Assembly: GCA_024102815.1 (NCBI GenBank)
Contig: JAGFJJ010000005.1
Coordinates: 62,001-126,000 of the forward strand
Length of the DNA: 64,000 nt
Source: Phycisphaerae bacterium
Lineage (GTDB): Bacteria > Planctomycetota > Phycisphaerae > UBA1845
Reading direction: 5' to 3'
Both the position numbers and the translations under genes were made by a program. The notes below the pieces were generated by a model. That model was not told the origin of the DNA. It searched no databases and was given only the letters and a program-made list of their open reading frames with translations. Below are positions 1 to 64,000 of the stretch, one piece after another. Each line of letters begins with the position of its first letter. Within the stretch, counting starts at the first letter, position 1.

Positions 1-1466
1 CAGCCGAAGAGAAGCTTGACCCAGCCCGCCTCGGAAAAACGCAGGGAGAAGCCCGAAATCACCAGCACGGTAAACGAAATCATCAGCGCCCAGTGCTGCA
101 TAACCTCGTTCATGCTGAGCCGTTGCACGAACGGACGTTTCCCCAGGTTGCGCACGAACCGCAGCCAATCCGCTCCATTGTGCAGGAGCATGCCGCCGAT
201 CGTGCCCACAATGAGCACGATATACAGATTTCGGAAGAACTCGGGCCAACCCGCATAGAGCCCGGTTGCCGTCGAGTGGATCGGCGTCTTGGCCAGTTCT
301 GCGGAGATGCCCGGATGGCACTCACCGCAGGTGTGCTGAAGATTGGCCGCGTTGATTGATGAATTCGGATTTGAGGACGGCAGGATGCGGTGCGCGCCGT
401 GACAGGACGCGCAGTTGGCCACGTGCACGTCGCCGGCCTTGCTCTTCAGGCCGTGGTAGCTGTCGATGTACGACCGCAATCGACCGCTGGGAATCCCGTA
501 TTTCTCGTTGAGCACGACGGATTCGTGGCAGGGCGCGCAAGTGTCCTCGGCCACGCGCGCCGAACTCACCGGCGAACGTGGATCCTTAGGCGAGATGATC
601 CCGTGCTCGCCGTGACACGTCGTACACACCGGAGAATCGACCGAGCCCCGTTCCGTGACGAGAATGCCGTGGATTCCTTCCAGGTAGTCCTTGGTGACGG
701 ATTCATGACACTGGCCGCAAGTATTCGGAATATTGAAGTGGTAAATCGTCGATTCCGGGTTGCCTGCGCCGAGAATGCGGTGCGCGGTGCGCTTTCCGTC
801 AGGATCCTTGGCGGAGTGGCAGTCGTTGCAGGTCGCCGATACGTAAAGGCCCTTGCGACTTGCCTGGCCATGAACGCTGCTTTCGTACAGCTTGATGGGC
901 TCCTCGCGAAGGTACTCGTGCCGCTTGACCAGGTTCACATCGGTGTGGCAGGACTCGCACGTCTCCGGCAGATTAATCGGGTGAACATGCGAGCGGCGGT
1001 CCGTCGTGGGGAGTACGTCGTGGGCGCCGTGACAGCTCCAGCAGGAAGGCATGTCCGGGTCCGTGTTGACCTTCAGCCGGCCGTGCATCTTGTACACCGA
1101 CGCCGCTTCATCGTGACATTCACCACAGGTTTCTGTGCCCACTTCCGGTACATCCGGCCCGTGCGGGTTTGCCGAGCTGAAGTCGAGGTCGTCCATCGAA
1201 ATCGTCATGTGACAGTCAGTGCAATCCAGATCGACGTGCGTCGAGTCCTTGAGCATCTGCGCCGGCGGAAGGGGTTCGTTCAGGGCGATGCGATCGGCAT
1301 GACAATCGGCGCAGCTCGTTGGGTTTGCGGGGTAGTCGACCGAAACCGGCGCGGCCGTGACTTCCTCACCCGCTGCGGGTACGGGCGCCACCTCCTGGGC
1401 GGGGGTCGACTGCGCGATCCAGCCAAGCATCAAACCCAGCATCAGCGTGGACATTCGTGCCGACAT
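1..1466 (-). CDS. Multihaem cytochrome c fused to membrane cytochrome b (partial, 3' end beyond window)
   Basis: The reading frame starts at ATG 1466 and stays open to base 1, so about 488 codons are visible. A purine-rich AAGGGAGAG lies 6 nt before the ATG. The N-terminus is a signal peptide (about residues 1-22). Eleven CXXCH haem motifs follow between roughly residues 51 and 384, then hydrophobic segments near 410-430 and 455 onward that resemble the cytochrome b part of the 19-haem gene at 5255-8113. Inferred role: a periplasmic multihaem electron wire attached to a membrane b-type cytochrome. It is last in a minus-strand cluster with a 13-haem cytochrome, a NrfD-type subunit and a ferredoxin. 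Haem count and frame are read directly from sequence. The physiological donor and acceptor are unknown. Confidence 0.85.
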   Translation of the reverse strand, partial: MSARMSTLMLGLMLGWIAQSTPAQEVAPVPAAGEEVTAAPVSVDYPANPTSCADCHADRIALNEPLPPAQMLKDSTHVDLDCTDCHMTISMDDLDFSSANPHGPDVPEVGTETCGECHDEAASVYKMHGRLKVNTDPDMPSCWSCHGAHDVLPTTDRRSHVHPINLPETCESCHTDVNLVKRHEYLREEPIKLYESSVHGQASRKGLYVSATCNDCHSAKDPDGKRTAHRILGAGNPESTIYHFNIPNTCGQCHESVTKDYLEGIHGILVTERGSVDSPVCTTCHGEHGIISPKDPRSPVSSARVAEDTCAPCHESVVLNEKYGIPSGRLRSYIDSYHGLKSKAGDVHVANCASCHGAHRILPSSNPNSSINAANLQHTCGECHPGISAELAKTPIHSTATGLYAGWPEFFRNLYIVLIVGTIGGMLLHNGADWLRFVRNLGKRPFVQRLSMNEVMQHWALMISFTVLVISGFSLRFSEAGWVKLLFG

Positions 1467-1537
1467 ATTCACTCTCCCTTGATCCGGCGATGGCCCGATC
1501 GTGCTCCTTGCAAAGGCCGGGTTCGGCACCGACGAAA

Positions 1538-2797
1538 CTACTTCGGCGTATTCGGAATCACCGCGACCGGCCCGGGTCGCTTGTCGGGGAACGAAATTCC
1601 CTCGTCCTCGTCATGACACGAAGTACATGCCGGAGGCTCGTCAAACTTCCGATCTTCGTGGCAGTCCTCACAGTCGAAGGACCCATGCTCCTCGTTGAGA
1701 ATCTGTCCCGTCACGGCATGATCAAACGTCTCCGACGACCAGTCCGCATGGCACACGTTGCACTCCCGCGGACGGGACGTAAACGGCGTCGTCTTGTGAC
1801 ACGTCCGGCAGTTGCGACCCGCGTGGAAACGGTTGAGCGGCCAGCCCGTCCGGGCGTGATCGAACGGCGGCGGCATCGGCTCTCCCTCGGCAAAGTGGCA
1901 GTGATTGCAGCGTTGCGGCGATTCGACGTCGTGGCACTCCGCACAAGGACGATGATGTTCATCGAGCGTGCGAACCTGCTGAACGTGCTGTTTTCCGTTC
2001 TCGTGGCAGCGGTTGCAGTTGTCCTCCTTATGGCACTCCGCGCAGGCAAACCCGTACTGGTGGATGTGCTCGCGGTGCCGGAAAACGACCTTGGTATCGG
2101 GGTGTCCCTCGCGTCGGGTCTCGTAGACCTCCATTTCCGGCTCGGGAATCGGCGGATGCATCCGGCCGATGATGTCGCCGGGGCTCGGTATGGCCTCCCC
2201 GACCTCAGGGGCCGATGGTCCCGTCTTGGGTTGGTGGCAGGCGCCGCAGGCCGTCTCCCCGCTCCACTCACGGTGACAACTCATGCACTGCCGGTGATAG
2301 GCGCCTTTCAGTCCCGGCATGCGGATGTCGCCTGCGCCCGGCTCCGCCGCGTGACAGGTCTTGCAGGCCGGATGCTCGACGCCTTCCGGCGTGTAATGGT
2401 GACAGACCTCGCAACCCCGCGTCATCTCCGACATGGCCGCGTGACCGGCGTGGTCGAAGGGAACGGGCAAATAGCGGTTCTCAAGCTCATCGAGAATGAC
2501 GACGCTGGGGCCTTTTTTCGCTTTCGCCAATTCGACCGCGAATTCCTCCGCGCGGTCTCGCGTGCAGGTCCGCAGGCAGAGACCCTCGGAAGTCGGAGCG
2601 GGGCAGGTGTGGCAGGTTCGGCAATCACCGATGCGCACGTCCTCCGCAACCGTGGCCGAAGCGGTTGAACGCGATCGGGACGTCATTTCCGCAGCCGGGC
2701 GCTGCACGCGGGGACTCGCCCACAGCAGCGAAGCGCCCGTAAGCCCCAGAGCGACTGGCGTGATGGCAAGAAAATTGGCCCAACGTCGTTTCATCAT
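1538..2797 (-). CDS. 13-haem periplasmic cytochrome c (cytochrome c3-like)
   Basis: The protein has 419 residues, with an N-terminal hydrophobic signal/anchor (about residues 8-28) and 13 CXXCH motifs spread from about residue 59 to near the C-terminus, several with the FDHxxH spacing typical of class III cytochromes. The first motif sits in a CxxCHxC context followed by a second Cys-rich stretch, a pattern often found in cytochromes coded beside NrfD proteins. Its start lies 5 nt after the stop of the NrfD-like gene, so the two are almost certainly co-transcribed and the protein probably exchanges electrons with that membrane subunit. Two ATGs lie in tandem at 2797 and 2794, and either may be used. 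It resembles HmcA/QrcA-type cytochromes in role only; orthology cannot be claimed. Confidence 0.88.
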   Translation of the reverse strand: MMKRRWANFLAITPVALGLTGASLLWASPRVQRPAAEMTSRSRSTASATVAEDVRIGDCRTCHTCPAPTSEGLCLRTCTRDRAEEFAVELAKAKKGPSVVILDELENRYLPVPFDHAGHAAMSEMTRGCEVCHHYTPEGVEHPACKTCHAAEPGAGDIRMPGLKGAYHRQCMSCHREWSGETACGACHQPKTGPSAPEVGEAIPSPGDIIGRMHPPIPEPEMEVYETRREGHPDTKVVFRHREHIHQYGFACAECHKEDNCNRCHENGKQHVQQVRTLDEHHRPCAECHDVESPQRCNHCHFAEGEPMPPPFDHARTGWPLNRFHAGRNCRTCHKTTPFTSRPRECNVCHADWSSETFDHAVTGQILNEEHGSFDCEDCHEDRKFDEPPACTSCHDEDEGISFPDKRPGPVAVIPNTPK

Positions 2798-2802
2798 CTA
2801 CG

Positions 2803-4002
2803 TCACACCGCCTTGGCTTTCGCCGGCTGACTGATGACCGGGAAGTAGGTCACAAGTGCGCGATAGCAGAGCATCAGGAGCGAGATCAGACCGACCGTTA
2901 CCGCAATCTCTCCCACCGACGGGAAGTAGGCCTTCACCGCGTACGGCGGGCTGTACGCCGTCAGGAACACGTTCACTCGATTCATCGCCACGCCCAGTAC
3001 GACGAGGAGCGCCGCGGTCAGGAGCAGCTTCGGATTCCGCCGCACACGATCCGAAAGGAGCATGACAAAGGGCAGAACCACGCCAAAGAGCATTTCGACG
3101 ATAAACATCGTGCTCTGCACGGAGCCTTCACCGAGGAATCCGAACGCCTCGCGGATCGCCAGGTCTGACAGCTTGACGGCCAGGTAGATCCCCAGCAGGA
3201 CGGGGATATACCGTGCCAGCGGCGACAGCACGTTCATTTCCGGTTTGAGCTTCAGCGCCCAGGAAGCGTACATCGACTCGACGATCACCATGGGGAACCC
3301 CACCGCAAACGCCGAAAGCAGGAAGAGCAGCGGCAGGAGCGGCGTGTACCACAGCGGGTGCATCTTGTACGGCGCGATGACCATCAGGTTGCCCAGCGAC
3401 GACTGGTGCAGGCAGGACAGCACCACGCCGGCGATGATGAATACCGCCATCACCTTACCCACGGTGGCGTTGAGTGATCGGCAGATTCGAGCCAGTCGCG
3501 GATGCGAACCGTCGTTTTCGAAACGCTCGCAGAAAATGGGCAAAAACTCGATGTACAGAACCGTGAGGTAGCACATGACACATATGCCTACCTCGAACAA
3601 CACCGAGTTCCCCTGCCACATGGTCGGCCACATCGGGTGCCAGATGTTGTACGGGCGACCCAGATCGACCAGCAGACCGATGGCCACGAAGGTGTATCCG
3701 AGCAGCGCCGTCAACAGGGCCGGTCGTGTGATCGCGTGGTAGTGCTCCCGATGAAAAATGTGTGCCAGTGCTGCCGTGGTGAATCCGCCCGCGGCCAACG
3801 CAACACCGGTGGCGACGTCGATGGCGATCCAAAGTCCCCAGGGATGCTGCTGATCGAGGTTGGTCACCGCCGAGAGCCCGAAGATAAACCGACCGGCTGC
3901 GAAAAATATGCCGATCAGTGTCAGCCCGGCCAGGACCATCACCCCGGGAGTGAGCATCGTTCGATTCACCGGCGCCGGAATCTCGTGTTCGTGCGCGCTC
4001 AT
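2803..4002 (-). CDS. NrfD/HybB-family membrane subunit
   Basis: The 399-residue polytopic membrane protein has about ten hydrophobic segments. Its length and the N-terminal pattern (MLTPG, then a loop with WGLWIAIDV) match the HybB branch of the NrfD/polysulfide reductase family. Members bind menaquinone/quinol in the membrane and pass electrons to a partner ferredoxin-type subunit. Here that partner is the gene just upstream: its stop overlaps this ATG by 4 nt, and AGGAG precedes the start. The 13-haem cytochrome follows 5 nt downstream. The set therefore looks like a quinone:cytochrome c oxidoreductase module of the Hyb/Hmc/Qrc style. Direction of electron flow cannot be read from sequence. 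Confidence 0.9.
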   Translation of the reverse strand: MSAHEHEIPAPVNRTMLTPGVMVLAGLTLIGIFFAAGRFIFGLSAVTNLDQQHPWGLWIAIDVATGVALAAGGFTTAALAHIFHREHYHAITRPALLTALLGYTFVAIGLLVDLGRPYNIWHPMWPTMWQGNSVLFEVGICVMCYLTVLYIEFLPIFCERFENDGSHPRLARICRSLNATVGKVMAVFIIAGVVLSCLHQSSLGNLMVIAPYKMHPLWYTPLLPLLFLLSAFAVGFPMVIVESMYASWALKLKPEMNVLSPLARYIPVLLGIYLAVKLSDLAIREAFGFLGEGSVQSTMFIVEMLFGVVLPFVMLLSDRVRRNPKLLLTAALLVVLGVAMNRVNVFLTAYSPPYAVKAYFPSVGEIAVTVGLISLLMLCYRALVTYFPVISQPAKAKAV

Positions 4003-5000
4003 GATGATGCTCCTGCGCCGACGGACTCGACTTCAAGCCGCGACGATTTGGCGGGACGGTGATCGTTCCCATGCGCCCGGCTGGGGTCGGCCGTCTTGTC
4101 TTCTGTTGTGCTGTCTTCGCGTGGCCGGGTCATCCACATGGCCGTGGCCAGAATGCCCGCCCAGACGATCGGCGGGACCCAGTGCTTAAAGATGGCGTGC
4201 TGGACGGTCTCGGTCAGGATCGGTGGGGCCCCCGACCCCATGGCGTGGAACTTGATATCCTCAAACGGGACGCTGGACAGGTACATCCACGACGTGCCGC
4301 CGACTTCGTGCTCGCCATACACGTGGTCGACGTAGACGTCCGGCGACGCCGCGATCTTTTCGCGGGCCAGGCTCAGCAACTCGCTTCGCCGGCCGTAGGT
4401 CATGCAATCCACCGGGCAGATCGCCACACATGCGGGCACTCCGCCCTCCTTGGCAATCCGCGGGGCGCAGAAGTTGCACTTGCGCACCTGCGGCGTGAGT
4501 GGCTTCTGATACTCGTAAGTGGGGATCTGGAACGGGCACGCCACCATGCAGTAGCGGCAACCCATGCACTTCCAGGCGTCGTAAACCACCGCCCCGGTAG
4601 GCTCCTTGTGGAACGCGCCCACAAGACAAGCCGAGGCGCACGCCGGATCGATGCAGTGCAGGCAATTCACTTTGGAGTGGATCGGACGCTCCTCGGACGC
4701 CGGGTTCTCAAACCGGTTGACCACCGTGTAGCTGTCGGGACGAGGGCGGCGATACTGCTCGAAGGGCTTCTTGTCCTCAAACGTCTCGATCGGCGGAGGG
4801 GCGAAACCGGCAGCCTCCTGGCACGCGTATTCGCATTTGCGACATCCGATGCACGTCGGAATATCGACAAGCACACCCATCGGATCGGCGTCTGTTTCAC
4901 CGTGGGCCGCCAGCGCCTTCCCGGCCGGAACGGTCGCAGCAGCCGCGCCCGCCCCCAGAACCCCCAGTCGACCCAGAAACTCTCTGCGATTGATGGACAT
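3999..5000 (-). CDS. Tat-exported four-cluster ferredoxin, HybA-like
   Basis: The protein has 333 residues. A twin-arginine signal (NRREFLGRLG) opens it, so it is exported folded with its clusters. Four Cys blocks follow: CxxCxxCxxxC near residue 51, a CxxCxxxxCxxxC block near 113, a CxxCxxCxxxCP block near 144, and a CxxC ... CxxxCPxxC pair near 175-197, which together fit four [4Fe-4S] clusters. A single hydrophobic helix near residues 272-290 anchors the C-terminus, as in HybA of hydrogenase 2. The start ATG 5000 has AGAGG 6 nt upstream. It overlaps the NrfD/HybB-like gene by 4 nt, which is the usual HybA-HybB pairing, but no hydrogenase large or small subunit lies in the window, so it probably serves the neighbouring multihaem cytochromes. 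Confidence 0.92.
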   Translation of the reverse strand: MSINRREFLGRLGVLGAGAAAATVPAGKALAAHGETDADPMGVLVDIPTCIGCRKCEYACQEAAGFAPPPIETFEDKKPFEQYRRPRPDSYTVVNRFENPASEERPIHSKVNCLHCIDPACASACLVGAFHKEPTGAVVYDAWKCMGCRYCMVACPFQIPTYEYQKPLTPQVRKCNFCAPRIAKEGGVPACVAICPVDCMTYGRRSELLSLAREKIAASPDVYVDHVYGEHEVGGTSWMYLSSVPFEDIKFHAMGSGAPPILTETVQHAIFKHWVPPIVWAGILATAMWMTRPREDSTTEDKTADPSRAHGNDHRPAKSSRLEVESVGAGASS

Positions 5001-5254
5001 CTCCAGCCTCTTTTCCGGGCCATTGGTACTCCCCGGTTGCTAGGCGAACGAACTGCAACGCAGGAGACGGCCCGTCCAGGAGATTGGGGCTACAAATCCC
5101 ATGCCAGACCAGCGGGAAAAAGGGGCTGATTCGGTGGATGTACCGTCAGGCCGCCAAACAAAGTGGATTACCGGCGCCGGCCGAGGTGACTTGGCGGCGG
5201 GTGTCCGCACCCGGACGCCGTACCTTGCCGGCGCCCGAGCACGAAACGGCGTTC

Positions 5255-8113
5255 TTAGCGATAAGCGAAGACCATGGCGTAGATAATCAGGAGGACCAGC
5301 GTAAAGCCCACGACCAGCGCCGTGTACCCCAGCACCCGGGCGCCGCGTTCCAGTGTCCGGGGAGCGGGATCGACCAGGCCCTCTTCCAACTCTCCGCTGG
5401 CGACCAGCCGCTCATAGTAGCGCGGCTTGTCGTGCTTGAGTTCGTCCACCGACATTCGCCCAGTAAATATCACCGGATCCATGGGGAATTTCTCCGGGCG
5501 GAAGTGCGTGTTGAAGAAGTGTATCGTGAAGATGAACCCCGTCGCCAGCAACGCCTCGTCGCTGTGAATGATCGTGGCCACGTTGATGGACCATCCGGGC
5601 AGAACCCTGGTGAAGAACTCAGGGAACCACAGGCACAGACCGGTGGTGCCGATCACCGCCACGCCCCAGAATACCGCGAAGTAGTCGAACTTTTCCCAAT
5701 AGGTCCACTTGCCGTAGCGGGGGCGAGGCCCGTACCCGAGAAACCACTTTACCGTCCCCACCAGTTCCTTGACGTCCGACCATTGCGGCAGAATGGTCTC
5801 GGGACCGAAGAAAAACTGCCACGCGCTCTTGTCGCGCCTGCGGAACCGACGCCATACGTCCCAGAGGTGCGTTCCGAAGTAGCCGAACGTCAGAATCGCG
5901 CAAATTCGGTGGATCCACCCGGCCGTCTCCGCGCCGCCCAGTAGCCGGGCCAGATACTGAGCCCAGCCGGTGTACGAGAATTTGAGGACCATGCCGGTAA
6001 TGGCCAGGCCGAAGAAACTGACGATCACCACCAGGTGCATCTTGCGGAGGAACGGCGGGAAGCGCATGAATTGCCGCTGACCGTGCTCTGCGTCGGCATC
6101 GACCTCCTTGCGGAATTCTCGCCGCAGCTTGAGGGATCGCGGGAACCACAGCAGGGTGTGCAGCCCGAAGAAGCCGAACGTGCCCACGAGCAGGGAAGTC
6201 ATGAACCAGAAGACGTAGTACAGCGCCGGGTACTTGTCCGGATCGTGGTGCGTGGCGTGCGTCAGGTAGCCCGCGAACTGCCGGTGTGAGCCGGGATGAC
6301 ATTTGCCGCATGTCTGCACGATGTTATCGTGCGACAAGTGCGACTCCGGATTCTCCGGTGGAAGAATGTCGTGCGCACCGTGACAGTCGTAACACTTGGC
6401 CTTCGTCGTGTCGCCAAGGGCCGAAGCCTTGCCGTGGAATGTATCGAAATACGCCTCCGTGACTTCCTCGTGGCATTCCCCGCACTGCTGCATGATGCCC
6501 AACTCGAATTCGGGCTGATCCGTGCGTGAAGCAGCATGGGCCGGGTGGCAATTGTTGCAGTGGGGAAGTTCCGGCATCCCCCGCACGCGGCGCTCCTCGT
6601 AGTCAGGGTTTCCGATGGCCGAGTGAATGCTCTGCTGGAATTTCTCGTAGATGCCGTCGTGGCACTTGCCGCACGTCTCCGCGATGTGCGTCGGGTGGAC
6701 CGTGGACTCGGGGTCGCTCAGGGGCAGTTCTTTGTGCGGGGAATGACAATCGGTGCAGGTTGCGGTCACGGTCAGCCCGCTCTCCAGCAGGCCCTTCCCG
6801 TGAATGCTCATCGTGTACTTCTCAACGATGTGATCCTCGGGGCCGAAGTTGCGCAGTGCCGCCTGCCCGCCGTCGCGGTGACATCGGGCGCAGAGGTTAG
6901 GGACATTTCGGGCGTACGTCGGCGATTGCCGGACGATCTGCTGGAGCGTTAGGGGTTCATTCTCGGAAACCGTGTGCTCGAGGATTCCGTGCGTGCCGTG
7001 GCAATCGGTGCAGTAGGGGGCGTTGGCATCCCCGGCGCGATGCAGCAGCCCGTGACGTCCACGGTCGTAGTCGCCCACTTCGGCCTCGTGGCAGATGGAG
7101 CAATCGACCCTTGGAGCGACCGTCTTGCATGGGCGCTCCTCGTCAGCCGGGCTACCTCCGGTGTGACATTGTGCGCAAGCCACGTTGTTGCGCCCGTGAA
7201 CCGAATTGCCGTGCTCGTCAGCATCAACAAAAAGGCTGCGGCGATCAGCCGATGCCCGTAGCTGTGGGTCAGCATGACAACGCAGGCAGTCGGCATTGCT
7301 CATGTTCGTGTCGTAGAACACCTTGCGGATTTCGTGCGGTGAGTGACATTCCACGCACAGCGGGACGACACCCTCTTTCTCCCACAGCTCGCCTGCGATC
7401 ACCTTGCGGTGAACCTGCTCGATGAGCCCGTGGCACTTCATGCACGTGGCTACGACATTGTCCTTGTTGATTGTCGAACGCGGATCGTCGTGCGGCAGAA
7501 CGTTGTGTCCGGTGTGGCAGCTCGTGCAAACCGCCGTTACCACGAGCCCCTGCTTGAACAACCCCTCGCCGTGGATGCTGTCCTTGTAGCGATCGAACAC
7601 CTGCTCTTCGGGCAGGTTGTGCGTACGCTCCACGGCCGCGCCTTCCGCGTGGCACTGGGCGCACATTTGTGGAATGTTGAACGGCGATACGGCCGAATTA
7701 CGGTCATTCAGCGGCAAGATGTAATGGTTGCCGTGGCAATCCTGGCAACGAGGGGCGTCCGGGTCACCGGCCTTGACGTGCTGTCCGTGTGTACTGTTCC
7801 AGTAGGTGGCGATGGGACCGTCATCATCGTGGCAATCGCCGCAGTTGACCGGGTCAAGCCCGGTCTCGTGCGGATACTCCTCGGTGCCGGCCAATGCGCT
7901 GTGGCAATCCACGCAGTCGAATTCCCCGTGCAGGCTGGCGGCGTAGCGCTCTTCGTCTACGGAAAGGGACACTTCCCGCCCGTTTCGCTCGACCTTGAGC
8001 CCGGGGCGCCCGTGGCACTTGAGGCAATCGGAGTTTTCCTGGCCGAGGGTAACGGCGCTCCCCAGAAGTGAGATCACCATCCCCAGGAGCAAGAATCGGG
8101 ATTGAAGCTGCAC
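5255..8113 (-). CDS. 19-haem cytochrome c fused to membrane cytochrome b
   Basis: From GTG 8113 the protein has about 952 residues. I preferred 8113 over the upstream in-frame GTG at 8149 because AGGA lies 8 nt before it and a clean signal peptide (about residues 1-25) starts there. Nineteen CXXCH motifs cover about residues 30-600. The last 330 residues form six hydrophobic segments with conserved His, as in cytochrome b561/formate dehydrogenase gamma-type membrane subunits, and end in a final helix close to the C-terminus. It is the first gene of the redox cluster, separated by 254 bp from the ferredoxin gene. The truncated gene at 1-1466 has the same architecture with fewer haems, so the two are probable paralogues flanking the ferredoxin/NrfD pair. 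A role in membrane quinol oxidation coupled to periplasmic electron transfer is inferred. Confidence 0.88.
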   Translation of the reverse strand: MQLQSRFLLLGMVISLLGSAVTLGQENSDCLKCHGRPGLKVERNGREVSLSVDEERYAASLHGEFDCVDCHSALAGTEEYPHETGLDPVNCGDCHDDDGPIATYWNSTHGQHVKAGDPDAPRCQDCHGNHYILPLNDRNSAVSPFNIPQMCAQCHAEGAAVERTHNLPEEQVFDRYKDSIHGEGLFKQGLVVTAVCTSCHTGHNVLPHDDPRSTINKDNVVATCMKCHGLIEQVHRKVIAGELWEKEGVVPLCVECHSPHEIRKVFYDTNMSNADCLRCHADPQLRASADRRSLFVDADEHGNSVHGRNNVACAQCHTGGSPADEERPCKTVAPRVDCSICHEAEVGDYDRGRHGLLHRAGDANAPYCTDCHGTHGILEHTVSENEPLTLQQIVRQSPTYARNVPNLCARCHRDGGQAALRNFGPEDHIVEKYTMSIHGKGLLESGLTVTATCTDCHSPHKELPLSDPESTVHPTHIAETCGKCHDGIYEKFQQSIHSAIGNPDYEERRVRGMPELPHCNNCHPAHAASRTDQPEFELGIMQQCGECHEEVTEAYFDTFHGKASALGDTTKAKCYDCHGAHDILPPENPESHLSHDNIVQTCGKCHPGSHRQFAGYLTHATHHDPDKYPALYYVFWFMTSLLVGTFGFFGLHTLLWFPRSLKLRREFRKEVDADAEHGQRQFMRFPPFLRKMHLVVIVSFFGLAITGMVLKFSYTGWAQYLARLLGGAETAGWIHRICAILTFGYFGTHLWDVWRRFRRRDKSAWQFFFGPETILPQWSDVKELVGTVKWFLGYGPRPRYGKWTYWEKFDYFAVFWGVAVIGTTGLCLWFPEFFTRVLPGWSINVATIIHSDEALLATGFIFTIHFFNTHFRPEKFPMDPVIFTGRMSVDELKHDKPRYYERLVASGELEEGLVDPAPRTLERGARVLGYTALVVGFTLVLLIIYAMVFAYR

Positions 8114-8465
8114 TGCCACGATCCTGTCACCGGAGGGCGACGTGCCCACACGGCATCAAGCGTTAATGAAACGAATTCGGTAGCCGCAGCCGATTGATAT
8201 TCGGCCTGGCACCGGCCCACGCCGCGGTAGCCGATGGAACCGTATGGAGCCCCGCAGCAGGGTACGGCGTAGCATATTCCGTGCCACTGCGAACTTCGGC
8301 CCGGTCGGAAACAGATCACACTGATGACCGTCCCGGAATGGGGCAACGCTGGCCTTCCCGGAATGATCCGCTATCTTGTCGCCAGCCGTCTTCGCGGGCC
8401 GTTTGCGAATTTGTTACCCTGGGCCGTCCCCCGGCCACCTGTACGCGGGGCCGAAAGGAGCCATC

Positions 8466-9401
8466 ATGCTGGGACTACTCTGCACACTCATGGCACCGCT
8501 GGCCGCCATCCCGCCCGATGCCCTTTCCGTTTCCGCCCGGATGGACGCGCCAAGCCTGGAGGTCGGCCAGACCTACACCATTCAGCTCGACGCTGAATTC
8601 GCGAAGGGAGTCTCGGCTGCCGACGCTGGCATTCCTGCCCCGATCCTCCAGATCGACGTACCGACTTCGGCCGAGCTGGCGGGAAAGGTGCTTGCGACCC
8701 AGGACGAGCTTCGCAAGAATGAGTTTCTCCAGGCGCCCTATGAGCGTCTGCTGAAGGAACTGCCCGCCCGGGTCGAATTCAAGCTGACCAGGGAGCCCGC
8801 ATCCAACGAGCACTTCGCCCTGAACGTCATCGCCTATCTTGCCGATGACGAAGGAAACTCACGTTTCGTTCGAAAGCGATTGACGCTCCCACTGGCAGGT
8901 AGTGGCGAGGCAACGCCCGCCGATCCGACGACTTCGACGTGGGGAAGGGGCGACACGCTCCAGATCGGTGACCGTGTCGAGCCCTTCACCCTTCCCAGGG
9001 CCGACGGCTCGAAGCTCTCGCTGGACGGATACCTCGGCAAGAAGAACATCATCGTCACGACATACCGGGCGCACTGGTGACCGTACTGTGCGGCGCAACT
9101 GGTCCAGTTGCAGAAGCGCTACGATTCCTTCCGTGATCGTGATATCGCGGTGATTGCCATTGCCCAGGAGGATTCCGACCTCGAATCACATGGGCGATTC
9201 CTCAAGCACTTCGATGGCGAGCCGCCGTTCGATATCGTCTGCGACGTAAACGGAGAAAAAACGGGTCGGTACCACCGCACCACGGCCTATCTCATCGACA
9301 AGGAGGGTGTCGTCCGGCAGGTGTTCCCCATGCTGGCCCGATCGCGCCCTTCGTGGGATGCGATCCTCAACGAAATCGACAGACTGAACCTCGGCAAGTA
9401 G
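8466..9401 (+). CDS. Exported DsbD_N-like/AhpC-type thioredoxin-fold selenoprotein, in-frame UGA = Sec
   Basis: ATG 8466 follows AAAGGAG with 6 nt spacing. Residues 1-16 form a signal peptide, about 20-150 a beta-rich domain resembling the N-terminal domain of DsbD-type proteins, and about 175-311 a redoxin (AhpC/TSA, thioredoxin-fold) domain. The frame meets TGA at 9078-9080 and continues without a break to TAG at 9399-9401. The residues around the TGA read TYRAHW-(UGA)-PYCAAQL, exactly where relatives have YRxxWCPYC, so UGA replaces the first Cys of the CxxC active site and gives U205-P-Y-C. Downstream come the expected QLxxLQKRYDxF helix, an EDSDL-type region, and the YxxxxAYLIDKEGVV strand. 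A SECIS-like hairpin starts 14 nt after UGA. The product would have 311 residues with Sec. A nonsense mutation is the alternative, but position and hairpin argue against it. Confidence 0.85.
9095..9111 (+). promoter_or_regulatory. Bacterial SECIS-like hairpin
   Basis: Six perfect base pairs (GCAACT with AGTTGC) close a five-base loop GGTCC, giving a 17-nt hairpin that begins 14 nt after the UGA at 9078-9080. The well-studied E. coli fdhF SECIS upper stem is also 17 nt, lies about 11 nt after its UGA and carries GGUC in its loop, the element contacted by SelB. I do not see the bulged U of fdhF here. It lies inside codons for the helix following the active site. Confidence 0.75.
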
Positions 9402-9434
9402 ACTTGCGAGCACTTCTCAACGATGGAGATGCAA

Positions 9435-9470
9435 AACGGGCGAGAGCATCGAAGGACACTCCCGCCCGTT
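9435..9470. terminator. Probable terminator between convergent genes
   Basis: AACGGGCG (9435-9442) pairs perfectly with CGCCCGTT (9463-9470) around a 20-nt loop and is followed on the plus strand by CTTGTTT. It sits between the end of the selenoprotein gene and the end of the convergent protease gene, so it could stop either transcript. The large loop lowers confidence. Confidence 0.5.
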
Positions 9471-9507
9471 CTTGTTTCGTCGAAATAGACGCCTCGCGCG
9501 CCGTGTC

Positions 9508-12500
9508 TTACGGCTCAATCGGCGGATCGCCGTTGATGAAGTACATTTGCACGTCCACTTCGGCCGGGAAGTCGTTGATCAGGTCCAGGAACGTGTCCTG
9601 CACGAGATAGTCACCGTCGGCCGTCCAACGCAGCTCGATCTTGGACAGGATTAACAGGCTGCCCTTCGTGCTGCCCGAGACGCGACCCAGTTCAACCGCG
9701 CCCGGTCCTCCCGCGAGCGGCGAACCGTCTGCGTCCACGGTCCTTCCCGTACCCCGGTCGCCCCCAAGGCGATCGAGCCCCAGACCCAGCGCCGGCCGCT
9801 CCGGCGGAATGCCGCCGGCCAAGTCAGCCTGAATCAACGCCGTCTCGTTGCCCACGCCCGTGAGCAGACCGGCCGTGTACTTCAGGGCCTTGCCGAACCG
9901 CAGTTGCTTGATCGACAAGCCGAGCAGCGAAGCCGCCTGGCTGTCGGAATCCGGCAGGTCGCAGTTCTGGCTGGCCAGACCGTCCACGCGGGCCTTGCCC
10001 ATGTCCGTCTGCAGGTTCCCACGCAGGAAATGGTTCGGGGCGTCGTAGCCTCGCAGAAGAGCCTGGTCCCAACAGGTAATGCAGCGTTCGGTACCCGAGA
10101 ACTTGAACTCGTTCATGTTCCAGATGGTGAAGTTCGCCTTCGTGGTCACAGGTCCGTTGTTCTCCTGCCGCAGATCGACACTCACTGGGAACAGCGTCAG
10201 GTCCGTGTCGGTGAGAATTGAAAGCGGACCGGCTGAGTTGATCTGGGCCCCCGTGGCGAAGAAGTTGAACAGCAATTCGGCGAAGCCGGTCTGATACTCG
10301 ACGCCGTCCAGATGGAGTTGACCCGGCGTGCCCGTGGCCACGCCGTTCTCCCCGACCAGCGCCTGGAACGCGTATGCGTCGTACTCCGCGGCCGTCGCCC
10401 GGCGGTACTCCAGGATCAGCGCATCACCCGCCAGGTGGTTCCAGCGGATCTCCTCGCCGTTCTGATTTACCGCCCAAGCCAGGACATACCCGCGCATGAG
10501 GCGATCGCCGCTGCCTTCGGGGTCCTTGCGACCCGGCAGGCAGCCGGGATCGAGGCTGTCGAAGGGCGGAATGCCCAGCGGATCGCCCGAGGCGGCCGAC
10601 CAGTACGCCGGCTGGTTACCCGTGAGCGTGATCTTCGCGTCGTAGTTGTTCCAGCCGGGATGATCGGGAATGACGGTGATCTTGGCTTCGCAAGAATTCT
10701 GATTGCCGCAGTCGTCCTCGGCCGTGAACGTGACCGTCGTCGTGCCGTCGCACGGGAATCCGCCGCAAGGCGCGCCCTGTTCAACGGAGTTGTTGCTCAG
10801 CGTGGGCATGCCGTCGCAGTTGTCCGTGGCTTTGAAACTGGCAAGCCACTCGTTGGGTGTCATCGGACAGATGGCCGTCGTACCCCGGCCAAGGACGAGG
10901 TCGTCCGGGCACTCCACCATGGGCGGCGTTGCGTCAACCACATCTGCATCCACGCTGGAAATGTTCGACATGTTATCGCAGCAATCAAGCGTGCTCGCAG
11001 AGACCCTCACAGTAGCCGGGCAACTCGTCAGGTCGGACACAACGACCTGGCCGTTGAAGTTTACCCGCGTGGCACCGGCCTGCGACTTGTTCAGCGCGAC
11101 CATCCCGAGTGTCGCGTTGTTCGTAATCACGTTGACCGCAACGTCCACGTCTTCCGGCCGCACACAGCAGTTGTCTGTCACGGCGCCGCTGAACGGCAAG
11201 ACATAATCGCAGTTGTCGTCGACTTCGCCGCCGGTGGAATCCAGCGCTACGACCTGCGGTGTAATCCGGTCATGGACATTGGCGCTGGCATCTTCCATGC
11301 TCGTATTGCCACAGCCGTCCGTTGCCTCAATCGTGACCAGAATCGTTGCCGGGCAACTGGTCAGGTTGGAGACCGTCGCGCTGCCGCTGATGGTGAAGGC
11401 ATTGGTCCCGTTGGGCGTAACCGTATACATCACGTTGCTGACCGTGGCATTGTTGGTGGGATTTGAGACGGTGACCTCGATTCCGCTCTCCGGCAGGTAG
11501 TTGGTGTCACTCACTCCGGCGAAGAAGGTGATCGATCCGACACAGTTCGCATCGACATCGGTCCCAGACACCGCAAAACTGGTGATACTCGGAGGCGTCG
11601 TTGTGTCTTCGGGAGCGTAGGGTGCCAGCGTCTGGTTGATGCGGGCCGTGCACACCGGACAGAACGGCGCGAAGTTGCGCATCATGCAACTGAACACCGG
11701 TCGATAGGCGTCGCAATGGTAGTAGTGCGCGCCTTCATAGGCGCCCACGACCTGCATCCCCGGGAAAGGATCGCCTTGTGGATCGCACATCGTGCAGTCC
11801 GCGTTTTCCGTTGTCGGCATTGCTGTCGCCGCGTCGATGAACGACGCCCACTTGATCAGGTTTCGGTCCGACTCGATCGTCACGTTCGGTTGCGACGGCT
11901 CCGAAGCGGGGTGATTGTCGTGCCCCGCCTCGCCGGAACCGCAACCGGACCAATACTCGTACTCGTCCGCCAATCCGAACGCCGAATGGCCGAACTCGTG
12001 AATGGCGATATTCTCCCACGTTCCGCTCACCGACGTGACACCCACGGTACCACCCGATCCGCCGTAGATCGACGTGTTGACGATGACCAGCGCCTGGTTC
12101 CACTCGGGAAGCTGGGCGTTGAGCACGTCCGTGGCCGTGCTGTTGTTCGCGCCCAGCAGACGGCGAATCACGCCGTCGGAACAGAACGTCGAATCGAAGT
12201 ACGTATCGGCCGTGGCCCCGGTGCCATCGTCGCACGTGTCTGGATCGTCGGCACCCGAGTCCGTCGAGGTGACGTCGATCCGATAGACGTTGATCGAGCA
12301 GTTCTCGTCGAACGGCGGTGTCTGGAACATGAATTCCACGAAATCCTGGCAGTCTTGGGCGAATTGGGCCAGCTCTCCCTGCTGGTAGCCGTCACCCATC
12401 AGGACCAGGTTGAACCGGCTGGACGCTGGTCCGTTGTCCACGATTTTCGTTATTCCCACGACCATGCCGTCCGATGGACCGGCCTGAGCCGGCTCGACGA

Positions 12501-12558
12501 ACAGCAATCCCGAAAGACTCAATCCCGTTATCAGTGTTGTCAGCGTTGTGAGACGCAC
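9508..12558 (-). CDS. Secreted M64-type metallopeptidase with HYR-like repeats
   Basis: The protein has 1016 residues from GTG 12558, with GGGAG about 7 nt upstream. Residues 1-26 are a signal peptide. The zinc site HEFGH (187-191) is followed by FGLADEY, matching the HExGHxxFxLxDEY signature of the IgA peptidase M64 family. The Cys-rich catalytic region runs to about 310. From about 320 to 640 there are repeated beta-sandwich segments with CPATxxVTxxATDxCGN-type signatures similar to HYR/Ig-like repeats. The last ~370 residues form a beta-rich region I do not recognise. It is probably an extracellular or surface protease. No cognate chaperone or secretion gene is adjacent; the gene downstream in transcription is convergent. 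Confidence 0.82.
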   Translation of the reverse strand: MRLTTLTTLITGLSLSGLLFVEPAQAGPSDGMVVGITKIVDNGPASSRFNLVLMGDGYQQGELAQFAQDCQDFVEFMFQTPPFDENCSINVYRIDVTSTDSGADDPDTCDDGTGATADTYFDSTFCSDGVIRRLLGANNSTATDVLNAQLPEWNQALVIVNTSIYGGSGGTVGVTSVSGTWENIAIHEFGHSAFGLADEYEYWSGCGSGEAGHDNHPASEPSQPNVTIESDRNLIKWASFIDAATAMPTTENADCTMCDPQGDPFPGMQVVGAYEGAHYYHCDAYRPVFSCMMRNFAPFCPVCTARINQTLAPYAPEDTTTPPSITSFAVSGTDVDANCVGSITFFAGVSDTNYLPESGIEVTVSNPTNNATVSNVMYTVTPNGTNAFTISGSATVSNLTSCPATILVTIEATDGCGNTSMEDASANVHDRITPQVVALDSTGGEVDDNCDYVLPFSGAVTDNCCVRPEDVDVAVNVITNNATLGMVALNKSQAGATRVNFNGQVVVSDLTSCPATVRVSASTLDCCDNMSNISSVDADVVDATPPMVECPDDLVLGRGTTAICPMTPNEWLASFKATDNCDGMPTLSNNSVEQGAPCGGFPCDGTTTVTFTAEDDCGNQNSCEAKITVIPDHPGWNNYDAKITLTGNQPAYWSAASGDPLGIPPFDSLDPGCLPGRKDPEGSGDRLMRGYVLAWAVNQNGEEIRWNHLAGDALILEYRRATAAEYDAYAFQALVGENGVATGTPGQLHLDGVEYQTGFAELLFNFFATGAQINSAGPLSILTDTDLTLFPVSVDLRQENNGPVTTKANFTIWNMNEFKFSGTERCITCWDQALLRGYDAPNHFLRGNLQTDMGKARVDGLASQNCDLPDSDSQAASLLGLSIKQLRFGKALKYTAGLLTGVGNETALIQADLAGGIPPERPALGLGLDRLGGDRGTGRTVDADGSPLAGGPGAVELGRVSGSTKGSLLILSKIELRWTADGDYLVQDTFLDLINDFPAEVDVQMYFINGDPPIEP

Positions 12559-12675
12559 GGCCTATCTCCCACTTCTTTCCCAAAATCCGCTCAGCGGCGG
12601 TTTCTTGATCATTACCCTTAAACGTCGAATGAATGCGTGGCGTCACGTCCGCAATGCGGAGGAACGAGCCCGAAA

Positions 12676-13512
12676 CTACGGAATCGGATCGAACAGCGGA
12701 ATACGTCCCACTTCCGACGCGGGTTGCGCATGGCTGTCCGGTTCCAATGGGCTGCTGAAGAGAACCACTTCGTCGCCCGAATCCGGCGCTGGAATCAGCA
12801 GCGAGAAGACACGCTGCTCCGGAAGACTCTCGACGCGATCGGGCACCATGTCACTCTTGGAGAGATCAGGGCCTTCGAACACGATAAAGACCGGGTTGTG
12901 AATGATCCGGCGGTATTTCACGCTGCCATCAGCGGACTGAAGCTCATACCAGAAACCACTGGGAAGGTCGGCGCCTTTCGTTGCCGGAAGCTCGTCAGAC
13001 GGCGGAAGGACCATCTGCACGTCCATTCGCGAGATCAGGCGGAATTCACCGGCCTTGTCCGGAATGTTGCTCGAAAACTCGATCTTCAGCCGCTCCACGG
13101 CCTGCGGACCGCCGATGACGCGATAATCGGTGCTGGCTTCCTCGCCGGAAAGAGATGCACAGAATTCGCCCCCGATGACCAGTCCCTGGGCGACGATCTT
13201 GTGCGGGCCACTTGTCGTGTTCTCCGGAATGGTGATTACCGTGGAGAACGCGCCGTTGGTGACGTCAGCAATTCCAAGCGAGGGACCGCCAGCCGAGTCC
13301 AAGGCGAGCTGCACCCCGCATGTATTGGCCGCGAACTCCATGCCCTGCACGGTGGTCTGTCCGCCGGCGGGTCCGGCCTGCGGATCAGCCGTGATTGTCG
13401 GCCCCACCGGCAGGCCAAGCGCGGCGGCCTCACTCATTTGCCAGACGGCGCAAATCGACGGCACCGCCAGCACCGACAACATTAATCTCGTGAACGACGT
13501 TTTCGTGGTCAT
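12676..13512 (-). CDS. Secreted hypothetical protein with IPT/TIG-like N-terminal domain
   Basis: I place the start at ATG 13512, which has AGGGGA 9 nt upstream, rather than at the in-frame TTG 13521, which would have no room for a ribosome site. The product has 278 residues: a signal peptide to about residue 30, then a beta-rich segment with PxxGPAGGQTTVQGxxF, the kind of pattern found in IPT/TIG or Ig-like domains, then an unrecognised C-terminal half. It lies 117 bp upstream of the M64 protease on the same strand and may be co-transcribed with it. A sigma70-like promoter lies about 110 bp upstream. The function is unknown. Confidence 0.7.
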   Translation of the reverse strand: MTTKTSFTRLMLSVLAVPSICAVWQMSEAAALGLPVGPTITADPQAGPAGGQTTVQGMEFAANTCGVQLALDSAGGPSLGIADVTNGAFSTVITIPENTTSGPHKIVAQGLVIGGEFCASLSGEEASTDYRVIGGPQAVERLKIEFSSNIPDKAGEFRLISRMDVQMVLPPSDELPATKGADLPSGFWYELQSADGSVKYRRIIHNPVFIVFEGPDLSKSDMVPDRVESLPEQRVFSLLIPAPDSGDEVVLFSSPLEPDSHAQPASEVGRIPLFDPIP

Positions 13513-13629
13513 TGCGCGCAATCCCCTCTGATGACTTCACTTCCCGCAGCTATTTGTAACGTTACCGCAACGGGGCCGAGAAAAAGCGACACCCCGTCCG
13601 TCCTCATTCTCCCTTTTCGGACGAACGCG

Positions 13630-13658
13630 AGTATGTCGACTTGGCTGTACAAAGTCAA
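13630..13658 (-). promoter_or_regulatory. Sigma70-like promoter for the secreted protein genes
   Basis: On the minus strand TTGACT (bases 13658-13653) is followed after exactly 17 nt by CATACT (13635-13630). Five of six and four of six bases match the consensus. It points at the gene starting at 13512. Confidence 0.45.
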
Positions 13659-13813
13659 GGTCATAAGTTCACCAATACTGAACTAAGCAACGCTTTCCAT
13701 TGATTCGGAGTAAGAATGGGTAATATGGGATGCGTGGTTGGTCTTCCCGATTCGGACGGAACGGCCAACCCGGCTCTTCCCCTTTACGCCGATCCGGGAC
13801 ATCATGCTTCGCG

Positions 13814-15094
13814 ATGTGCCCTGATGCATTCCCAGTCGAATCCGCCGCTCTTGCCCTGGATGCCGATGACCCATTGGCCGGCTTCCGGGAGCGTTTTCTC
13901 CATCCGGTGAACTCGAGCGGATCGCCGACGATCTACTTCGCCGGTAATTCGCTGGGGCTCCAGCCCAGAGCATCGCGGGTGGCTGTTGACGAAGTCTTGG
14001 GAAGCTGGGCCGACCGGGCCGTCGAGGGCCACTTTGAGGGCGCCCGACCATGGTACAGCTACCCCGAGTACTTCCATGACAGCTTGGCTCGACTGGTCGG
14101 AGCCGGGCCTGATGAAGTCGTCGTGATGAACACGCTGACCGTCAACCTCCATCTGTTGATGGTCAGCTTCTATCGCCCGACGCCTGGGCGGCACGCGATC
14201 CTCATGGAGGCGCCGGCGTTTCCGTCCGACACCTACGCCGTCAAGACGCAACTGCATTATCACGGATTCGATCCGCGCGAGGCCTTGCTGCTCGCCGAGC
14301 CACGCCCCGGCGAGCACATTCTTCGTACAGAGGACATCGAGCGCCTGTTGGAAAAGAACGGCGACCGGATTGCACTCGTGCTTCTCGGCGGCGTGAATTT
14401 CTTCACGGGTCAGGTACTGGACATGGCCCGCATTACCCAGGCCGCCCAAAGGCGGGGCTGCGTTGTCGGGTGGGACCTCGCCCACGCCGTGGGCAATGTG
14501 CCATTGGCGCTTCACGATTGGGGCGCCGATTTCGCTGTCTGGTGCAGCTACAAGTATCTCAACGCTGGGCCGGGGGCCGTGGCGGGTTGTTTTGTGCACG
14601 GGCAGCACGGCCGCAGTGCTGAACTCCAACGATTCGGCGGATGGTGGGGTAACGATCCCAAGACGCGCTTCCTCATGCATCTTCAGCCCGACTTCATCCC
14701 CCGCGAAGGAGCGGGCGGTTGGCAGGTCAGCAATCCGCCCATTCTGTCGCTCGCTCCGCTTCGTGCCTCGCTTGATCTCTTTGATGAAGCGGGAATGAGC
14801 GCACTGCGCGCGAAGTCGTTGCGCCTGACGGGCTGCCTGATGGATTGGATTGGGACGCTCTCGCCGCACCGATTCGAGGTCATCACGCCGAGCGACGAAG
14901 CGTCGAGAGGGTGCCAGCTATCCATGTTGGTCCACGAACGGCCCAAGGAGCTGTTTCGAGCGCTGATCGACGAAGGCGTTGTCTGCGATTTTCGGGAGCC
15001 GAACGTGATCCGTGCCGCCCCCACGCCGCTCTACAATTCCTATCACGACGTGTGGCGCTTCGCCAGGATTCTGGCCCGTCACGACGCCGACTGA
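13814..15094 (+). CDS. kynU: Kynureninase
   Basis: PLP-dependent hydrolase that cleaves kynurenine to anthranilate and alanine (or 3-hydroxykynurenine to 3-hydroxyanthranilate) in the cytoplasm. From ATG 13814 the length is 426 residues, the normal family size; an in-frame ATG at 13730 would add 28 low-complexity residues. Diagnostic stretches are FAGNSLGLQP near residue 37, NTLTVNLHLL near 106 for PLP phosphate binding, WDLAHAVGN near 222 with the PLP-contacting Asp, and CSYKYLNAGPG near 244 with the Schiff-base lysine, followed by the FGGWWGxD substrate loop. No other tryptophan-degradation gene is adjacent, so it may act alone in the pathway here or with genes elsewhere. Confidence 0.93.
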   Translation: MCPDAFPVESAALALDADDPLAGFRERFLHPVNSSGSPTIYFAGNSLGLQPRASRVAVDEVLGSWADRAVEGHFEGARPWYSYPEYFHDSLARLVGAGPDEVVVMNTLTVNLHLLMVSFYRPTPGRHAILMEAPAFPSDTYAVKTQLHYHGFDPREALLLAEPRPGEHILRTEDIERLLEKNGDRIALVLLGGVNFFTGQVLDMARITQAAQRRGCVVGWDLAHAVGNVPLALHDWGADFAVWCSYKYLNAGPGAVAGCFVHGQHGRSAELQRFGGWWGNDPKTRFLMHLQPDFIPREGAGGWQVSNPPILSLAPLRASLDLFDEAGMSALRAKSLRLTGCLMDWIGTLSPHRFEVITPSDEASRGCQLSMLVHERPKELFRALIDEGVVCDFREPNVIRAAPTPLYNSYHDVWRFARILARHDAD

Positions 15095-15115
15095 CGCTTT
15101 CGCCGCACCCGGACG

Positions 15116-16201
15116 TCAACCCTTCGAATCGATCGGAAGGCGGACGGAAAAGCAGGATCCTATGCCCGCGGTCGAAGTGACCCGAATTGTCCCGCCCATC
15201 AATCGCACGATGCCGTGGCTCACGGCCAATCCAAGCCCCAGCCCCTTGCCGGGGATCTCCGCGGCGCGATCCTTCGTACTGAAGAAGGGTTCGAATACGC
15301 GCAAGCGTGTTTCCTCGTCGATGCCCACGCCCGTATCGCGCACGTCGATGACGATTTCCCGGCCATCCAACCGGGCCGAGAGTGTAACTTCCCCCTCGCC
15401 GCGGAGGGCCTCAACGGCGTTCTTGAGCAGGCTCCGCAGTACCGTTGTCAACTGGTTCCGTCCGACGGTATGCGCGGGCAGGGGGGCAAGATCAAGCCGG
15501 AAACGCATGTCCGAACCGGCGAGCTCGTTACGCACCTCGTTACTTACGTCGAGGATGATGTTGGTGACTTCCGCCCGATCGCTGACGCGCACGTCACCTT
15601 CGGCAAAGGCGAGCAGTTCGTGGACGAGTCCGGTCGCGCGCTGGAGGGCCTCCGCCGTTTGCCGCAGCACGCGCCCCTTCAACACGGGGTCGTTGCTGCT
15701 CAGCGCGAAATCGACGCTGGTGATGACGCCTCCGAGGATGTTATTGAAGTGATGGGCAAGGGCTCCGGCCAGTTGTCCCAGCGCCGCCATTTTCCGCTGC
15801 TCGGTGAGCTCGGTCTGAAGCGTGATCCGCTGCGTGATGTCCCGCACCCAGACCGACGCGCCACTGCGCAGTCCCTTGTCGCAGACGATCGGGGCGATGT
15901 TCCCCACGAGTTCTCGCGGCGAGCCCCCTTCGTCGCGGTGCTGAAACGCCACGCTGGATGCGGTGCCCTCCTCGATGGCCCTGCGCAGCAGACGCACCGC
16001 CTCCTCGCGCCACTCCTGCGGAACGACCGACGCAATCGGGGCACCGATCATGCGATCGGCCGCGGCGCCGAACATCCGCGACGCCGCCAAGTTCCATACC
16101 GTCACCCGAAGATCCAGGTCGCAGGCAATCAGAGCGATGCCCGCGTGTTCGCACAACTGGCGGAAGAACGCCTCGCCGGTCGCAGGCGATTCGCCGCTCA
16201 C
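15116..16201 (-). CDS. PAS-domain sensor histidine kinase, NtrB-like
   Basis: The protein has 361 residues and no membrane segment, so it is a soluble sensor. A PAS domain covers about residues 10-125 (LDLRVTVWNxxxxxxFG). The dimerisation/phosphoacceptor helix has ALAHHFNNILGG with the likely phosphorylated His at 150. The ATPase domain carries the N box (LLKNAVEAL), DTGVGI and GKGLGLGLA. The residue after the phospho-His is His rather than the more common Asp or Glu. Its start overlaps the stop of the upstream lipoprotein gene by 4 nt, so they form an operon and the lipoprotein may supply or shape the signal. No response regulator is next to it. Confidence 0.88.
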   Translation of the reverse strand: MSGESPATGEAFFRQLCEHAGIALIACDLDLRVTVWNLAASRMFGAAADRMIGAPIASVVPQEWREEAVRLLRRAIEEGTASSVAFQHRDEGGSPRELVGNIAPIVCDKGLRSGASVWVRDITQRITLQTELTEQRKMAALGQLAGALAHHFNNILGGVITSVDFALSSNDPVLKGRVLRQTAEALQRATGLVHELLAFAEGDVRVSDRAEVTNIILDVSNEVRNELAGSDMRFRLDLAPLPAHTVGRNQLTTVLRSLLKNAVEALRGEGEVTLSARLDGREIVIDVRDTGVGIDEETRLRVFEPFFSTKDRAAEIPGKGLGLGLAVSHGIVRLMGGTIRVTSTAGIGSCFSVRLPIDSKG

Positions 16202-17091
16202 CGCCGACCCTCGCTCGCCGAGGTAAAGGTCTGCACGGTTTCCTGCACGGCCGGGGCGATGACCACCAGCGTATCGAATCGCCGACCGTCGATCGTCGAG
16301 GAGAAAAAGCGATTGCCGACCATGTATTCACTCTCTGATAGAGGGGCCGGTCCGACGACGATGAATCCGCCCGGGCCGACGGGCAACAGCACGTCAAGCT
16401 GGTCGTACACGAACTGATCCAACACCGGTACCTGCTGCAACGCTCCGCCGACGCGCTTCCAGGTAACCTCCCCGCGATCATCACGGATTTCGAAGCCGAG
16501 CTGGACATTGACCAGACCCGGAAGCGCGCGATCCACCGCGTAGTCGATATGCAGGAGCTTCGATCCGCGGTCGAATGTCCGCCCCGCGGGCCGCTGTCCC
16601 GGCCGCCACGAAAAAATGGACTCCGCTTCCTCGATTCGACCCAGCTCAACGGAGACCGGCAGACCCGATCGGGCGAGCATCTGGTCGACCTGCACCCGCG
16701 CCCGGGCGGCGGTCAGGATGGCTCGTAGCGCAGGCCAGTCCTCTTCCGTGCCGACGCCCACGGCCATGCCGTTCCGCGCCAGCGTTTCGACGCGATCGGG
16801 ATCCAGTTCCGTCGCCCGGACATGGTTCCAGATCTTGGCGGAATGTCGTACGTCGTCCTGCGGAATGTCCACGCGCATGATCTGGAAGTTCACGTCAAGA
16901 ACGCGGAGCGGCGGCGCCTGCACCTGTTCAGCCGGCGCTTCTCCGGGCAGGGGACCAAATGGCGAATCCAGTATGGCCGATCGCGCGGGGAGGATTCTGC
17001 CCGGCGACGTCGAAGGGGATGTCGCGCAGCCGCCGACGAGCACGAAGGCGACAAGGAGCATCACGACGGAGTTACGGCTACGTTCGCGCAT
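16198..17091 (-). CDS. Putative lipoprotein, unknown function
   Basis: The protein has 297 residues. The N-terminus has two Arg residues, a hydrophobic stretch and the lipobox LVGGC (Cys about 22), so it should be a lipoprotein. The rest is soluble alpha/beta with no motif that I recognise; a hydrophobic, glycine-rich segment (LLPVGPGGFIVVG) lies near residue 240. It overlaps the downstream PAS histidine kinase by 4 nt, which suggests a shared transcript and perhaps a shared stimulus. It diverges from the ferritin-like gene at 17219. Confidence 0.75.
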   Translation of the reverse strand: MRERSRNSVVMLLVAFVLVGGCATSPSTSPGRILPARSAILDSPFGPLPGEAPAEQVQAPPLRVLDVNFQIMRVDIPQDDVRHSAKIWNHVRATELDPDRVETLARNGMAVGVGTEEDWPALRAILTAARARVQVDQMLARSGLPVSVELGRIEEAESIFSWRPGQRPAGRTFDRGSKLLHIDYAVDRALPGLVNVQLGFEIRDDRGEVTWKRVGGALQQVPVLDQFVYDQLDVLLPVGPGGFIVVGPAPLSESEYMVGNRFFSSTIDGRRFDTLVVIAPAVQETVQTFTSASEGRR

Positions 17092-17218
17092 GACTGGAAA
17101 ACCCGGCGCAATATACGAATCGTCCCGGGTCCGTTCAAGACAGCGGCGGAACCCGCGCCGAATGGCGGTTCACCGGCGCGTTGGCCATCCCTCCCGCCCT
17201 GTGGTAGAAAGCGGCCTT

Positions 17219-17710
17219 GTGAATGACCCGCACCGTCACATCGACGACGCATTTCGGGAGCGCGTCCGCGCGCTGACGCCGGCCAAGGCGCTCGCCATTG
17301 CCGCATACGGCGAATCCGTCGCCGCTTATCGCTACCGAACGCTCATCGAGCGCACACAGAGCCAGGCTCACCGCGATCTCTTCGCCCGCCTCGCCGACGA
17401 AGAGCAGGGCCACCACGGCATCGTCCAGAAGATGCTCAAAGCCCACTTCGCTGACAGCGATTTTCTGCTCAGCCCCGAGGACAAGGACCTGGTCATTGTC
17501 GGTCCGCGACTGCTCGAGGTATCCGACGTGGCCTCGGTGGGTCGGGCCATGGAGATGATCTGCGCTTCCGAGCGACTTACCGGCCGGTTCTATGCCGCCC
17601 TGCACGAGACCACGGCGCGAGAGGAACTCAAGCCGTTTCTACACGAGATGGCCGAGGAGTGCTTCGACCATGCCCGCCAGCTTGAAGAACTCGATTTCTC
17701 GGCAAGTTGA
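17219..17710 (+). CDS. Ferritin-like di-iron protein (rubrerythrin family)
   Basis: The start is taken as GTG 17219, giving 163 residues; an in-frame GTG at 17201 would add six. The protein is a four-helix bundle with spaced acidic/His pairs: AAYGESVAAYRYR near residue 27, ADEEQGHHG near 58, an Ala/Met-rich helix with CASERLTGRFY near 117, and AEECFDHARQLEEL near the C-terminus. These match the ExxH ligands of rubrerythrin-type di-iron proteins. No C-terminal rubredoxin domain is present. A role in peroxide or iron handling is inferred. It is monocistronic and diverges from the lipoprotein gene. Confidence 0.72.
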   Translation: MNDPHRHIDDAFRERVRALTPAKALAIAAYGESVAAYRYRTLIERTQSQAHRDLFARLADEEQGHHGIVQKMLKAHFADSDFLLSPEDKDLVIVGPRLLEVSDVASVGRAMEMICASERLTGRFYAALHETTAREELKPFLHEMAEECFDHARQLEELDFSAS

Positions 17711-17750
17711 AAAGATCCGTCACTCGGTCCTGCTGCACCGTGCCGGACCA

Positions 17751-19694
17751 CTACGGCAGTGATGCACCCTGATAGGGTTCAAAGCTGCCGTTGCCCAGGA
17801 GCAGATCGAGCAGGCGAATGACGTCGTTGGCGTCGTCAAAACCCGTCCGGTCCAGGTCGGCCGACCATGCGGCCAGGGGTGAGGACGGCTGATTCAGCGC
17901 GTCGATGAGCGCGATCACATCCCGTTCGTTGGTCGTTCCGCTGCCGTTGACGTCTCCCGGGAGGTATCCGATTCGCGTCGATGATCCGTGGCCGACATGC
18001 GTGAACGTTGTCCAGGCGCCAGTCGGAACGGGTGTCGCAAGAAAGAGCGTGACCTCGCTTCCCGCTACGCTGACGGAATCAATGTCGGGCGCGGTGCCTG
18101 GAGGATCAACGCTGATCTCGAAGTCTTCCGCCCCCAGGCCGGTCGCATCTCCGTCAAAGGTCAAGGTGACAGTATCCCAGCCGGTCGGGTTGCTGCCGTT
18201 GAGATCGCTGGGCTGGCGCGCATCAATGGAATCGGCCGGCGGATCACTGCTGTCGATATCAATGGGCGGGGGAACGTTCATCAAAGCGTGGTAGGCGTTG
18301 ATCCGTCCATAGCCGAACAACTGATCGCGCCCCGGCGTGCCGAGGTCATCGACGGAGTTCTCAAGAACAGCGCGCAACTGATCGTCGGAAAGATAGGGAG
18401 CGTAGGACCAGACCAGTGCCGCCAGTCCGCTGACATGGGGCGTGGCCATCGAGGTACCGGAGAGGTACCTGTAGGTTTCGCTGGACGGTGGGAGCCGGTA
18501 AGCGGACCAGATCAATTCGCCGGGGGCGGACAGCTCCACCTCCGGGCCCGTACTGGAGCCGGACCACAGAAGGTCTTTGTTCGTCGTTGCGGAGACGGCA
18601 ATTGTCTCGGGGTAGGCTCCTGGGAATGCCACGACGCCCAACGCGCACTGGCGATTCCCTGCCGCGGCGACAACCAGCACGCCGTTGGCTTTTGCGTATT
18701 GAGCCGAGGCCTCCAGCATTTCGAGCGCTTCAGCCGACTGCGTTGAGCAATACTGAAGGCTCATGTTGCAGATGTCGGCCCCGTGGTCCACGGCCCAGGT
18801 CAAGCCGACCGCGGCGTCGATCGCAGTACCGAATCCGCCCAGATCGACCACACGTACGGGAAGGATGTTAGCTCCCCACGTCACACCGGCGATCCCGACA
18901 CCGTTGTTGGCGTTGGCCGTGGCGATGCCCGTCACGTGGGTTCCATGGCCGACCCCGTCCGTCGTATCGGTGGGATTCATGGGATCCTTGGCATTGAATC
19001 CCTGTAGCACGCGGCCACCGACAAACTCCTCGTGCTCGGCGTTCAGTCCGCTGTCCAGAAACGCGATGGTGATCACTGCGCCGGTAAGTCCGGTGTGGAT
19101 GTCCCAGGCTTCGGGGGCGTCGATGTCTGCATCGGCCACGCCGGGAATGCCCGAAACCACCTGCCCCGTGTTGTTCAACGCGTATTGCAGCGAGAAGTTG
19201 GCGTCATTGGGAAATGTCGCCGCCAGTCCGCCGACGACATCTACCGTGGCAGACTCGATGTCGCCGTCGAGCCGATTGAACTCCGCGGCCATCGCCGGCG
19301 TATCGGTCCCCTTGGGAACCTCCAAGATGTAGAACTGGTCCAGCCCCAGCGAATGCGCCAGCTTCGGATTACCGAACTCGAACGGGTAAGCCCGGCGGAT
19401 GCGCTGCGTTCGCCAGGCGGCCGCGCGTCCTGCGACTCGGGCGTTCAGCTTGGCGCGGTCGCGCGAAATCGGCAGACGCCCGTGCGCCATCGGGCCGGCC
19501 GCGCGGCGTTCGATCGCCCGCGGCGCGAGCTTTACGACAATTCGATCGGACGCCCATCCGCCGAAACGGTCCGCCTCCGGCCTGGCCTTCGCCGCGTCAC
19601 GCGGCTGAGCGCCCCATGCCGTTGCGGTGAATGCGCATAGCGTGAGACTGAGCAGACCGATTGCGGTACCGTAAACCTTCTTCGATTTCAACAT
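17751..19694 (-). CDS. Secreted subtilisin-like serine protease with C-terminal dockerin-like repeat
   Basis: ATG 19694 is followed by a signal peptide (about residues 1-29), giving 647 residues. An open frame extends upstream but its codons are not protein-like. An inhibitor I9-like prodomain covers about 48-155. The catalytic triad of family S8 is D214 in FLDSG, H250 in GHGTHVTG and S415 in GTSMATPH, with the oxyanion Asn in AAAGN. After about residue 470 comes a beta-rich region, and residues about 585-640 hold two calcium-binding dockerin-type repeats (DVNGSGTTNERDV and DLDRTGFDDANDV). The protein is probably extracellular and attached or complexed through the dockerin module. It is transcribed toward the ferritin-like gene. 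Confidence 0.92.
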   Translation of the reverse strand: MLKSKKVYGTAIGLLSLTLCAFTATAWGAQPRDAAKARPEADRFGGWASDRIVVKLAPRAIERRAAGPMAHGRLPISRDRAKLNARVAGRAAAWRTQRIRRAYPFEFGNPKLAHSLGLDQFYILEVPKGTDTPAMAAEFNRLDGDIESATVDVVGGLAATFPNDANFSLQYALNNTGQVVSGIPGVADADIDAPEAWDIHTGLTGAVITIAFLDSGLNAEHEEFVGGRVLQGFNAKDPMNPTDTTDGVGHGTHVTGIATANANNGVGIAGVTWGANILPVRVVDLGGFGTAIDAAVGLTWAVDHGADICNMSLQYCSTQSAEALEMLEASAQYAKANGVLVVAAAGNRQCALGVVAFPGAYPETIAVSATTNKDLLWSGSSTGPEVELSAPGELIWSAYRLPPSSETYRYLSGTSMATPHVSGLAALVWSYAPYLSDDQLRAVLENSVDDLGTPGRDQLFGYGRINAYHALMNVPPPIDIDSSDPPADSIDARQPSDLNGSNPTGWDTVTLTFDGDATGLGAEDFEISVDPPGTAPDIDSVSVAGSEVTLFLATPVPTGAWTTFTHVGHGSSTRIGYLPGDVNGSGTTNERDVIALIDALNQPSSPLAAWSADLDRTGFDDANDVIRLLDLLLGNGSFEPYQGASLP

Positions 19695-19867
19695 CCTGAA
19701 GGTCCCCCCGGACGGACAGGTTGGATCATTTGATGTTAGGCAATGGAGGGGCGCCCGGCAACCTCGTTCGGGCGGCGCGGATTCGATCTTATCGGCTGCT
19801 CGGACCGATTGCGGGCGATTTGGTGAACCCTGGAGGGGGGCGCTCGTCCACCCGGGACACCATCCCG

Positions 19868-20689
19868 TTATCGCCCCAGCTCCCGGCCGCGGCGCCACGC
19901 CGCGAGAACGCCCTCCACGACATGGTCGAATACGCCGTGCTTCTGCATCGTTTCCAGGGCCGCCTGCGTGGTCCCGCCCGGGGAAGTGACCTTTTCGCGG
20001 AGCACGTTGGGCGGGTCGCCGGACTCGATCATCATCTTGGCTGCACCCAGGCACGCATGTTTGGCCAGTGCCTCCGCCTGCGGACGCGATAGTCCGGCCT
20101 GCTCGCCCGCGGCGGTGAGCATCTCCACGAAGTAATAGAAATACGCCGGACCCGAGCCTGACACGGCCGTCACCGCGTCCATCAGGTCCTCGTCGTCCAG
20201 AACGATGCAGCGCCCGCCGGCTTCGAAGATCCGCTGAGCCCGAAGCAGGTCGACTTCCTGGGCGTGCTTGCCCCGGCAGATTCCCGCCACCCCCGCCCCC
20301 ACGTGCACCGGCAGATTGGGCATGGCTCGGACCACGCGTGCCTCGGTCGGCGCGAACGCCGCCTCGATGGTCGCCGTGGAGACGCCGGCCATGATCGACA
20401 CGATCAGGTGTTCCGCCCGTATCAGGTCGGCGATGCCCTTTCCGACTTCGGCGAACTGCTGCGGCTTTACCGCAAGAATGAGGATGTAGCTGTTCTCGAC
20501 GAGATTGCGGTTGTCGTCGGTGACGGCGATGTTGAAGCGTCGGGCGAATAGCTCCCGGCGGGCTTCGGCGGGATCGGATGCGATCATCCGCTCGTCGAAG
20601 AGCACGGTGTTACGCAAGATGCTGTGTACGATCCCCTCGGCTGCGTTTCCCGCCCCGATAACCCCGATTTCGAATGGTGTGGCCCGCAT
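19868..20689 (-). CDS. proC: Pyrroline-5-carboxylate reductase
   Basis: The protein has 273 residues, the normal ProC length. It catalyses the last step of proline synthesis, the NAD(P)H-dependent reduction of 1-pyrroline-5-carboxylate. The N-terminal Rossmann motif reads GVIGAGNAAEGI; AVKPQQ follows near residue 74, then MPNLPVHVGAG near 122, and the C-terminal signature SGSGPAYFYYFVEM with TSPGGTTQAALE is complete. It lies 130 bp from the divergent DUF167 gene; proC and DUF167/YggU neighbours are common in bacteria. Confidence 0.95.
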   Translation of the reverse strand: MRATPFEIGVIGAGNAAEGIVHSILRNTVLFDERMIASDPAEARRELFARRFNIAVTDDNRNLVENSYILILAVKPQQFAEVGKGIADLIRAEHLIVSIMAGVSTATIEAAFAPTEARVVRAMPNLPVHVGAGVAGICRGKHAQEVDLLRAQRIFEAGGRCIVLDDEDLMDAVTAVSGSGPAYFYYFVEMLTAAGEQAGLSRPQAEALAKHACLGAAKMMIESGDPPNVLREKVTSPGGTTQAALETMQKHGVFDHVVEGVLAAWRRGRELGR

Positions 20690-20819
20690 AATGACCTTCC
20701 TCGGTTCGAAGTGCCGTGCGGCTTCCGGCGTTGCCGCATCTCCTGCCCCGGCGTTCCGTTACGGTAGACGCGTCAGGGCACGGTTTCAATCCACAAGTCG
20801 AACGACCTAGAATGTCCCG

Positions 20820-21104
20820 ATGATTCGCGTGGAAACGGAACCCGGTGCGGTGGTCTTCTCCGTCAAGATCGTACCCGGAGCCTCGCGCACGCGGCTTCTG
20901 GGGGAGTGGGAGAACGGGGTGCGAATCGCCGTAGCGTCCCCGCCGGAGAAGGGGAGAGCCAATCGGGAATTGGTTCGATTCCTGGCCGACCTCGTCGGCG
21001 TTCGGCCGCAGGCCGTTGCGGTTGTCGCGGGACACACTTCTCCGCGAAAGCGCGTCCGCATCGAAGGCATTGCCGAGCCGGAACTCCTCACCGCGCTGGG
21101 GTGA
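20820..21104 (+). CDS. DUF167 (YggU) family small protein
   Basis: The protein has 94 residues and starts at ATG 20820. Conserved DUF167 features are KIVPGASRTR near residue 16, the VRIAVASPPEKGRANRELVRFLA stretch split around residue 40, and GHTSPRKRVRIEG near 70. The fold is a small alpha/beta domain. Its biochemical role is not settled for the family. It diverges from proC. Confidence 0.9.
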   Translation: MIRVETEPGAVVFSVKIVPGASRTRLLGEWENGVRIAVASPPEKGRANRELVRFLADLVGVRPQAVAVVAGHTSPRKRVRIEGIAEPELLTALG

Positions 21105-21190
21105 GTTCGCTGAGCTGCGCAAACAAGAGGGCGGCTGGCGATCGGCATCGCCCTGCCGCCCCGAATACGCTCTTCGTCGCCCGTCGTTGG

Positions 21191-22000
21191 TTACCGGTTG
21201 TAGGAGAAGTATCCGGCGATCTTCTCGTGAACCTCGATCGTGTTCCGCACGATGATCTGGCGCTGGTTGAAAATCTGCACCTCACCCTGCCCGCCATTCT
21301 CGATCCACGTCTCGGGCTCGATCATCTTCACGATGGCGTCCCGAACTTCCGTCAACCGCTCATCCAGTTCAGTCTCTTCCTGTTCAAGATCCTGCGAAGA
21401 ACTGGACGTGCCGCCGCCGAAGACGCTCTGTCCGCTACCACCACCACCGCCACCGCTGCTGGACTGGCGCGACGCTGCGTTCAGGTCGATCGTCGGCGCG
21501 TTCCGGCCGAAGTCCGGGATGTAGAAAACGAGGTCGAGAATGTCATACACGCGCACTTCCATGTCGCGGCCGAAGTCACGCTTCGTGGAAATACGCAAGA
21601 TGTTGCCCACGGCGCGGTAGCTGGCCTGACGTGTCTCCGAAACCAGATCGAGCACTTCGTTGAGTACCATGCCCACGGTGACGTTGCGAAGCTGAAGGGT
21701 CACGAGCGAATCCCGCGTCACTCCTTCCTCGGCAAGCGAGTTCCACTTGGGAATGATGTTGACCTGGTTGCCTTCCGCCTCCGTGCGAAGCCATTCGATT
21801 ACTTCTTCAAGCGTGGAATCGCTCCAGTCGACCTGTTCCACGCGCTTCTGGAGCAGATCGAGGGCGGGAGAATCGCTCTGCTGGCGAAGGGTCATCGTCG
21901 CGGCCCCGGGACGGGCGTTGATACGAGCCGTCTGGCCGAAGGCGACCGTTCCTGCCGACACTACGACCAGCCCTGCCAGGCATGCGCTCCGGATCGTCAT
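21191..22000 (-). CDS. Exported protein with secretin N-terminal-like domain
   Basis: ATG 22000 has CAGGAGAG 7 nt upstream, giving 269 residues with a signal peptide to about residue 22. The region about 55-150 (LDWSDSTLEEVIEWLR...; LQLRNVTVGMVLNEVLDL; ILRISTK) resembles the STN/secretin short domain seen at the N-terminus of PilQ/GspD-like proteins. A glycine/serine linker lies near 190-205 and a coiled, acidic segment near 210-240. There is no secretin barrel, so it is not a complete secretin. This type is common as a stand-alone exported protein in Planctomycetota. The exact role is unknown. Confidence 0.68.
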   Translation of the reverse strand: MTIRSACLAGLVVVSAGTVAFGQTARINARPGAATMTLRQQSDSPALDLLQKRVEQVDWSDSTLEEVIEWLRTEAEGNQVNIIPKWNSLAEEGVTRDSLVTLQLRNVTVGMVLNEVLDLVSETRQASYRAVGNILRISTKRDFGRDMEVRVYDILDLVFYIPDFGRNAPTIDLNAASRQSSSGGGGGGSGQSVFGGGTSSSSQDLEQEETELDERLTEVRDAIVKMIEPETWIENGGQGEVQIFNQRQIIVRNTIEVHEKIAGYFSYNR

Positions 22001-22165
22001 GGTGTGCTCTCCTGAAATACTCGCCGCGCCCTCGACCCGAACCCCGTGTTTCGAACGGCCGGATTCGGGTAGGAAAGCCTCGCGCTCTCCTATTTTATCG
22101 TAACTCTGCTTCCGCACCAATCTCAACAGACCATACAAGAAAACGCAACCTGCGTGGGGGCACGC

Positions 22166-23080
22166 CTAAGGCGCGCCAATTTGAAGCGCCTGTGCCACGA
22201 ACTGAGCATCGCCGGACCAACGCCTGGCTGTGCCCTGAAGCGGCGCCAGCACCTTGACCAACTCGGCCTCCGGCAGGGTGGCACACGCCGCATAGGTGCC
22301 TCCGTGGTCGCTCCAGGCCACCACCGTGGGCATGCCCTCCGAGACGTCGGCATAGTACGCGGACCCGAACGGTTCGGCCGTGCGGTTGGGCGTGACGTCC
22401 GGCCCGCGGCTTGCCGAGAAAATCGACAGGTACGCGGTGCCCTCGTCACGCTCATACAACGCGTGTCCCGCTGTCCGGCCGCGCACCCCGCATTCCCGCC
22501 CTCCGATCAGGTCATAGCCTGACGAATGAAGATCCGGCGCGAGAACGCGCAGATTGAGCCGGTTGGACAATGTCTCAGCCACCAGCCGGGGGCTTGCATC
22601 CGCAAGCCGATGGCTTTCGATGTGTGCATTGTTCGAAATGCACAGGGCGTGCTGGTCGCGGACGTCCGCCGCGAACTGCGCCGCGCTGCCATCGGACGTG
22701 GCGGTGAGCAATCCGCCCAGGGGGCCGGACCGCAGGACCAGAACCGCGGCCAGAAGGATCATCGCAGCCACCGACATGGGCAGAAACCAGCGACGGCGGA
22801 GTCCGCCAGGTCGAGCGGATGGCTGTCCGCCCGCTGCCGAGTGATTGGTTCTCGGCACGTCCAGGCCCAGGGCTCCCCGCAGGCGTCCGTGCAGCGCGGC
22901 CGGCGCGACGGTATCGGCATATGCGTCGCGCAGCGCCGCGCGCAGCCCATGCACGCGTGCGACTTTCCCAGCGCAATTCGGGCAAACATTGAGGTGCTCG
23001 AGGGCCTCCAGGTTTAATGGAACGTCCAGCTCCCCGTCCGCAAAGGCCCCCACATATTTCTGAAACCCCTGGCAGTTCAT
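22166..23080 (-). CDS. Anti-sigma factor with zinc-binding domain
   Basis: From ATG 23080 the protein has 304 residues. The N-terminal domain contains MNC then HLNVCPNC (HxxxCxxC), the zinc-binding anti-sigma (ZAS) pattern. One transmembrane helix lies near residue 105-125, and the C-terminal ~180 residues should be periplasmic. It lies directly downstream of the ECF sigma gene; an in-frame TTG at 23149 would overlap that stop by 4 nt, so the true start may be earlier. It presumably holds the sigma factor at the membrane until a periplasmic signal releases it. Confidence 0.82.
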   Translation of the reverse strand: MNCQGFQKYVGAFADGELDVPLNLEALEHLNVCPNCAGKVARVHGLRAALRDAYADTVAPAALHGRLRGALGLDVPRTNHSAAGGQPSARPGGLRRRWFLPMSVAAMILLAAVLVLRSGPLGGLLTATSDGSAAQFAADVRDQHALCISNNAHIESHRLADASPRLVAETLSNRLNLRVLAPDLHSSGYDLIGGRECGVRGRTAGHALYERDEGTAYLSIFSASRGPDVTPNRTAEPFGSAYYADVSEGMPTVVAWSDHGGTYAACATLPEAELVKVLAPLQGTARRWSGDAQFVAQALQIGAP

Positions 23081-23145
23081 GAGTCCCGTTGTCCGCTCGC
23101 TTTCCAACTCAATTAAGACATCATCCCGCGCGAAGCAGGCCTCGC

Positions 23146-23745
23146 TCAAACTTCCTCAGAAGAAGCCGTGCCGCGGCGTGTACGGCGCCCGCCGAAGGAC
23201 TGCAGCTTCCGTCCCATGAGTTGCCGCGCGCGATAAAGTCGGCTCATAATGGTTCCCATGGGACAGCCGCAAATCGTCGCCATCTCCTTGTAGCTGAATC
23301 CTTCGATCGCCCAGAGCAGCAGGACCTCGCGGTATTCCGGCTGCAATTCCGCTACAGCCTGCTTGATCTCCTCGTCGAACCCTTCCCAGTCCAGGTCCGT
23401 CGAACGGCCGGTAGCGGATACATCCTCGTTAATCTCGTCGGCGAAGTGGTCGAAATCCACGTCGTCGAGAAGTGTCGGCTCGCGGTTGCGGCGTTTTCGA
23501 GCGGAGTAGAACACGTTATGAAGTATTCGCAGCAGCCACGGCCGCGGACCGTGTTCCCTCAACTCGAATTGCGAGAATGCTCGAAAAGCCCGGACAAACG
23601 TCTCCTGGACGATGTCGTCGGCCTCGTGCGGGTTGCCGGTGATGCCGCAGGCAATTCGATAAACGGCGTCGAGATGGGGCAGGACGATCTGCTCGAACGT
23701 CCCACCGCCTGGTTGATCGCGCCTCGATTCGGGCGATCCGTTCAT
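23146..23745 (-). CDS. ECF-type RNA polymerase sigma factor
   Basis: From ATG 23745 the protein has 199 residues, the usual ECF size; in-frame earlier starts at 23796 and 23823 would add 17-26 residues. Region 2 is recognisable as YRIACGITGNPHEADDIVQE and the following FVRAFRAF / PWLLRILHNVF. Region 4 shows LQPEYREVLLLW, FSYKEMATICGCPMGTIMSRLYRAR, the promoter -35 reading helix-turn-helix. It is coded immediately upstream of its anti-sigma factor, and the pair probably controls a cell-envelope response. No target promoter motif was identified. Confidence 0.92.
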   Translation of the reverse strand: MNGSPESRRDQPGGGTFEQIVLPHLDAVYRIACGITGNPHEADDIVQETFVRAFRAFSQFELREHGPRPWLLRILHNVFYSARKRRNREPTLLDDVDFDHFADEINEDVSATGRSTDLDWEGFDEEIKQAVAELQPEYREVLLLWAIEGFSYKEMATICGCPMGTIMSRLYRARQLMGRKLQSFGGRRTRRGTASSEEV

Positions 23746-23864
23746 TCCCGCTTCGCCACTCAAAGCCTCTCCCCTAACCAACGGCAATCCCGCCATATTC
23801 CCATACGCGGCGAAATGTCGCAAGGAAAACGGCGCTGTGATGGAATCGCCGGCGCGGCGGGACG

Positions 23865-25136
23865 TTATCGGGTTGCGGTCAGTTCAGGCGCCGCCGGAGC
23901 TCGCGAGGCCGGGCGGCGGGAGGGTACGGCATCTCGCCGTCGCTTCGTCGTCGCGGGGGTCTCGATGCTCTCCGAACGCGCGGCATGGAAGCGAATGACG
24001 TTGGCCACGAGCGTGGTCGCGGCCATTTGCATCCAGGACAACACCACCAGACCGGCCAGGACAACGCGCGACCAATGGATGGTCACGACGCCTTCGAAGA
24101 ATCGCGACCAGAGCCCCGGCCCGACGAGCCAAATCAGGAACGGCGCCGAGAATGCCGCCATGGCCATGCAGCCCGCGTTGGTAAAGAAGCGGTCAATGGC
24201 GCCCTCGAAGAAGGTGTGTGGCACGCGGAGTCCGGTCACCCGAAACCGGAACAGGTCGGTGAGCATTGCCGATGACACCATGGTGACACCCGCGCTGCCC
24301 AGCAGGGAGCAGAAGAGAAGTCGATAGATCATGTCCTCGCCAAAGCGGCCTTGTCGCAGCCAGGATTCGATCGGATAGGCCGCCAAGCCAATCATGAATA
24401 CGAAGCACGTGAGGGCGACAAGGAGCAGCAGCCTTGAAGGGCGCCACATTAAGGTCATGTGGAGAATCGTGCGCAGAAAGCGGACGCCGTCGCGGACAAC
24501 ACTGAGCTTGGACCGGCCGATCCGCTCCGCATAAGCCATCGGCCGCTCCACAAGCAACAGCTCGTCGTCCATCAGCACGCGGGCGCTCATCGCCGGGGTG
24601 AAGTGCAGCCCGTCCGGAAGGGGGAGTAGCTTCGGCAGGGCCTCGCGGCGGATGACGCGCATGCCGCTGGCCGTGTCCGACACCATCCGATTGCTCAGCG
24701 CGCCAAGCAGCAGGGCGTATAGTCGATTGCCGATCCGCCGAACGCGGGGCATACGGCTGCGCGGGCCCATCCGCGAGCCCAGCGCGACGTCGGCATCACA
24801 TTCCATGAGCGCGTTGGACAGATCGGCGAAAAATCGCGGATCGCACGTCCCGTCGGCGTCCAGAAAGCCGAGCAGGTCACCGGTGGCGATATCGAATCCG
24901 GCTTTGATCGCCGCGCCATACCCACGGTTCTGCTCGAAGGCGATGACTTGCACGTTGTCGAAAGCCCGGGCGATGGACTCCGTCCGGTCCACCGAGCCGT
25001 CGCTGACGACAATGATCTCCACGTCCCGAACCGGCGACGTCTGGACGAGGTGAGGGCGGGCATCGAGGCACCGTTGTACGGTGGACCCGATGGCCTCCTC
25101 CTCGTTGAAGGCGGGGATCACGATGCTGAGCTTCAT
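23865..25136 (-). CDS. Family 2 glycosyltransferase, DPM1/ArnC-like, with membrane C-terminus
   Basis: The protein has 423 residues. The N-terminal GT-A domain starts at once (LSIVIPAFNEEEAIGST), carries DxSxDxT near 48 and the metal-binding DADGTCDP near 93, and ends near 240. The C-terminal part has four hydrophobic helices, then a basic tail rich in Arg/Pro. Such enzymes move a sugar from a nucleotide donor to a polyprenyl phosphate at the membrane. Possible partners in the window are the GT39-type transferase at 48800-50482, but the genes are not linked. Confidence 0.88.
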   Translation of the reverse strand: MKLSIVIPAFNEEEAIGSTVQRCLDARPHLVQTSPVRDVEIIVVSDGSVDRTESIARAFDNVQVIAFEQNRGYGAAIKAGFDIATGDLLGFLDADGTCDPRFFADLSNALMECDADVALGSRMGPRSRMPRVRRIGNRLYALLLGALSNRMVSDTASGMRVIRREALPKLLPLPDGLHFTPAMSARVLMDDELLLVERPMAYAERIGRSKLSVVRDGVRFLRTILHMTLMWRPSRLLLLVALTCFVFMIGLAAYPIESWLRQGRFGEDMIYRLLFCSLLGSAGVTMVSSAMLTDLFRFRVTGLRVPHTFFEGAIDRFFTNAGCMAMAAFSAPFLIWLVGPGLWSRFFEGVVTIHWSRVVLAGLVVLSWMQMAATTLVANVIRFHAARSESIETPATTKRRRDAVPSRRPASRAPAAPELTATR

Positions 25137-25222
25137 AGTGCCGTCCCATAAGTTTTCGACGGGACGGCAGGTGATCTTGAGGGTGACGCGCGACCCCGAT
25201 TCTCAGGTCTGGTCGGACAGCC

Positions 25223-25552
25223 TCAGGCGCTCTTTTTCGACCTCGACGGCGACTTCCGGCGCAGGTGCTGGGGGGTCTTCCCGGGAATGCGTTCGATCAG
25301 CCCGCGGGCCTCGAGGTCCAATTTGACCACCGTCGTATACCACGACGCCGAGCCTTTGGCGGGAAACAACGCCTTGGGGACCTGCCCGGCCACGAGCTTC
25401 GGGAGCGACTTGAATGCCACCCCGTCCCTCGATCGGGGAACCACGGCCAGAATGGCCTCGCGAACCCGGTCGTACTTCTCCCGGTCGATCCGGGTCCCGC
25501 TGGCGCCGGGGGTGACATTCAGGGTGAGAACCGTCTCTTTCCGTTCGGACAT
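25223..25552 (-). CDS. Small hypothetical protein
   Basis: ATG 25552 (GAGGTG 5 nt upstream) gives 109 residues: an N-terminal strand, a helix (REKYDRVREAILAVVP), a region with SLPKLVAGQVPKALFP and a WYTTVVKLDLEARGLIERIPG segment that looks like a winged-helix tail, then a basic C-terminus. I do not recognise a named family with certainty. It stands alone between convergent and divergent neighbours. Confidence 0.65.
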   Translation of the reverse strand: MSERKETVLTLNVTPGASGTRIDREKYDRVREAILAVVPRSRDGVAFKSLPKLVAGQVPKALFPAKGSASWYTTVVKLDLEARGLIERIPGKTPQHLRRKSPSRSKKSA

Positions 25553-25704
25553 GGGACACCTCGCCGATTGCTGGATGTGAAATTTGCCGAATGGCCCGCA
25601 AGGCACAATCATACGCTCGACATCAGCGACTGCCAGCGTCGGCTCGGGCCGGCATCGGCTGCCTGGAATCTAACAAGCTGCTTTGGGAGAGGAGAAACCG
25701 CGCC

Positions 25705-26436
25705 ATGAGTCCGTGTTTCAATGCTGTGAGCCGCGTTTGCGGCCTGTCCATTGCCGTCCTGCTGCTCCTTCCGGCCGTCACCTTTGCCCAGCCGGAGCGA
25801 ACCTCCAAGGGGCGGACGCTGGTCGTGCCCGATGCGCAGGCCGCCATGGGGACGGTTTATTACGTTCATCCCGGGAAGGATGCCCAGGTGACGTTCACTT
25901 CGGATGCGCCGCTGGAGCACATCAAGGGGACGAACAACAACGTCGTGGGTTACTTCGTCTTCGGAGGTAAACCGGACGGATCGGGCTTTGACATCAAGGC
26001 CGGCGTGTTTCGCCTGCCGGTGAAGGCGTTCGATACCGGCATTCCGATGCGTAATGAACACCTGGCCGGCGATCGTTGGATGAATGCCCAATCCTATCCG
26101 GACGTCGTGTTCGTTGTGACCAACGCCCGCAACGCCGCCTTGGCAAGAGAGGGCGAAGGTTTCAAGACCTACTCGGTCGATCTGGTTGGCAACATGACCG
26201 TCAAGGGAACGACCAAGTCCATGACGGTTCCGGCGCGGATCACGATCATGCCCGAGAGCGAGAAGACGTCCGTTCGTGCCCCGGGCAACCTGGCCGCCGT
26301 TCGAGCCAACTTCCCCGTGAAGTTGTCCGATTTCAAGATCGCCGAGGGCGACCCGGCGATGGCGTCCGGAAAGATCGCCGACGAGCTGGCCCTGGAGGTC
26401 TTTCTCTTGCTTTCCACGGCCTCGCCGGATCGCTAG
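25705..26436 (+). CDS. YceI-family exported protein
   Basis: ATG 25705 gives 243 residues with a signal peptide ending near residue 29. The remainder is a lipocalin-like beta barrel: an early VYYVHPGKDAQVTFTS strand, then LPVKAFDTGIPMRNEHL and the family-typical SYPDVVF pattern, and VDLVGNMTVKGTTKSMTVP near residue 165. YceI proteins bind isoprenoid or other hydrophobic ligands in the periplasm. It is followed after 31 bp by a small membrane protein gene with which it is probably co-transcribed. Confidence 0.85.
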   Translation: MSPCFNAVSRVCGLSIAVLLLLPAVTFAQPERTSKGRTLVVPDAQAAMGTVYYVHPGKDAQVTFTSDAPLEHIKGTNNNVVGYFVFGGKPDGSGFDIKAGVFRLPVKAFDTGIPMRNEHLAGDRWMNAQSYPDVVFVVTNARNAALAREGEGFKTYSVDLVGNMTVKGTTKSMTVPARITIMPESEKTSVRAPGNLAAVRANFPVKLSDFKIAEGDPAMASGKIADELALEVFLLLSTASPDR

Positions 26437-26467
26437 GGCAGGGCTGGTCTGAAAGGAGTGGTCGGCC

Positions 26468-26845
26468 GTGCATGGACTGACACGACTTTTCCTGGGCATA
26501 CTCTGCCTGCTGGTCATCGCGCAGGCCGTTGTCCTCTGGTCGGCGACCGGCCGGGCGGCATTTACCCGATACCACGATCCGAAGCGAGCGGTCGATCAGG
26601 CAGGTGCGACTTCCGCCCGCGACATTTTCGCCGATACCGGTCTGGAGGACGAAACGGGTCCGATGGAGAAGCTGCCCAACCAGTTCACGCTAGGGCTCCT
26701 TCCTTCCGGACCGGACAGACATATGGTCTCACTCGCGACGTTGTCCCTTCCGCCCGGGCTGGCGCTCTTGATCCTGGCGATCGGGCCGCTGTTTCGAAAG
26801 AAGCCGCGACAAGCTGAACTGTCGTCGAAGGCAAGGCTGACCTAG
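26468..26845 (+). CDS. Small two-helix membrane protein
   Basis: GTG 26468 has AAAGGAG 9 nt upstream and gives 125 residues. One hydrophobic helix is at residues 5-25 and a second at about 92-110 with a basic tail. The intervening ~65 residues are polar. There is no family match that I can name. It lies 31 bp after the YceI gene, which suggests one transcript; some YceI-like genes have a membrane partner. Confidence 0.7.
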   Translation: MHGLTRLFLGILCLLVIAQAVVLWSATGRAAFTRYHDPKRAVDQAGATSARDIFADTGLEDETGPMEKLPNQFTLGLLPSGPDRHMVSLATLSLPPGLALLILAIGPLFRKKPRQAELSSKARLT

Positions 26846-26931
26846 CCAATTTAGCTGCGGGCACGGACGAAGTTCCCGCTCTGTTCGGCATGCGTTTTGC
26901 AAGTCGGAACGCGTCGAGGCGGTGCGGCGCT

Positions 26932-26960
26932 TTGTGCTGCGCGGAGAAACGTACTACACT
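26932..26960 (+). promoter_or_regulatory. Possible sigma70-like promoter upstream of fbp
   Basis: TTGTGC (26932-26937), a 17-nt spacer and TACACT (26955-26960). Three of six and four of six consensus bases match. It lies about 145 bp before the fbp start. Confidence 0.35.
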
Positions 26961-27105
26961 CCCGCGGTGGCAGTCCACGGCCCGTCGGCGTTCGAGCGGG
27001 TCTGCCCGTCATCATGTCGACAGCCGTTGCGCTTCAGAGCACTGCCCGAAGCCGTGCTTTGTTTCATTCCATTCTATCGCGGGAATCGCCGCGGGAGTCG
27101 ACACC

Positions 27106-28125
27106 ATGGACCCGGTCGTTCAGCCCGTTACCGACGCACACGCCATTCGAACCGTCCAGCAGCATATTCTGGAGCGACAGCGCGAGCGGTTCCCGCACGC
27201 TACCGGCGAATTCAGCTGGCTCCTCTCGGGAATCACCCTGGCCACGAAGATCATTGCGGATCACGTCCGGCGTGCCGGCTTGTGCAATATCCTCGGCGCC
27301 GCCAACAAGACCAACGTCCAGGGCGAGATCGTTCAGAAGCTGGACATCCTCGCCAACGAGACGATCCTCGCCTGCCTGGGCTATCGCGACAGCGTTGGCA
27401 TCATGGTTTCCGAGGAGGACGACGAACCGCATATCATTAAGGAACTTGACGGCCGTTCGAAGTACATTGTCCTGTTCGATCCGCTCGACGGCAGCAGCAA
27501 TATCGACGTTAACGTGTCCATCGGGACGATCTTCTCCATCCTCCAGCGCCGTTCGGATATTCGTAACGGCTCGGCCATGGACCACATCCTCCAGCCCGGC
27601 GTGCACCAGATCGCGGCAGGCTATGTCATTTACAGCAGCAGCACCGTGATGTGCTACACGACCGGCGACGGCGTGCACATGTTCACGCTCGACCCGTCGA
27701 TCGGCGCGTTCCGCCTGAGCAAAGAGAATCTTCGTATGCCTGCGGCCGGCAAGACGTACAGCGTGAACGAAGCCTACCGAAGCCAGTTCCCCAAAGGCGT
27801 GCAGGATTATCTGGACTGGACCAAGAGCGAAGAAACGGGGTACAGCCTGCGCTACATCGGTTCGCTCGTGGCGGATTTTCACCGCACGCTGCTCAAAGGT
27901 GGCGTGTTCCTGTATCCACCGACGAAAAAGGCCCCGCGCGGCAAGCTGCGGCTGTTGTATGAGGCCAATCCGCTGGCCTTCATCGCCGAGCAGGCCGGGG
28001 GAGTCGCCACGGACGGCATGCACCGCATTCTCGAACGTGTTCCGACATCTTTGCACGAACGGACCTCCCTGATCATCGGCAGCGCTGACGAAGTCGGGCG
28101 TGTGGCCACATTCTGGAAGCGGTAG
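27106..28125 (+). CDS. fbp: Fructose-1,6-bisphosphatase, class I
   Basis: ATG 27106 has GGGAG 8 nt upstream and gives 339 residues, the usual class I size. It hydrolyses fructose 1,6-bisphosphate in gluconeogenesis (and in carbon fixation cycles where present). Metal ligands are visible in SEEDD near residue 98 and DPLDGSSNIDVN near 124. Substrate residues lie in the YVIYSSSTVM, YIGSLVADFHRTL and YPPTKKAPRGKLRLLYEANP regions. Intergenic bases lie on both sides, so it is likely monocistronic. Confidence 0.95.
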   Translation: MDPVVQPVTDAHAIRTVQQHILERQRERFPHATGEFSWLLSGITLATKIIADHVRRAGLCNILGAANKTNVQGEIVQKLDILANETILACLGYRDSVGIMVSEEDDEPHIIKELDGRSKYIVLFDPLDGSSNIDVNVSIGTIFSILQRRSDIRNGSAMDHILQPGVHQIAAGYVIYSSSTVMCYTTGDGVHMFTLDPSIGAFRLSKENLRMPAAGKTYSVNEAYRSQFPKGVQDYLDWTKSEETGYSLRYIGSLVADFHRTLLKGGVFLYPPTKKAPRGKLRLLYEANPLAFIAEQAGGVATDGMHRILERVPTSLHERTSLIIGSADEVGRVATFWKR

Positions 28126-28204
28126 GGGCCTTCGCGTCGTTTCCTGCACCCGCGCTTTGAGAATGTAACGACCCCAGCCCGACGCCCATGTTGCGTTGCT
28201 TTTC

Positions 28205-28233
28205 TTGAATGCCCTTGTACCCGTATCTATAAT
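28205..28233 (+). promoter_or_regulatory. Strong sigma70-like promoter
   Basis: TTGAAT (28205-28210), exactly 17 nt, then a perfect TATAAT (28228-28233). The -35 element matches four of six bases. It lies upstream of the Fis-like gene and predicts a 5' leader of about 185 nt. Confidence 0.7.
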
Positions 28234-28426
28234 CCCGCCGAACAGGGAAACGCGTCGTGGGACTCCGCGGGCGCGGATTACACGGAAGTAAACTGAGCGA
28301 TGGGCTGATCGCGAGCCGACAATCGCTTTCGGGCTCCATGCACAACCAGAACAAGTGAGCGGGTTACCTCCGCCAATGGATTGGGCAATGAACGGAGGCC
28401 CCGACAGTTAAACCGAGGTGCCGACC

Positions 28427-28699
28427 ATGAACGCAAGTTATTTCGAAGGTACGCTGGGATCGAATCCGGTTGGCCATCAGGTCGAGGAGCCGCCGGCCAT
28501 GGAAAATACGGGAACTGGTTCGCTGGACGAGATCCTGACGCGCATCGAGCGGCGCGAGATTCTGGCGGCACTCGAGCGTGCCCAGGGTCAACGGACCAAG
28601 GCTGCCCGAATGCTGGGCATCTCTCGGAGCCGGCTTTATCGCCGCATGGAAGCTCTGGGGATCGACCCCAAGGACTCCGACGGAAACACCGCCGAGTAG
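28427..28699 (+). CDS. Fis-type helix-turn-helix DNA-binding protein
   Basis: ATG 28427 has GAGG about 7 nt upstream and gives 90 residues. The C-terminal half (about residues 33-80) is the Fis-family HTH that also ends NtrC-type activators: IERREILAALERAQGQRT, then KAARMLGISRSRLYRRMEALGI. The N-terminal part is disordered. No AAA+ or receiver domain is attached, so it is either a small nucleoid/regulatory protein or a free HTH that pairs with a separate activator. A strong promoter is located upstream. Confidence 0.82.
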   Translation: MNASYFEGTLGSNPVGHQVEEPPAMENTGTGSLDEILTRIERREILAALERAQGQRTKAARMLGISRSRLYRRMEALGIDPKDSDGNTAE

Positions 28700-28770
28700 C
28701 CGACGGGACCGAAGCGAGTCGCCCTTGCTATCCCCACACATCGTGCCTATTTCCCTCGGAATCAGGTATT

Positions 28771-28792
28771 GCCCGATCCCCGAGGATCGGGC
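28771..28792. repeat. Perfect 9-bp palindrome hairpin
   Basis: GCCCGATCC and GGATCGGGC are perfectly complementary around the tetraloop CCGA. It ends about 6 nt before the ribosome site of the next gene. There is no T-run on the plus strand, so a terminator is unlikely; it could sequester or punctuate, or be a dispersed palindromic repeat. Confidence 0.6.
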
Positions 28793-28809
28793 GTTCGAGG
28801 TGAGTGTGC

Positions 28810-29208
28810 ATGTCGCCTGAGGACCTGCGGTCCTCGATTCCCGACCGAGCCCGCCTCTGGATCGGTGGACATGACCGCTCCGCGCGGCAATTCATTCATT
28901 CATTGGTCGCGAATTGCTCCCGGCCCCCGACCGGGCCCGTTGACTTGGCTATCATTACAGCTGCCTCTCCTGACGAAACGACCTACTTTGCCGAAAAGTT
29001 GATTAGCAGGCTGGTTCCCGGTCACCAGTTGTGGGTTGTGCTTCCGTCGCCTGCTTCCGAGTTCGCAGGGCACGAGCAGAAATCCAGCGAAATCGTCCCC
29101 AGAATTACCTCTCTTGGTCTCCACCATGTCGATACGTGCGAAGTCGATCCGGCCTGGTTGATTGCCCGTTTCTCCTTGCGTTCCGAATCGCAGAAGTCGG
29201 GCCCCTGA
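28810..29208 (+). CDS. Hypothetical protein, unknown
   Basis: ATG 28810 has GAGGTGA 6 nt upstream and gives 132 residues; an in-frame GTG at 28804 would add two. The sequence is a small alpha/beta domain: a Trp-Ile-Gly-Gly-His segment near residue 17, then LAIITAASPDETTYFAEKLI and LWVVLPSPASEF near residues 45-85, so it alternates strands and helices like a Rossmann or flavodoxin piece but without a diagnostic motif. The frame is convergent with the oxidoreductase at 29285. Function is unknown. Confidence 0.6.
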   Translation: MSPEDLRSSIPDRARLWIGGHDRSARQFIHSLVANCSRPPTGPVDLAIITAASPDETTYFAEKLISRLVPGHQLWVVLPSPASEFAGHEQKSSEIVPRITSLGLHHVDTCEVDPAWLIARFSLRSESQKSGP

Positions 29209-29284
29209 CCCGCCGTACGGCCGCTGCCACAGTCTTCCGGCCGCGGAACGCACAATTGTTCGAACTCGCCGGCCGGAAACTCGG

Positions 29285-30253
29285 TTAGCGATTGAACGTT
29301 GCCAAAACCTGGTCCATCACCCAGTTGGTTCGCGCGGCCGAGTCTCCTGTCGAGGGGCATGTGTTCCGTCCGAGGAGTTGGTCAACAACAGTCTGGATGA
29401 GCGGCTGATGGATGCTCGGCGGATGGGGGATGTCGAAGTACTCGGTGTGTCCGGCGCGATGAAGCTGGATCGGGTCGGTCCAGAACGTGGGGACGGAGAT
29501 AGCACCCGCCGTCCCCTCGATCATGATACGGTCCATGTCACGCGAGGCGTTGAAGTGCCAGGAGCCGGTGCCCTGCACACCGGTGGCGTGTTCGAACGCG
29601 AGTACGACGGCATCCTCCACTTCATACTGGCCGCCCTGGTTGGCCGCAAACCCGGCCGCGCGGACGATGGGCCCGAAGAACCAGTCGAGCAGATCAAGTG
29701 TATGTGACCCCAGATCGACGAATAGCCCGCCGCCGGATTCCTCCCGGCGGAAGCGCCACGGCAGGTGATTTCGGTCATATTGACCCGGCTTGTAGTGGAG
29801 CGTTACGGCCACGGATAGCACACGCCCGATCGCCCCGTCGTCCAACAACGACTTCACCCGGATGAACTTCGGCAGCGCCCGCCGGTAATAGGCCACGAAC
29901 AGCGGTATGCCTGCGACACGGAACGCCTGGATCATTGCCAGGCACTCTTCGTGATTCCGCGCCATGGGCTTCTCGATCAACGCGGGCTTTCCGACCGCGG
30001 CGACCTGTCGGGCGAGTTCGAGATGGCTGCCCGGCGGCGTGGCAATGTAGACGGCGTCAACCTCGTTGTCGTGGATCAGCGCCTCGACCCGGTCGTACCA
30101 GCGGGGCACGCCGTGGCGAGCGGCGTAGTCGGCGGCTTTGGCTCCGTCGCGGCGCATGACGGCGACGAGCGCCGAGTCGCGGGCGTTCTGAAACCCCGGC
30201 CCGCTCTTGCGCTCGGTCACGTCACCGCATCCGATGATGCCCCAGCGAATCAT
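29285..30253 (-). CDS. Gfo/Idh/MocA-family oxidoreductase
   Basis: ATG 30253 begins directly with the dinucleotide motif (IRWGIIGCGDV) and gives 322 residues. The Rossmann domain shows AVMRRD and DAVYIATPPGSHLEL, then EKPMA near residue 95 with the catalytic-type Lys. The second domain carries GGGLFVDLGSHTLDLLDWF, with the His that polarises substrates. These enzymes oxidise or reduce sugar-like substrates with NAD(P). The substrate cannot be told. The upstream 30254-30506 region holds repeat DNA rather than coding sequence. Confidence 0.9.
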   Translation of the reverse strand: MIRWGIIGCGDVTERKSGPGFQNARDSALVAVMRRDGAKAADYAARHGVPRWYDRVEALIHDNEVDAVYIATPPGSHLELARQVAAVGKPALIEKPMARNHEECLAMIQAFRVAGIPLFVAYYRRALPKFIRVKSLLDDGAIGRVLSVAVTLHYKPGQYDRNHLPWRFRREESGGGLFVDLGSHTLDLLDWFFGPIVRAAGFAANQGGQYEVEDAVVLAFEHATGVQGTGSWHFNASRDMDRIMIEGTAGAISVPTFWTDPIQLHRAGHTEYFDIPHPPSIHQPLIQTVVDQLLGRNTCPSTGDSAARTNWVMDQVLATFNR

Positions 30254-30268
30254 GCGGGCAGTGTGGGG

Positions 30269-30346
30269 CGAGAAGAGGCAATAGGCAATGGGCAACAGGC
30301 AATAGGAAGTGGCTACGAAGCCACGCAGCGACGAAGTCACGAAGGG
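30269..30346. repeat. Dispersed intergenic repeat, copy 1
   Basis: Read on the minus strand this contains the runs CCACTTCCTATTGCCT and the tandem CTTCGTxxCTTCGT, which recur on the plus strand at 43651-43710. It also has internal near-repeats of TATTGCC/TGTTGCC. The two copies are similar, not identical. Confidence 0.6.
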
Positions 30347-30402
30347 GAACGAGCCGCTGCCGGCGCCATCCCGTTGTTCGCCTGGCGAGCCGCAGGCGGC
30401 AC

Positions 30403-30423
30403 TCCTTTACGCGAAGCGTCAAG
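30403..30423. repeat. Imperfect palindrome
   Basis: CCTT-T-ACGC pairs with GCGT-C-AAGG around GAA, with one mismatch. It lies in the 253-bp gap between the oxidoreductase and hydrolase genes together with further GC-rich inverted sequence (GGTCCTC / GAGGACC). Confidence 0.4.
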
Positions 30424-30506
30424 GATCAGCCTGAGCGGTCCTCTGAGGGTCAAACGCGCTCCACGACCTCGGAGGACCCTCCGGCGGGAAATGAGGACTG
30501 GGGAAC

Positions 30507-31277
30507 TCAGTCTCCCGCACCGCGAAGAGCGACGAGGAACGCCTCCGCCACCAGCGCATTGCCGGCCGCGCTGAGATGATTGCAGTTGGCGTAGTTGGCG
30601 ATGTCGCTTTGGAGTTCGTCGCCGGCCGCGGCGACATCGACCAGTGTCGCTCCTCCCTCAGCAGCCGCCGCACGAATGCGTTCGTTTAATGCCGCGATGT
30701 AATCGTTTGCTCGCCGGGCCTGTGCGGGCAGGATCACGTCCAACAGCAGCGCTTTGCACCAGGCGAAGTCCTCGCGAATCGGGTAGTAGGTCGCGATGAA
30801 CACTTCCAGTCCCGCGTCTTTCGCCCGTTGGACAACGTCCTCCAGATGCGCCTGCGTCCGATCGAGTTGATCCACCAGTTCGGCGGTATACGGGTAGTCG
30901 GCGTCGAGCGGAGAATGAAGCAGCAGCGGGTCATGCTCGCGGATGTATTGAATGACGTCGGCCCCGCCCTCCCAGAAGAGCAGCGTGCGTGCGTTAGGAT
31001 AGAGTCGCTGGTCCAGAAGTTCGACAAATCGATCCCGGCCCGCGCCGCTGGTCTCGCCTCCATGAGACTCGACGGCCAATGATGATGCAGGCTCGCCGAG
31101 GCGTTCCATCAGCCGACCGGGATAGCCTTCGTCGCCGCCGCGGCTGGTGGAGTCCCCAAAGGCAATGTAGCGCACGTTGGGATCAGGCAGCGGCAGGGCG
31201 GCGCATCCGGGAAGCAGGAAGAGAACCAAACCAGCCGCAGCGAGCGGCGCGCGAGTATTTCCGGCGTGACAAATCAC
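30507..31277 (-). CDS. SGNH/GDSL-type hydrolase lipoprotein
   Basis: From GTG 31277 the product has 256 residues. The lipobox LLPGC (Cys about 25) indicates lipid anchoring. Block I is FGDSTS (nucleophile Ser), a GG-x-D-type block follows near residue 105 (EGGADVI), and the catalytic pair appears as NHLSAAGN near residue 235, with Asn before His where Asp-x-x-His is more usual. The fold is alpha/beta SGNH. Esterase activity is likely, but the substrate is unknown. The upstream gene start is uncertain. Confidence 0.78.
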   Translation of the reverse strand: MICHAGNTRAPLAAAGLVLFLLPGCAALPLPDPNVRYIAFGDSTSRGGDEGYPGRLMERLGEPASSLAVESHGGETSGAGRDRFVELLDQRLYPNARTLLFWEGGADVIQYIREHDPLLLHSPLDADYPYTAELVDQLDRTQAHLEDVVQRAKDAGLEVFIATYYPIREDFAWCKALLLDVILPAQARRANDYIAALNERIRAAAAEGGATLVDVAAAGDELQSDIANYANCNHLSAAGNALVAEAFLVALRGAGD

Positions 31278-31358
31278 CTTGCAAGCGATCCGATCGTCGA
31301 GAACGTTGTACGTATCAAATTCGTCGGCTCCGGATCGTCCGCGGGCCGCAGTCTCGGC

Positions 31359-31841
31359 TCAATTCGGCGTCAATTCCAGCGTGTAGTCCAGCGTGACGCC
31401 TTCCTCGGTCGTGCCGATGCGAATCTCGCAGCTTCCCCGCGTCCAGAACCGGCTCAGCGACCAGGTATTCGTGCCCACCTGATCGCCGCAGAAGTTGCTC
31501 TGGCCGCAGAGAATCCAAAGGTGGGCTTCGCTGTCGCTGGTCACGCGGATGGTCATGCCCAGGCTGGCGTTCACGAAGAGTACGTGGTTGGCCTCGGTGG
31601 GATACCATCCTCCGCAGACCTCGCCTTCCTGCTGGCCGGTCGTCGTTCCGATGCGCGTGGCGAGCTCGAAGGCCGTCCCGACGGTGACCTCCTCGTTCAT
31701 CAGGTCGTCGCCGGACATGTTGTCGTTGGCGTTGTCATTTGAATTGCCGCCAGGGGCAACGACCGTAACACAGCCGGCGGCGATCAGCCCGAAGGCCATC
31801 AGAAAGGCGGAAAGGGCGGTAAGCCCTGTGAGCTTGCGCAT
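31359..31841 (-). CDS. Putative lipoprotein, unknown
   Basis: ATG 31841 has GGAG about 9 nt upstream and gives 160 residues. The signal ends in lipobox IAAGC, followed by a Gly/Asn/Asp-rich linker ([11 protein letters not shown]) that is likely to be flexible. The domain is beta-rich and has four to five Cys (including [16 protein letters not shown] and GSCEI) that may form disulfides. No family was recognised. Confidence 0.75.
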
Positions 31842-32093
31842 CTTACGTGCTCCGTAGAATTACTGGGTAGGTTGGCCGTCGGAGACCCGAGCCGACGGAC
31901 GAGTTGGGTTTTTGGCGGAAATGGCCCGTTGTGTCAACCCCGAACGTTGCGAGGGAGCCTTCGGGATCTTCATTCCAAGCGATTCGCTTCACGACATGGC
32001 ACGGGCCGTGCTTGCGCAACGCCGGCGGTAGCTAGTAGACCGCATAGCGATTACCCTGTCGCCGGACAAGTCAGGCCCAAGCGGGAGTGTTTA
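31842..32093. other. Intergenic region before nuoC
   Basis: This 252-bp gap separates the divergent lipoprotein gene from the nuo block. It contains a short palindrome GCACGGGCCGTGC near 32000. I found no convincing -35/-10 pair, so the nuo promoter is unassigned. Confidence 0.4.
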
Positions 32094-32627
32094 ATGGCAC
32101 CGGAAGAAGTCTGTCGGCTGTTGAAGGAGAGGTTCGGGGACGCCATTCTCGACGCCGCGGTTGAAGGCGGTCATCCGCAGTCAGAGGTCACACCCGGCCG
32201 CTGGCCGGAGGTTGCCCAGTTTCTCCGAGACGAACCCCGGCTCCGGCTGAACCTGCTGCGCTCGATTACGGCACTTGACCTGATCGCGGACGACAAGCTG
32301 GCCTGCGTGTACGACTTGCAGAGTGTCTCGCTGGATCGGCTTGGGGATCTGGTTCGCGCAACGACGGAGTTCGCGGTGAAGGTAGCGGTTCCGCGAAGTG
32401 TTCCACGAATTCCTACAGTGTCGCACGTATGGCCCGCGGCGGACTGGCACGAACGGGAGGCGTACGACCTCATGGGGATCGTGTTTGAGGGACACCCCGA
32501 TCTGCGGCGGATCCTCTGTGCCGACGACTGGGAAGGGCACCCGCTGCGCAAGGACTACGAATTTCCGATGGAGTACCACGGCATCCCGGCCACGACCGAG
32601 TACGAGCTGCCCAATCCGACGCACTAG
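32094..32627 (+). CDS. nuoC: NADH-quinone oxidoreductase subunit C
   Basis: ATG 32094 has GGGAG 7 nt upstream, giving 177 residues. This 30 kDa-type subunit belongs to the peripheral arm of complex I, next to NuoD. The family signature [21 protein letters not shown] is visible near residue 122, followed by [14 protein letters not shown]. It is the first gene of the nuo block and is not fused to NuoD. There is no nuoA or nuoB before it. Confidence 0.95.
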
Positions 32628-32713
32628 TGAAAGCAGCAGGCGACGGGGGAAAGGTAACCGGAGCGAAGGTGACGAGGCTGCGAGGCTGATCCCAGCGCTG
32701 GCAAAGGCGAATC

Positions 32714-33913
32714 ATGACGCAAACCATACTGCAATCCCAACCGGATGTTCTGATCGATATGGAGCGCTCCGAGCAGGGTGACCTGCGGACCGAGGAGATG
32801 CTGGTCAACATGGGCCCGCAGCATCCGTCGACGCACGGCGTGCTCCGCGTCGTGCTGCGCACCGACGGGGAGATGGTGCTCGAAGCGGTTCCCCACGTTG
32901 GCTATCTTCACCGGTGCGCCGAGAAGATCGGCGAGAACCTTCAGCCGTACCAATACATTCCCTACACCGACCGCATGGACTACCTCGCGGGGATGAACAA
33001 CAACCAGGGCTACGCGCTCGCGGTCGAGCGGCTGGCGGGGTTGGAAGTGCCGCCTCGGGGGAAGGCCATCAGGGTGATCTTTGCGGAGCTGAATCGCATC
33101 GCTTCGCACCTCGTGGCGCTGGGCACCTACGGCCTGGATATGGGCGCTTTCACGCCGTTTCTCTATTGCTTCCGCGAGCGGGAAATGATCCTCGATCTGT
33201 TCGAGGCCGCCTGCGGAGCGCGGCTGACGTACAGCTATCTCACCATCGGCGGCGTTCATAACGACCTCCCGGAGGGATGGGTGGAGCGCTGCCGGGAGTT
33301 TCTAGACTACTTCGGACCGAAGATCGACGACTACAACAACCTGCTCAGCTACAACCACATTTTCGTGAAACGGACCGGCCGGGTGGGGGTGATCAGCCCG
33401 GAAGACGCGGTGGCGTTCGGTCTGACCGGCGTGTGCCTGCGGGCCAGCGGTGTTCGCTGGGATCTGCGAAAAGTCCTGCCGTACGACGGTTACGAGCAGT
33501 ACGAGTTCGAGGTGCCCATCGGCCAGGACGGCGGGACCAATGGTTTCCCCAAGGGAGTGGTTCGGGGCGACTCCTGGAACCGTTACTTCGTCCGGGTGCT
33601 GGAAATGGTCCAGTCCGTGCGGATTATCCGCCAGGCACTGGATCGCCTTCCCGACGGCAACGTGGTCCATCCCAAGAGCAAGACGACCAGGCTTCCCGCC
33701 GACGAGGTCTACGTTGAGGTGGAAAACCCGCGAGGACAGCTTGGCTTCTACGTCCGAGGCGACGGCTCGGCCATACCCTATCGAGTCAAGGCCCGCGGAC
33801 CGAGCTTCTGCAACCTGTGCATCACGACTCACGTCTGCCGGAACATCCTGCTGGCAGATGTTCCCGCGATCATCGGCAGCATTGATATCGTGATGGGCGA
33901 GGTGGATCGGTAG
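32714..33913 (+). CDS. nuoD: NADH-quinone oxidoreductase subunit D
   Basis: The 399-residue 49 kDa-type subunit lines the quinone site in the peripheral arm. Typical stretches are NMGPQHPSTHGVLR near residue 31, HRCAEKIGENLQPYQYIPYTDRMDY near 69 (in part), GTYGLDMGAF near 137 and the C-terminal DIVMGEVDR. The quinone-site His and Tyr positions appear present. It follows nuoC after 86 bp and precedes nuoH after 238 bp. Confidence 0.95.
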   Translation: MTQTILQSQPDVLIDMERSEQGDLRTEEMLVNMGPQHPSTHGVLRVVLRTDGEMVLEAVPHVGYLHRCAEKIGENLQPYQYIPYTDRMDYLAGMNNNQGYALAVERLAGLEVPPRGKAIRVIFAELNRIASHLVALGTYGLDMGAFTPFLYCFREREMILDLFEAACGARLTYSYLTIGGVHNDLPEGWVERCREFLDYFGPKIDDYNNLLSYNHIFVKRTGRVGVISPEDAVAFGLTGVCLRASGVRWDLRKVLPYDGYEQYEFEVPIGQDGGTNGFPKGVVRGDSWNRYFVRVLEMVQSVRIIRQALDRLPDGNVVHPKSKTTRLPADEVYVEVENPRGQLGFYVRGDGSAIPYRVKARGPSFCNLCITTHVCRNILLADVPAIIGSIDIVMGEVDR

Positions 33914-34151
33914 GGCGCGGCTTTTCTTGCTCCATCTCCGAGTCTGGCTTGGAATTTGCAGAGGGAACTCGGCCGGTCGGAGGACACCGTGTCGAAGCGG
34001 AGGGAATCGCTGGTCGGCTGCGGTGGTATTTGGGTTGCCTGTACCCACCGTCGCGCCGCAGGCGGCGCTTTGCATGCGGCGGCGGCATCGTTAGTATTCG
34101 ATTCTCCCTCGACGAGGTCCTTGGCGTGGTCGGCCTTGGCGGAGTTGGTTG
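33914..34151. other. nuoD-nuoH intergenic with palindrome
   Basis: The 238-bp gap has no plausible gene. At 34053-34068 GCGCCG pairs with CGGCGC around CAGG. This is where nuoI or other subunits might be expected, but no Fe-S motif (CxxCxxCxxxCP) appears in any frame. Confidence 0.5.
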
Positions 34152-35828
34152 GTGACGCAGTTTACGGTTCCGTGGCAATCTCGTCCGGCGACGGACTACG
34201 GTTTCCCCGGTAAGGCTGTCGCCACGGGCGTCGGTCTGCTGGTGCTGGCTGTTGTCGGGTACGGTGTAAACCGCCTGTTACTCGGTGGGCATCCGGCTGG
34301 CACGCTGTTCCTGGCCATCGCCCCCGCGCTCACCGGCCTGCTCGCATTCCTGGCGCTGTTCATTTTCAGCACATGGCGAACATGGGGTGCGTTGCTCTAC
34401 CGCTTCGCGCTTCCCATCCTCATTGTCGCGGTGTTGGGGACCGGTGTTCTTGTCTATCTTGTCTTTGTATTGTGCGAATGGGTAACGGTTGACCTTGTCC
34501 AGGCGACCGGGGGGTATGCAGCGAGGACCTACTTCGGCGGGCCGCTCACGCTGGATGCCATTCAAAACGGCGCCCCATGGATGCCGGGTTGGCTCGCGGT
34601 CGTCATCTGGCCGCTTCAGTTCGCCCTGGTTCGAGATGTGATCGCCTTGCTGGCACTGGTAGGCCTGTTCAATATCGTGCCGGTTTTTCTGATCTGGTGG
34701 GAGCGCAAAGTCGCCGGGCGGATTCAGTCGCGCCTCGGGCCGATGCGCGTGGGCGGCTGGCACGGCTGGGCCCAGTCCTTTGCCGACGGCATCAAGCTGG
34801 TGCTCAAGGAAGACCTGATACCCGGTGAAGCGGATAAGCCGTTGTTCCGGCTGGCTCCGTACCTGACCATCGTGCCCACCATGGTGGCATTTCTCGCCCT
34901 GCCGATGGGTGTGACCTACGTCTTCCGCGAGCTGGACGTCGCCCTGGTGTTCATCCTCGGCGTGCTCGGGGTGGAGGTCGTCGGCGTGATCATGGCTGGG
35001 TGGGCATCGAACAACAAATGGAGTGTCTACGGTGCGATGCGCGAGGCCTGCCAGATGGTCTCGTACGAGATTCCCATGGGCATGGCCCTGCTCATCCCCG
35101 TTCTGCTGGCGGGCACGCTCAACCTCAGCCGTATCGGCGAGGCGCAGACGGGCGGCTGGTTCTCCTGGCTTGCGTTCTCCAATCCGTTCGCCTTCGGAGG
35201 GTTCGTGGCGTACTACGTGGCATCACTGGCAAGCTGCAAGCGGGCGCCATTCGACCTGCCCGAGGCCGAGAGCGAACTCGTTGCCGGCTTCCATACGGAG
35301 TACTCGGGTTTCCGCTGGGCGCTGTTCTTCTTCGCCGAGTACGCGGCCATGTTTGTGGTCTGCGGACTGGCGGTGATCCTCTTTCTCGGCGGCTGGAACT
35401 CGCCGCTACCCGTGGCGTGGGCGGCGTCGGTGACGGAATCACTGGGCAACAACATCTTCACCCGTGCGATCAACGGCCTGCTCTTCTCCGGGCCGGTTTG
35501 GTTCCTGGTCAAGACGCTGTTCCTGCTCTACGTGCAGATCTGGCTGCGCTGGACGCTGCCACGCATTCGTATCGACCAGGTGCTCTATGCGTGCGTGCAG
35601 GTGCTGCTGCCGTTGACCATGATCCTGCTGCTCGGCTCGACGCTGTGGATCTGGGCGTCGGAGGCGGGGAGCAGCGGCTGGAACATCTTCGACGGCGTTA
35701 TCAATGTGATTCTGGGCGTAGTCGGCATGCTGTTCCTGGCGGCGTTTTCGATCATCGCAGCATGGGGATTCTTCCACAGGCGGAAGTTGGTGGGGAACCT
35801 CGTGGTCGATCCGCTCCCGGGCGGGTAG
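34152..35828 (+). CDS. nuoH: NADH-quinone oxidoreductase subunit H, N-terminally extended
   Basis: GTG 34152 has GGCGGAG 7 nt upstream; a TTG at 34149 is the adjacent alternative. The product has about 558 residues, compared with about 325-430 normally. The core begins near residue 155 and shows WWERKVAGRIQSRLGPMRVG, QSFADGIKLVLKED and FDLPEAESELVAGFHTEYSG, the NuoH signatures that form the quinone chamber. The extra ~140 residues form three hydrophobic helices. The C-terminus also has extra helices (WASEAGSSGWN...). It sits between nuoD and nuoJ. Confidence 0.93.
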   Translation: MTQFTVPWQSRPATDYGFPGKAVATGVGLLVLAVVGYGVNRLLLGGHPAGTLFLAIAPALTGLLAFLALFIFSTWRTWGALLYRFALPILIVAVLGTGVLVYLVFVLCEWVTVDLVQATGGYAARTYFGGPLTLDAIQNGAPWMPGWLAVVIWPLQFALVRDVIALLALVGLFNIVPVFLIWWERKVAGRIQSRLGPMRVGGWHGWAQSFADGIKLVLKEDLIPGEADKPLFRLAPYLTIVPTMVAFLALPMGVTYVFRELDVALVFILGVLGVEVVGVIMAGWASNNKWSVYGAMREACQMVSYEIPMGMALLIPVLLAGTLNLSRIGEAQTGGWFSWLAFSNPFAFGGFVAYYVASLASCKRAPFDLPEAESELVAGFHTEYSGFRWALFFFAEYAAMFVVCGLAVILFLGGWNSPLPVAWAASVTESLGNNIFTRAINGLLFSGPVWFLVKTLFLLYVQIWLRWTLPRIRIDQVLYACVQVLLPLTMILLLGSTLWIWASEAGSSGWNIFDGVINVILGVVGMLFLAAFSIIAAWGFFHRRKLVGNLVVDPLPGG

Positions 35829-35845
35829 TGTTTTGTGACACGATC

Positions 35846-36559
35846 ATGGCAGTTTCTTCCAGACAATGTCTGATTTTCATGCTTGTCGCCGCGGCAGGCG
35901 TCTTCGCGGCTGCGCCTGCTGTCGTTGCACAAGCGCAAACGCCCGCTACGAATGAAACGAGCCTGGAACCACCGGAGCCGATGGGTGTGATCGTCCATGG
36001 TGCGCGCATGCCCGGCGACGGTGCCGGTGTGACCTCGGCCGTCGCGGGCGGCGTCTGGGAAGCGGTCTTCTTCTACGTTATCGCGGCGGCCGCGGTGGTT
36101 ACGTCATTGGGCGTGTGCATCTCGCGGAACATCGTCCGCATGGCCGTATGGCTGTTCGGTGCGCTGGGCTGCGTCGCATTGTTGTACTTCCTGCTGGCGG
36201 CCAATTTTCTGGCGGCGATTCAGCTTATTGTCTATGCAGGCGGGACGCTGGTGCTGCTGATCTTCGGCGTCATGCTCACGAGCAAGTCGCCGTGGGTCCG
36301 GTTCGAGGCGCGCTTTGGCGAGATCTTCGCGGCGGCCATGGTCTGCCTGCTGTTGCTGGTCACGTTGGGCATCTGCTTTGTGTATACGGCCTGGCCCGAG
36401 GTGCGTGAGTCGGCACCGGGGGCGTCCGTGGCGGACTTCGGTCGGCAGTTGATGACGACGTACCTGATTCCGTTCGAGATCGCCGGTGTGCTGCTGATGG
36501 TCGTGATGGTGGGGGCGGCCCACCTGGCACGAGAGGACCAGCAACAAGGACGACAATGA
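35846..36559 (+). CDS. nuoJ: NADH-quinone oxidoreductase subunit J, with N-terminal extension
   Basis: ATG 35846 gives 237 residues, against ~165 for typical NuoJ. The first ~30 residues look like a cleavable signal peptide (hydrophobic run then AxA), followed by ~35 polar Pro/Thr-rich residues. The NuoJ core starts near residue 68 and shows IQLIVYAGGTLVLLIFGVML, the conserved helix with the pi-bulge region. It lies 17 bp after nuoH. The extension could instead be an extra first helix, but the Ala-rich AQAQ site suggests otherwise. Confidence 0.9.
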   Translation: MAVSSRQCLIFMLVAAAGVFAAAPAVVAQAQTPATNETSLEPPEPMGVIVHGARMPGDGAGVTSAVAGGVWEAVFFYVIAAAAVVTSLGVCISRNIVRMAVWLFGALGCVALLYFLLAANFLAAIQLIVYAGGTLVLLIFGVMLTSKSPWVRFEARFGEIFAAAMVCLLLLVTLGICFVYTAWPEVRESAPGASVADFGRQLMTTYLIPFEIAGVLLMVVMVGAAHLAREDQQQGRQ

Positions 36560-36586
36560 GCAATGACGGGACGTGGCGCCGGGTGG

Positions 36587-36654
36587 CCCACCGCTTCAGC
36601 GGTGGGGGAGCGATGACTCGAATGAAATCGAGCTCCCATCCCTGAAGGGATGGG
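36587..36654. repeat. Two perfect hairpins between nuoJ and nuoK
   Basis: First: CCCACCGC / GCGGTGGG with loop TTCA (36587-36606). Second: CCCATCCC / GGGATGGG with loop TGAA (36635-36654). Both are 8-bp perfect stems with tetraloops, in a 132-bp gap with no gene. They look like REP-type palindromes and could influence relative levels of NuoJ and NuoK. Confidence 0.7.
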
Positions 36655-36691
36655 GCACCCACTCGGAGGAACGTGAGAGCGTAACGAAACG

Positions 36692-37006
36692 ATGCTGACC
36701 ATCGGACTGACCCATTACCTGATTCTCGCGGCCGTGTTCTTCTGCGCCGGCCTGTTCACCATGATGACCAAGCGAAATGCGGTGGGCATTCTCATCGGCG
36801 TGGAGCTCGTGCTGAACGCGGCGGCAATCAACCTGGTGGCGTTCGATCGCTACCTGGGCGCGGGTCGTCTGGACGGGCAGATCACCACGCTTTTCGTCAT
36901 CGTGCTGGCGGCGGCCGAGGCGGCCATCGCCGTGGGCATCTGCATCAACCTGTATCGGAATCTCTCCACGGTGGACGTGGACGCGGCGGAGCAGTTGCAG
37001 GGCTAA
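36692..37006 (+). CDS. nuoK: NADH-quinone oxidoreductase subunit K
   Basis: The 104-residue protein has three hydrophobic helices and the expected size. Signatures are VLNAAAINLVAF near residue 39 with NAVGILIGVEL just before it (the conserved proton-path Glu), and EAAIAVGICINLYRN near 72 with the second Glu. It lies 132 bp after nuoJ and 68 bp before nuoL. Confidence 0.95.
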   Translation: MLTIGLTHYLILAAVFFCAGLFTMMTKRNAVGILIGVELVLNAAAINLVAFDRYLGAGRLDGQITTLFVIVLAAAEAAIAVGICINLYRNLSTVDVDAAEQLQG

Positions 37007-37074
37007 ATACGAGGCGTGTGAGAGGCCCCACCGTGCGACGCCGTTGAGAGCCCTTGTCGTAGTTGACAAAAGAA

Positions 37075-39759
37075 ATGCCCGACCATTCGTATGAACTTCT
37101 CCTCACTCTCGGCGTGCTTTCGCCGATGGTGAGCTTCTGGCTGCTGGTCTTCTTCGGGCCAAAGATGGGCAAGCCCGCGGCCGGTTGGCTGGCGGTTGCG
37201 TTAGGCATGGGCGTGCCTCTGGCCCTGGCGACGTACGTCCTCGTCGGCTGGTGGGGCGAGGTCCACGCCGGCACGGCCGCGCAGCTCTCGCACGATGCCC
37301 TCCGCTTCCACTGGGCCGACCTCGGCGGCGTGCCCATCAACGTGGGCGTCAAGCTCGATTCCCTCACCGTGGCCATGTACTTCATGGTCACGTTCGTGGC
37401 CTTCTGGATCTTCGTCTTCAGCGTGGGATACATGTCCGGCCACAGCGACGAAGTGGACGGCCAGAGCAAGTATTCGCGGTTTTTCGCCTACCTGTCACTG
37501 TTCGGCTTCTCGATGCTGGGGCTGGTGATCAGCAGCAGCCTGCTGTTCCTGTTCATCTTCTGGGAATTGGTGGGACTGTGCAGCTACCTGCTCATCGGCT
37601 TCTATTTCGACCGGCCCTATGCTTCGCGGGCGGCAATCAAGGCCTTCGTCACCAATCGTTTCGGTGACTTCGGCTTCCTCATCGGGTTGATGCTGGTTTT
37701 CTTTCAACTTCGCACGCTCGATCTGGACCAGGCCGCGACGGTCTTTCGCGATCAATACATCGCCGGCACGGGCATCTTCGCCAGCAGCTTCACGTTCCTG
37801 GGTCTGTCGCTTGCGACGATCATGGGCATCGGGCTGTTCTGCGGGGCGATGGGCAAGAGCGCTCAGTTCCCGCTGCACGTCTGGTTGCCGGATGCCATGG
37901 CCGGTCCCACGCCGGTCAGCGCCCTCATCCACGCGGCGACGATGGTGGCGGCCGGTGTCTATCTGGTTGCACGGGTCTTCCGCCTGATGACGCCGGAGGC
38001 GCTGCTCTTTGTTGCGGCGATCGGGTGTCTGACGCTCACGCTCATGGCACTCGTGGCCATCGTGCAGACGGACATCAAGAAATGCCTGGCGTACTCCACG
38101 CTTTCGCAGCTTGGTTACATGATCTTCGGCATGGGGTGCGGGGCGTGGATCGCGGCCCTGTTCCACCTCATCACGCACGCTTTTTTCAAGGCCATGCTGT
38201 TCCTCTGCTCCGGACAGGTGATTGAGGGCTGCCATCACGAGCAGGATATGCGCAAGATGGGCGGGCTGCGGAAGAAGATGCCCGTCACCTGCTGGACGTT
38301 CTTTGTCGGTGTGCTGGCTATTTCCGGCGCGGGCATCGCCGGGACGAAGATCGGCCTGGGCGGCTTCTTCAGCAAGGATGAGATTCTGGCCGTGGCCTAC
38401 GCCCGCGCCTTCCATTGGACGGACTTCGAGGAACACCAGGTCGGACACGGAGAAGGGGAGCATAACGGCGGCGGGCACGGGACCGTGCCGAGTGGCGAGG
38501 CGCACGGAAGCGCTGGCGCGGTGCCATCCGTGAAACTTGTTGTCGATCAGTCGTTCAATGCCACTTCTGAGCCGTGGGATTCAGTCTGCCCGAACGTGCA
38601 GGGGGGAGTCCCGCCTGCCGATTCAAAGAACATCCTCGGCGGAGCAATCCGCTTTCAAGGAATCGATTCCGAGCTTCAGCCCAGAGATGCAGAGGTAGCC
38701 TTCGTCCCGTCGGGCCATGTGCTGCATCCTGAGGACATTCGAGAGGGCACGACTTACTACGGCAACGACGTGATCATTCCTCGGTCGATGGCGCGCCTCG
38801 CAAGCGCGGACAAGAAGGCCGAATCACCTTGGCTTGCTCAGGGCCATGCTCCCCGTGAACCGGCTCACGAGGAACGTCCCCCGGTGTGGGAGCTCGAAAC
38901 CGAGCACGGTGCCTACGAGGCTCCCGGCGTTGGCGTCGACAAGGCGGTCATTTTCAAGAACATTCCCGAGCTGCCCGCGTGGATGTTCTGGTGTGCGCTC
39001 ATCACGGCCTATGTCACCCCGTTCTACATGATGCGGGCGTGGTGGATGACTTTTGCGGGCAAGCCCCGCGACGCGCACGTCCACCATCACGCCCACGAGA
39101 TGCCCTTGATGTACGTGCCGCTGGTGGTGCTGGCGGTCGGGACGTTTGTTGCGAGCTATTTCCTGTTTCGTCCGTTGATCGCGGCGGCATCGCCAGAGGG
39201 CACTGCGGCGGCGATGGTCTTCGCCCTCGACGGTCAAGCCCACACTCCGGCGATCCAGGCTGCGCACGTCTGGCTCAAGACCGGCGTGGGGTTCGCGTTT
39301 ATCGCGGGCTTTGCGATTGCGATCGCCATCTACGCGCGCGGGCTCGGATTGGCCCAGTCCATCGCCCGAGCGATCTGGCCGGTTCACACGCTGCTGGAAA
39401 AGAAATACTTCTTTGATGAGCTTTATGACTTCGCCATCGTCAGCGGCGGGCTGCTGCTGTCGCGGATCGCGCGACTGCTGGACGGAGCGCTCGACACGAT
39501 CTTTGATCTGGCCGCCGGAGCGACGGTTCGCGCGGCCATGTTTTCCGGCTGGATTCTCGACTTCCACGGCGTGGACGGCATCGTGAATGGCATCGCCAAG
39601 ACGGCACGGGACATCGGCAACACACTGCGTCAGCCGCAGACGGGTCGGATCCGCAACTACGTGCTGTTCGCGGCCGGCGCAGCGGCGATCGTGCTGCTGG
39701 TTCTCGTGTTGTGGAATTTGAGCGGAAGTACGTCGGCCGTCGCGGCGGCTGTGAACTAG
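37075..39759 (+). CDS. nuoL: NADH-quinone oxidoreductase subunit L with large hydrophilic insertion
   Basis: ATG 37075 is preferred to the in-frame TTG at 37063. The product has 894 residues, compared with ~610-660 for most NuoL. The proton-pump core is intact: SSLLFLFIFWELVGLCSYLL, KSAQFPLHVWLPDAMAGPTPVSALIHAATM (in parts), DIKKCLAYSTLSQLGY, and the C-terminal FDELYD region with the lateral helix. Between about residues 445 and 626 an extra polar stretch is inserted, beginning with a His/Gly-rich run (EEHQVGHGEGEHNGGGHG). It contains no recognisable domain and no frameshift. Confidence 0.94.
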   Translation: MPDHSYELLLTLGVLSPMVSFWLLVFFGPKMGKPAAGWLAVALGMGVPLALATYVLVGWWGEVHAGTAAQLSHDALRFHWADLGGVPINVGVKLDSLTVAMYFMVTFVAFWIFVFSVGYMSGHSDEVDGQSKYSRFFAYLSLFGFSMLGLVISSSLLFLFIFWELVGLCSYLLIGFYFDRPYASRAAIKAFVTNRFGDFGFLIGLMLVFFQLRTLDLDQAATVFRDQYIAGTGIFASSFTFLGLSLATIMGIGLFCGAMGKSAQFPLHVWLPDAMAGPTPVSALIHAATMVAAGVYLVARVFRLMTPEALLFVAAIGCLTLTLMALVAIVQTDIKKCLAYSTLSQLGYMIFGMGCGAWIAALFHLITHAFFKAMLFLCSGQVIEGCHHEQDMRKMGGLRKKMPVTCWTFFVGVLAISGAGIAGTKIGLGGFFSKDEILAVAYARAFHWTDFEEHQVGHGEGEHNGGGHGTVPSGEAHGSAGAVPSVKLVVDQSFNATSEPWDSVCPNVQGGVPPADSKNILGGAIRFQGIDSELQPRDAEVAFVPSGHVLHPEDIREGTTYYGNDVIIPRSMARLASADKKAESPWLAQGHAPREPAHEERPPVWELETEHGAYEAPGVGVDKAVIFKNIPELPAWMFWCALITAYVTPFYMMRAWWMTFAGKPRDAHVHHHAHEMPLMYVPLVVLAVGTFVASYFLFRPLIAAASPEGTAAAMVFALDGQAHTPAIQAAHVWLKTGVGFAFIAGFAIAIAIYARGLGLAQSIARAIWPVHTLLEKKYFFDELYDFAIVSGGLLLSRIARLLDGALDTIFDLAAGATVRAAMFSGWILDFHGVDGIVNGIAKTARDIGNTLRQPQTGRIRNYVLFAAGAAAIVLLVLVLWNLSGSTSAVAAAVN

Positions 39760-39772
39760 AGGCATGGGTTGC

Positions 39773-39791
39773 GGGCTTCGCTACGAAGCCC
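39773..39791. repeat. Perfect 8-bp hairpin between nuoL and nuoM
   Basis: GGGCTTCG and CGAAGCCC pair perfectly around CTA in the 55-bp gap. There is no T-run. It is one of several palindromes in nuo intergenic gaps. Confidence 0.65.
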
Positions 39792-39814
39792 TTGTTCTTG
39801 CGGGTGAGTCGATC

Positions 39815-41479
39815 ATGGATCATCTGCTTTCGTGGATCGTGTTCCTGCCGGCCATCGGGGCGCTCTTGTGTCTCTTTGTGCCCCGGCAGCAGGTTCGGGT
39901 GCTGGCGGTTGCGACGACGGCGGTGACATTCGTCGTGTCGCTGCTGTTGTTCGGGACGTTCTTTGCCGGGTGGGGTCCCGGCGGACTGGAAGTCTTCGGC
40001 AGCCATTACGGCACGCTCCATCACGTGGAGCGCGCGAGCTGGATCGTTGGCGAGAACTTCACCATCGAATACTTCCTGGGCATCGACGGCCTGGGTTTTC
40101 CGCTGCTCATCCTCACCACGCTGATCTCCTTCCTGGCCTGCCTGGCAAGCTGGAATTTTGATCACTGGAAAATCAACAAGGGCATTCGGGCATACTTCGT
40201 GCTCTTCCTGCTGCTGGAAACGGGCATGCTCGGCGTGTTCGTCTCGCTCGATTTCTTCCTGTTCTACATCTTCTGGGAAGTCATGCTGCTGCCCATGTAC
40301 TTCCTCATCGGGGTCTGGGGCGGAGCGCGGAAGGAATACGCCGCCATCAAGTTTTTCCTGTTCACCCTGGCTGGGTCCGTGCTGATGCTCGTGGCCCTGG
40401 TGGCGATGTATTTCTACAGCGGTGCGGCCATCGGTGCGGAGATGAGCTTCACCGGGCTGGACGGCGTGCAGAGCGGCTATCGTCCGGGCGTGATGATCTC
40501 CCAGGGGACGTTCGATCTGATCGAACTCGCCACCAACCCGGTGATCCAGCAGCATTTCGCTTCGGCGGGTACGACCTTCCTTGGGCTGAAGTTTGCCCCG
40601 GTCATGTTCCTGTTTCTGTTCATCGGGTTCGCCATCAAGCTTCCCAGCGTTCCGTTCCATACATGGTTGCCCGATGCCCACGTCGAGGCGCCGACGCCGA
40701 TCAGCATGATCCTGGCCGGTGTGCTCCTGAAGATGGGCGGCTACGGCTTCTTGCGATTGTGTTATCCGATCTTCCCCACGGCGGGTGAGGCATTGGCGTA
40801 TCCGCTGGCCATCGTCGGCGTCGTCAGCATTCTCTATGGCGCTCTGTGCGCCATGGCCCAGACGGACTTCAAGAAGCTGGTGGCCTATAGCTCGGTTTCG
40901 CACATGGGCTACGTATTGCTGGGCGTCGCCGTCTTGAACCAGTCGGCCCTGCAAGGGGCCATGTTCCAGATGATCGCCCACGGCATCAGCTCACCGATGT
41001 GCTTTTTCCTTGTCGGCGTGATTTACGACCGCGCTCATCACCGGGTGATCGATCGCTTCGGCGGGTTGTGGCTCACCATGCCGCGCTACGGCACGTTGGC
41101 CACGATCGGGTTCTTCGCGTCGCTCGGGTTACCGGGGTTGTGCGGGTTCATCGGCGAGGTCTGGGTCGTTCTCGGGACGTTTGCTGCCAAGAACCACTTC
41201 GCCTGGGCGGCGCCGATGGCGATTCTCGCCGCGGCGGGCGTGATTCTGACCGCCGGCTACATCCTCTGGCTGATTCGCCGCGTCTACCTGGGCGTGGAGA
41301 AACCGGAATACACGGACTATCCCGATGCCTCCCCGCGGGAAACGTTTATCCTCATCCCGTTGGCCGTGCTATGTATCGTCCTCGGGATCTTTCCGGCGCA
41401 AACCGTGTTCAATTACACCAATGGCACGCTGGAACTGATGCTCAGCCATGTGACGCATTGGGCAGGAATGGTGGGATAG
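39815..41479 (+). CDS. nuoM: NADH-quinone oxidoreductase subunit M
   Basis: ATG 39815 (GGGTGAG upstream) gives 554 residues. This antiporter-like proton-pumping subunit shows FFLFYIFWEVMLLPMYFLIG near residue 145, KLPSVPFHTWLPDAHVEAPT near 280, and QTDFKKLVAYSSVSHMGYVL near 350, the expected Lys and His of the channel. There is an insertion around residues 208-250 (YSGAAIGAEMSFTGLDGVQ...) that is modest. It is flanked by hairpin repeats on both sides. Confidence 0.95.
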   Translation: MDHLLSWIVFLPAIGALLCLFVPRQQVRVLAVATTAVTFVVSLLLFGTFFAGWGPGGLEVFGSHYGTLHHVERASWIVGENFTIEYFLGIDGLGFPLLILTTLISFLACLASWNFDHWKINKGIRAYFVLFLLLETGMLGVFVSLDFFLFYIFWEVMLLPMYFLIGVWGGARKEYAAIKFFLFTLAGSVLMLVALVAMYFYSGAAIGAEMSFTGLDGVQSGYRPGVMISQGTFDLIELATNPVIQQHFASAGTTFLGLKFAPVMFLFLFIGFAIKLPSVPFHTWLPDAHVEAPTPISMILAGVLLKMGGYGFLRLCYPIFPTAGEALAYPLAIVGVVSILYGALCAMAQTDFKKLVAYSSVSHMGYVLLGVAVLNQSALQGAMFQMIAHGISSPMCFFLVGVIYDRAHHRVIDRFGGLWLTMPRYGTLATIGFFASLGLPGLCGFIGEVWVVLGTFAAKNHFAWAAPMAILAAAGVILTAGYILWLIRRVYLGVEKPEYTDYPDASPRETFILIPLAVLCIVLGIFPAQTVFNYTNGTLELMLSHVTHWAGMVG

Positions 41480-41490
41480 CTACGATGGGT

Positions 41491-41517
41491 GATCCCCCGC
41501 CTCAGCGGTGGTGGATC
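41491..41517. repeat. Imperfect hairpin between nuoM and nuoN
   Basis: GATCC and GGATC form the outer stem, and CCGC and GCGG the inner stem around CTCA. It overlaps the region that would be coding if nuoN began at GTG 41489, which supports the later start at GTG 41543. Confidence 0.55.
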
Positions 41518-41542
41518 GACAAGTGCTAAGAGCAAGGCGCAG

Positions 41543-43165
41543 GTGACGAACGCATTGACGAACGTACTGGCTCAATCCGGACCTTGGTCGGGCATCGACG
41601 TCGGCCGCGAGTTGTTTCTCTTCTCGCCGCTCATTTCCCTCGTTGTAACGATGCTGCTCATCGTGACCGCGCCCATCATCCTCGGTCGCGGGCCGCGTCT
41701 GGCCGCAAACATTGCCTCCGTCGGCATCCTCGTCGCGCTGGTTCTTGCCCTGCGCGTGGCGACCAGCGTTTCCGGCGGCGGCGTCAGCGTTCTCTCTACC
41801 GATCCGAGCGCCGGTCTGCTGATTGTCGATCCGCTCTCCGTTGCCTTCCAGATCATCCTGCTCGTTTTCGCCGCGGCCATTCTCTGGCTCTGGCGGATGG
41901 GACCCGCTGATACGGAGCGCAACGCGCCGGAGTTCTTCATTCTGCTCCTGGGCAGTGCGGTCGGCATGGTCTTGATGGCCAGCACGGCCAATCTGCTCAT
42001 GATCGTCGTGGCCATCGAGGCGGCGTCGATTCCCAGCTACGCCCTTGTCGGTTTCGACAAGCGCGACCGTCGCGGAGCGGAAGCTTCCCTCAAATATATG
42101 ATTTTCGGCGCCGCCTGCGCCGCGATCATGCTCTACGGTGTGAGCATCCTCTACGGGCTCACCGGCAGCCTCAGTGTCGCGGAAGTCGCCCACTACACGG
42201 TTCGCCACGTCGCCCTCGGTTCGACGCAGCTTCTGCTCTTCGCCGGGTTGCTTTGTTTCTTCGCGGGCATCGCTTTCAAGATCTCGGCCGTGCCCTTCCA
42301 CTTCTGGTGCCCCGACGCCTTTGAAGGGGCGCGCATCGAGGTCACCACCTGGCTCAGCGTGGTGAGCAAGGCCGCCGGATTGGTTCTCCTGGGGCGTCTC
42401 GTGGCCATGTTCTGCGGCGCAGCCGAACATCCCGTGCAGATTTCGCTGCTCTCCCCATTGGCGTGGACCATCGGCATCATTGCCGCCATTACCTGTACCC
42501 TCGGCAACTTCGCCGCCTATATGCAGACCAGCGTAAAGCGCCTGCTGGCCTATTCATCCATCGCCCATGCGGGCTACATGATGATGGCTACCGCTGTCTT
42601 CCTGCACCCATCGACCAAAAACGCGACCGCCGGGCTCAACGCCTTGCTGTTCTATATCGTCGTTTACCTTTTCATGAACCTCGGCGCCTTCGGCGTTACG
42701 GCCGTGGTCAACTGGCAGACCGGCTCTGATCGACTTTCCGCGTTCACCGGCCTGATCCGCCGTGCTCCCGGGCTCACCGTGGCCATGGTGATCTGCCTGG
42801 TTTCACTTGTCGGCTTGCCGCCGCTGGCCGGGTTCCTGGGGAAGTGGTGGATCCTTGTCGCCTTGGGGTCCACCGGGTCGGTGCTCGGCTGGTTCCTCGT
42901 CGTGGTCGCGGTGCTCAACACGCTGATCAGCCTGTACTTCTACATGCGCGTCGTCGTCCAGATGACCCTCGTAGACGACAAGCAGCCCCGGCTCGAGGGT
43001 ATCGCCTCCGGAACAGCCCTTGCCGGGCTCTGCGCCGCCATGCTGCTTCTGCTGTTCGTGTTCGCTCAGCCGGTCAAGATGCGGACGGAGCAGTTTTCCC
43101 GCAACCTGTACGACGTTGCCCGCGCGACGGACGCAGCGCCCATCGCTACCCTTGCCAGAGAATAG
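41543..43165 (+). CDS. nuoN: NADH-quinone oxidoreductase subunit N
   Basis: GTG 41543 has AAGG 5 nt upstream and follows a palindrome; an in-frame GTG at 41489 would add 18 unlikely residues. The product has 540 residues with about 14 hydrophobic helices. Antiporter-like signatures are FKISAVPFHFWCPDAFEGA near residue 247, QTSVKRLLAYSSIAHAGYMM near 326, and ASLKYMIFGA near 190. It is the last nuo gene and ends 9 bp before the small ferritin-like gene, so that gene probably shares the transcript. Confidence 0.94.
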   Translation: MTNALTNVLAQSGPWSGIDVGRELFLFSPLISLVVTMLLIVTAPIILGRGPRLAANIASVGILVALVLALRVATSVSGGGVSVLSTDPSAGLLIVDPLSVAFQIILLVFAAAILWLWRMGPADTERNAPEFFILLLGSAVGMVLMASTANLLMIVVAIEAASIPSYALVGFDKRDRRGAEASLKYMIFGAACAAIMLYGVSILYGLTGSLSVAEVAHYTVRHVALGSTQLLLFAGLLCFFAGIAFKISAVPFHFWCPDAFEGARIEVTTWLSVVSKAAGLVLLGRLVAMFCGAAEHPVQISLLSPLAWTIGIIAAITCTLGNFAAYMQTSVKRLLAYSSIAHAGYMMMATAVFLHPSTKNATAGLNALLFYIVVYLFMNLGAFGVTAVVNWQTGSDRLSAFTGLIRRAPGLTVAMVICLVSLVGLPPLAGFLGKWWILVALGSTGSVLGWFLVVVAVLNTLISLYFYMRVVVQMTLVDDKQPRLEGIASGTALAGLCAAMLLLLFVFAQPVKMRTEQFSRNLYDVARATDAAPIATLARE

Positions 43166-43174
43166 TGCCGCGCC

Positions 43175-43615
43175 ATGTCACCGCCCGAGACCTTCGACAT
43201 CCTCAACGAACTCCTCAGCCTCGAACAGGGCTGCGTCATACTTCGGCTGGACGAAGCCGGCACCTTCGTGGACCGCCTTTCGCTGCGCCAAGGCCGAATC
43301 CTTCGCCACTTTGCCGCCGAGTCGCGCGAAAACGTGGCACAACTGGGAATGCTCATCGTCGCCCTGGGCGGTACGCCCGCCCCGCGCGTTGTCGACGTCC
43401 GCGCCACGGAGCTTCACTATTGGGGGGCGAGCTATGCCCTCGCCCACGTCGTCGAAAACCAGGAGGATCTGATCAACGCCTACGCCGAGGCCGCCACGCA
43501 GCTCAGCGGCGAGCCCGAGGCCCAGCGTGTTGTCGCCGAGATCCTCGCCCGCCATCAGGCGCGCCTCGCGACCATCAAGGATCTGCTCCCGCCGGACGTG
43601 CGAGCCGTCTCCTGA
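43175..43615 (+). CDS. Ferritin-like helical protein of unknown function
   Basis: The 146-residue, almost all-helical protein starts at ATG 43175, nine bases after nuoN, so it is likely co-expressed with complex I. A helix with LNELLSLEQGCVILRLDEAG opens it, followed by RHFAAESRENVAQL with acidic and His residues spaced like DUF2383/ferritin-type helices, and a C-terminal helix with EILARHQARLATI. The ligand pattern is incomplete, so iron binding is only suggested. A loose DUF2383 relationship is my best guess. Confidence 0.55.
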   Translation: MSPPETFDILNELLSLEQGCVILRLDEAGTFVDRLSLRQGRILRHFAAESRENVAQLGMLIVALGGTPAPRVVDVRATELHYWGASYALAHVVENQEDLINAYAEAATQLSGEPEAQRVVAEILARHQARLATIKDLLPPDVRAVS

Positions 43616-43650
43616 CGCAGGGGTATTCCCCGGTTCCGGGACCCGTCCAG

Positions 43651-43710
43651 CCACTTCCTACTGCCTACTGCCTTCCTCTTCCCCTTCGTGGCTTCGTGGC
43701 TTTCTTCTTC
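43651..43710. repeat. Dispersed intergenic repeat, copy 2
   Basis: CCACTTCCTACTGCCT followed by CCTTCGTGGCTTCGTGGC corresponds to the minus-strand sequence of 30269-30346, with the order of the two blocks reversed. It lies in the 164-bp gap before mdh and does not form an intrinsic terminator. Confidence 0.6.
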
Positions 43711-43779
43711 CTTTCCCCTTAAGATAATTCCCCGACGTAAGTACCAAGCGGACCCTCCAGCCAGATCAAGGAGATCATC

Positions 43780-44724
43780 ATGAAGCGGGCAAAGATCACC
43801 GTCGTCGGAGCGGGCAATGTCGGGGCGAGCTGCGCCGTGTGGGCGGCCGAGAAGGAACTCGGCGACGTCGTCCTCATCGACATTCCCGAGTTCGCGGACA
43901 AGACCGCCGGCAAGGCTCTCGATCTTCAGCAGTGCGGACCGATCGATCGCTTCGACTGCCGCATCACCGGCTCCGGCGACTACGCTCCCGCGAAGGACAG
44001 CGACGTCGTCATCATCACCGCCGGCATCCCCCGCAAGCCCGGCATGAGCCGCGACGACCTCATCCAGACCAACGTCAAGATCGTCGGCTCCGTCGCCGAG
44101 AAGATCCGCGACGCCGCTCCCAACGCCGTCGTCATCGTCGTCTCCAACCCGCTCGACGCCATGGTCTACACCGCGTGGAAGAAGACCGGCTTCCCCACGC
44201 ACCGCGTCGTCGGACAGGCCGGCTGCCTGGACATCGCCCGCTACCGCGCCTTCATCGCCATGGAGCTCAACTGCAGCGTCGAGGACATCACCGCCTTGCT
44301 CATGGGCGGCCACGGCGACGACATGGTCCCGCTCCCCCGTTACACCTCCGTCGCGGGCATCCCCGTCACCCAGCTCATCAAGCCCGACCGCCTCGCCGCC
44401 ATCATCGATCGGGCCAAGGTCGGCGGCGGCGAGATCGTCAAGCTCATGGGCACCAGCGCCTACTACGCCCCGGCCGCCGGCTCCGTCCAGATGGCCGAGG
44501 CCATCATCAAGGACAAGCGCCGCATCCTCCCCTGCGCCGCCTTCTGCAAGGAGGAATACGGCATCGGCGGCTACTTCGTCGGCGTCCCCTGCATGCTCGG
44601 CGCCAAGGGCGTGGAGAAGGTCATCGAGGTCGAGCTCGACGCCAACGAGCGCAAGATGCTCGACAGCAGCGTCAGCCACGTGAAGGAACTCGTCGAGGTG
44701 GCAGAGAAGTTTATGAAGGGGTAG
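43780..44724 (+). CDS. mdh: Malate dehydrogenase (LDH-like type)
   Basis: The 314-residue NAD-dependent enzyme of the TCA cycle converts malate to oxaloacetate. Visible are the GAGNVG nucleotide loop, DIPEF with the NAD-selecting Asp, ITAGIPRKPGMSRDDL with substrate Arg residues, VSNPLDAMVY and the catalytic GGHGDDMVP His. AAGGAG precedes ATG 43780. Third codon positions are almost all C or G, more extreme than neighbours, so several other frames also stay open across it. It may be a highly expressed gene. It ends before an array of hairpins. Confidence 0.95.
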   Translation: MKRAKITVVGAGNVGASCAVWAAEKELGDVVLIDIPEFADKTAGKALDLQQCGPIDRFDCRITGSGDYAPAKDSDVVIITAGIPRKPGMSRDDLIQTNVKIVGSVAEKIRDAAPNAVVIVVSNPLDAMVYTAWKKTGFPTHRVVGQAGCLDIARYRAFIAMELNCSVEDITALLMGGHGDDMVPLPRYTSVAGIPVTQLIKPDRLAAIIDRAKVGGGEIVKLMGTSAYYAPAAGSVQMAEAIIKDKRRILPCAAFCKEEYGIGGYFVGVPCMLGAKGVEKVIEVELDANERKMLDSSVSHVKELVEVAEKFMKG

Positions 44725-44747
44725 CGGCGGCGTGTTATGCTTCGTCG

Positions 44748-44822
44748 GGTCCGTCCTGCGGACCATCTTCGTCGGGTGCGTCCCCCGACGCACCTCTTCT
44801 GAGCCGCAGGCTTCGGCCTGCG
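44748..44822. repeat. Array of three hairpins after mdh
   Basis: GGTCCG/CGGACC around TCCTG (44748-44764), GGTGCGTC/GACGCACC around CCCC (44775-44794) and CGCAGGC/GCCTGCG around the stable UUCG tetraloop (44805-44822). The second is followed by a short pyrimidine run (TCTTCT). They could include a terminator for mdh, and their spacing of about 11 nt is regular. Confidence 0.65.
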
Positions 44823-44831
44823 CGAACGGCG

Positions 44832-45401
44832 ATGACATCACGATTTGTCTGCTCAATCCTGATCGCTTCCACCGCCGCATGGGTCGTCTATGCGGAAGGA
44901 TTCCACCTGTTTGCCATTTGGAACCTCTTGCCGCTGATCCTGGCAACCGCGGCGATCTGGCAGCGACCCCATGCCAGGCGCCCGAGACGGAGCACGCTGA
45001 CCTTCGCCGCCGTCACGACGATCTTGATCGCGCTGACTCACGCCGCCTGGGTATTCGACTGGAGGAGGACGGCGACCGGCTCCTCTACCGCGGCCCTGTT
45101 CTTCATATTTATACCTGCACTATCCGTTTCCTTTGGTGCGATCGGTTGGGTTCCCGTGAGAGCGGCCGAGTGGCTCTTCGATCAGCGGTCAAAGCGCCGG
45201 ATTCGGGAGATACTCAACGCGGGCAAGGTCCCGTGCGGGCGCTGCAAGTACCCGCTTCTCCCGAATCAGGATCGTTGCCCGGAGTGCGGAACGGCGAGAC
45301 CCGCCAATCTTGAGGTGCAGTGGCGGGCCTTTATTGAATCAGGCGGCTCGCCGCCAAGTGCCACGCCCCTGCCTCACCCGAAGCTCGGTGTCGATTTGTG
45401 A
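44832..45401 (+). CDS. Membrane protein with C-terminal zinc ribbon
   Basis: From ATG 44832 the product has 189 residues, with four hydrophobic helices (about residues 5-25, 28-48, 58-78 and 90-115) then a cytoplasmic tail carrying CGRCKYPL (about 140) and CPECG (about 155), a two-knuckle zinc ribbon. The same arrangement occurs in the next gene, so they may be diverged duplicates. This kind of protein is common in Planctomycetota. Function is unknown. Confidence 0.75.
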   Translation: MTSRFVCSILIASTAAWVVYAEGFHLFAIWNLLPLILATAAIWQRPHARRPRRSTLTFAAVTTILIALTHAAWVFDWRRTATGSSTAALFFIFIPALSVSFGAIGWVPVRAAEWLFDQRSKRRIREILNAGKVPCGRCKYPLLPNQDRCPECGTARPANLEVQWRAFIESGGSPPSATPLPHPKLGVDL

Positions 45402-45431
45402 TTCCCCCGGCGGCCCTGCGAGACGTCATCC

Positions 45432-45887
45432 ATGACTCGTGTTCTTGCCAGCTTGCACGGGACCGTGACTGCCTGGTTGCAGTTCCGCCGGCTCCTGATC
45501 CACGGCGACACGAGGAAGATGCCGCTTCCGCTTGCTCGTCTCGTCCGCTGCTTCAGATGGTCTCCTCTGCTTCTTCCTCTTTTCTTCGTTGGTGTTGCGA
45601 TTGTGTTTCGCTCACTCGGAAAACAGGGCCCCTTCTCCGGTGCCGGCGTAGGGAGTTTTGTGCTGTATCTGGCAATGTTCTTGTTTATCATGTTTGCGAT
45701 CATCACGGTCGGAGCGTATAGATTCCGCAACCTCTGCACCCGTATGCTTGTTGCCGATTACAGGGTCTGCACCTACTGTGGATATGAACTGAGCGGACTC
45801 CCGGGCGAGTACACGTGTCCCGAATGTGGTCTCGCATATAACCTCGATGCGGTCCAAGCCAAGTGGAAGGATGTGTTGCTTTGCTGA
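45432..45887 (+). CDS. Membrane protein with C-terminal zinc ribbon
   Basis: The 151-residue protein starts at ATG 45432, 30 bp after its neighbour. Two hydrophobic helices lie at about residues 44-60 and 76-96. The tail has CTYCGYELSGLPGEYTCPEC, a canonical CxxC...CxxC zinc ribbon, and then a short helix. A basic N-terminal region precedes the first helix. It appears to be a paralogue of the upstream gene. Function is unknown. Confidence 0.75.
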   Translation: MTRVLASLHGTVTAWLQFRRLLIHGDTRKMPLPLARLVRCFRWSPLLLPLFFVGVAIVFRSLGKQGPFSGAGVGSFVLYLAMFLFIMFAIITVGAYRFRNLCTRMLVADYRVCTYCGYELSGLPGEYTCPECGLAYNLDAVQAKWKDVLLC

Positions 45888-46066
45888 GACTGAATCTTCC
45901 GGGTGCCGTACAACCCATTTAGCGCGCGAGAGCGACGAGAGTCCCTCCTCGCCGCCCCCGCTCGATTGATGGCAAAGTCACCCTCAACGCAACGGCACCC
46001 GGCCGGACTCCAGGAACGTCATGGAGAAGCCACGCCCGGCACGAGCGCCGTTTATTCAAACTCAAG

Positions 46067-46741
46067 TTACGACCGCGACAGCAAGGCCAGAAACCGCGAG
46101 CCGATCGCGCTGCTTGCCAGCAGCAGCGTCCCACCCAGAGAAAGCATGGCCGTCAGGGTCAGCACCATCGGGTAATTGTTGAGCAGCGCCAGAATCCCGA
46201 GAACGATCGCCCCGGCGCCCACCAGCGCCTGTGCCGTCGCCGCGGCACTCACACCGCTGCGGGCCAGCGCACGCGCCTGCTCGGACATCTGGGTGCCGTG
46301 AATCGTCACCGAATTCAGCTTGACGTCGCTCACGCTTCCCACCAGAACGGCCCCGCCCAGCACGATCGTGGCCACCGCGATCAGCATGATCGATCCCACA
46401 CCCAACAGGGCCAGGATTCCGAGAACGATTCCGGCCGCGCCGCCCAGGATCTCCGAGCTGAGACCGCCGCCCAGTTCCGATGCCTGAAACGTCCCGCCTC
46501 CGGTTTCCGTGAGGATTGAACGATAGCGCGCTGCGATGGTACCGCCTTCCAATAGCAGTGCGCCGCCGACGGCGATCGTCGCGATGGCCGCCAGTGGAAG
46601 AGGATACAGGCCCGCCAGACCAATAATGGCGACCACCAGCGCGCCCGCAGCCGCCAGTCCCTCACCGAGAGATTCGCCCGCCAGGACTTCGGCCGTGGTT
46701 CTTTCATGACTTCGAGCTTCCATAGGAATATCCGCCGACAT
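46067..46741 (-). CDS. Polytopic membrane protein, unknown
   Basis: ATG 46741 has AAAGGAGAA 8 nt upstream and gives 224 residues. The N-terminal ~25 residues are polar; five to six Gly/Ala-rich hydrophobic helices follow, with the repeated motif (G)xxxLGILALLxxxxxMLxxxA seen twice (about residues 105-135 and 180-210), so it looks internally duplicated. No known transporter motif is seen. It may be a structural membrane protein or a small carrier. Confidence 0.7.
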   Translation of the reverse strand: MSADIPMEARSHERTTAEVLAGESLGEGLAAAGALVVAIIGLAGLYPLPLAAIATIAVGGALLLEGGTIAARYRSILTETGGGTFQASELGGGLSSEILGGAAGIVLGILALLGVGSIMLIAVATIVLGGAVLVGSVSDVKLNSVTIHGTQMSEQARALARSGVSAAATAQALVGAGAIVLGILALLNNYPMVLTLTAMLSLGGTLLLASSAIGSRFLALLSRS

Positions 46742-47217
46742 GGGAAATTCTCCTTTCCTCAATGGCAATGTGTTTTCCAATCGAGCACGAACGTATTGGA
46801 GTATATTCCGGCGTCTTGCAGCCGATTAAATTCGGATCCTCGCCCCGTTCACTGTTCTTTCATTCCGTGGAAGCTTCTTCGGGATTCAATGCGCGCTCGG
46901 GTGTGCTTGTGCTCATTCAGGATTCATTGAGCCGCCACGGGACAGGCAAACTCCTCACGGCTGAGTAGATAAAACGCGCAGTTCTGTCAGCGCCTCATCG
47001 CAACGCCTGAGAAATGGTGGGCTAGCCGCAGCAGCCGACCGGACGAGCCCGACACCGGCCGGATGCTTCCCTAAATGCGCTTCAGCCGCGCAACGTTACG
47101 GGGCGCTCACTTTAAACGTCGTTCCGACTGAGCGCCCATGCGCGTTATATCTATTGGGGAGCAATTGGGCCCCCGCACGGGCGGCAGCCCGTGTAACCCC
47201 GTTTGTCGAGAGCCACC
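46742..47217. other. Intergenic region with possible promoter elements
   Basis: No gene is supported in this 476-bp gap. On the minus strand TATACT (46805-46800) could be a -10 element for the membrane gene, but its -35 region is weak. A plus-strand hairpin lies at 47176-47193. The middle is relatively AT-rich compared with the rest of the window. Confidence 0.4.
47176..47193. repeat. Perfect 7-bp hairpin upstream of acetyltransferase
   Basis: CACGGGC pairs with GCCCGTG around the loop GGCA. It ends 24 nt before the ATG at 47218. It could affect translation or be another member of the palindrome set. Confidence 0.6.
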
Positions 47218-48021
47218 ATGAACGCAACTGACCAGGTTTCTTCCATCACCGCCGCCGGTCCGGGCCTCGGCCGTCGCATTGAGCAGCACATGGTCGACGC
47301 CTTCCGCGCGGCATTGCAGGGCGCCGGCGCCGTGCACGAGCCCGGTCAGATCCGCATGATCACCGGCGCTCCGCACCCTTTTGGCAACTTCGCCCTGATG
47401 GTTCGCGGGGATGATCCGGATGGCGTGTCTCGCGCGGCGGAACTCCTTTCCACGTGCGGGGCGCCGGCGGCGATTCTCACCCCCGGAAAGGCCTCCGCGC
47501 CGGTGGACGCCCTGCTTCGCGAGCGGGGATTTGCGCCCCACGATCCCATGCCCGCCATGGCTGTCGACATCGAGCGCATGCCCCAAACGGCGCTGCCCCA
47601 AGGCTATGAACTGTTCCGGGTCGACGGCGCCGATGGAGGGACATGGGCCGACGTCTTTGCCATCGGTTACGAACTTCCACCCGTCGTCGCCAGGGTTTTC
47701 GCTCCGAATGGCACCAGCGCCGGGCTGTCGGCGGATGCGACCACCCAGTACTTCGCGGTTCGCAAGGACGGCCGGTGGGTGGCTACCTCGATGATCTTCC
47801 TGCACGATGGACTCGCCGGCGTGTATTGCGTTGCGACGATCCCGGAGGAACGAGGCAAGGGCCTCGGTGCGTACGCCACGGCCGAGCCGCTCCGCCAGGC
47901 TTTCAAAGTCGGCTATCGCGTCGGTGTACTTCAGTCATCCCCGTCGGGATACAAGGTCTATAAGCGCCTCGGCTTTGGCGATTTTGGCGGCGTGTCGCTG
48001 TACGTCCGCATGCCGCAATAG
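47218..48021 (+). CDS. GNAT-family N-acetyltransferase
   Basis: ATG 47218 gives 267 residues. The C-terminal ~140 residues hold the acetyl-CoA fold: GVYCVATIPEERGKGLGAYATAE with the R/Q-x-x-G-x-G/A-type pantetheine loop (ERGKGLG), then LQSSPSGYKVYKRLGFGDFG. The N-terminal half is a second, weaker GNAT-like domain with a MITGAPHPFGN start and a short loop. The acceptor is not known. It is a single gene between two minus-strand genes. Confidence 0.83.
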   Translation: MNATDQVSSITAAGPGLGRRIEQHMVDAFRAALQGAGAVHEPGQIRMITGAPHPFGNFALMVRGDDPDGVSRAAELLSTCGAPAAILTPGKASAPVDALLRERGFAPHDPMPAMAVDIERMPQTALPQGYELFRVDGADGGTWADVFAIGYELPPVVARVFAPNGTSAGLSADATTQYFAVRKDGRWVATSMIFLHDGLAGVYCVATIPEERGKGLGAYATAEPLRQAFKVGYRVGVLQSSPSGYKVYKRLGFGDFGGVSLYVRMPQ

Positions 48022-48036
48022 CCGGTCGATTCCAGG

Positions 48037-48756
48037 CTAGGGGGTCGCATTGGACATGGTGTCGTCCGGAGAGGAGGGTACCGGGCTCTTTCCCGGCCAG
48101 ATGGCGGCCTGCGTCCGCAGTGCCCGGTCGTACATCCACGGTGCCAGCGACGTGGCCAGGAGCGCTCCGGCTGCGACGTCGCTGAGGTAGTGCGCTCCCG
48201 CCAGCACGCGGGCCGCTGCCACCAGCACGGCGAGCGCACAAAACATGTGCGCCCGGCGGGGAAACATGCGCGAAAGCAGGCACGCCAGGGCAAATGCGAC
48301 CGATGCTTCATTGGAGGGGAAGCTCACGCCATGACGGTCCCACACCGGAGTAAGCGTCGGGTGGAAATCCAGGTACGAAGGGTTCCAGTCGGGACGGCTC
48401 CGCCCGATCTGATTTTGCAGGAAGTAAGCAGCGAGGGTGACAAGCATCACACTGATCACCATCGCGTTCGCCTCGCGGACGGAACGCTTGGTGAGCGTAA
48501 TCAGTGCGACGTAGGCCAATCCCACCCCGATCACGTGTCCGCCGAGCCGGACGGCCATCCAGAAGACCCGCGTGACGCGATAGAGATCGCCGTCCAGTTG
48601 TGACGGCGTATTGAAGCGCAGCGAAACGGTCTCGTAGAACCAGCGATCCAGTCCCAGGAGTCCCAGGATAATGATCATCGCACCGATGAACTGGCACCAG
48701 CGAACCCAGCGTCTGGCTGCACGGTTTGGATGTTGGCGTTCGTCCGTCGGCAACAT
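48037..48756 (-). CDS. PAP2-superfamily phosphatase with altered second motif
   Basis: ATG 48756 gives 239 residues with five to six helices. Motif 1 appears as NQIGRSRP and motif 3 as RVLAGAHYLSDV, both matching PAP2. The middle motif, normally PSGH, reads PSNEAS, so the acid/base His is replaced by Glu. Known members dephosphorylate lipid phosphates such as undecaprenyl diphosphate at the outer membrane leaflet. The gene begins 43 bp after the GT39-type transferase and is likely co-transcribed. Activity is uncertain because of the substitution. Confidence 0.8.
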   Translation of the reverse strand: MLPTDERQHPNRAARRWVRWCQFIGAMIIILGLLGLDRWFYETVSLRFNTPSQLDGDLYRVTRVFWMAVRLGGHVIGVGLAYVALITLTKRSVREANAMVISVMLVTLAAYFLQNQIGRSRPDWNPSYLDFHPTLTPVWDRHGVSFPSNEASVAFALACLLSRMFPRRAHMFCALAVLVAAARVLAGAHYLSDVAAGALLATSLAPWMYDRALRTQAAIWPGKSPVPSSPDDTMSNATP

Positions 48757-48799
48757 GATCTTCAGTTCTGCCCCATGTCGTTGCGCCTCCAGGCCAGAC

Positions 48800-50482
48800 C
48801 TAGAAGCGACTGTCTCTCGATGGCAATGCGGCGGAATCGAACCCGCGAAACGCGCGGCAGGTCGCAATCGGCCAGACGCGCACGGTGTGCCCGTCTTCGC
48901 GGTATTCCACGGTCTCGACGAGCTCCAGGCCTTCCAGTGCGCCTTCTCGCTCGCCGGCCTCGCCGACCAACTCCGGGTGGTTCATCGACCCCACGTAGAC
49001 ACAGGGGCGTCCGAGAAAAGGCACCGGATCGCTGATTGGATTCGGCCAGAGGTCATACTGGCTCAGGCGATCCCCCAGCGCGGATTGCAGGCAGTACACC
49101 GTTGGATTTCCCGGCGTGTAAAACGCGAGTTCGCTGGCCAATTGGTAGTAGTCCGTGAGGACGATCGGCTCGGCACCCTGCGACCGAAGCCGATCAATCT
49201 GCTGACCCACGCGCTCGCCGAGTTCCTGCCATCCGCGAAGGCGGGCCGTAGGGTCGTACTTCGCTACCGGTGTCAATTCCCACGGGGGCGCATTTTTCGC
49301 CAGGCGCGCGAACAACGGCATGAGCCATTCAGTTCGTCGCGCAACGACGCCCATCGCCACGCCGACGGCAATGCCGAGAATAATCGTCGTTCGCGCCTTG
49401 CGTTGAAGTTTGGGCACCCCCGATGCGAAAAGTCGCCCCAATAGCATTGGCAGCAGGACGCACGCCGGAATCCACGTCAGGCCCGCCCAGTTGGGCTGGA
49501 TCTTCGTGATGAACGAGAACGCGAGAAAAACGCCGAACACGGTCAGCATGGCTGCAAGGAGCAATCGAGTGGACGTGGCATCATGCGTCTCGTTTTCGGA
49601 GACAGGCCGTCGAAAGAACTCCGGTACGGCCGGTATCAGCGCAAGAAACCACACCACGTTGGCGGCCAGGGCCTGTCCGAGCAGAAATTCCACCGGCCCC
49701 ATCGGGTTCAATCCGGTGCCTTCGGACACGCCGGCCTGCCCGGCCACGTGCCGAAAGCTCACCCAATCGTGGCGCGCGTTCCAGATCAGAATAGGGATAA
49801 AGCCGCAAAGCCCGATGAGCAGGGCAACGTACGGCCCCGGCGAATGGAGTCTTCGGCGAGCCGTTCGGTCGAGCAGCATGGCGAGTCCGACCACGGGAAT
49901 GATCAGCACCATGGTGTACTTGGCCAGAATACCGGTTGCCGTCAGCAATCCGGCTGCGAACCAGTGTGCCGCTCGCCCGGTCCGAAACGCCGCCGCGAGG
50001 AACACCAGCGTCCAAGTCCAAGCGGCCGCCAGCGGGGCGTCCGTGGTCATAAAGACGGCGCTCAGACCGAGGATCGGGAACGTGAAAGCGATGGCCATGG
50101 CCCCGAGCGCGATCCACCCGCGCCGCGTCGTGACCCAGCCGAGCACAAAGATCCCTGCGGTCGTAATCGCAAAGAGCAGCGTCGCCGGAACGCGTACGGC
50201 AAGGACTTCGCTTCCGGTGAGTCGAACGGACCAGTCGGAAAGGAGGGCACGCGATCCGGCGATGATGTACGCCACCAGCGGACCCTTGCTGTAATAACTC
50301 AGGTCGAGATGCCGCGACCAGTCCCAGTACTGGGCCTCATCGCCGCCGAGATCGTAATTCGTGATGGTCAGGTACCAGAGATTGACGAGAAGCCCGGCGA
50401 CGAGAAGCAGGCCGCCGAGAACCAGTGGGGCGCCGGCCGACCTCGCCCCGGAATCGGGAGAGGCGGAACCGGGTTCGTTCAC
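48800..50482 (-). CDS. GT39-type glycosyltransferase (ArnT/PMT-like)
   Basis: The 560-residue protein has about 11 hydrophobic helices. The first lumenal/periplasmic loop contains DLGGDEAQYWDWSRHLDLSY, with the acidic pair typical of PMT_2 enzymes, followed by GPLVAYI. The C-terminal ~120 residues form a soluble periplasmic domain with an LxxYTPGNP run. Such enzymes transfer sugar from a lipid-linked donor. Its start overlaps the stop of the upstream anchor-protein gene by 4 nt, and a PAP2 gene follows. The cluster suggests surface polysaccharide or lipid modification. Confidence 0.85.
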   Translation of the reverse strand: MNEPGSASPDSGARSAGAPLVLGGLLLVAGLLVNLWYLTITNYDLGGDEAQYWDWSRHLDLSYYSKGPLVAYIIAGSRALLSDWSVRLTGSEVLAVRVPATLLFAITTAGIFVLGWVTTRRGWIALGAMAIAFTFPILGLSAVFMTTDAPLAAAWTWTLVFLAAAFRTGRAAHWFAAGLLTATGILAKYTMVLIIPVVGLAMLLDRTARRRLHSPGPYVALLIGLCGFIPILIWNARHDWVSFRHVAGQAGVSEGTGLNPMGPVEFLLGQALAANVVWFLALIPAVPEFFRRPVSENETHDATSTRLLLAAMLTVFGVFLAFSFITKIQPNWAGLTWIPACVLLPMLLGRLFASGVPKLQRKARTTIILGIAVGVAMGVVARRTEWLMPLFARLAKNAPPWELTPVAKYDPTARLRGWQELGERVGQQIDRLRSQGAEPIVLTDYYQLASELAFYTPGNPTVYCLQSALGDRLSQYDLWPNPISDPVPFLGRPCVYVGSMNHPELVGEAGEREGALEGLELVETVEYREDGHTVRVWPIATCRAFRGFDSAALPSRDSRF

Positions 50483-50892
50483 GAGTTACCCCCGGAGTGC
50501 GTTGGCGTGCCGGGGGAGGATGCCGCTTCGGGGTCCTCCGCCGGCGTCGTTCGCGGTTTGTCTTCAACGATGATATGCGTTGCGGTAGCGCCTCCTTCAG
50601 CGTGCCGAATTGCCGTCACTTTCGCGATGCTTCCCACGGGAACATCCGACAGCTTGGCCGGTTTCCCTGCGACCATGATCTCGCAATCCGGCGCGACATC
50701 GCCCGAGACCGTCATTTTCCGGCCGGATCGTGGATGAATGAACTGAACCGATGCGGTACGGGCGGGAACATCAATGGCGGTGATGGTCGCGTTGGCGGAG
50801 ACAACCCGCGGGCGCGCCTCGTCGTAGACGTAGAATCCGCCCCACACCAGCAATCCGACCGCGGCGATGCCACCGAAGAGTCGACGATTCAC
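50479..50892 (-). CDS. Membrane-anchored small periplasmic protein
   Basis: GTG 50892 has GAGGAG about 10 nt upstream and gives 137 residues. One N-terminal helix (about 6-22) anchors it. The domain shows short beta strands (ANATITAIDVPARTASVQFIHP; GRKMTVSGDVAPDCEIMV), with a low-complexity Pro/Ser tail. It may be an OB-like fold. It overlaps the GT39-type gene by 4 nt, so the two share a transcript. Function is unknown. Confidence 0.68.
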   Translation of the reverse strand: MNRRLFGGIAAVGLLVWGGFYVYDEARPRVVSANATITAIDVPARTASVQFIHPRSGRKMTVSGDVAPDCEIMVAGKPAKLSDVPVGSIAKVTAIRHAEGGATATHIIVEDKPRTTPAEDPEAASSPGTPTHSGGNS

Positions 50893-51143
50893 GATCCCGG
50901 TCTCCTCTGTCAGAACAGTGAGCCGCGCCTGAACTCTGTTCTTGGAGGCGTGACCACGCGGTGAATGCTTTTTGTCAGACGCCTCAATCCGCTGGCGGTC
51001 GTAGCCGTGAACAGAATTCGGCCCGCGCCACCGCGCCGCGTGATAATCCAATTCCGTTCGAACGGCAAGACGACGGCGCCACAACTTCTGCGAAGACCGC
51101 GCAATGTCGTCTTCTTGTTAAGATTGTGTTGCGCTATTCAGAT

Positions 51144-52685
51144 TCAGGTGTGTGTCTGGGACGACGCAATGGCGCTTTGTCGCAGCCCCATCGTTCCGGC
51201 GTTCAGGATGAGCAGGGCGAACACGGCCAAGCCCCAATCCGAAACGGTGGGGACGTCGCCTGGGACCCCGCAGGCGGCGATTGCGGGCGGTGTGCCGCCA
51301 TCGGTCCAAGCCTGTCCGAACTGTGCCCAATCGGCGCAGTCGATGTCCTGGTCGCCGTCCATGTCGTGGCGCTCGCATCCCGGCGCCACGGGACCCGCGT
51401 CCGCCCCGGTAAAGCAGATCTCGAATTCCGTCCGGTCGTCGGAATCTACATCACCATCACGATCGGTGTCGCCCCGCTCGCTGGCGAGAATCGGCCGGTC
51501 GAACGGGAAGGTTTCGTTGGCCGCCCGCGGATCGGTGAGACCGTTGCGCAGGAACTCGATCAGGTCGATTCGCGCCGGTGGGGGCATCGCTATTCCCGCA
51601 ATGAGCGGATCCTGATTCTGCGGGAATTGCTGCTGCCCATTGATGCCCAGATAGAAATCCACGACGTCTTCCAACGACGAGAGCCGGCCGTTGTGCATGT
51701 AGGTGTTTTTCAGCCCGACATTGCGAAGCCCGGGGACTTTGAATCGACCGGCGTCGCCGGGGTTACCGGTGACTTCCTGTCGGCCAGTGTCTTCCACCAG
51801 GGGGCGCAAGCCAATGTTGCGGAAGGTCTGATCCGTGAAGAAGGGCAGCGCATGACAGACCGAACACCGCGAGCCGGGATTCTGGAACACGTTCAGGCCC
51901 TGCTGCTGTTGCGGTGAAAGAGTACCCAAGTCAAACGGCGTCTGGTCGGGAACGAGCGTACGCTCGTAGGTAGCGATGGCAAAGGCGATTCGCTCCGCGG
52001 TAATGTCCGGTGTGCCAAAGGCGTCGACGAACAAGTCGGCGTAGCCGGGATCCCCGATGAGGGCGTCAGCCACGTCCTGGGGCAGGTACGTTGCCAGTGC
52101 CATGGGCGTTACCGAGGATAGTTTGGTGATCACGTCATTCCAGGTGCGATTCTCTCGGGCCATTTCGTCATCCGAGAGAACAGGGTCGAGCGATTGGGAT
52201 TCCAGCGCCGCGCCGTTGGGGATCGTGGTTTGCCCGGTTTGCGGGTTTACGAAGGCAGGACCGGCGCGGCCATCCCAGAAGGCCAACGGTGACCACAATG
52301 CGTTGAATACGGTCTGCGCCGAGCGCCGCGTGACCTGGCGATCGAATCCGAAGAGGAAGTCATCAATCGGCGTCCCGGTGGCGTCGATTCGAGGGACACC
52401 CGGCGAACCGAAGACGTCGTCGGCATTCCCGAAGAGTCCATCGATGCCGGGATGAACGCCGGGACGGAATTCACTGGCGGCGCGGAACGGCTGATGGCAG
52501 GTTCCGCAGGCCATCGTGTTGTCGCTGGAGAGTTGCTCTTCCCAGAAGAGCATCTTTCCGAGAATTCGCTTGGGCTCCGTGATGGGATTCTGCGGCGGTA
52601 CCGGCGGGGGAGGGAGCTGTCCGAACGAATGCGCCGCCATGAGCGTGAACAGAGACAGCGCGGCCACCGTGTTCGTGGTCTTCAT
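51144..52685 (-). CDS. Di-haem cytochrome c peroxidase-like protein with dockerin and IPTL-CTERM-like tail
   Basis: The 513-residue exported protein has a signal peptide (about 1-22), two CXXCH motifs (CGTCH near 60 and CSVCH near 285) and the CcpA/MauG-like two-domain layout including the characteristic SAQTVFNALW and PFFTDQTFRNIGL segments. Residues about 415-470 hold dockerin-type repeats (DTDRDGDVDSDD, DMDGDQDIDCADW). The C-terminus carries VPTVSDWGLAVFALLIL and then a basic residue, closely like the IPTL-CTERM sorting signal. It is likely anchored or sorted to the surface after oxidation chemistry in the periplasm. Confidence 0.88.
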   Translation of the reverse strand: MKTTNTVAALSLFTLMAAHSFGQLPPPPVPPQNPITEPKRILGKMLFWEEQLSSDNTMACGTCHQPFRAASEFRPGVHPGIDGLFGNADDVFGSPGVPRIDATGTPIDDFLFGFDRQVTRRSAQTVFNALWSPLAFWDGRAGPAFVNPQTGQTTIPNGAALESQSLDPVLSDDEMARENRTWNDVITKLSSVTPMALATYLPQDVADALIGDPGYADLFVDAFGTPDITAERIAFAIATYERTLVPDQTPFDLGTLSPQQQQGLNVFQNPGSRCSVCHALPFFTDQTFRNIGLRPLVEDTGRQEVTGNPGDAGRFKVPGLRNVGLKNTYMHNGRLSSLEDVVDFYLGINGQQQFPQNQDPLIAGIAMPPPARIDLIEFLRNGLTDPRAANETFPFDRPILASERGDTDRDGDVDSDDRTEFEICFTGADAGPVAPGCERHDMDGDQDIDCADWAQFGQAWTDGGTPPAIAACGVPGDVPTVSDWGLAVFALLILNAGTMGLRQSAIASSQTHT

Positions 52686-52897
52686 GGGTGCTCTCCCCTG
52701 CTAAGTCGTTTTCGAAAGGCGAGGGTCGCCGGCCCCGACGCAGACCCTTAGGTCAGATGCTTAATGGCGAATCTAACGAGTTGAGCGAACCGGTTCAACC
52801 AAAAAAATGGCGAGATCCTCCCCCGGCCGATGGTCGTGGCAGGAGCCCGGCGCGTGAATGGTCAAAGCCGGAAGATCCGTTTTGGATGCGGTCCGCC

Positions 52898-53347
52898 TTA
52901 GAAGGCCCGCCGCGATTCGAGCAGGACGCAGATGGGGCCGTCGTTGACGGCGCTGACCGACATGTAGTCGCCGAAGGAACCCTGGGCCACCCGGACGCCG
53001 AGTGACGCGAGCTTGTCACAAAACATCCGGTAAATGACGAAAGCGCGATCCGGCGCCGCCGCCTGCTCAAAGCTCGGTCGGCGCCCCCGTCGGGCGTCGG
53101 CCTGAACGGTGAACGCGCTGACCGCCAGAACGCTTCCGCCGGACTGGACCACATCGAGGTTCATCTTGTCCGACTCGTCGGCGAAGATGCGCAGGTGGCG
53201 GATCTTGTCCACCAGGTAGTGAATGTCCGCTTCGCCGTCGTCACGATCCACGCCGAGGTAGACAAGCAGGCCCCGTTCGATCGCCCCGGCCACGCGGCCG
53301 TCAACGATCACCGATGCGTCTTTCACCCTTTGTACGACCGCCCGCAT
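52898..53347 (-). CDS. dtd: D-aminoacyl-tRNA deacylase
   Basis: The 149-residue homodimeric enzyme hydrolyses D-aminoacyl-tRNA, preventing D-amino acid incorporation. ATG 53347 is used, with a preceding ATG at 53350. MRAVVQRVKDASVIVDG opens it. The usual SQFTL motif reads SAFTV near residue 77, and the GPVT region appears as NDGPICVLLES, so both catalytic loops depart slightly from the canonical sequences. It is separated by 47 bp from the membrane gene upstream of it, with a possible shared transcript. Confidence 0.88.
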   Translation of the reverse strand: MRAVVQRVKDASVIVDGRVAGAIERGLLVYLGVDRDDGEADIHYLVDKIRHLRIFADESDKMNLDVVQSGGSVLAVSAFTVQADARRGRRPSFEQAAAPDRAFVIYRMFCDKLASLGVRVAQGSFGDYMSVSAVNDGPICVLLESRRAF

Positions 53348-53394
53348 CATCCACTCCGTAGTGCTCAAGCTCACGGCTGCATGGATGTGGCAGT

Positions 53395-54894
53395 CTAACC
53401 GAATCGCGGTGTATAGGGCAGCATGCGCAGGAGCATGAATCCAGCGGCGGCCAGGAGAACCAGCGGTACCAGCAGCGTGAAGGCCGGGGTCCGTATGCGT
53501 CGCGCCATCCACAAGGCCACCAGCAGGAGCAGGAGGTGACCGCCGAACCCGGCGGTAATCCGGGCCAACGTGAAGTCCGGCGTGGCAATCGCCGGCAGGC
53601 GGGGCCAGAAGGACATCATGCCGCCGGCGGTCAAGGCCAGGATGACGCAGACAAATGCGTAACGCCGTGCCGCGCCGATCCATCGTTCTGGCGACGGCGT
53701 TCTCGCCGAAGTCAGGTCGCGACGGCGCTCGCCGTATTCGGCCATTCCCGTCCAGATGCCGGCGGCAAACGTCATGGCGACAAGCAGGGCGTTGAACACC
53801 CAGGGATAGCGCTCGGCCATGGTTTCGGGCAGCTCCGGCAGAAAGGCCACGCCGAGGCAGGCTGCGGCGGTGGTGAGCAGGGCAAAGGCCGTGTCGGCGG
53901 TGCCGCTCCAATCGTCCCGATCCGACGCCGCCCAGCAGCCGGCCGAAGCGAAGCAGGCGGATCCGGCAAGCGCCAGAAACAGCAGCGGTCGGGGAAGTCC
54001 GGCGGAATCGAAGGCGACGACGACGTGATACCACGCAAGGAGAATCAACGACAATCCCGCCGCAACCAGGAGCGCCCGAAAGACCGGCGACACGATCTGT
54101 CCGGCGAGTTGTCGCCTTCGACCGGTGATATCGGGCGGCGGCATGGGATGCTCACCGGTCACCATGCTCACTTGCCTGGTCCGCCACCAGGAGTACAGGT
54201 ACCCGAATCCGCCGACGATCACGCCCATGACGCCGGCGAGTGCCACGGACCGGCCTGAATAGCGGACGATACCGCGAGGTGTGATGGTCAGCACCGGCTC
54301 CAGCAGGCACACCCACGCCGCGAGGACCCACGTCAGCGCGAAAACGGCCAGCAACAGCCGGGCATCGCGCGTTGCCCACCCGGCAAGCACCGCTCCTGCC
54401 AGAAGGATGGAAAGTACCCACACGCCCTCCAGACCGTAGCCGGAAAGATCACCCGACCATGGTCGAATGGTCAGCAACACGGAAGCAAGTTCCAGCAGCC
54501 GTTGCAGGAGCACGAAGAGGACGCAGGCTCCGGAGACCGTGCCGGCGAACAGCCCGACGACCCCGACAACATACAGCCCCGTCGCGGGCGGGGCGGGTTC
54601 TACCTTCAGCATGGGGCGAGCGGCGAAGCGTTCTCCGGCGAGCAGCGTCGACACGGCCAGGCAACAAAGGGCCGTCAGCCACGCGAACAGCAGAAACGCG
54701 CTGGGGAAAGACGGATCAACGTAGGAGAGCATGACGCCGGTCGAAACCCCGAGAGCGACCGACGTCAGGCGCACAATCCAACGGTTGCCCGCCCGCGTGA
54801 TCCGCAGGAGGACCAGCAGGGCGACCAGCGCCAGCACGACGAGGCTCCACCATGCGGCGGCGACGAGCCTCTCTTTCAGCAGGCCGTCGAGCAT
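53395..54894 (-). CDS. Large polytopic membrane protein, unknown
   Basis: The 499-residue protein has at least eleven hydrophobic segments and two polar loops (near residues 245-262 and 380-405). No transporter, kinase or respiratory motif is apparent. Ala/Leu/Val-rich composition and several Trp-Tyr residues suggest an integral membrane protein only. It lies directly upstream of dtd. I cannot assign a family. Confidence 0.7.
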   Translation of the reverse strand: MLDGLLKERLVAAAWWSLVVLALVALLVLLRITRAGNRWIVRLTSVALGVSTGVMLSYVDPSFPSAFLLFAWLTALCCLAVSTLLAGERFAARPMLKVEPAPPATGLYVVGVVGLFAGTVSGACVLFVLLQRLLELASVLLTIRPWSGDLSGYGLEGVWVLSILLAGAVLAGWATRDARLLLAVFALTWVLAAWVCLLEPVLTITPRGIVRYSGRSVALAGVMGVIVGGFGYLYSWWRTRQVSMVTGEHPMPPPDITGRRRQLAGQIVSPVFRALLVAAGLSLILLAWYHVVVAFDSAGLPRPLLFLALAGSACFASAGCWAASDRDDWSGTADTAFALLTTAAACLGVAFLPELPETMAERYPWVFNALLVAMTFAAGIWTGMAEYGERRRDLTSARTPSPERWIGAARRYAFVCVILALTAGGMMSFWPRLPAIATPDFTLARITAGFGGHLLLLLVALWMARRIRTPAFTLLVPLVLLAAAGFMLLRMLPYTPRFG

Positions 54895-54984
54895 GGCGCT
54901 TCAGGCTCCGGTGCGGGGCTGTTCGTCCACTGAAGGATGGAGGGCGCGGCGTCGGTGCTCAACCCGGTGAGTGCCGGTGGATGG

Positions 54985-55887
54985 TCACTTGGCTTCCGCC
55001 AGAGGCCTGGGGGCGGCGAGTTTGGGTGCGTTCTTGTCCCCTTTGTAGGCGGACAGCACGGCGTGTTGGAACCCGATCCGTTCCCGCAGAAACGAAGCGG
55101 CCTGGGGCAGGACCTGGTCCGCGCCACCCAGTGCATCGATTGCTTTGGCGGGTGTGTCATAGACCAGGAACCCTTCGTAGGCGACGCCGCGAAGCAGATC
55201 GACCTGCTTGGCGATCTCAGCCGAGCCTTCGCCCAGTCGCGTGAACGAAGTCGGGATGTTTCGTTCGTTCAGCGCCACGTCGCTGACGTGAACCATGCCG
55301 AGTTTGCGACCAAGGCGCGGAATCGATACGGTCGGCCTCTCCCGCAGAACCAGGGCACGCGCCTGGTTCCAGCATGCTGCGATCGCCGGATGCCCGACAC
55401 CATCCAGCAGGTACCAGAGTGTTTCGCTGCCGGAAAACTCGTGCCCGTTTTCGACCATCACGGTGATGCCGAGCGAGGCCGCCTGGTCGGCGAGCTTCAG
55501 CAGGTTTCCCAGAATCCGCGTGGACGCCGTGTCGGTCGTGTCCCAGGACTGAACGCGACCAACGGAGATTCGCACGGCCGGGCAACCGACGCGGACCGCC
55601 GTATCCATGTATTCGGCGATCAGACCCCTTCGTCTCGCGTTCTCTCCGGCATCCCGGGCATCGAGGGCGACGTCGAGTGAAAGGGCCACGATCTGCAAAT
55701 TGTTCTGCTGAAGCAGGTTACGGGTATCATCGGCGCGCCCGTTGAGTTCAGGCACGGCGGGCAGATGGCCTTCTTTTCCCACGACGTCGAGTTCGATTCC
55801 GTCGAACCCGTGCTCTTTCGCCTTGGAAATGAGGGTCGCAAAGTCCCAGGTGGGGCAGGTTCCGGCGCGCAGCCCGATTCGCATCAT
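54985..55887 (-). CDS. TIM-barrel sugar phosphate isomerase/epimerase-like protein
   Basis: The 300-residue protein belongs to the xylose isomerase-like/AP endonuclease 2 fold. ATG 55887 is followed by a second at 55884. Strand ends carry acidic or His ligands expected for a divalent metal: GIELDVV near residue 33, VMVENGHEF near 147, and MVHVSDVALNE near 210, with GEGSAEI following. Function is probably the isomerisation or epimerisation of a sugar or similar ketone. No linked transporter is present, and it is preceded by a 409-bp non-coding gap. Confidence 0.82.
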   Translation of the reverse strand: MMRIGLRAGTCPTWDFATLISKAKEHGFDGIELDVVGKEGHLPAVPELNGRADDTRNLLQQNNLQIVALSLDVALDARDAGENARRRGLIAEYMDTAVRVGCPAVRISVGRVQSWDTTDTASTRILGNLLKLADQAASLGITVMVENGHEFSGSETLWYLLDGVGHPAIAACWNQARALVLRERPTVSIPRLGRKLGMVHVSDVALNERNIPTSFTRLGEGSAEIAKQVDLLRGVAYEGFLVYDTPAKAIDALGGADQVLPQAASFLRERIGFQHAVLSAYKGDKNAPKLAAPRPLAEAK

Positions 55888-56296
55888 GCTTGAAGCTCCT
55901 TATTGTCCGCTTCCGAACCGGCACGCTGCGTGCCGCGAGCGGAGGTTAACAGAAGCAATGGAGCGAGCAACGGCGGACAAGCCCGGATGAGGACTGAGTC
56001 GGAAGATTGGAAACTGGGACTGAATTAAATACGTTGTTACATAGAATTGATGCCTGACTCGCGGAAACTTCATGGCTGGAATCGGGATTTCGAGAACTTC
56101 CGCCGTCCCAAGGCGTCGAAATGGTGTTGGGGATCATAGAGGGAGCACTGTTTGGTTTTCGTGAGACGACTCGGTGGAACGAGCGCGAGTCGAGCGTTAC
56201 ACTCCATAGAGACGTCGCTTCAAGAAAAGGGCTTGGACTGATGACGCGGCGGACCGGCGGGAAGTCCGGCTGTCCGCTCGATGGGAGGTGCAGAAT
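55888..56296. other. Intergenic region between divergent genes
   Basis: This 409-bp gap separates the isomerase from the anchored charged protein. Around 56010-56050 it contains an AT-rich stretch (ATTAAATACGTTGTTACATAG), but I could not fix a convincing promoter. No gene is supported. Confidence 0.4.
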
Positions 56297-56704
56297 ATGG
56301 CCAACAAGAATGTGAAAATCCTGGTGATCGTGCTGGTCGTTGCGGCCTTGGGCGCCGGCGGGGCATGGTTCATGCTCAGCGGATCCGAGAACGAGGGCGT
56401 AACGATCCAGAACAATCCCACGGCCGAGCGCAAGACGCGCGAGACGGGACCGAAGGAGGACAAGAAGGTCCGGCAGACGCGTGAGACGCGTGCGACGCGA
56501 GAGGAGCCGACCTACGAGCGGCGTGAACGCGAAACCACGACTCGGACCGAGAGCAATCGCCGGAGGCGCGATACCAGTGAGACCAAGGAGCGCGTCCGCA
56601 AGAAAAAGCTGGCTCCGGCTGCCATGGCCCCGGCCCCTGATTTCGACGGCTTCATGGATGACGGTCACTTCATCCGCGAGGCGCGCGAGGTTGCCTTGGC
56701 CTAA
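56297..56704 (+). CDS. Membrane-anchored, highly charged protein
   Basis: ATG 56297 has GGGAGGTG 7 nt upstream and gives 135 residues. A single helix (about 7-25) is followed by a polar region of Arg, Lys, Glu and Thr with alternating charges (for example RETRATREEPTYERRERE), probably extended or coiled, and a short acidic tail (DFDGFMDDGHF). Its role is unknown; a structural or nucleic-acid/peptidoglycan-binding role is possible. A strong terminator follows. Confidence 0.68.
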   Translation: MANKNVKILVIVLVVAALGAGGAWFMLSGSENEGVTIQNNPTAERKTRETGPKEDKKVRQTRETRATREEPTYERRERETTTRTESNRRRRDTSETKERVRKKKLAPAAMAPAPDFDGFMDDGHFIREAREVALA

Positions 56705-56790
56705 AGCGAGCGCACAGCGCTTGATATTGAAGACCTCCCTGAATGTTGCGTGATCGATGGGCGTACATTGCTCGACGATCGCCTGAGATG

Positions 56791-56832
56791 CGCCCGGCCG
56801 CAGTGGTATGAACCTGTGGCCGGGCGTTTTTC
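56791..56832 (+). terminator. Strong intrinsic terminator
   Basis: CGCCCGGCCGCAG (56791-56803) pairs along 13 positions with CTGTGGCCGGGCG (56814-56826), with one G-T pair, around a 10-nt loop, and TTTTTCT follows. It ends the charged-protein transcript before the ABC genes. Confidence 0.85.
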
Positions 56833-56874
56833 TATTGGTGGCCCGCGACCGGTTCGATCCTTACAATCGCGTGC

Positions 56875-57615
56875 GTGGCCAATGCCGTTGAAATCACCCA
56901 TCTGAGCAAGACCTACGGTTCAGCCGAGGAACCCGTCCACGCGCTGCGGGACGTGTCGCTTTCCATCGCAGCGGGCGAATTCGTGGCCGTGATGGGGGCG
57001 AGCGGGTCGGGCAAGAGTACGTTGCTCCACCTGCTAGCCGGGCTTGACGATGCGACGAGTGGCAGCGTTCTTGTCGAGGGCAACGACTTGGCATCGATGG
57101 GTGACCGGCGGCGAACGGTTTTCCGTCGCCGCCGCCTGGGTGTGATCTTCCAGGCGTACAACCTGCTCCCTCAACTTACGGCGCTCGAAAACGTCGCTCT
57201 TCCTGTGGCCCTTGAGGGGCGCGGCGAAAGAGAACTGCGCGAGCACGCCGAAGCGCTGCTCCGAGAGGTGGGGCTGGATCATCGCATGCAACATCGCCCG
57301 GCGGCGCTTTCCGGCGGCGAGCAGCAGCGCGTTGCCGTGGCGCGGGCGCTGATGAACGATCCCGCGCTAATTCTGGCTGATGAGCCCACAGGTAATCTCG
57401 ATTCAAGGAACGGCGCGGCCATCTGGCGGCTGTTGAGCGATCTTGTTCGGGAACGGGGGCGGACGCTGCTGGCCGTGACCCACGAGCCGAGCGGCGCGGC
57501 CAACGCCGATCGCATCATTCTGCTCAAGGACGGACAAATCGCGGGAGAGATCGAACCCGATGAACAGCGGCAGGTCCACCATGTGGCGTCTCGCTACGCG
57601 GAACTGGCGGGCTAG
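56875..57615 (+). CDS. ABC transporter ATPase, LolD/MacB type
   Basis: GTG 56875 gives 246 residues. Walker A is GASGSGKST near residue 40, the Q-loop follows (FQAYNLLPQLTALENV), the signature is LSGGEQQRVAVARAL near 144 and Walker B is ALILADEPTGNLDS near 164. The family (LolD/MacB/FtsE) drives export or lipoprotein sorting with a large FtsX permease. The permease gene overlaps the last 35 nt of this gene, as expected for partner subunits. Confidence 0.93.
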   Translation: MANAVEITHLSKTYGSAEEPVHALRDVSLSIAAGEFVAVMGASGSGKSTLLHLLAGLDDATSGSVLVEGNDLASMGDRRRTVFRRRRLGVIFQAYNLLPQLTALENVALPVALEGRGERELREHAEALLREVGLDHRMQHRPAALSGGEQQRVAVARALMNDPALILADEPTGNLDSRNGAAIWRLLSDLVRERGRTLLAVTHEPSGAANADRIILLKDGQIAGEIEPDEQRQVHHVASRYAELAG

Positions 57616-60508
57616 CCCGATCCGGGTCGGTGCCATCGTTCTGTCCGTGGCCCTGGGCGTCGCGGGTCTGGTCGTGGCCACCAGCGGCTACGAAACGGCC
57701 CGCCGGATGATCACCAACCAGGTGGTCAGCCGCTGGCTCGGGGCGGCGCATCTGACCGTTTTCCCCGCCGGTGCGCACTGGGGTGCGATGGATGCCTCCC
57801 TGGCGCGGCCCATTTCCCAATTGACCAATGTCGAGCGCGTCACCACACGCCTGACGCGTCGCCTCGTCGCCTCTGTGGACGGCGCGGAATCCAGAGCGCC
57901 GCGCGGCGACTGGGAGGTCGACGCGCGCGGTGTCGACCCCGTCAACGAGCCGCACTTCCGAAGCTGGCCGGAGCTCGAGGGTCGTTTCCTGAGAGAGGGC
58001 GGGGGCGGCGAAGCGGTGATCGAGCGTGACCTTGCGCGCGGACTGTCGGTTTCACTGGGAGACGTGATCCAGTTGCGGCGTTCGCGGGGCGAGGCATCGC
58101 TGCCACTGAAAGTCGTGGGAATTTTCAACGGGCAGCGCGTCGCCGATTTTCAACACCCGGAGTTGTTTCTCGCACTTGATGAGCTCCAGTCGTTTACCGA
58201 TGAACCCGGCCGCGTGAATGCGATCGACGTCAAGCTGCAGGACGCATCACCGCAGAAGCTGGCGGACGCGGAAGCGGCGGTACGGAAGATCATCGCGGCG
58301 GCTCCGGCGAGTCAGACGATCGACGTGGAAACGACAGCCGGGCGGCTCTCGCTGCTGGAGGAAGCCGATCGACTGATGCGGCTTCTGCTTACACTCGTGG
58401 CGTTCGTCGCCATGCTCACGTCTTTCTTCATCATCCTGACGACAATGAGCATGAGTTTGTTCGAACGAAGGCCGCGTCTGGGGATGCTCCGTTGCGTGGG
58501 CATGACCCGTGCGGGCCTCGCCGGGATGCTTCTGCTGGAACTCGCTCCGTTGGGTGTCGCGGGCACACTCGCGGGGATCGCCGCCGGGGTTCCGATGAGC
58601 TATCTGGTCAGTGAGCTGAAGGGATTCGTTGCGGAACGGACGGCATTCAGTGCCTGGGGGATGGCACTTGCCGCAGGGAGCGGACTGGTCACGACGTTTG
58701 TGGCCGGGTTCCTGCTGTTCGTGGAAGTGGCCCGCGTGACGCCCATGACCGCGGTCGTCACGGAATCGCGTCCGGCGCGCCGCTGGCCATTGGCGGTGTG
58801 CGGGGTTGTCGGTGTCCTTCTGCTGCTGGTGCACGAGCTGCTCGTGCGCGGCGAGATTCCGGAAAGCTGGCTCGAGCCGATTCCCGCTGCAGCAGGGGCC
58901 GGTTCGATTTTCCTGGGCTACGTCCTAATCGTGCCGCTGCTGGTGCTCGTTCTGGGGCCGCCACTCTCGCGACTGGTCGGTGCCGCGCTTCGTCTGCCGC
59001 GACTGGTTTCGGCCGAGATCTGCGGGCGATCGCCATGGCGCGCCACGGGCATCTGCTGGATGCTCATGGTGGGGCTCTCGCAGATCGTCTACATGTCGCT
59101 CGGGGCGGAGTCGCTGCGGGTCATCTGGGATTTTCCGGGGCGACTGCCCGGCGCTTTTATCTGGGCGGCGGAGTACGTCCCGGCGGATCGGGTGGATCGC
59201 ATTCGCGCGCTTCCCTGGGTAAGGGACCTGGCCACCACAACCGATGTCGACTGCGAAGTCGTTGTTGAAGGTCAAGACGGCGGCGCGCAGATCAATTCCA
59301 TCATTGGACGATTCTGGAAACAACTGACGCGACCCGTCTTCGTCGCGGGTGATCCGGCCAAGTTGCTGAACCTCGTGCCAATCGAGTTTGTCGACGGCGA
59401 TCGGGAAACGGCGCTTCGACGGATCGACGAAGGCGGAGCGGTGCTGGTTCCCACGCAGACGGCGCATCATCTTCGCATTCAGGTCGGTGACCACGTCCGC
59501 ATACGGGTCGGATCGCGAGCGGCATCATTCGAAGTTGCGGGCATCGTGCAGTCGCCGGTGCTCGATGTGGCGGTCACGGCCTTTCAGGCAACCTCGTACA
59601 TGCAATTCGCCGCAGCCAGCGCATTCCTCGGGACGCAGCGTGATCTGGCGGAGAAACTGGGTTTCGACGGCGTGTCGATGGTGACATTCGAGATGAGCTT
59701 GCCCAGGACGGAAGCGCCGCTGGAATTCGACGTCACGACGGAGGCCGGCGGGTTGCCCGATCCGGGCGATCGGGACGCCGTGATGGAGTCCATGCTTCGC
59801 TGGCAGCCACAACTGGCGCTGGCCGGGAAAGAGATCGAATCACTTCGCCCGGATTTCGAATCCTGGCTGGCGGCGACTGACCATCCAGTGCCACTTTCCG
59901 AGGCAGCAGAAGACCTGGTGCGGCGTTTTGCAGCGGCGTTGCGTTACGTACGCGTTGGCGGTGAAGGGATGTCGGCCGAGGATCGCTGGGCGCTTTTCCG
60001 GGAGAGGCTGGCGCTGCTTACCGTTGCAGACCTGCTCCAACGACCGGACGCGGTGATCGGTTCACTTCGAAGGTTGAAGGAGGGCGTGGATCGCAGCGTG
60101 CGTCTGGGTCTGGCGGCGATGACCTGGACGCCGGGGGTTCTCCTGCTGGTGGCGATGCTGGGGGTGGCCAACCTGATGATGATCAGCGTGCAGATTCGCA
60201 CGCGACAGATTGCCATGCTTCGCGCCGTCGGGGCCCTGAAGTCGCAGGTCCTGCGCCTGGTTCTGGGCGAGGCGTTGCTTCTGGGGATCATCGGGGCGGT
60301 GGCGGGGGTGGCGCTCGGGGTTCACCTGGGATTGTCCGACAATCGCTTGACCGCTGCCCTGAGCGGTTTTCAGCCGCCCTTTTCACTGCCGACGGGGACG
60401 GTACTCCTGGCGATCGGATTGACGATTTCAGCCGGGCTGCTGGCCTCGATTGCGCCGGCGCGACGAGCGGCGCGGAGTACCATCGTCACGGCCCTTCATA
60501 CCGTATAG
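57581..60508 (+). CDS. Two-domain FtsX/MacB-type ABC permease
   Basis: ATG 57581 (CAGGT 6 nt upstream) gives 975 residues; an in-frame ATG at 57560 is the alternative. Two FtsX-like permease domains are visible, with helix triples near residues 260-410 and 845-970. Large periplasmic MacB_PCD-like regions lie between helix 1 (residues 17-40) and about 255 and again from about 510 to 840. The arrangement is like the fused LolC/LolE type or a MacB relative. The substrate may be a lipid-anchored or hydrophobic cell-envelope molecule; this is inferred from the ATPase partner. Confidence 0.88.
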   Translation: MWRLATRNWRASPIRVGAIVLSVALGVAGLVVATSGYETARRMITNQVVSRWLGAAHLTVFPAGAHWGAMDASLARPISQLTNVERVTTRLTRRLVASVDGAESRAPRGDWEVDARGVDPVNEPHFRSWPELEGRFLREGGGGEAVIERDLARGLSVSLGDVIQLRRSRGEASLPLKVVGIFNGQRVADFQHPELFLALDELQSFTDEPGRVNAIDVKLQDASPQKLADAEAAVRKIIAAAPASQTIDVETTAGRLSLLEEADRLMRLLLTLVAFVAMLTSFFIILTTMSMSLFERRPRLGMLRCVGMTRAGLAGMLLLELAPLGVAGTLAGIAAGVPMSYLVSELKGFVAERTAFSAWGMALAAGSGLVTTFVAGFLLFVEVARVTPMTAVVTESRPARRWPLAVCGVVGVLLLLVHELLVRGEIPESWLEPIPAAAGAGSIFLGYVLIVPLLVLVLGPPLSRLVGAALRLPRLVSAEICGRSPWRATGICWMLMVGLSQIVYMSLGAESLRVIWDFPGRLPGAFIWAAEYVPADRVDRIRALPWVRDLATTTDVDCEVVVEGQDGGAQINSIIGRFWKQLTRPVFVAGDPAKLLNLVPIEFVDGDRETALRRIDEGGAVLVPTQTAHHLRIQVGDHVRIRVGSRAASFEVAGIVQSPVLDVAVTAFQATSYMQFAAASAFLGTQRDLAEKLGFDGVSMVTFEMSLPRTEAPLEFDVTTEAGGLPDPGDRDAVMESMLRWQPQLALAGKEIESLRPDFESWLAATDHPVPLSEAAEDLVRRFAAALRYVRVGGEGMSAEDRWALFRERLALLTVADLLQRPDAVIGSLRRLKEGVDRSVRLGLAAMTWTPGVLLLVAMLGVANLMMISVQIRTRQIAMLRAVGALKSQVLRLVLGEALLLGIIGAVAGVALGVHLGLSDNRLTAALSGFQPPFSLPTGTVLLAIGLTISAGLLASIAPARRAARSTIVTALHTV

Positions 60509-60789
60509 GGGAAGTTCGTGCGAGAAACTGGCGAATTCGGGGCGGTGTACGTCCGGTGGTTGGCGGGAGGGGGGCAACGTACCGTCAGGAAATCTCGCGG
60601 CGGGGCCAAGCGGCTTGCTTTTCTGCTGCGGTCGTGGTACACCAATACGGTGTGCAGGGACGCTGCGGACGGGTCGGAGTCCAGGCCGGTTTGTTCTGCC
60701 GCGCCGCAAGAGACGTGACTGCACGTCTGAAGGACTTTGGCATCGGCCGGGATCGTTCATTTCCGGGGGCGAGGAAAACAAAGGAGCGA

Positions 60790-61362
60790 ATGAACATGCG
60801 TGGTCATCATTCCATTACGTTGGCGGCGGTGGGCATCCTATTGGCGGGCTTCGCGATGCCGGCGTTTGCGGACGGCGGTTCTCCCGCCGTCATGACGGTC
60901 GTTCCGGCACAGAAGATCGTGCCGCCGGGTGGGAAGATCGAGGTCCATGTCTTTCTCAGCAACGCTGCGAATGTCGCGGCTTATGAGCTGCACCTGAACG
61001 TGCTGGGCGATGAAGGTGGCACGCTTCCGCTGACGGCGGTCACGGTTGACAAGAACCGCAAGAACTTCATATTCGGCAAAGACCAAGTGGTAGAGGCCAT
61101 TGATCTCAAGGGCAAGCGAGCGGCCATCGTGACGTACGGCGGAGGTAAGAGCGTCGGTTCGGACGATGTGAAGTATCTCGCAACGTTCGTGTACAGCGTT
61201 CCGTCGGACGCCAAGGGCAGTTATCGCATCGGCATCAATACGGCAAAGGCGTTTGTCAGCGATGCGAACGTCAACACGATGGCCTACTCGACCGGCGATC
61301 CAGTTGAAATCAAGGTAGGGGCCCTTTCGCGCGGCGATGGCGAGCGTGATCGGAAGCGCTAG
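60790..61362 (+). CDS. Secreted protein with cohesin-like domain
   Basis: ATG 60790 has AAAGGAG 3 nt upstream, and an in-frame ATG at 60796 with 9 nt spacing is perhaps better. The product has 190 residues with a signal peptide to about residue 28. Residues 33-165 look like a cohesin/CBM-like beta-sandwich: MTVVPAQKIVPPGGKIEVHV, then YELHLNVLGDEGG and YLATFVYSVPSDAKG. A basic tail follows. In the same window a subtilase and a peroxidase-like protein carry dockerin-type modules, so pairing is possible but unproven. Confidence 0.7.
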   Translation: MNMRGHHSITLAAVGILLAGFAMPAFADGGSPAVMTVVPAQKIVPPGGKIEVHVFLSNAANVAAYELHLNVLGDEGGTLPLTAVTVDKNRKNFIFGKDQVVEAIDLKGKRAAIVTYGGGKSVGSDDVKYLATFVYSVPSDAKGSYRIGINTAKAFVSDANVNTMAYSTGDPVEIKVGALSRGDGERDRKR

Positions 61363-61398
61363 TCCTTTCCAGCCTTTGAATCTCGGACAGATCATGCG

Positions 61399-61430
61399 GG
61401 CCGCCTCGAGAAGTCGGGGCGGTCTTTTTT
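61399..61430 (+). terminator. Intrinsic terminator
   Basis: CCGCCTC (61401-61407) and GGGGCGG (61416-61422) form a 7-bp stem with one G-T pair, and TCTTTTTT follows on the plus strand. It closes the cohesin-like gene and faces the end of the convergent permease gene. Confidence 0.75.
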
Positions 61431-61451
61431 GTTGGAGGGCGTCAATCAGAT

Positions 61452-62429
61452 TCAGCCGATCTCCCGCCGCTGGAACAGGACGACGGCAACCGAGACGGCC
61501 GCGGTGGTGAGGAGGGCGGCGTAGGCCGTGGCAAGACCGAGGTAGCGGAGGGGAATGGCGGTGACGTCGCTGTCGGCGAGCAGGGCATCGACGACCCAGA
61601 AGGGGCCGAGGTTGGGGACGATGTGATAAGCCAGGTTGGCGGCGAGAGAATTGTCCGCGAATTGCCCGAATGCGTAGTCTGCGATGAAGCCAACCGCGAG
61701 GAAAAGCAGGCAAACCAGGAGGGTGGGAAGTTGGGCTAACCGGGCGGAGCAGGCGAGGGCGACGGCGGTGATGACGCCGATGGTCAGCATGAGCAAATAG
61801 GAGGCCAGCAGCACCTGCCCGCCGACATAATTGCTTCCGAAGGGAATGACGTTCCATTTCTCGTCAAACTTCCCCACGAGCAGGACGGAGAACGTCAGCA
61901 GAATGGTCACCGTGGTCAGGCTGACCGTCGCGAAGTGCTTGCCATAGAAGTAGTTACACCACGCCCCGACCAGCACGGCGACCATCGCACTTCCCACGCC
62001 AAAGACCAGTACGGGGGCGTCCCAGGGGTCCGACGTGTTCTGGAGCACGCCGTGGCGCATGGCCAGGACGAAGATCAGCAGCCCGACGTAGAAGGCCATA
62101 AGCATCGCCCCTAGCAGGCCCAGGAACTTGCCTACGATGAAGGCCGGTCGCCCAATGGGCTTGGAAATGACCGTGAGCACGGTCTTGTTTTCAATTTCCC
62201 TGGAGACGACGCCGGTGGCGCTGAAAGCGGCCAAGAACAAACCGCAAAGCAGGAGCGTAGAAAGCCCTATCTCAAGGAGGAGCTTGTCGTCGTTTTCCAG
62301 GGTGAAGGCGGCGAGGGAGACGTTGAGAACCATGAGGATGGCGGTGACGATGAGCATCACACCGTAAATGGGCTGACGAATGGTTTCGACAAAGGTGTTG
62401 GCTGCGACGGTCAGGATTCGCTGGTTCAT
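61452..62429 (-). CDS. ABC-2 type membrane permease
   Basis: The 325-residue protein has six hydrophobic segments. An N-terminal helix with FVETIRQPIYGVMLIVTAIL is followed by a cytoplasmic loop carrying VVSREIENKTVLTVISKPI, the typical pre-helix EFENGT-like motif of ABC-2/NosY permeases. The C-terminus ends in VVLFQRREI, also characteristic. No ATPase gene adjoins it, so the partner must be elsewhere or beyond. It diverges from the HflK-like gene. Confidence 0.85.
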   Translation of the reverse strand: MNQRILTVAANTFVETIRQPIYGVMLIVTAILMVLNVSLAAFTLENDDKLLLEIGLSTLLLCGLFLAAFSATGVVSREIENKTVLTVISKPIGRPAFIVGKFLGLLGAMLMAFYVGLLIFVLAMRHGVLQNTSDPWDAPVLVFGVGSAMVAVLVGAWCNYFYGKHFATVSLTTVTILLTFSVLLVGKFDEKWNVIPFGSNYVGGQVLLASYLLMLTIGVITAVALACSARLAQLPTLLVCLLFLAVGFIADYAFGQFADNSLAANLAYHIVPNLGPFWVVDALLADSDVTAIPLRYLGLATAYAALLTTAAVSVAVVLFQRREIG

Positions 62430-62541
62430 TGAAAGCCATCCCGCAGGGGGGCCGGATTCTCGCCCGCGTCATGAATCAGGTAATCAGAAACGGCCCGAAG
62501 GAGTCGGCCCTTCGTTCCGCCCCATGCCAATGCATACGTTT

Positions 62542-62611
62542 GGAAGTGCGTCGTAGTTCGCAGTGTCGTCCGCATCGCGGGCGCGCTCAGGTTCGAATCC
62601 CGTCACTGCCA
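62542..62611 (+). other. tRNA-like remnant
   Basis: GGAAGTG at the left pairs at six of seven positions with CACTGCC at the right, and GGTTCGAATCC at 62590-62600 is a canonical T-arm loop. A D-arm-like CGTAGTTCGCAGTG is also visible. The total is 70 nt, but the middle shows no CTNNNAA-type anticodon loop, the T stem has mismatches, and no CCA is encoded. It looks like a decayed tRNA or a chance match. Confidence 0.3.
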
Positions 62612-62675
62612 TGGCCTCGCAAGTCGCACGGGCTGAGGGCGTCGGGACCGGGTTCCAAGGCAGGATACCTCACGA

Positions 62676-64000
62676 ATGACCGAGGGTACCGTAGCGTCGG
62701 ATCGCCGTCCGGTGAACGTGGCGATTCTGGGCTTTCTTCTGCAGTTGGGCTGCTTCGGCACGCTGGTGGCGCTGGCGACGTGGTCAAGGTCCGATGCAAT
62801 CTGGACCGCGTCGCGGTTCATGCTGATCGGACTGCCCATCTGGCTGGTGCTTTTCCTGTTCTTCAAGCAGTTGCGGCGGGTCAACGTCGAAGCACTGGAA
62901 ACCGAAGAGCTGCGACGCAGTCAGGCCGAGGGCGGCGTCGAGGCAATCTTCGAGCTCGACGACGAGGCCCTGCTGATCGAGCAGAATCGGCTTCGCTGGA
63001 TCGTGCGCTGGCTTTTCCCGGCGGCAAGCCTGGTGCTTGCGGCCCTGCTGGTCGGCGGTCACTTCGTCGGCTGGTCCTGGGATTTCGAGTCGGCATTCCA
63101 GACGGACGGGATCGGCGCGCTGCATCGCACGCAGGAACCCACGCTGGTGATGTGGTTCTTCGTCGGGGTGGGTTTTCTCTGCTTCCTGTATGCCCGATAC
63201 GGGTTGGCGCTGTCGCGGCTGCCGCAATGGCGGCTCCTCCGGGCCGGGGCGATCTGCATGGCCGGCAATGCCCTGGTCTGCCTGTCGCTGGCGATCGTGC
63301 TGATGGCGTCGTCCACGATCTCGTGGGCGGAGCCGCTGCTGGCTTACCTGCTTCGCCTCGGGTTGCTCCTGCTCGGGCTGGAGTTCCTGGCGAATTTTAT
63401 TCTCGACTACTACCGGCCTCGCTCGCCGGACGTGATCGCCCGCCCGTCGTTCGAGAGTCGGGCGCTCGGGCTGGTCAGCGAACCCGGTAGCCTGGCCAAG
63501 TCCATTGCCGAAGCCATCAACTACCAGTTCGGGTTCGAAGTCAGCTCGACATGGTTCTACCAGTTTCTCCAGCGCTGGCTCTTTCCGATCATGGTGGCCA
63601 CGTGTGTCGTCGTTCTGGCACTGACGAGTGTTGTGCTGGTGAACGCGGAAGAGAAAGCGGTGGTGGAGCGTTTCGGGCGGCTTCGCCCGCAAGGTGCGGT
63701 GCTTGGTCCGGGGCTTCACTTCAAGTGGCCTTATCCGATCGAAATCGTCTACCGGGCTCCGGCCAAGAAGGTCAGCGAACTGGTCATCGGGGAGTCGCTG
63801 CCGAACGAGAAGGACGACCAGGGTGCGATCCTCTGGACGAAGTCGCACGAGTACATTCCCGAGTTGCTGCTGCTGGTGGGATCGCCGCCGGCGGAAGAAG
63901 GGGAGGTCCGGACCGAGGAAGTGGGAGCGAGCGAGGCGGCTTCCGGCACGCGAAGCGTCCCGGTTCACCTGCTTCTGGTCTCCGTGCCCATCGAGTACCG
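62676..64000 (+). CDS. SPFH/HflK-family membrane protein (partial, 3' end beyond window)
   Basis: ATG 62676 has AGGA upstream and the frame stays open to the window end, giving 441 codons. The N-terminal ~290 residues have at least five hydrophobic helices, which is longer than in E. coli HflK. The SPFH/Band 7 start follows helix VVVLALTSVVLVNAEEKAVVERFGRL near residue 320-345, then GPGLHFKWPYPIE, the HflK/prohibitin signature. HflK with HflC modulates the FtsH protease; an HflC gene may lie outside. Assigned by domain, not orthology. Confidence 0.85.
   Translation, partial: MTEGTVASDRRPVNVAILGFLLQLGCFGTLVALATWSRSDAIWTASRFMLIGLPIWLVLFLFFKQLRRVNVEALETEELRRSQAEGGVEAIFELDDEALLIEQNRLRWIVRWLFPAASLVLAALLVGGHFVGWSWDFESAFQTDGIGALHRTQEPTLVMWFFVGVGFLCFLYARYGLALSRLPQWRLLRAGAICMAGNALVCLSLAIVLMASSTISWAEPLLAYLLRLGLLLLGLEFLANFILDYYRPRSPDVIARPSFESRALGLVSEPGSLAKSIAEAINYQFGFEVSSTWFYQFLQRWLFPIMVATCVVVLALTSVVLVNAEEKAVVERFGRLRPQGAVLGPGLHFKWPYPIEIVYRAPAKKVSELVIGESLPNEKDDQGAILWTKSHEYIPELLLLVGSPPAEEGEVRTEEVGASEAASGTRSVPVHLLLVSVPIEY

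Follow-up and report, generated by a model that had tools for sequence, protein, structure and literature searches.

A conserved in-frame TGA and a covarying SECIS hairpin point to a two-domain redoxin selenoprotein in Planctomycetota

The plus-strand gene at 8466-9401 of the window (the whole 64-kb stretch of DNA analyzed here) almost certainly encodes a real selenoprotein. Judging from the sequences compared, this is so because the in-frame TGA is conserved, the selenocysteine (Sec) insertion hairpin (SECIS) is conserved and covarying, synonymous codons are constrained and the genome holds a complete Sec machinery. Chance, sequencing error and a pseudogene are excluded as the origin of the TGA. 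The explanation of the whole that we favor, with moderate confidence, is an exported, SelB-dependent selenoprotein that would act as a periplasmic TlpA/ResA-like thiol-disulfide oxidoreductase. The features of the gene are the following:

8455..8461, plus strand: Shine-Dalgarno-like AAAGGAG ahead of ATG 8466
8466..9401, plus strand: whole selenoprotein gene, 311 aa, single Sec (U205), stop TAG
8466..8513, plus strand: hydrophobic N-terminal segment, residues 1 to about 16, with a hydropathy peak and pLDDT <50 at residues 1-12
8514..8945, plus strand: N-terminal beta-sandwich, residues about 17-160, Ig-like (AlphaFold2, Foldseek)
8955..9398, plus strand: AhpC/TSA-Redoxin domain, residues about 164-311 (PF00578, PF08534), peroxiredoxin/thioredoxin fold
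9078..9080, plus strand: TGA decoded as selenocysteine U205 in W-U-P-Y-C, conserved in homologues
9095..9111, plus strand: bacterial SECIS hairpin, stem 9095-9100 with 9106-9111, loop 9101-9105, invariant G9102

As the first-pass annotation had claimed, a single frame runs from ATG 8466 through TGA 9078-9080 to TAG 9399-9401, and reading the TGA as Sec gives 311 residues with the active-site motif W204-U205-P206-Y207-C208. The chosen start is preceded by a Shine-Dalgarno-like sequence in 32 of the 36 family members. Such an ORF by itself is little proof, because long ORFs around a TGA are common in this GC-rich window (19 places in the 64 kb), and the folding energy of the hairpin, taken alone, is modestly unusual (z -1.95). 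With the hairpin only mildly unusual and long ORFs not rare, the case rests on comparison. The prediction that a standard gene caller would split the gene into a truncated protein and a TTG-started piece also proved correct: ORF calling under table 11 returns one protein ending at 9080 and a fragment at 9108-9401. This is exactly the split expected if the TGA were a true stop, whether through a pseudogene, an assembly error or two genes, the second starting at the TTG. That reading is very improbable, since no Shine-Dalgarno-like sequence lies upstream of TTG 9108 and the active site is absent from the fragment, and further evidence against it comes from the comparisons below. The terminator scan showed no intrinsic terminator just 3' of the gene.

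The first homologue search, made in 100 relatives, returned 30 matches above 40% identity, the gene itself among them. All 30 contain the TGA, which falls at W-U-P-x-C in every aligned sequence. Together with further members of the class and a collection of named genomes, these matches make up 36 distinct two-domain Phycisphaerae sequences, every one with TGA, and none with TGC or TGT, at the homologous codon. Rather than stops at other positions, the same codon is TGA in all relatives read. That one TGA recurs in 36 distinct genomes from many assembly projects, in a protein conserved on both of its sides, argues against a true stop. Between pairs of members the N-terminal domain is on average 39% identical, the redoxin stretch ahead of U 53% and the stretch beyond it 56%. 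The residues encoded after the TGA are thus fully constrained, being as conserved as the redoxin part before it and more so than the N-terminal domain.

Five further full-length Planctomycetota relatives, all with TGA, were read from 392 genomes of the phylum; the motif is W-U in four (L114-L117) and T-U-G-R-C in one (L118). Among the 36 Phycisphaerae sequences and these five, with the 392 phylum genomes searched, no two-domain protein with Cys in this place turned up. When the N-terminal domain alone was used as a query against the 392 genomes, nine matches in eight genomes were obtained. Eight of these lie in genes whose reading showed a Sec redoxin; for the ninth (L139, on contig 41 of G598) a TGA was tallied, though its motif was not cleanly read. 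Titles of the named records are Planctomycetota, Planctomycetaceae, Phycisphaerae or Phycisphaerales, with the single exception of L099 (JANQQE010000011.1), titled Alphaproteobacteria. This record carries the same gene as genome G004 of the window's own family, and its title is probably a wrong label. Separately, redoxin matches of about 30% identity lie in open frames of about 260-280 aa, each with one TGA (for example G097:C1:3885363-3885647, G086:C29:51324-51602 and G065:C3:208415-208624), and possibly represent a second Sec redoxin family in the order.

The hairpin itself (GCAACU-GGUCC-AGUUGC) had been described as a 17-nt SECIS-like element 14 nt after the TGA. Its length and starting point are as stated, and it has six pairs; the loop is GGUCC (or GUC if G9101-C9105 pairs) and not GGUC. 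Across the 36 distinct sequences the stem is paired in 216 of 216 cells, and compensatory changes are seen in three of the six pairs: A-U becomes G-C in five sequences, and C-G to U-A and G-C to A-U each occur in a single sequence. This covariation is greater than in any of 500 shuffles and is abolished when the partner is slid by 1-3 columns, and the second loop base is G in 36 of 36. Among the 177 columns scored for synonymous constraint, the four strongest are codons +5, +7, +10 and +9 counted from the TGA, each of them overlapping or abutting the stem; in 100,000 random column sets the mean constraint excess of the hairpin zone was never matched. Sec members at a greater distance retain all six pairs with other bases, and at least one pair is lost in six of nine Cys-bearing relatives. 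Judged by these alignments the hairpin is a bacterial SECIS, and its covariation counts against a true stop. A hairpin paired at six of six positions is present at the SECIS site of three Cys single-domain redoxins (L125, L126 and L127), whose genomes have no SelA-like match other than a divergent one that falls short of the cut-off; it is possibly a fossil SECIS, possibly chance.

All four genes proposed as a check on the assignment are present in the source genome (5.09 Mb, 95% complete). On contig 11 a selB match of 320 bits stands immediately before selA (579 bits), selD is matched at 360 bits, and a tRNA-Sec with a UCA anticodon scores 66 bits, with ARAGORN and Rfam in agreement. SelB and Sec-tRNA(UCA), guided by the hairpin 9095-9111, would decode UGA 9078-9080 as Sec, and, by sequence comparison, the conserved redoxin domain can be produced only through this decoding. 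The full sel gene set is a further point against a true stop. Another reading is a changed genetic code, in which the in-frame TGA would be read as another amino acid such as Trp. A TGA in frame is what such a code predicts, but several members of the same gene terminate in TGA, the site aligns with Cys in thioredoxin-like homologues, and a SECIS and tRNA-Sec are present, leaving this reading a negligible probability.

Among the relatives, selA is present in 26 of 29 that carry the gene and in 86 of 100 overall; the co-occurrence is weak evidence because so many relatives have selA anyway. The three family-bearing relatives without a selA match have assemblies that are all 63-83% complete, and the search of these three for tRNA-Sec gave none over the cut-off, which is consistent with assembly incompleteness without proving it. 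The selD gene of the source genome (contig 31) has an in-frame TGA of its own (L017:1531-1533) near the N-terminus, in CAG-U-AGK, and its product is probably also a selenoprotein.

The C-terminal domain matches PF00578 at 66.5 bits (cut-off 26) and PF08534 at 45.9 bits, the domain match spanning residues 167-287, and PF00578 is matched by all 26 members of set A2. The AlphaFold2 model of the protein has a pLDDT of 91, and its C-terminal domain shows a peroxiredoxin/thioredoxin fold, with Z up to 19.5 against structure neighbors. The term "AhpC-type" in the first-pass annotation is therefore apt at the domain level, but a classical peroxiredoxin role is not supported. Aligned with the BCP-type peroxiredoxin Bcp1 (3drn), the protein has R201 in place of the Pro of PxxxTxxC, U205 in place of its Thr and C208 where the peroxidatic residue stands, so the classical motif, with its peroxidatic residue last, does not appear in the window protein. 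By sequence alignment U205 instead lies on the first Cys of the thioredoxin-type WCPYC (3hdc), and the TGA position is aligned with Cys in more distant thioredoxin-like homologues. The proposal that Sec replaces the first active-site Cys, at a conserved site, agrees with this, the site being that of a thioredoxin/TlpA-type CxxC. Because U205 sits at the first Cys of CxxC and C208 at the peroxidatic position, CxxC-type redox chemistry is suggested: thiol-disulfide exchange by U205/C208 appears likelier than the classical peroxiredoxin reaction, and the protein is probably a CxxC redoxin that uses a selenolate as its nucleophile, not a Sec-peroxiredoxin (TxxU).

Sec reacts readily with peroxides, and the selenoprotein could act as a peroxide reductase, an atypical peroxiredoxin or SelL-like enzyme in which H2O2 or organic peroxides oxidize U205, C208 resolves and thiols regenerate. 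The PF00578 domain, peroxiredoxin fold neighbors and weak matches to the SelL_rel_redox and PrxU models would suit such an enzyme. Against it, the Pro and Thr of PxxxTxxC are replaced by R201 and U205, C208 occupies the peroxidatic Cys site, and all NCBIfam matches of the window protein are far below their curated cut-offs. We regard a peroxide reductase as rather unlikely and an exported thiol-disulfide function as fairly probable.

The nature of the N-terminal domain is less clear-cut than the DsbD_N assignment it had received. Modeled alone, it forms a beta-sandwich with a pLDDT of 92 (AlphaFold2). Pfam gave no match over the cut-off and, with hits allowed up to E 5, listed PF11412 for none of the 36 N domains; a profile search against the PDB returned no significant relative, and neither did hhalign against DsbD_N-type domains (probability 8%). 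In Foldseek the first eight rows are Neisseria nDsbD, with E of 1e-3 to 1e-2 and TM about 0.35, and VIA-align puts other Ig-like domains in its leading rows, at Z values reaching 8.6. The catalytic Cys pair of DsbD_N is absent; among the 36 N domains, 23 have no Cys, twelve have one and one has two. With no PF11412 match, weak fold support (E ~1e-3, TM 0.34) and the Cys pair missing, the assignment is weak. From the models, the domain is possibly a remote DsbD_N relative without the Cys pair. Such an origin is unproven and yet attractive, because a genuine PF11412 domain is fused to a different Sec redoxin in other planctomycetes, the C-terminal domain of L120 matching this model at 45 bits.

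Selenoproteins of the Prx-like UxxC kind are already known from reviews. Thiol:disulfide oxidoreductases of PF00578 with UxxC or UxxU have been tabulated (PMC9312934; PMC13188914), Prx-like 1 is listed as well (PMC2398784), and a redoxin family protein of PF08534 with UxxC is also among the known selenoproteins (PMC9312934; PMC13188914). Sec use in planctomycetes is described in a general genome paper (PMC4807772). The window protein shares with the PF00578 proteins the AhpC/TSA domain, the Sec first in UxxC and a bacterial SECIS just downstream, and with the PF08534 protein the Redoxin domain and UxxC, this last likeness being one of description only. It differs from the Prx-like UxxC selenoproteins in that its family adds the N-terminal beta-sandwich, occurs only in Planctomycetota in the searches made and yielded no Cys version. 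The nearest homologous domains with Cys at the U205 site are single-domain redoxins of other Planctomycetota (L119, L123-L130), mostly RA[HN]WCP[FY]CM, in which the N-terminal domain is absent and the hairpin is degraded in six of nine. Sec redoxins with WWULYC or WWULFC (L120-L122, other Planctomycetota) resemble the window protein in their UxxC Sec in AhpC/TSA, a SECIS-like hairpin in the same place and an extra domain, but the domain order is reversed and their C-terminal DsbD_N-like domain carries a pair of cysteines like that of DsbD_N. ResA/TlpA oxidoreductases have CxxC at the U205/C208 position; they lack the N-terminal domain, and the window protein reaches 46 bits with the ResA model against a cut-off of 170.

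The window protein is not covered by any curated NCBIfam model, and our literature search found no description of a two-domain, apparently Sec-only subfamily. The subfamily looks undescribed, and an earlier listing under a generic name, as one of the tabulated UxxC proteins, is possible. More tentatively, this may be a planctomycete-specific redoxin family in which Sec is obligatory, its N domain fused solely to a Sec redoxin and no Cys ortholog surviving; through its Cys-poor, perhaps DsbD_N-derived domain the protein would then be a dedicated partner in DsbD-type electron flow in the periplasm. Under standard gene calling the gene would be cut in two in every genome that has it, and a conserved redox enzyme, probably exported, would go unnoticed. 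With every member read carrying Sec, across several families and orders of one phylum, the family offers a test case for why some active sites do not revert to Cys, as well as a two-domain training example for selenoprotein finders.

Export is probable, as had been suggested: the N-terminal hydropathy peak is kept in most members (mean 2.46 versus 1.72 elsewhere), and residues 1 to about 16 are a probable Sec-type signal peptide by sequence. The lack of a positive n-region in most members counts against export. In the mechanism we favor, the protein would leave via the general secretory pathway to become a periplasmic thiol-disulfide oxidoreductase resembling TlpA/ResA. The U205 selenolate would attack an oxidized substrate, which could be a disulfide in a protein, a sulfenic acid or perhaps a peroxide; C208 would resolve it as a U205-C208 selenenylsulfide, and a periplasmic donor would re-reduce this bond. 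The most plausible donor is a DsbD-like protein of this genome, which has DsbD_N, DsbD_TM and Thioredoxin_7 domains. The Cys-poor beta-sandwich may serve as a docking domain for a partner or substrate.

Genomic context, in the flanks of 30 loci, gave nothing pointing to a substrate or partner. A conserved operon or neighbor was considered and rejected, with no shared neighbor beyond a few close relatives; nothing else from window 2501-15500 recurs in these flanks (up to 5 kb, many on short contigs). The multihaem cluster noted beside the gene is a real neighbor here: on the minus strand, window 1538-8149 holds a respiratory electron-transfer cluster made up of multihaem cytochromes c, an NrfD membrane subunit and a 4Fe-4S protein. 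It has no counterpart next to the gene in relatives, and a link to respiration is not supported because this neighborhood does not recur. On the other side, also on the minus strand, window 9508-12558 encodes a large protein that combines Peptidase_M64 and HYR domains.
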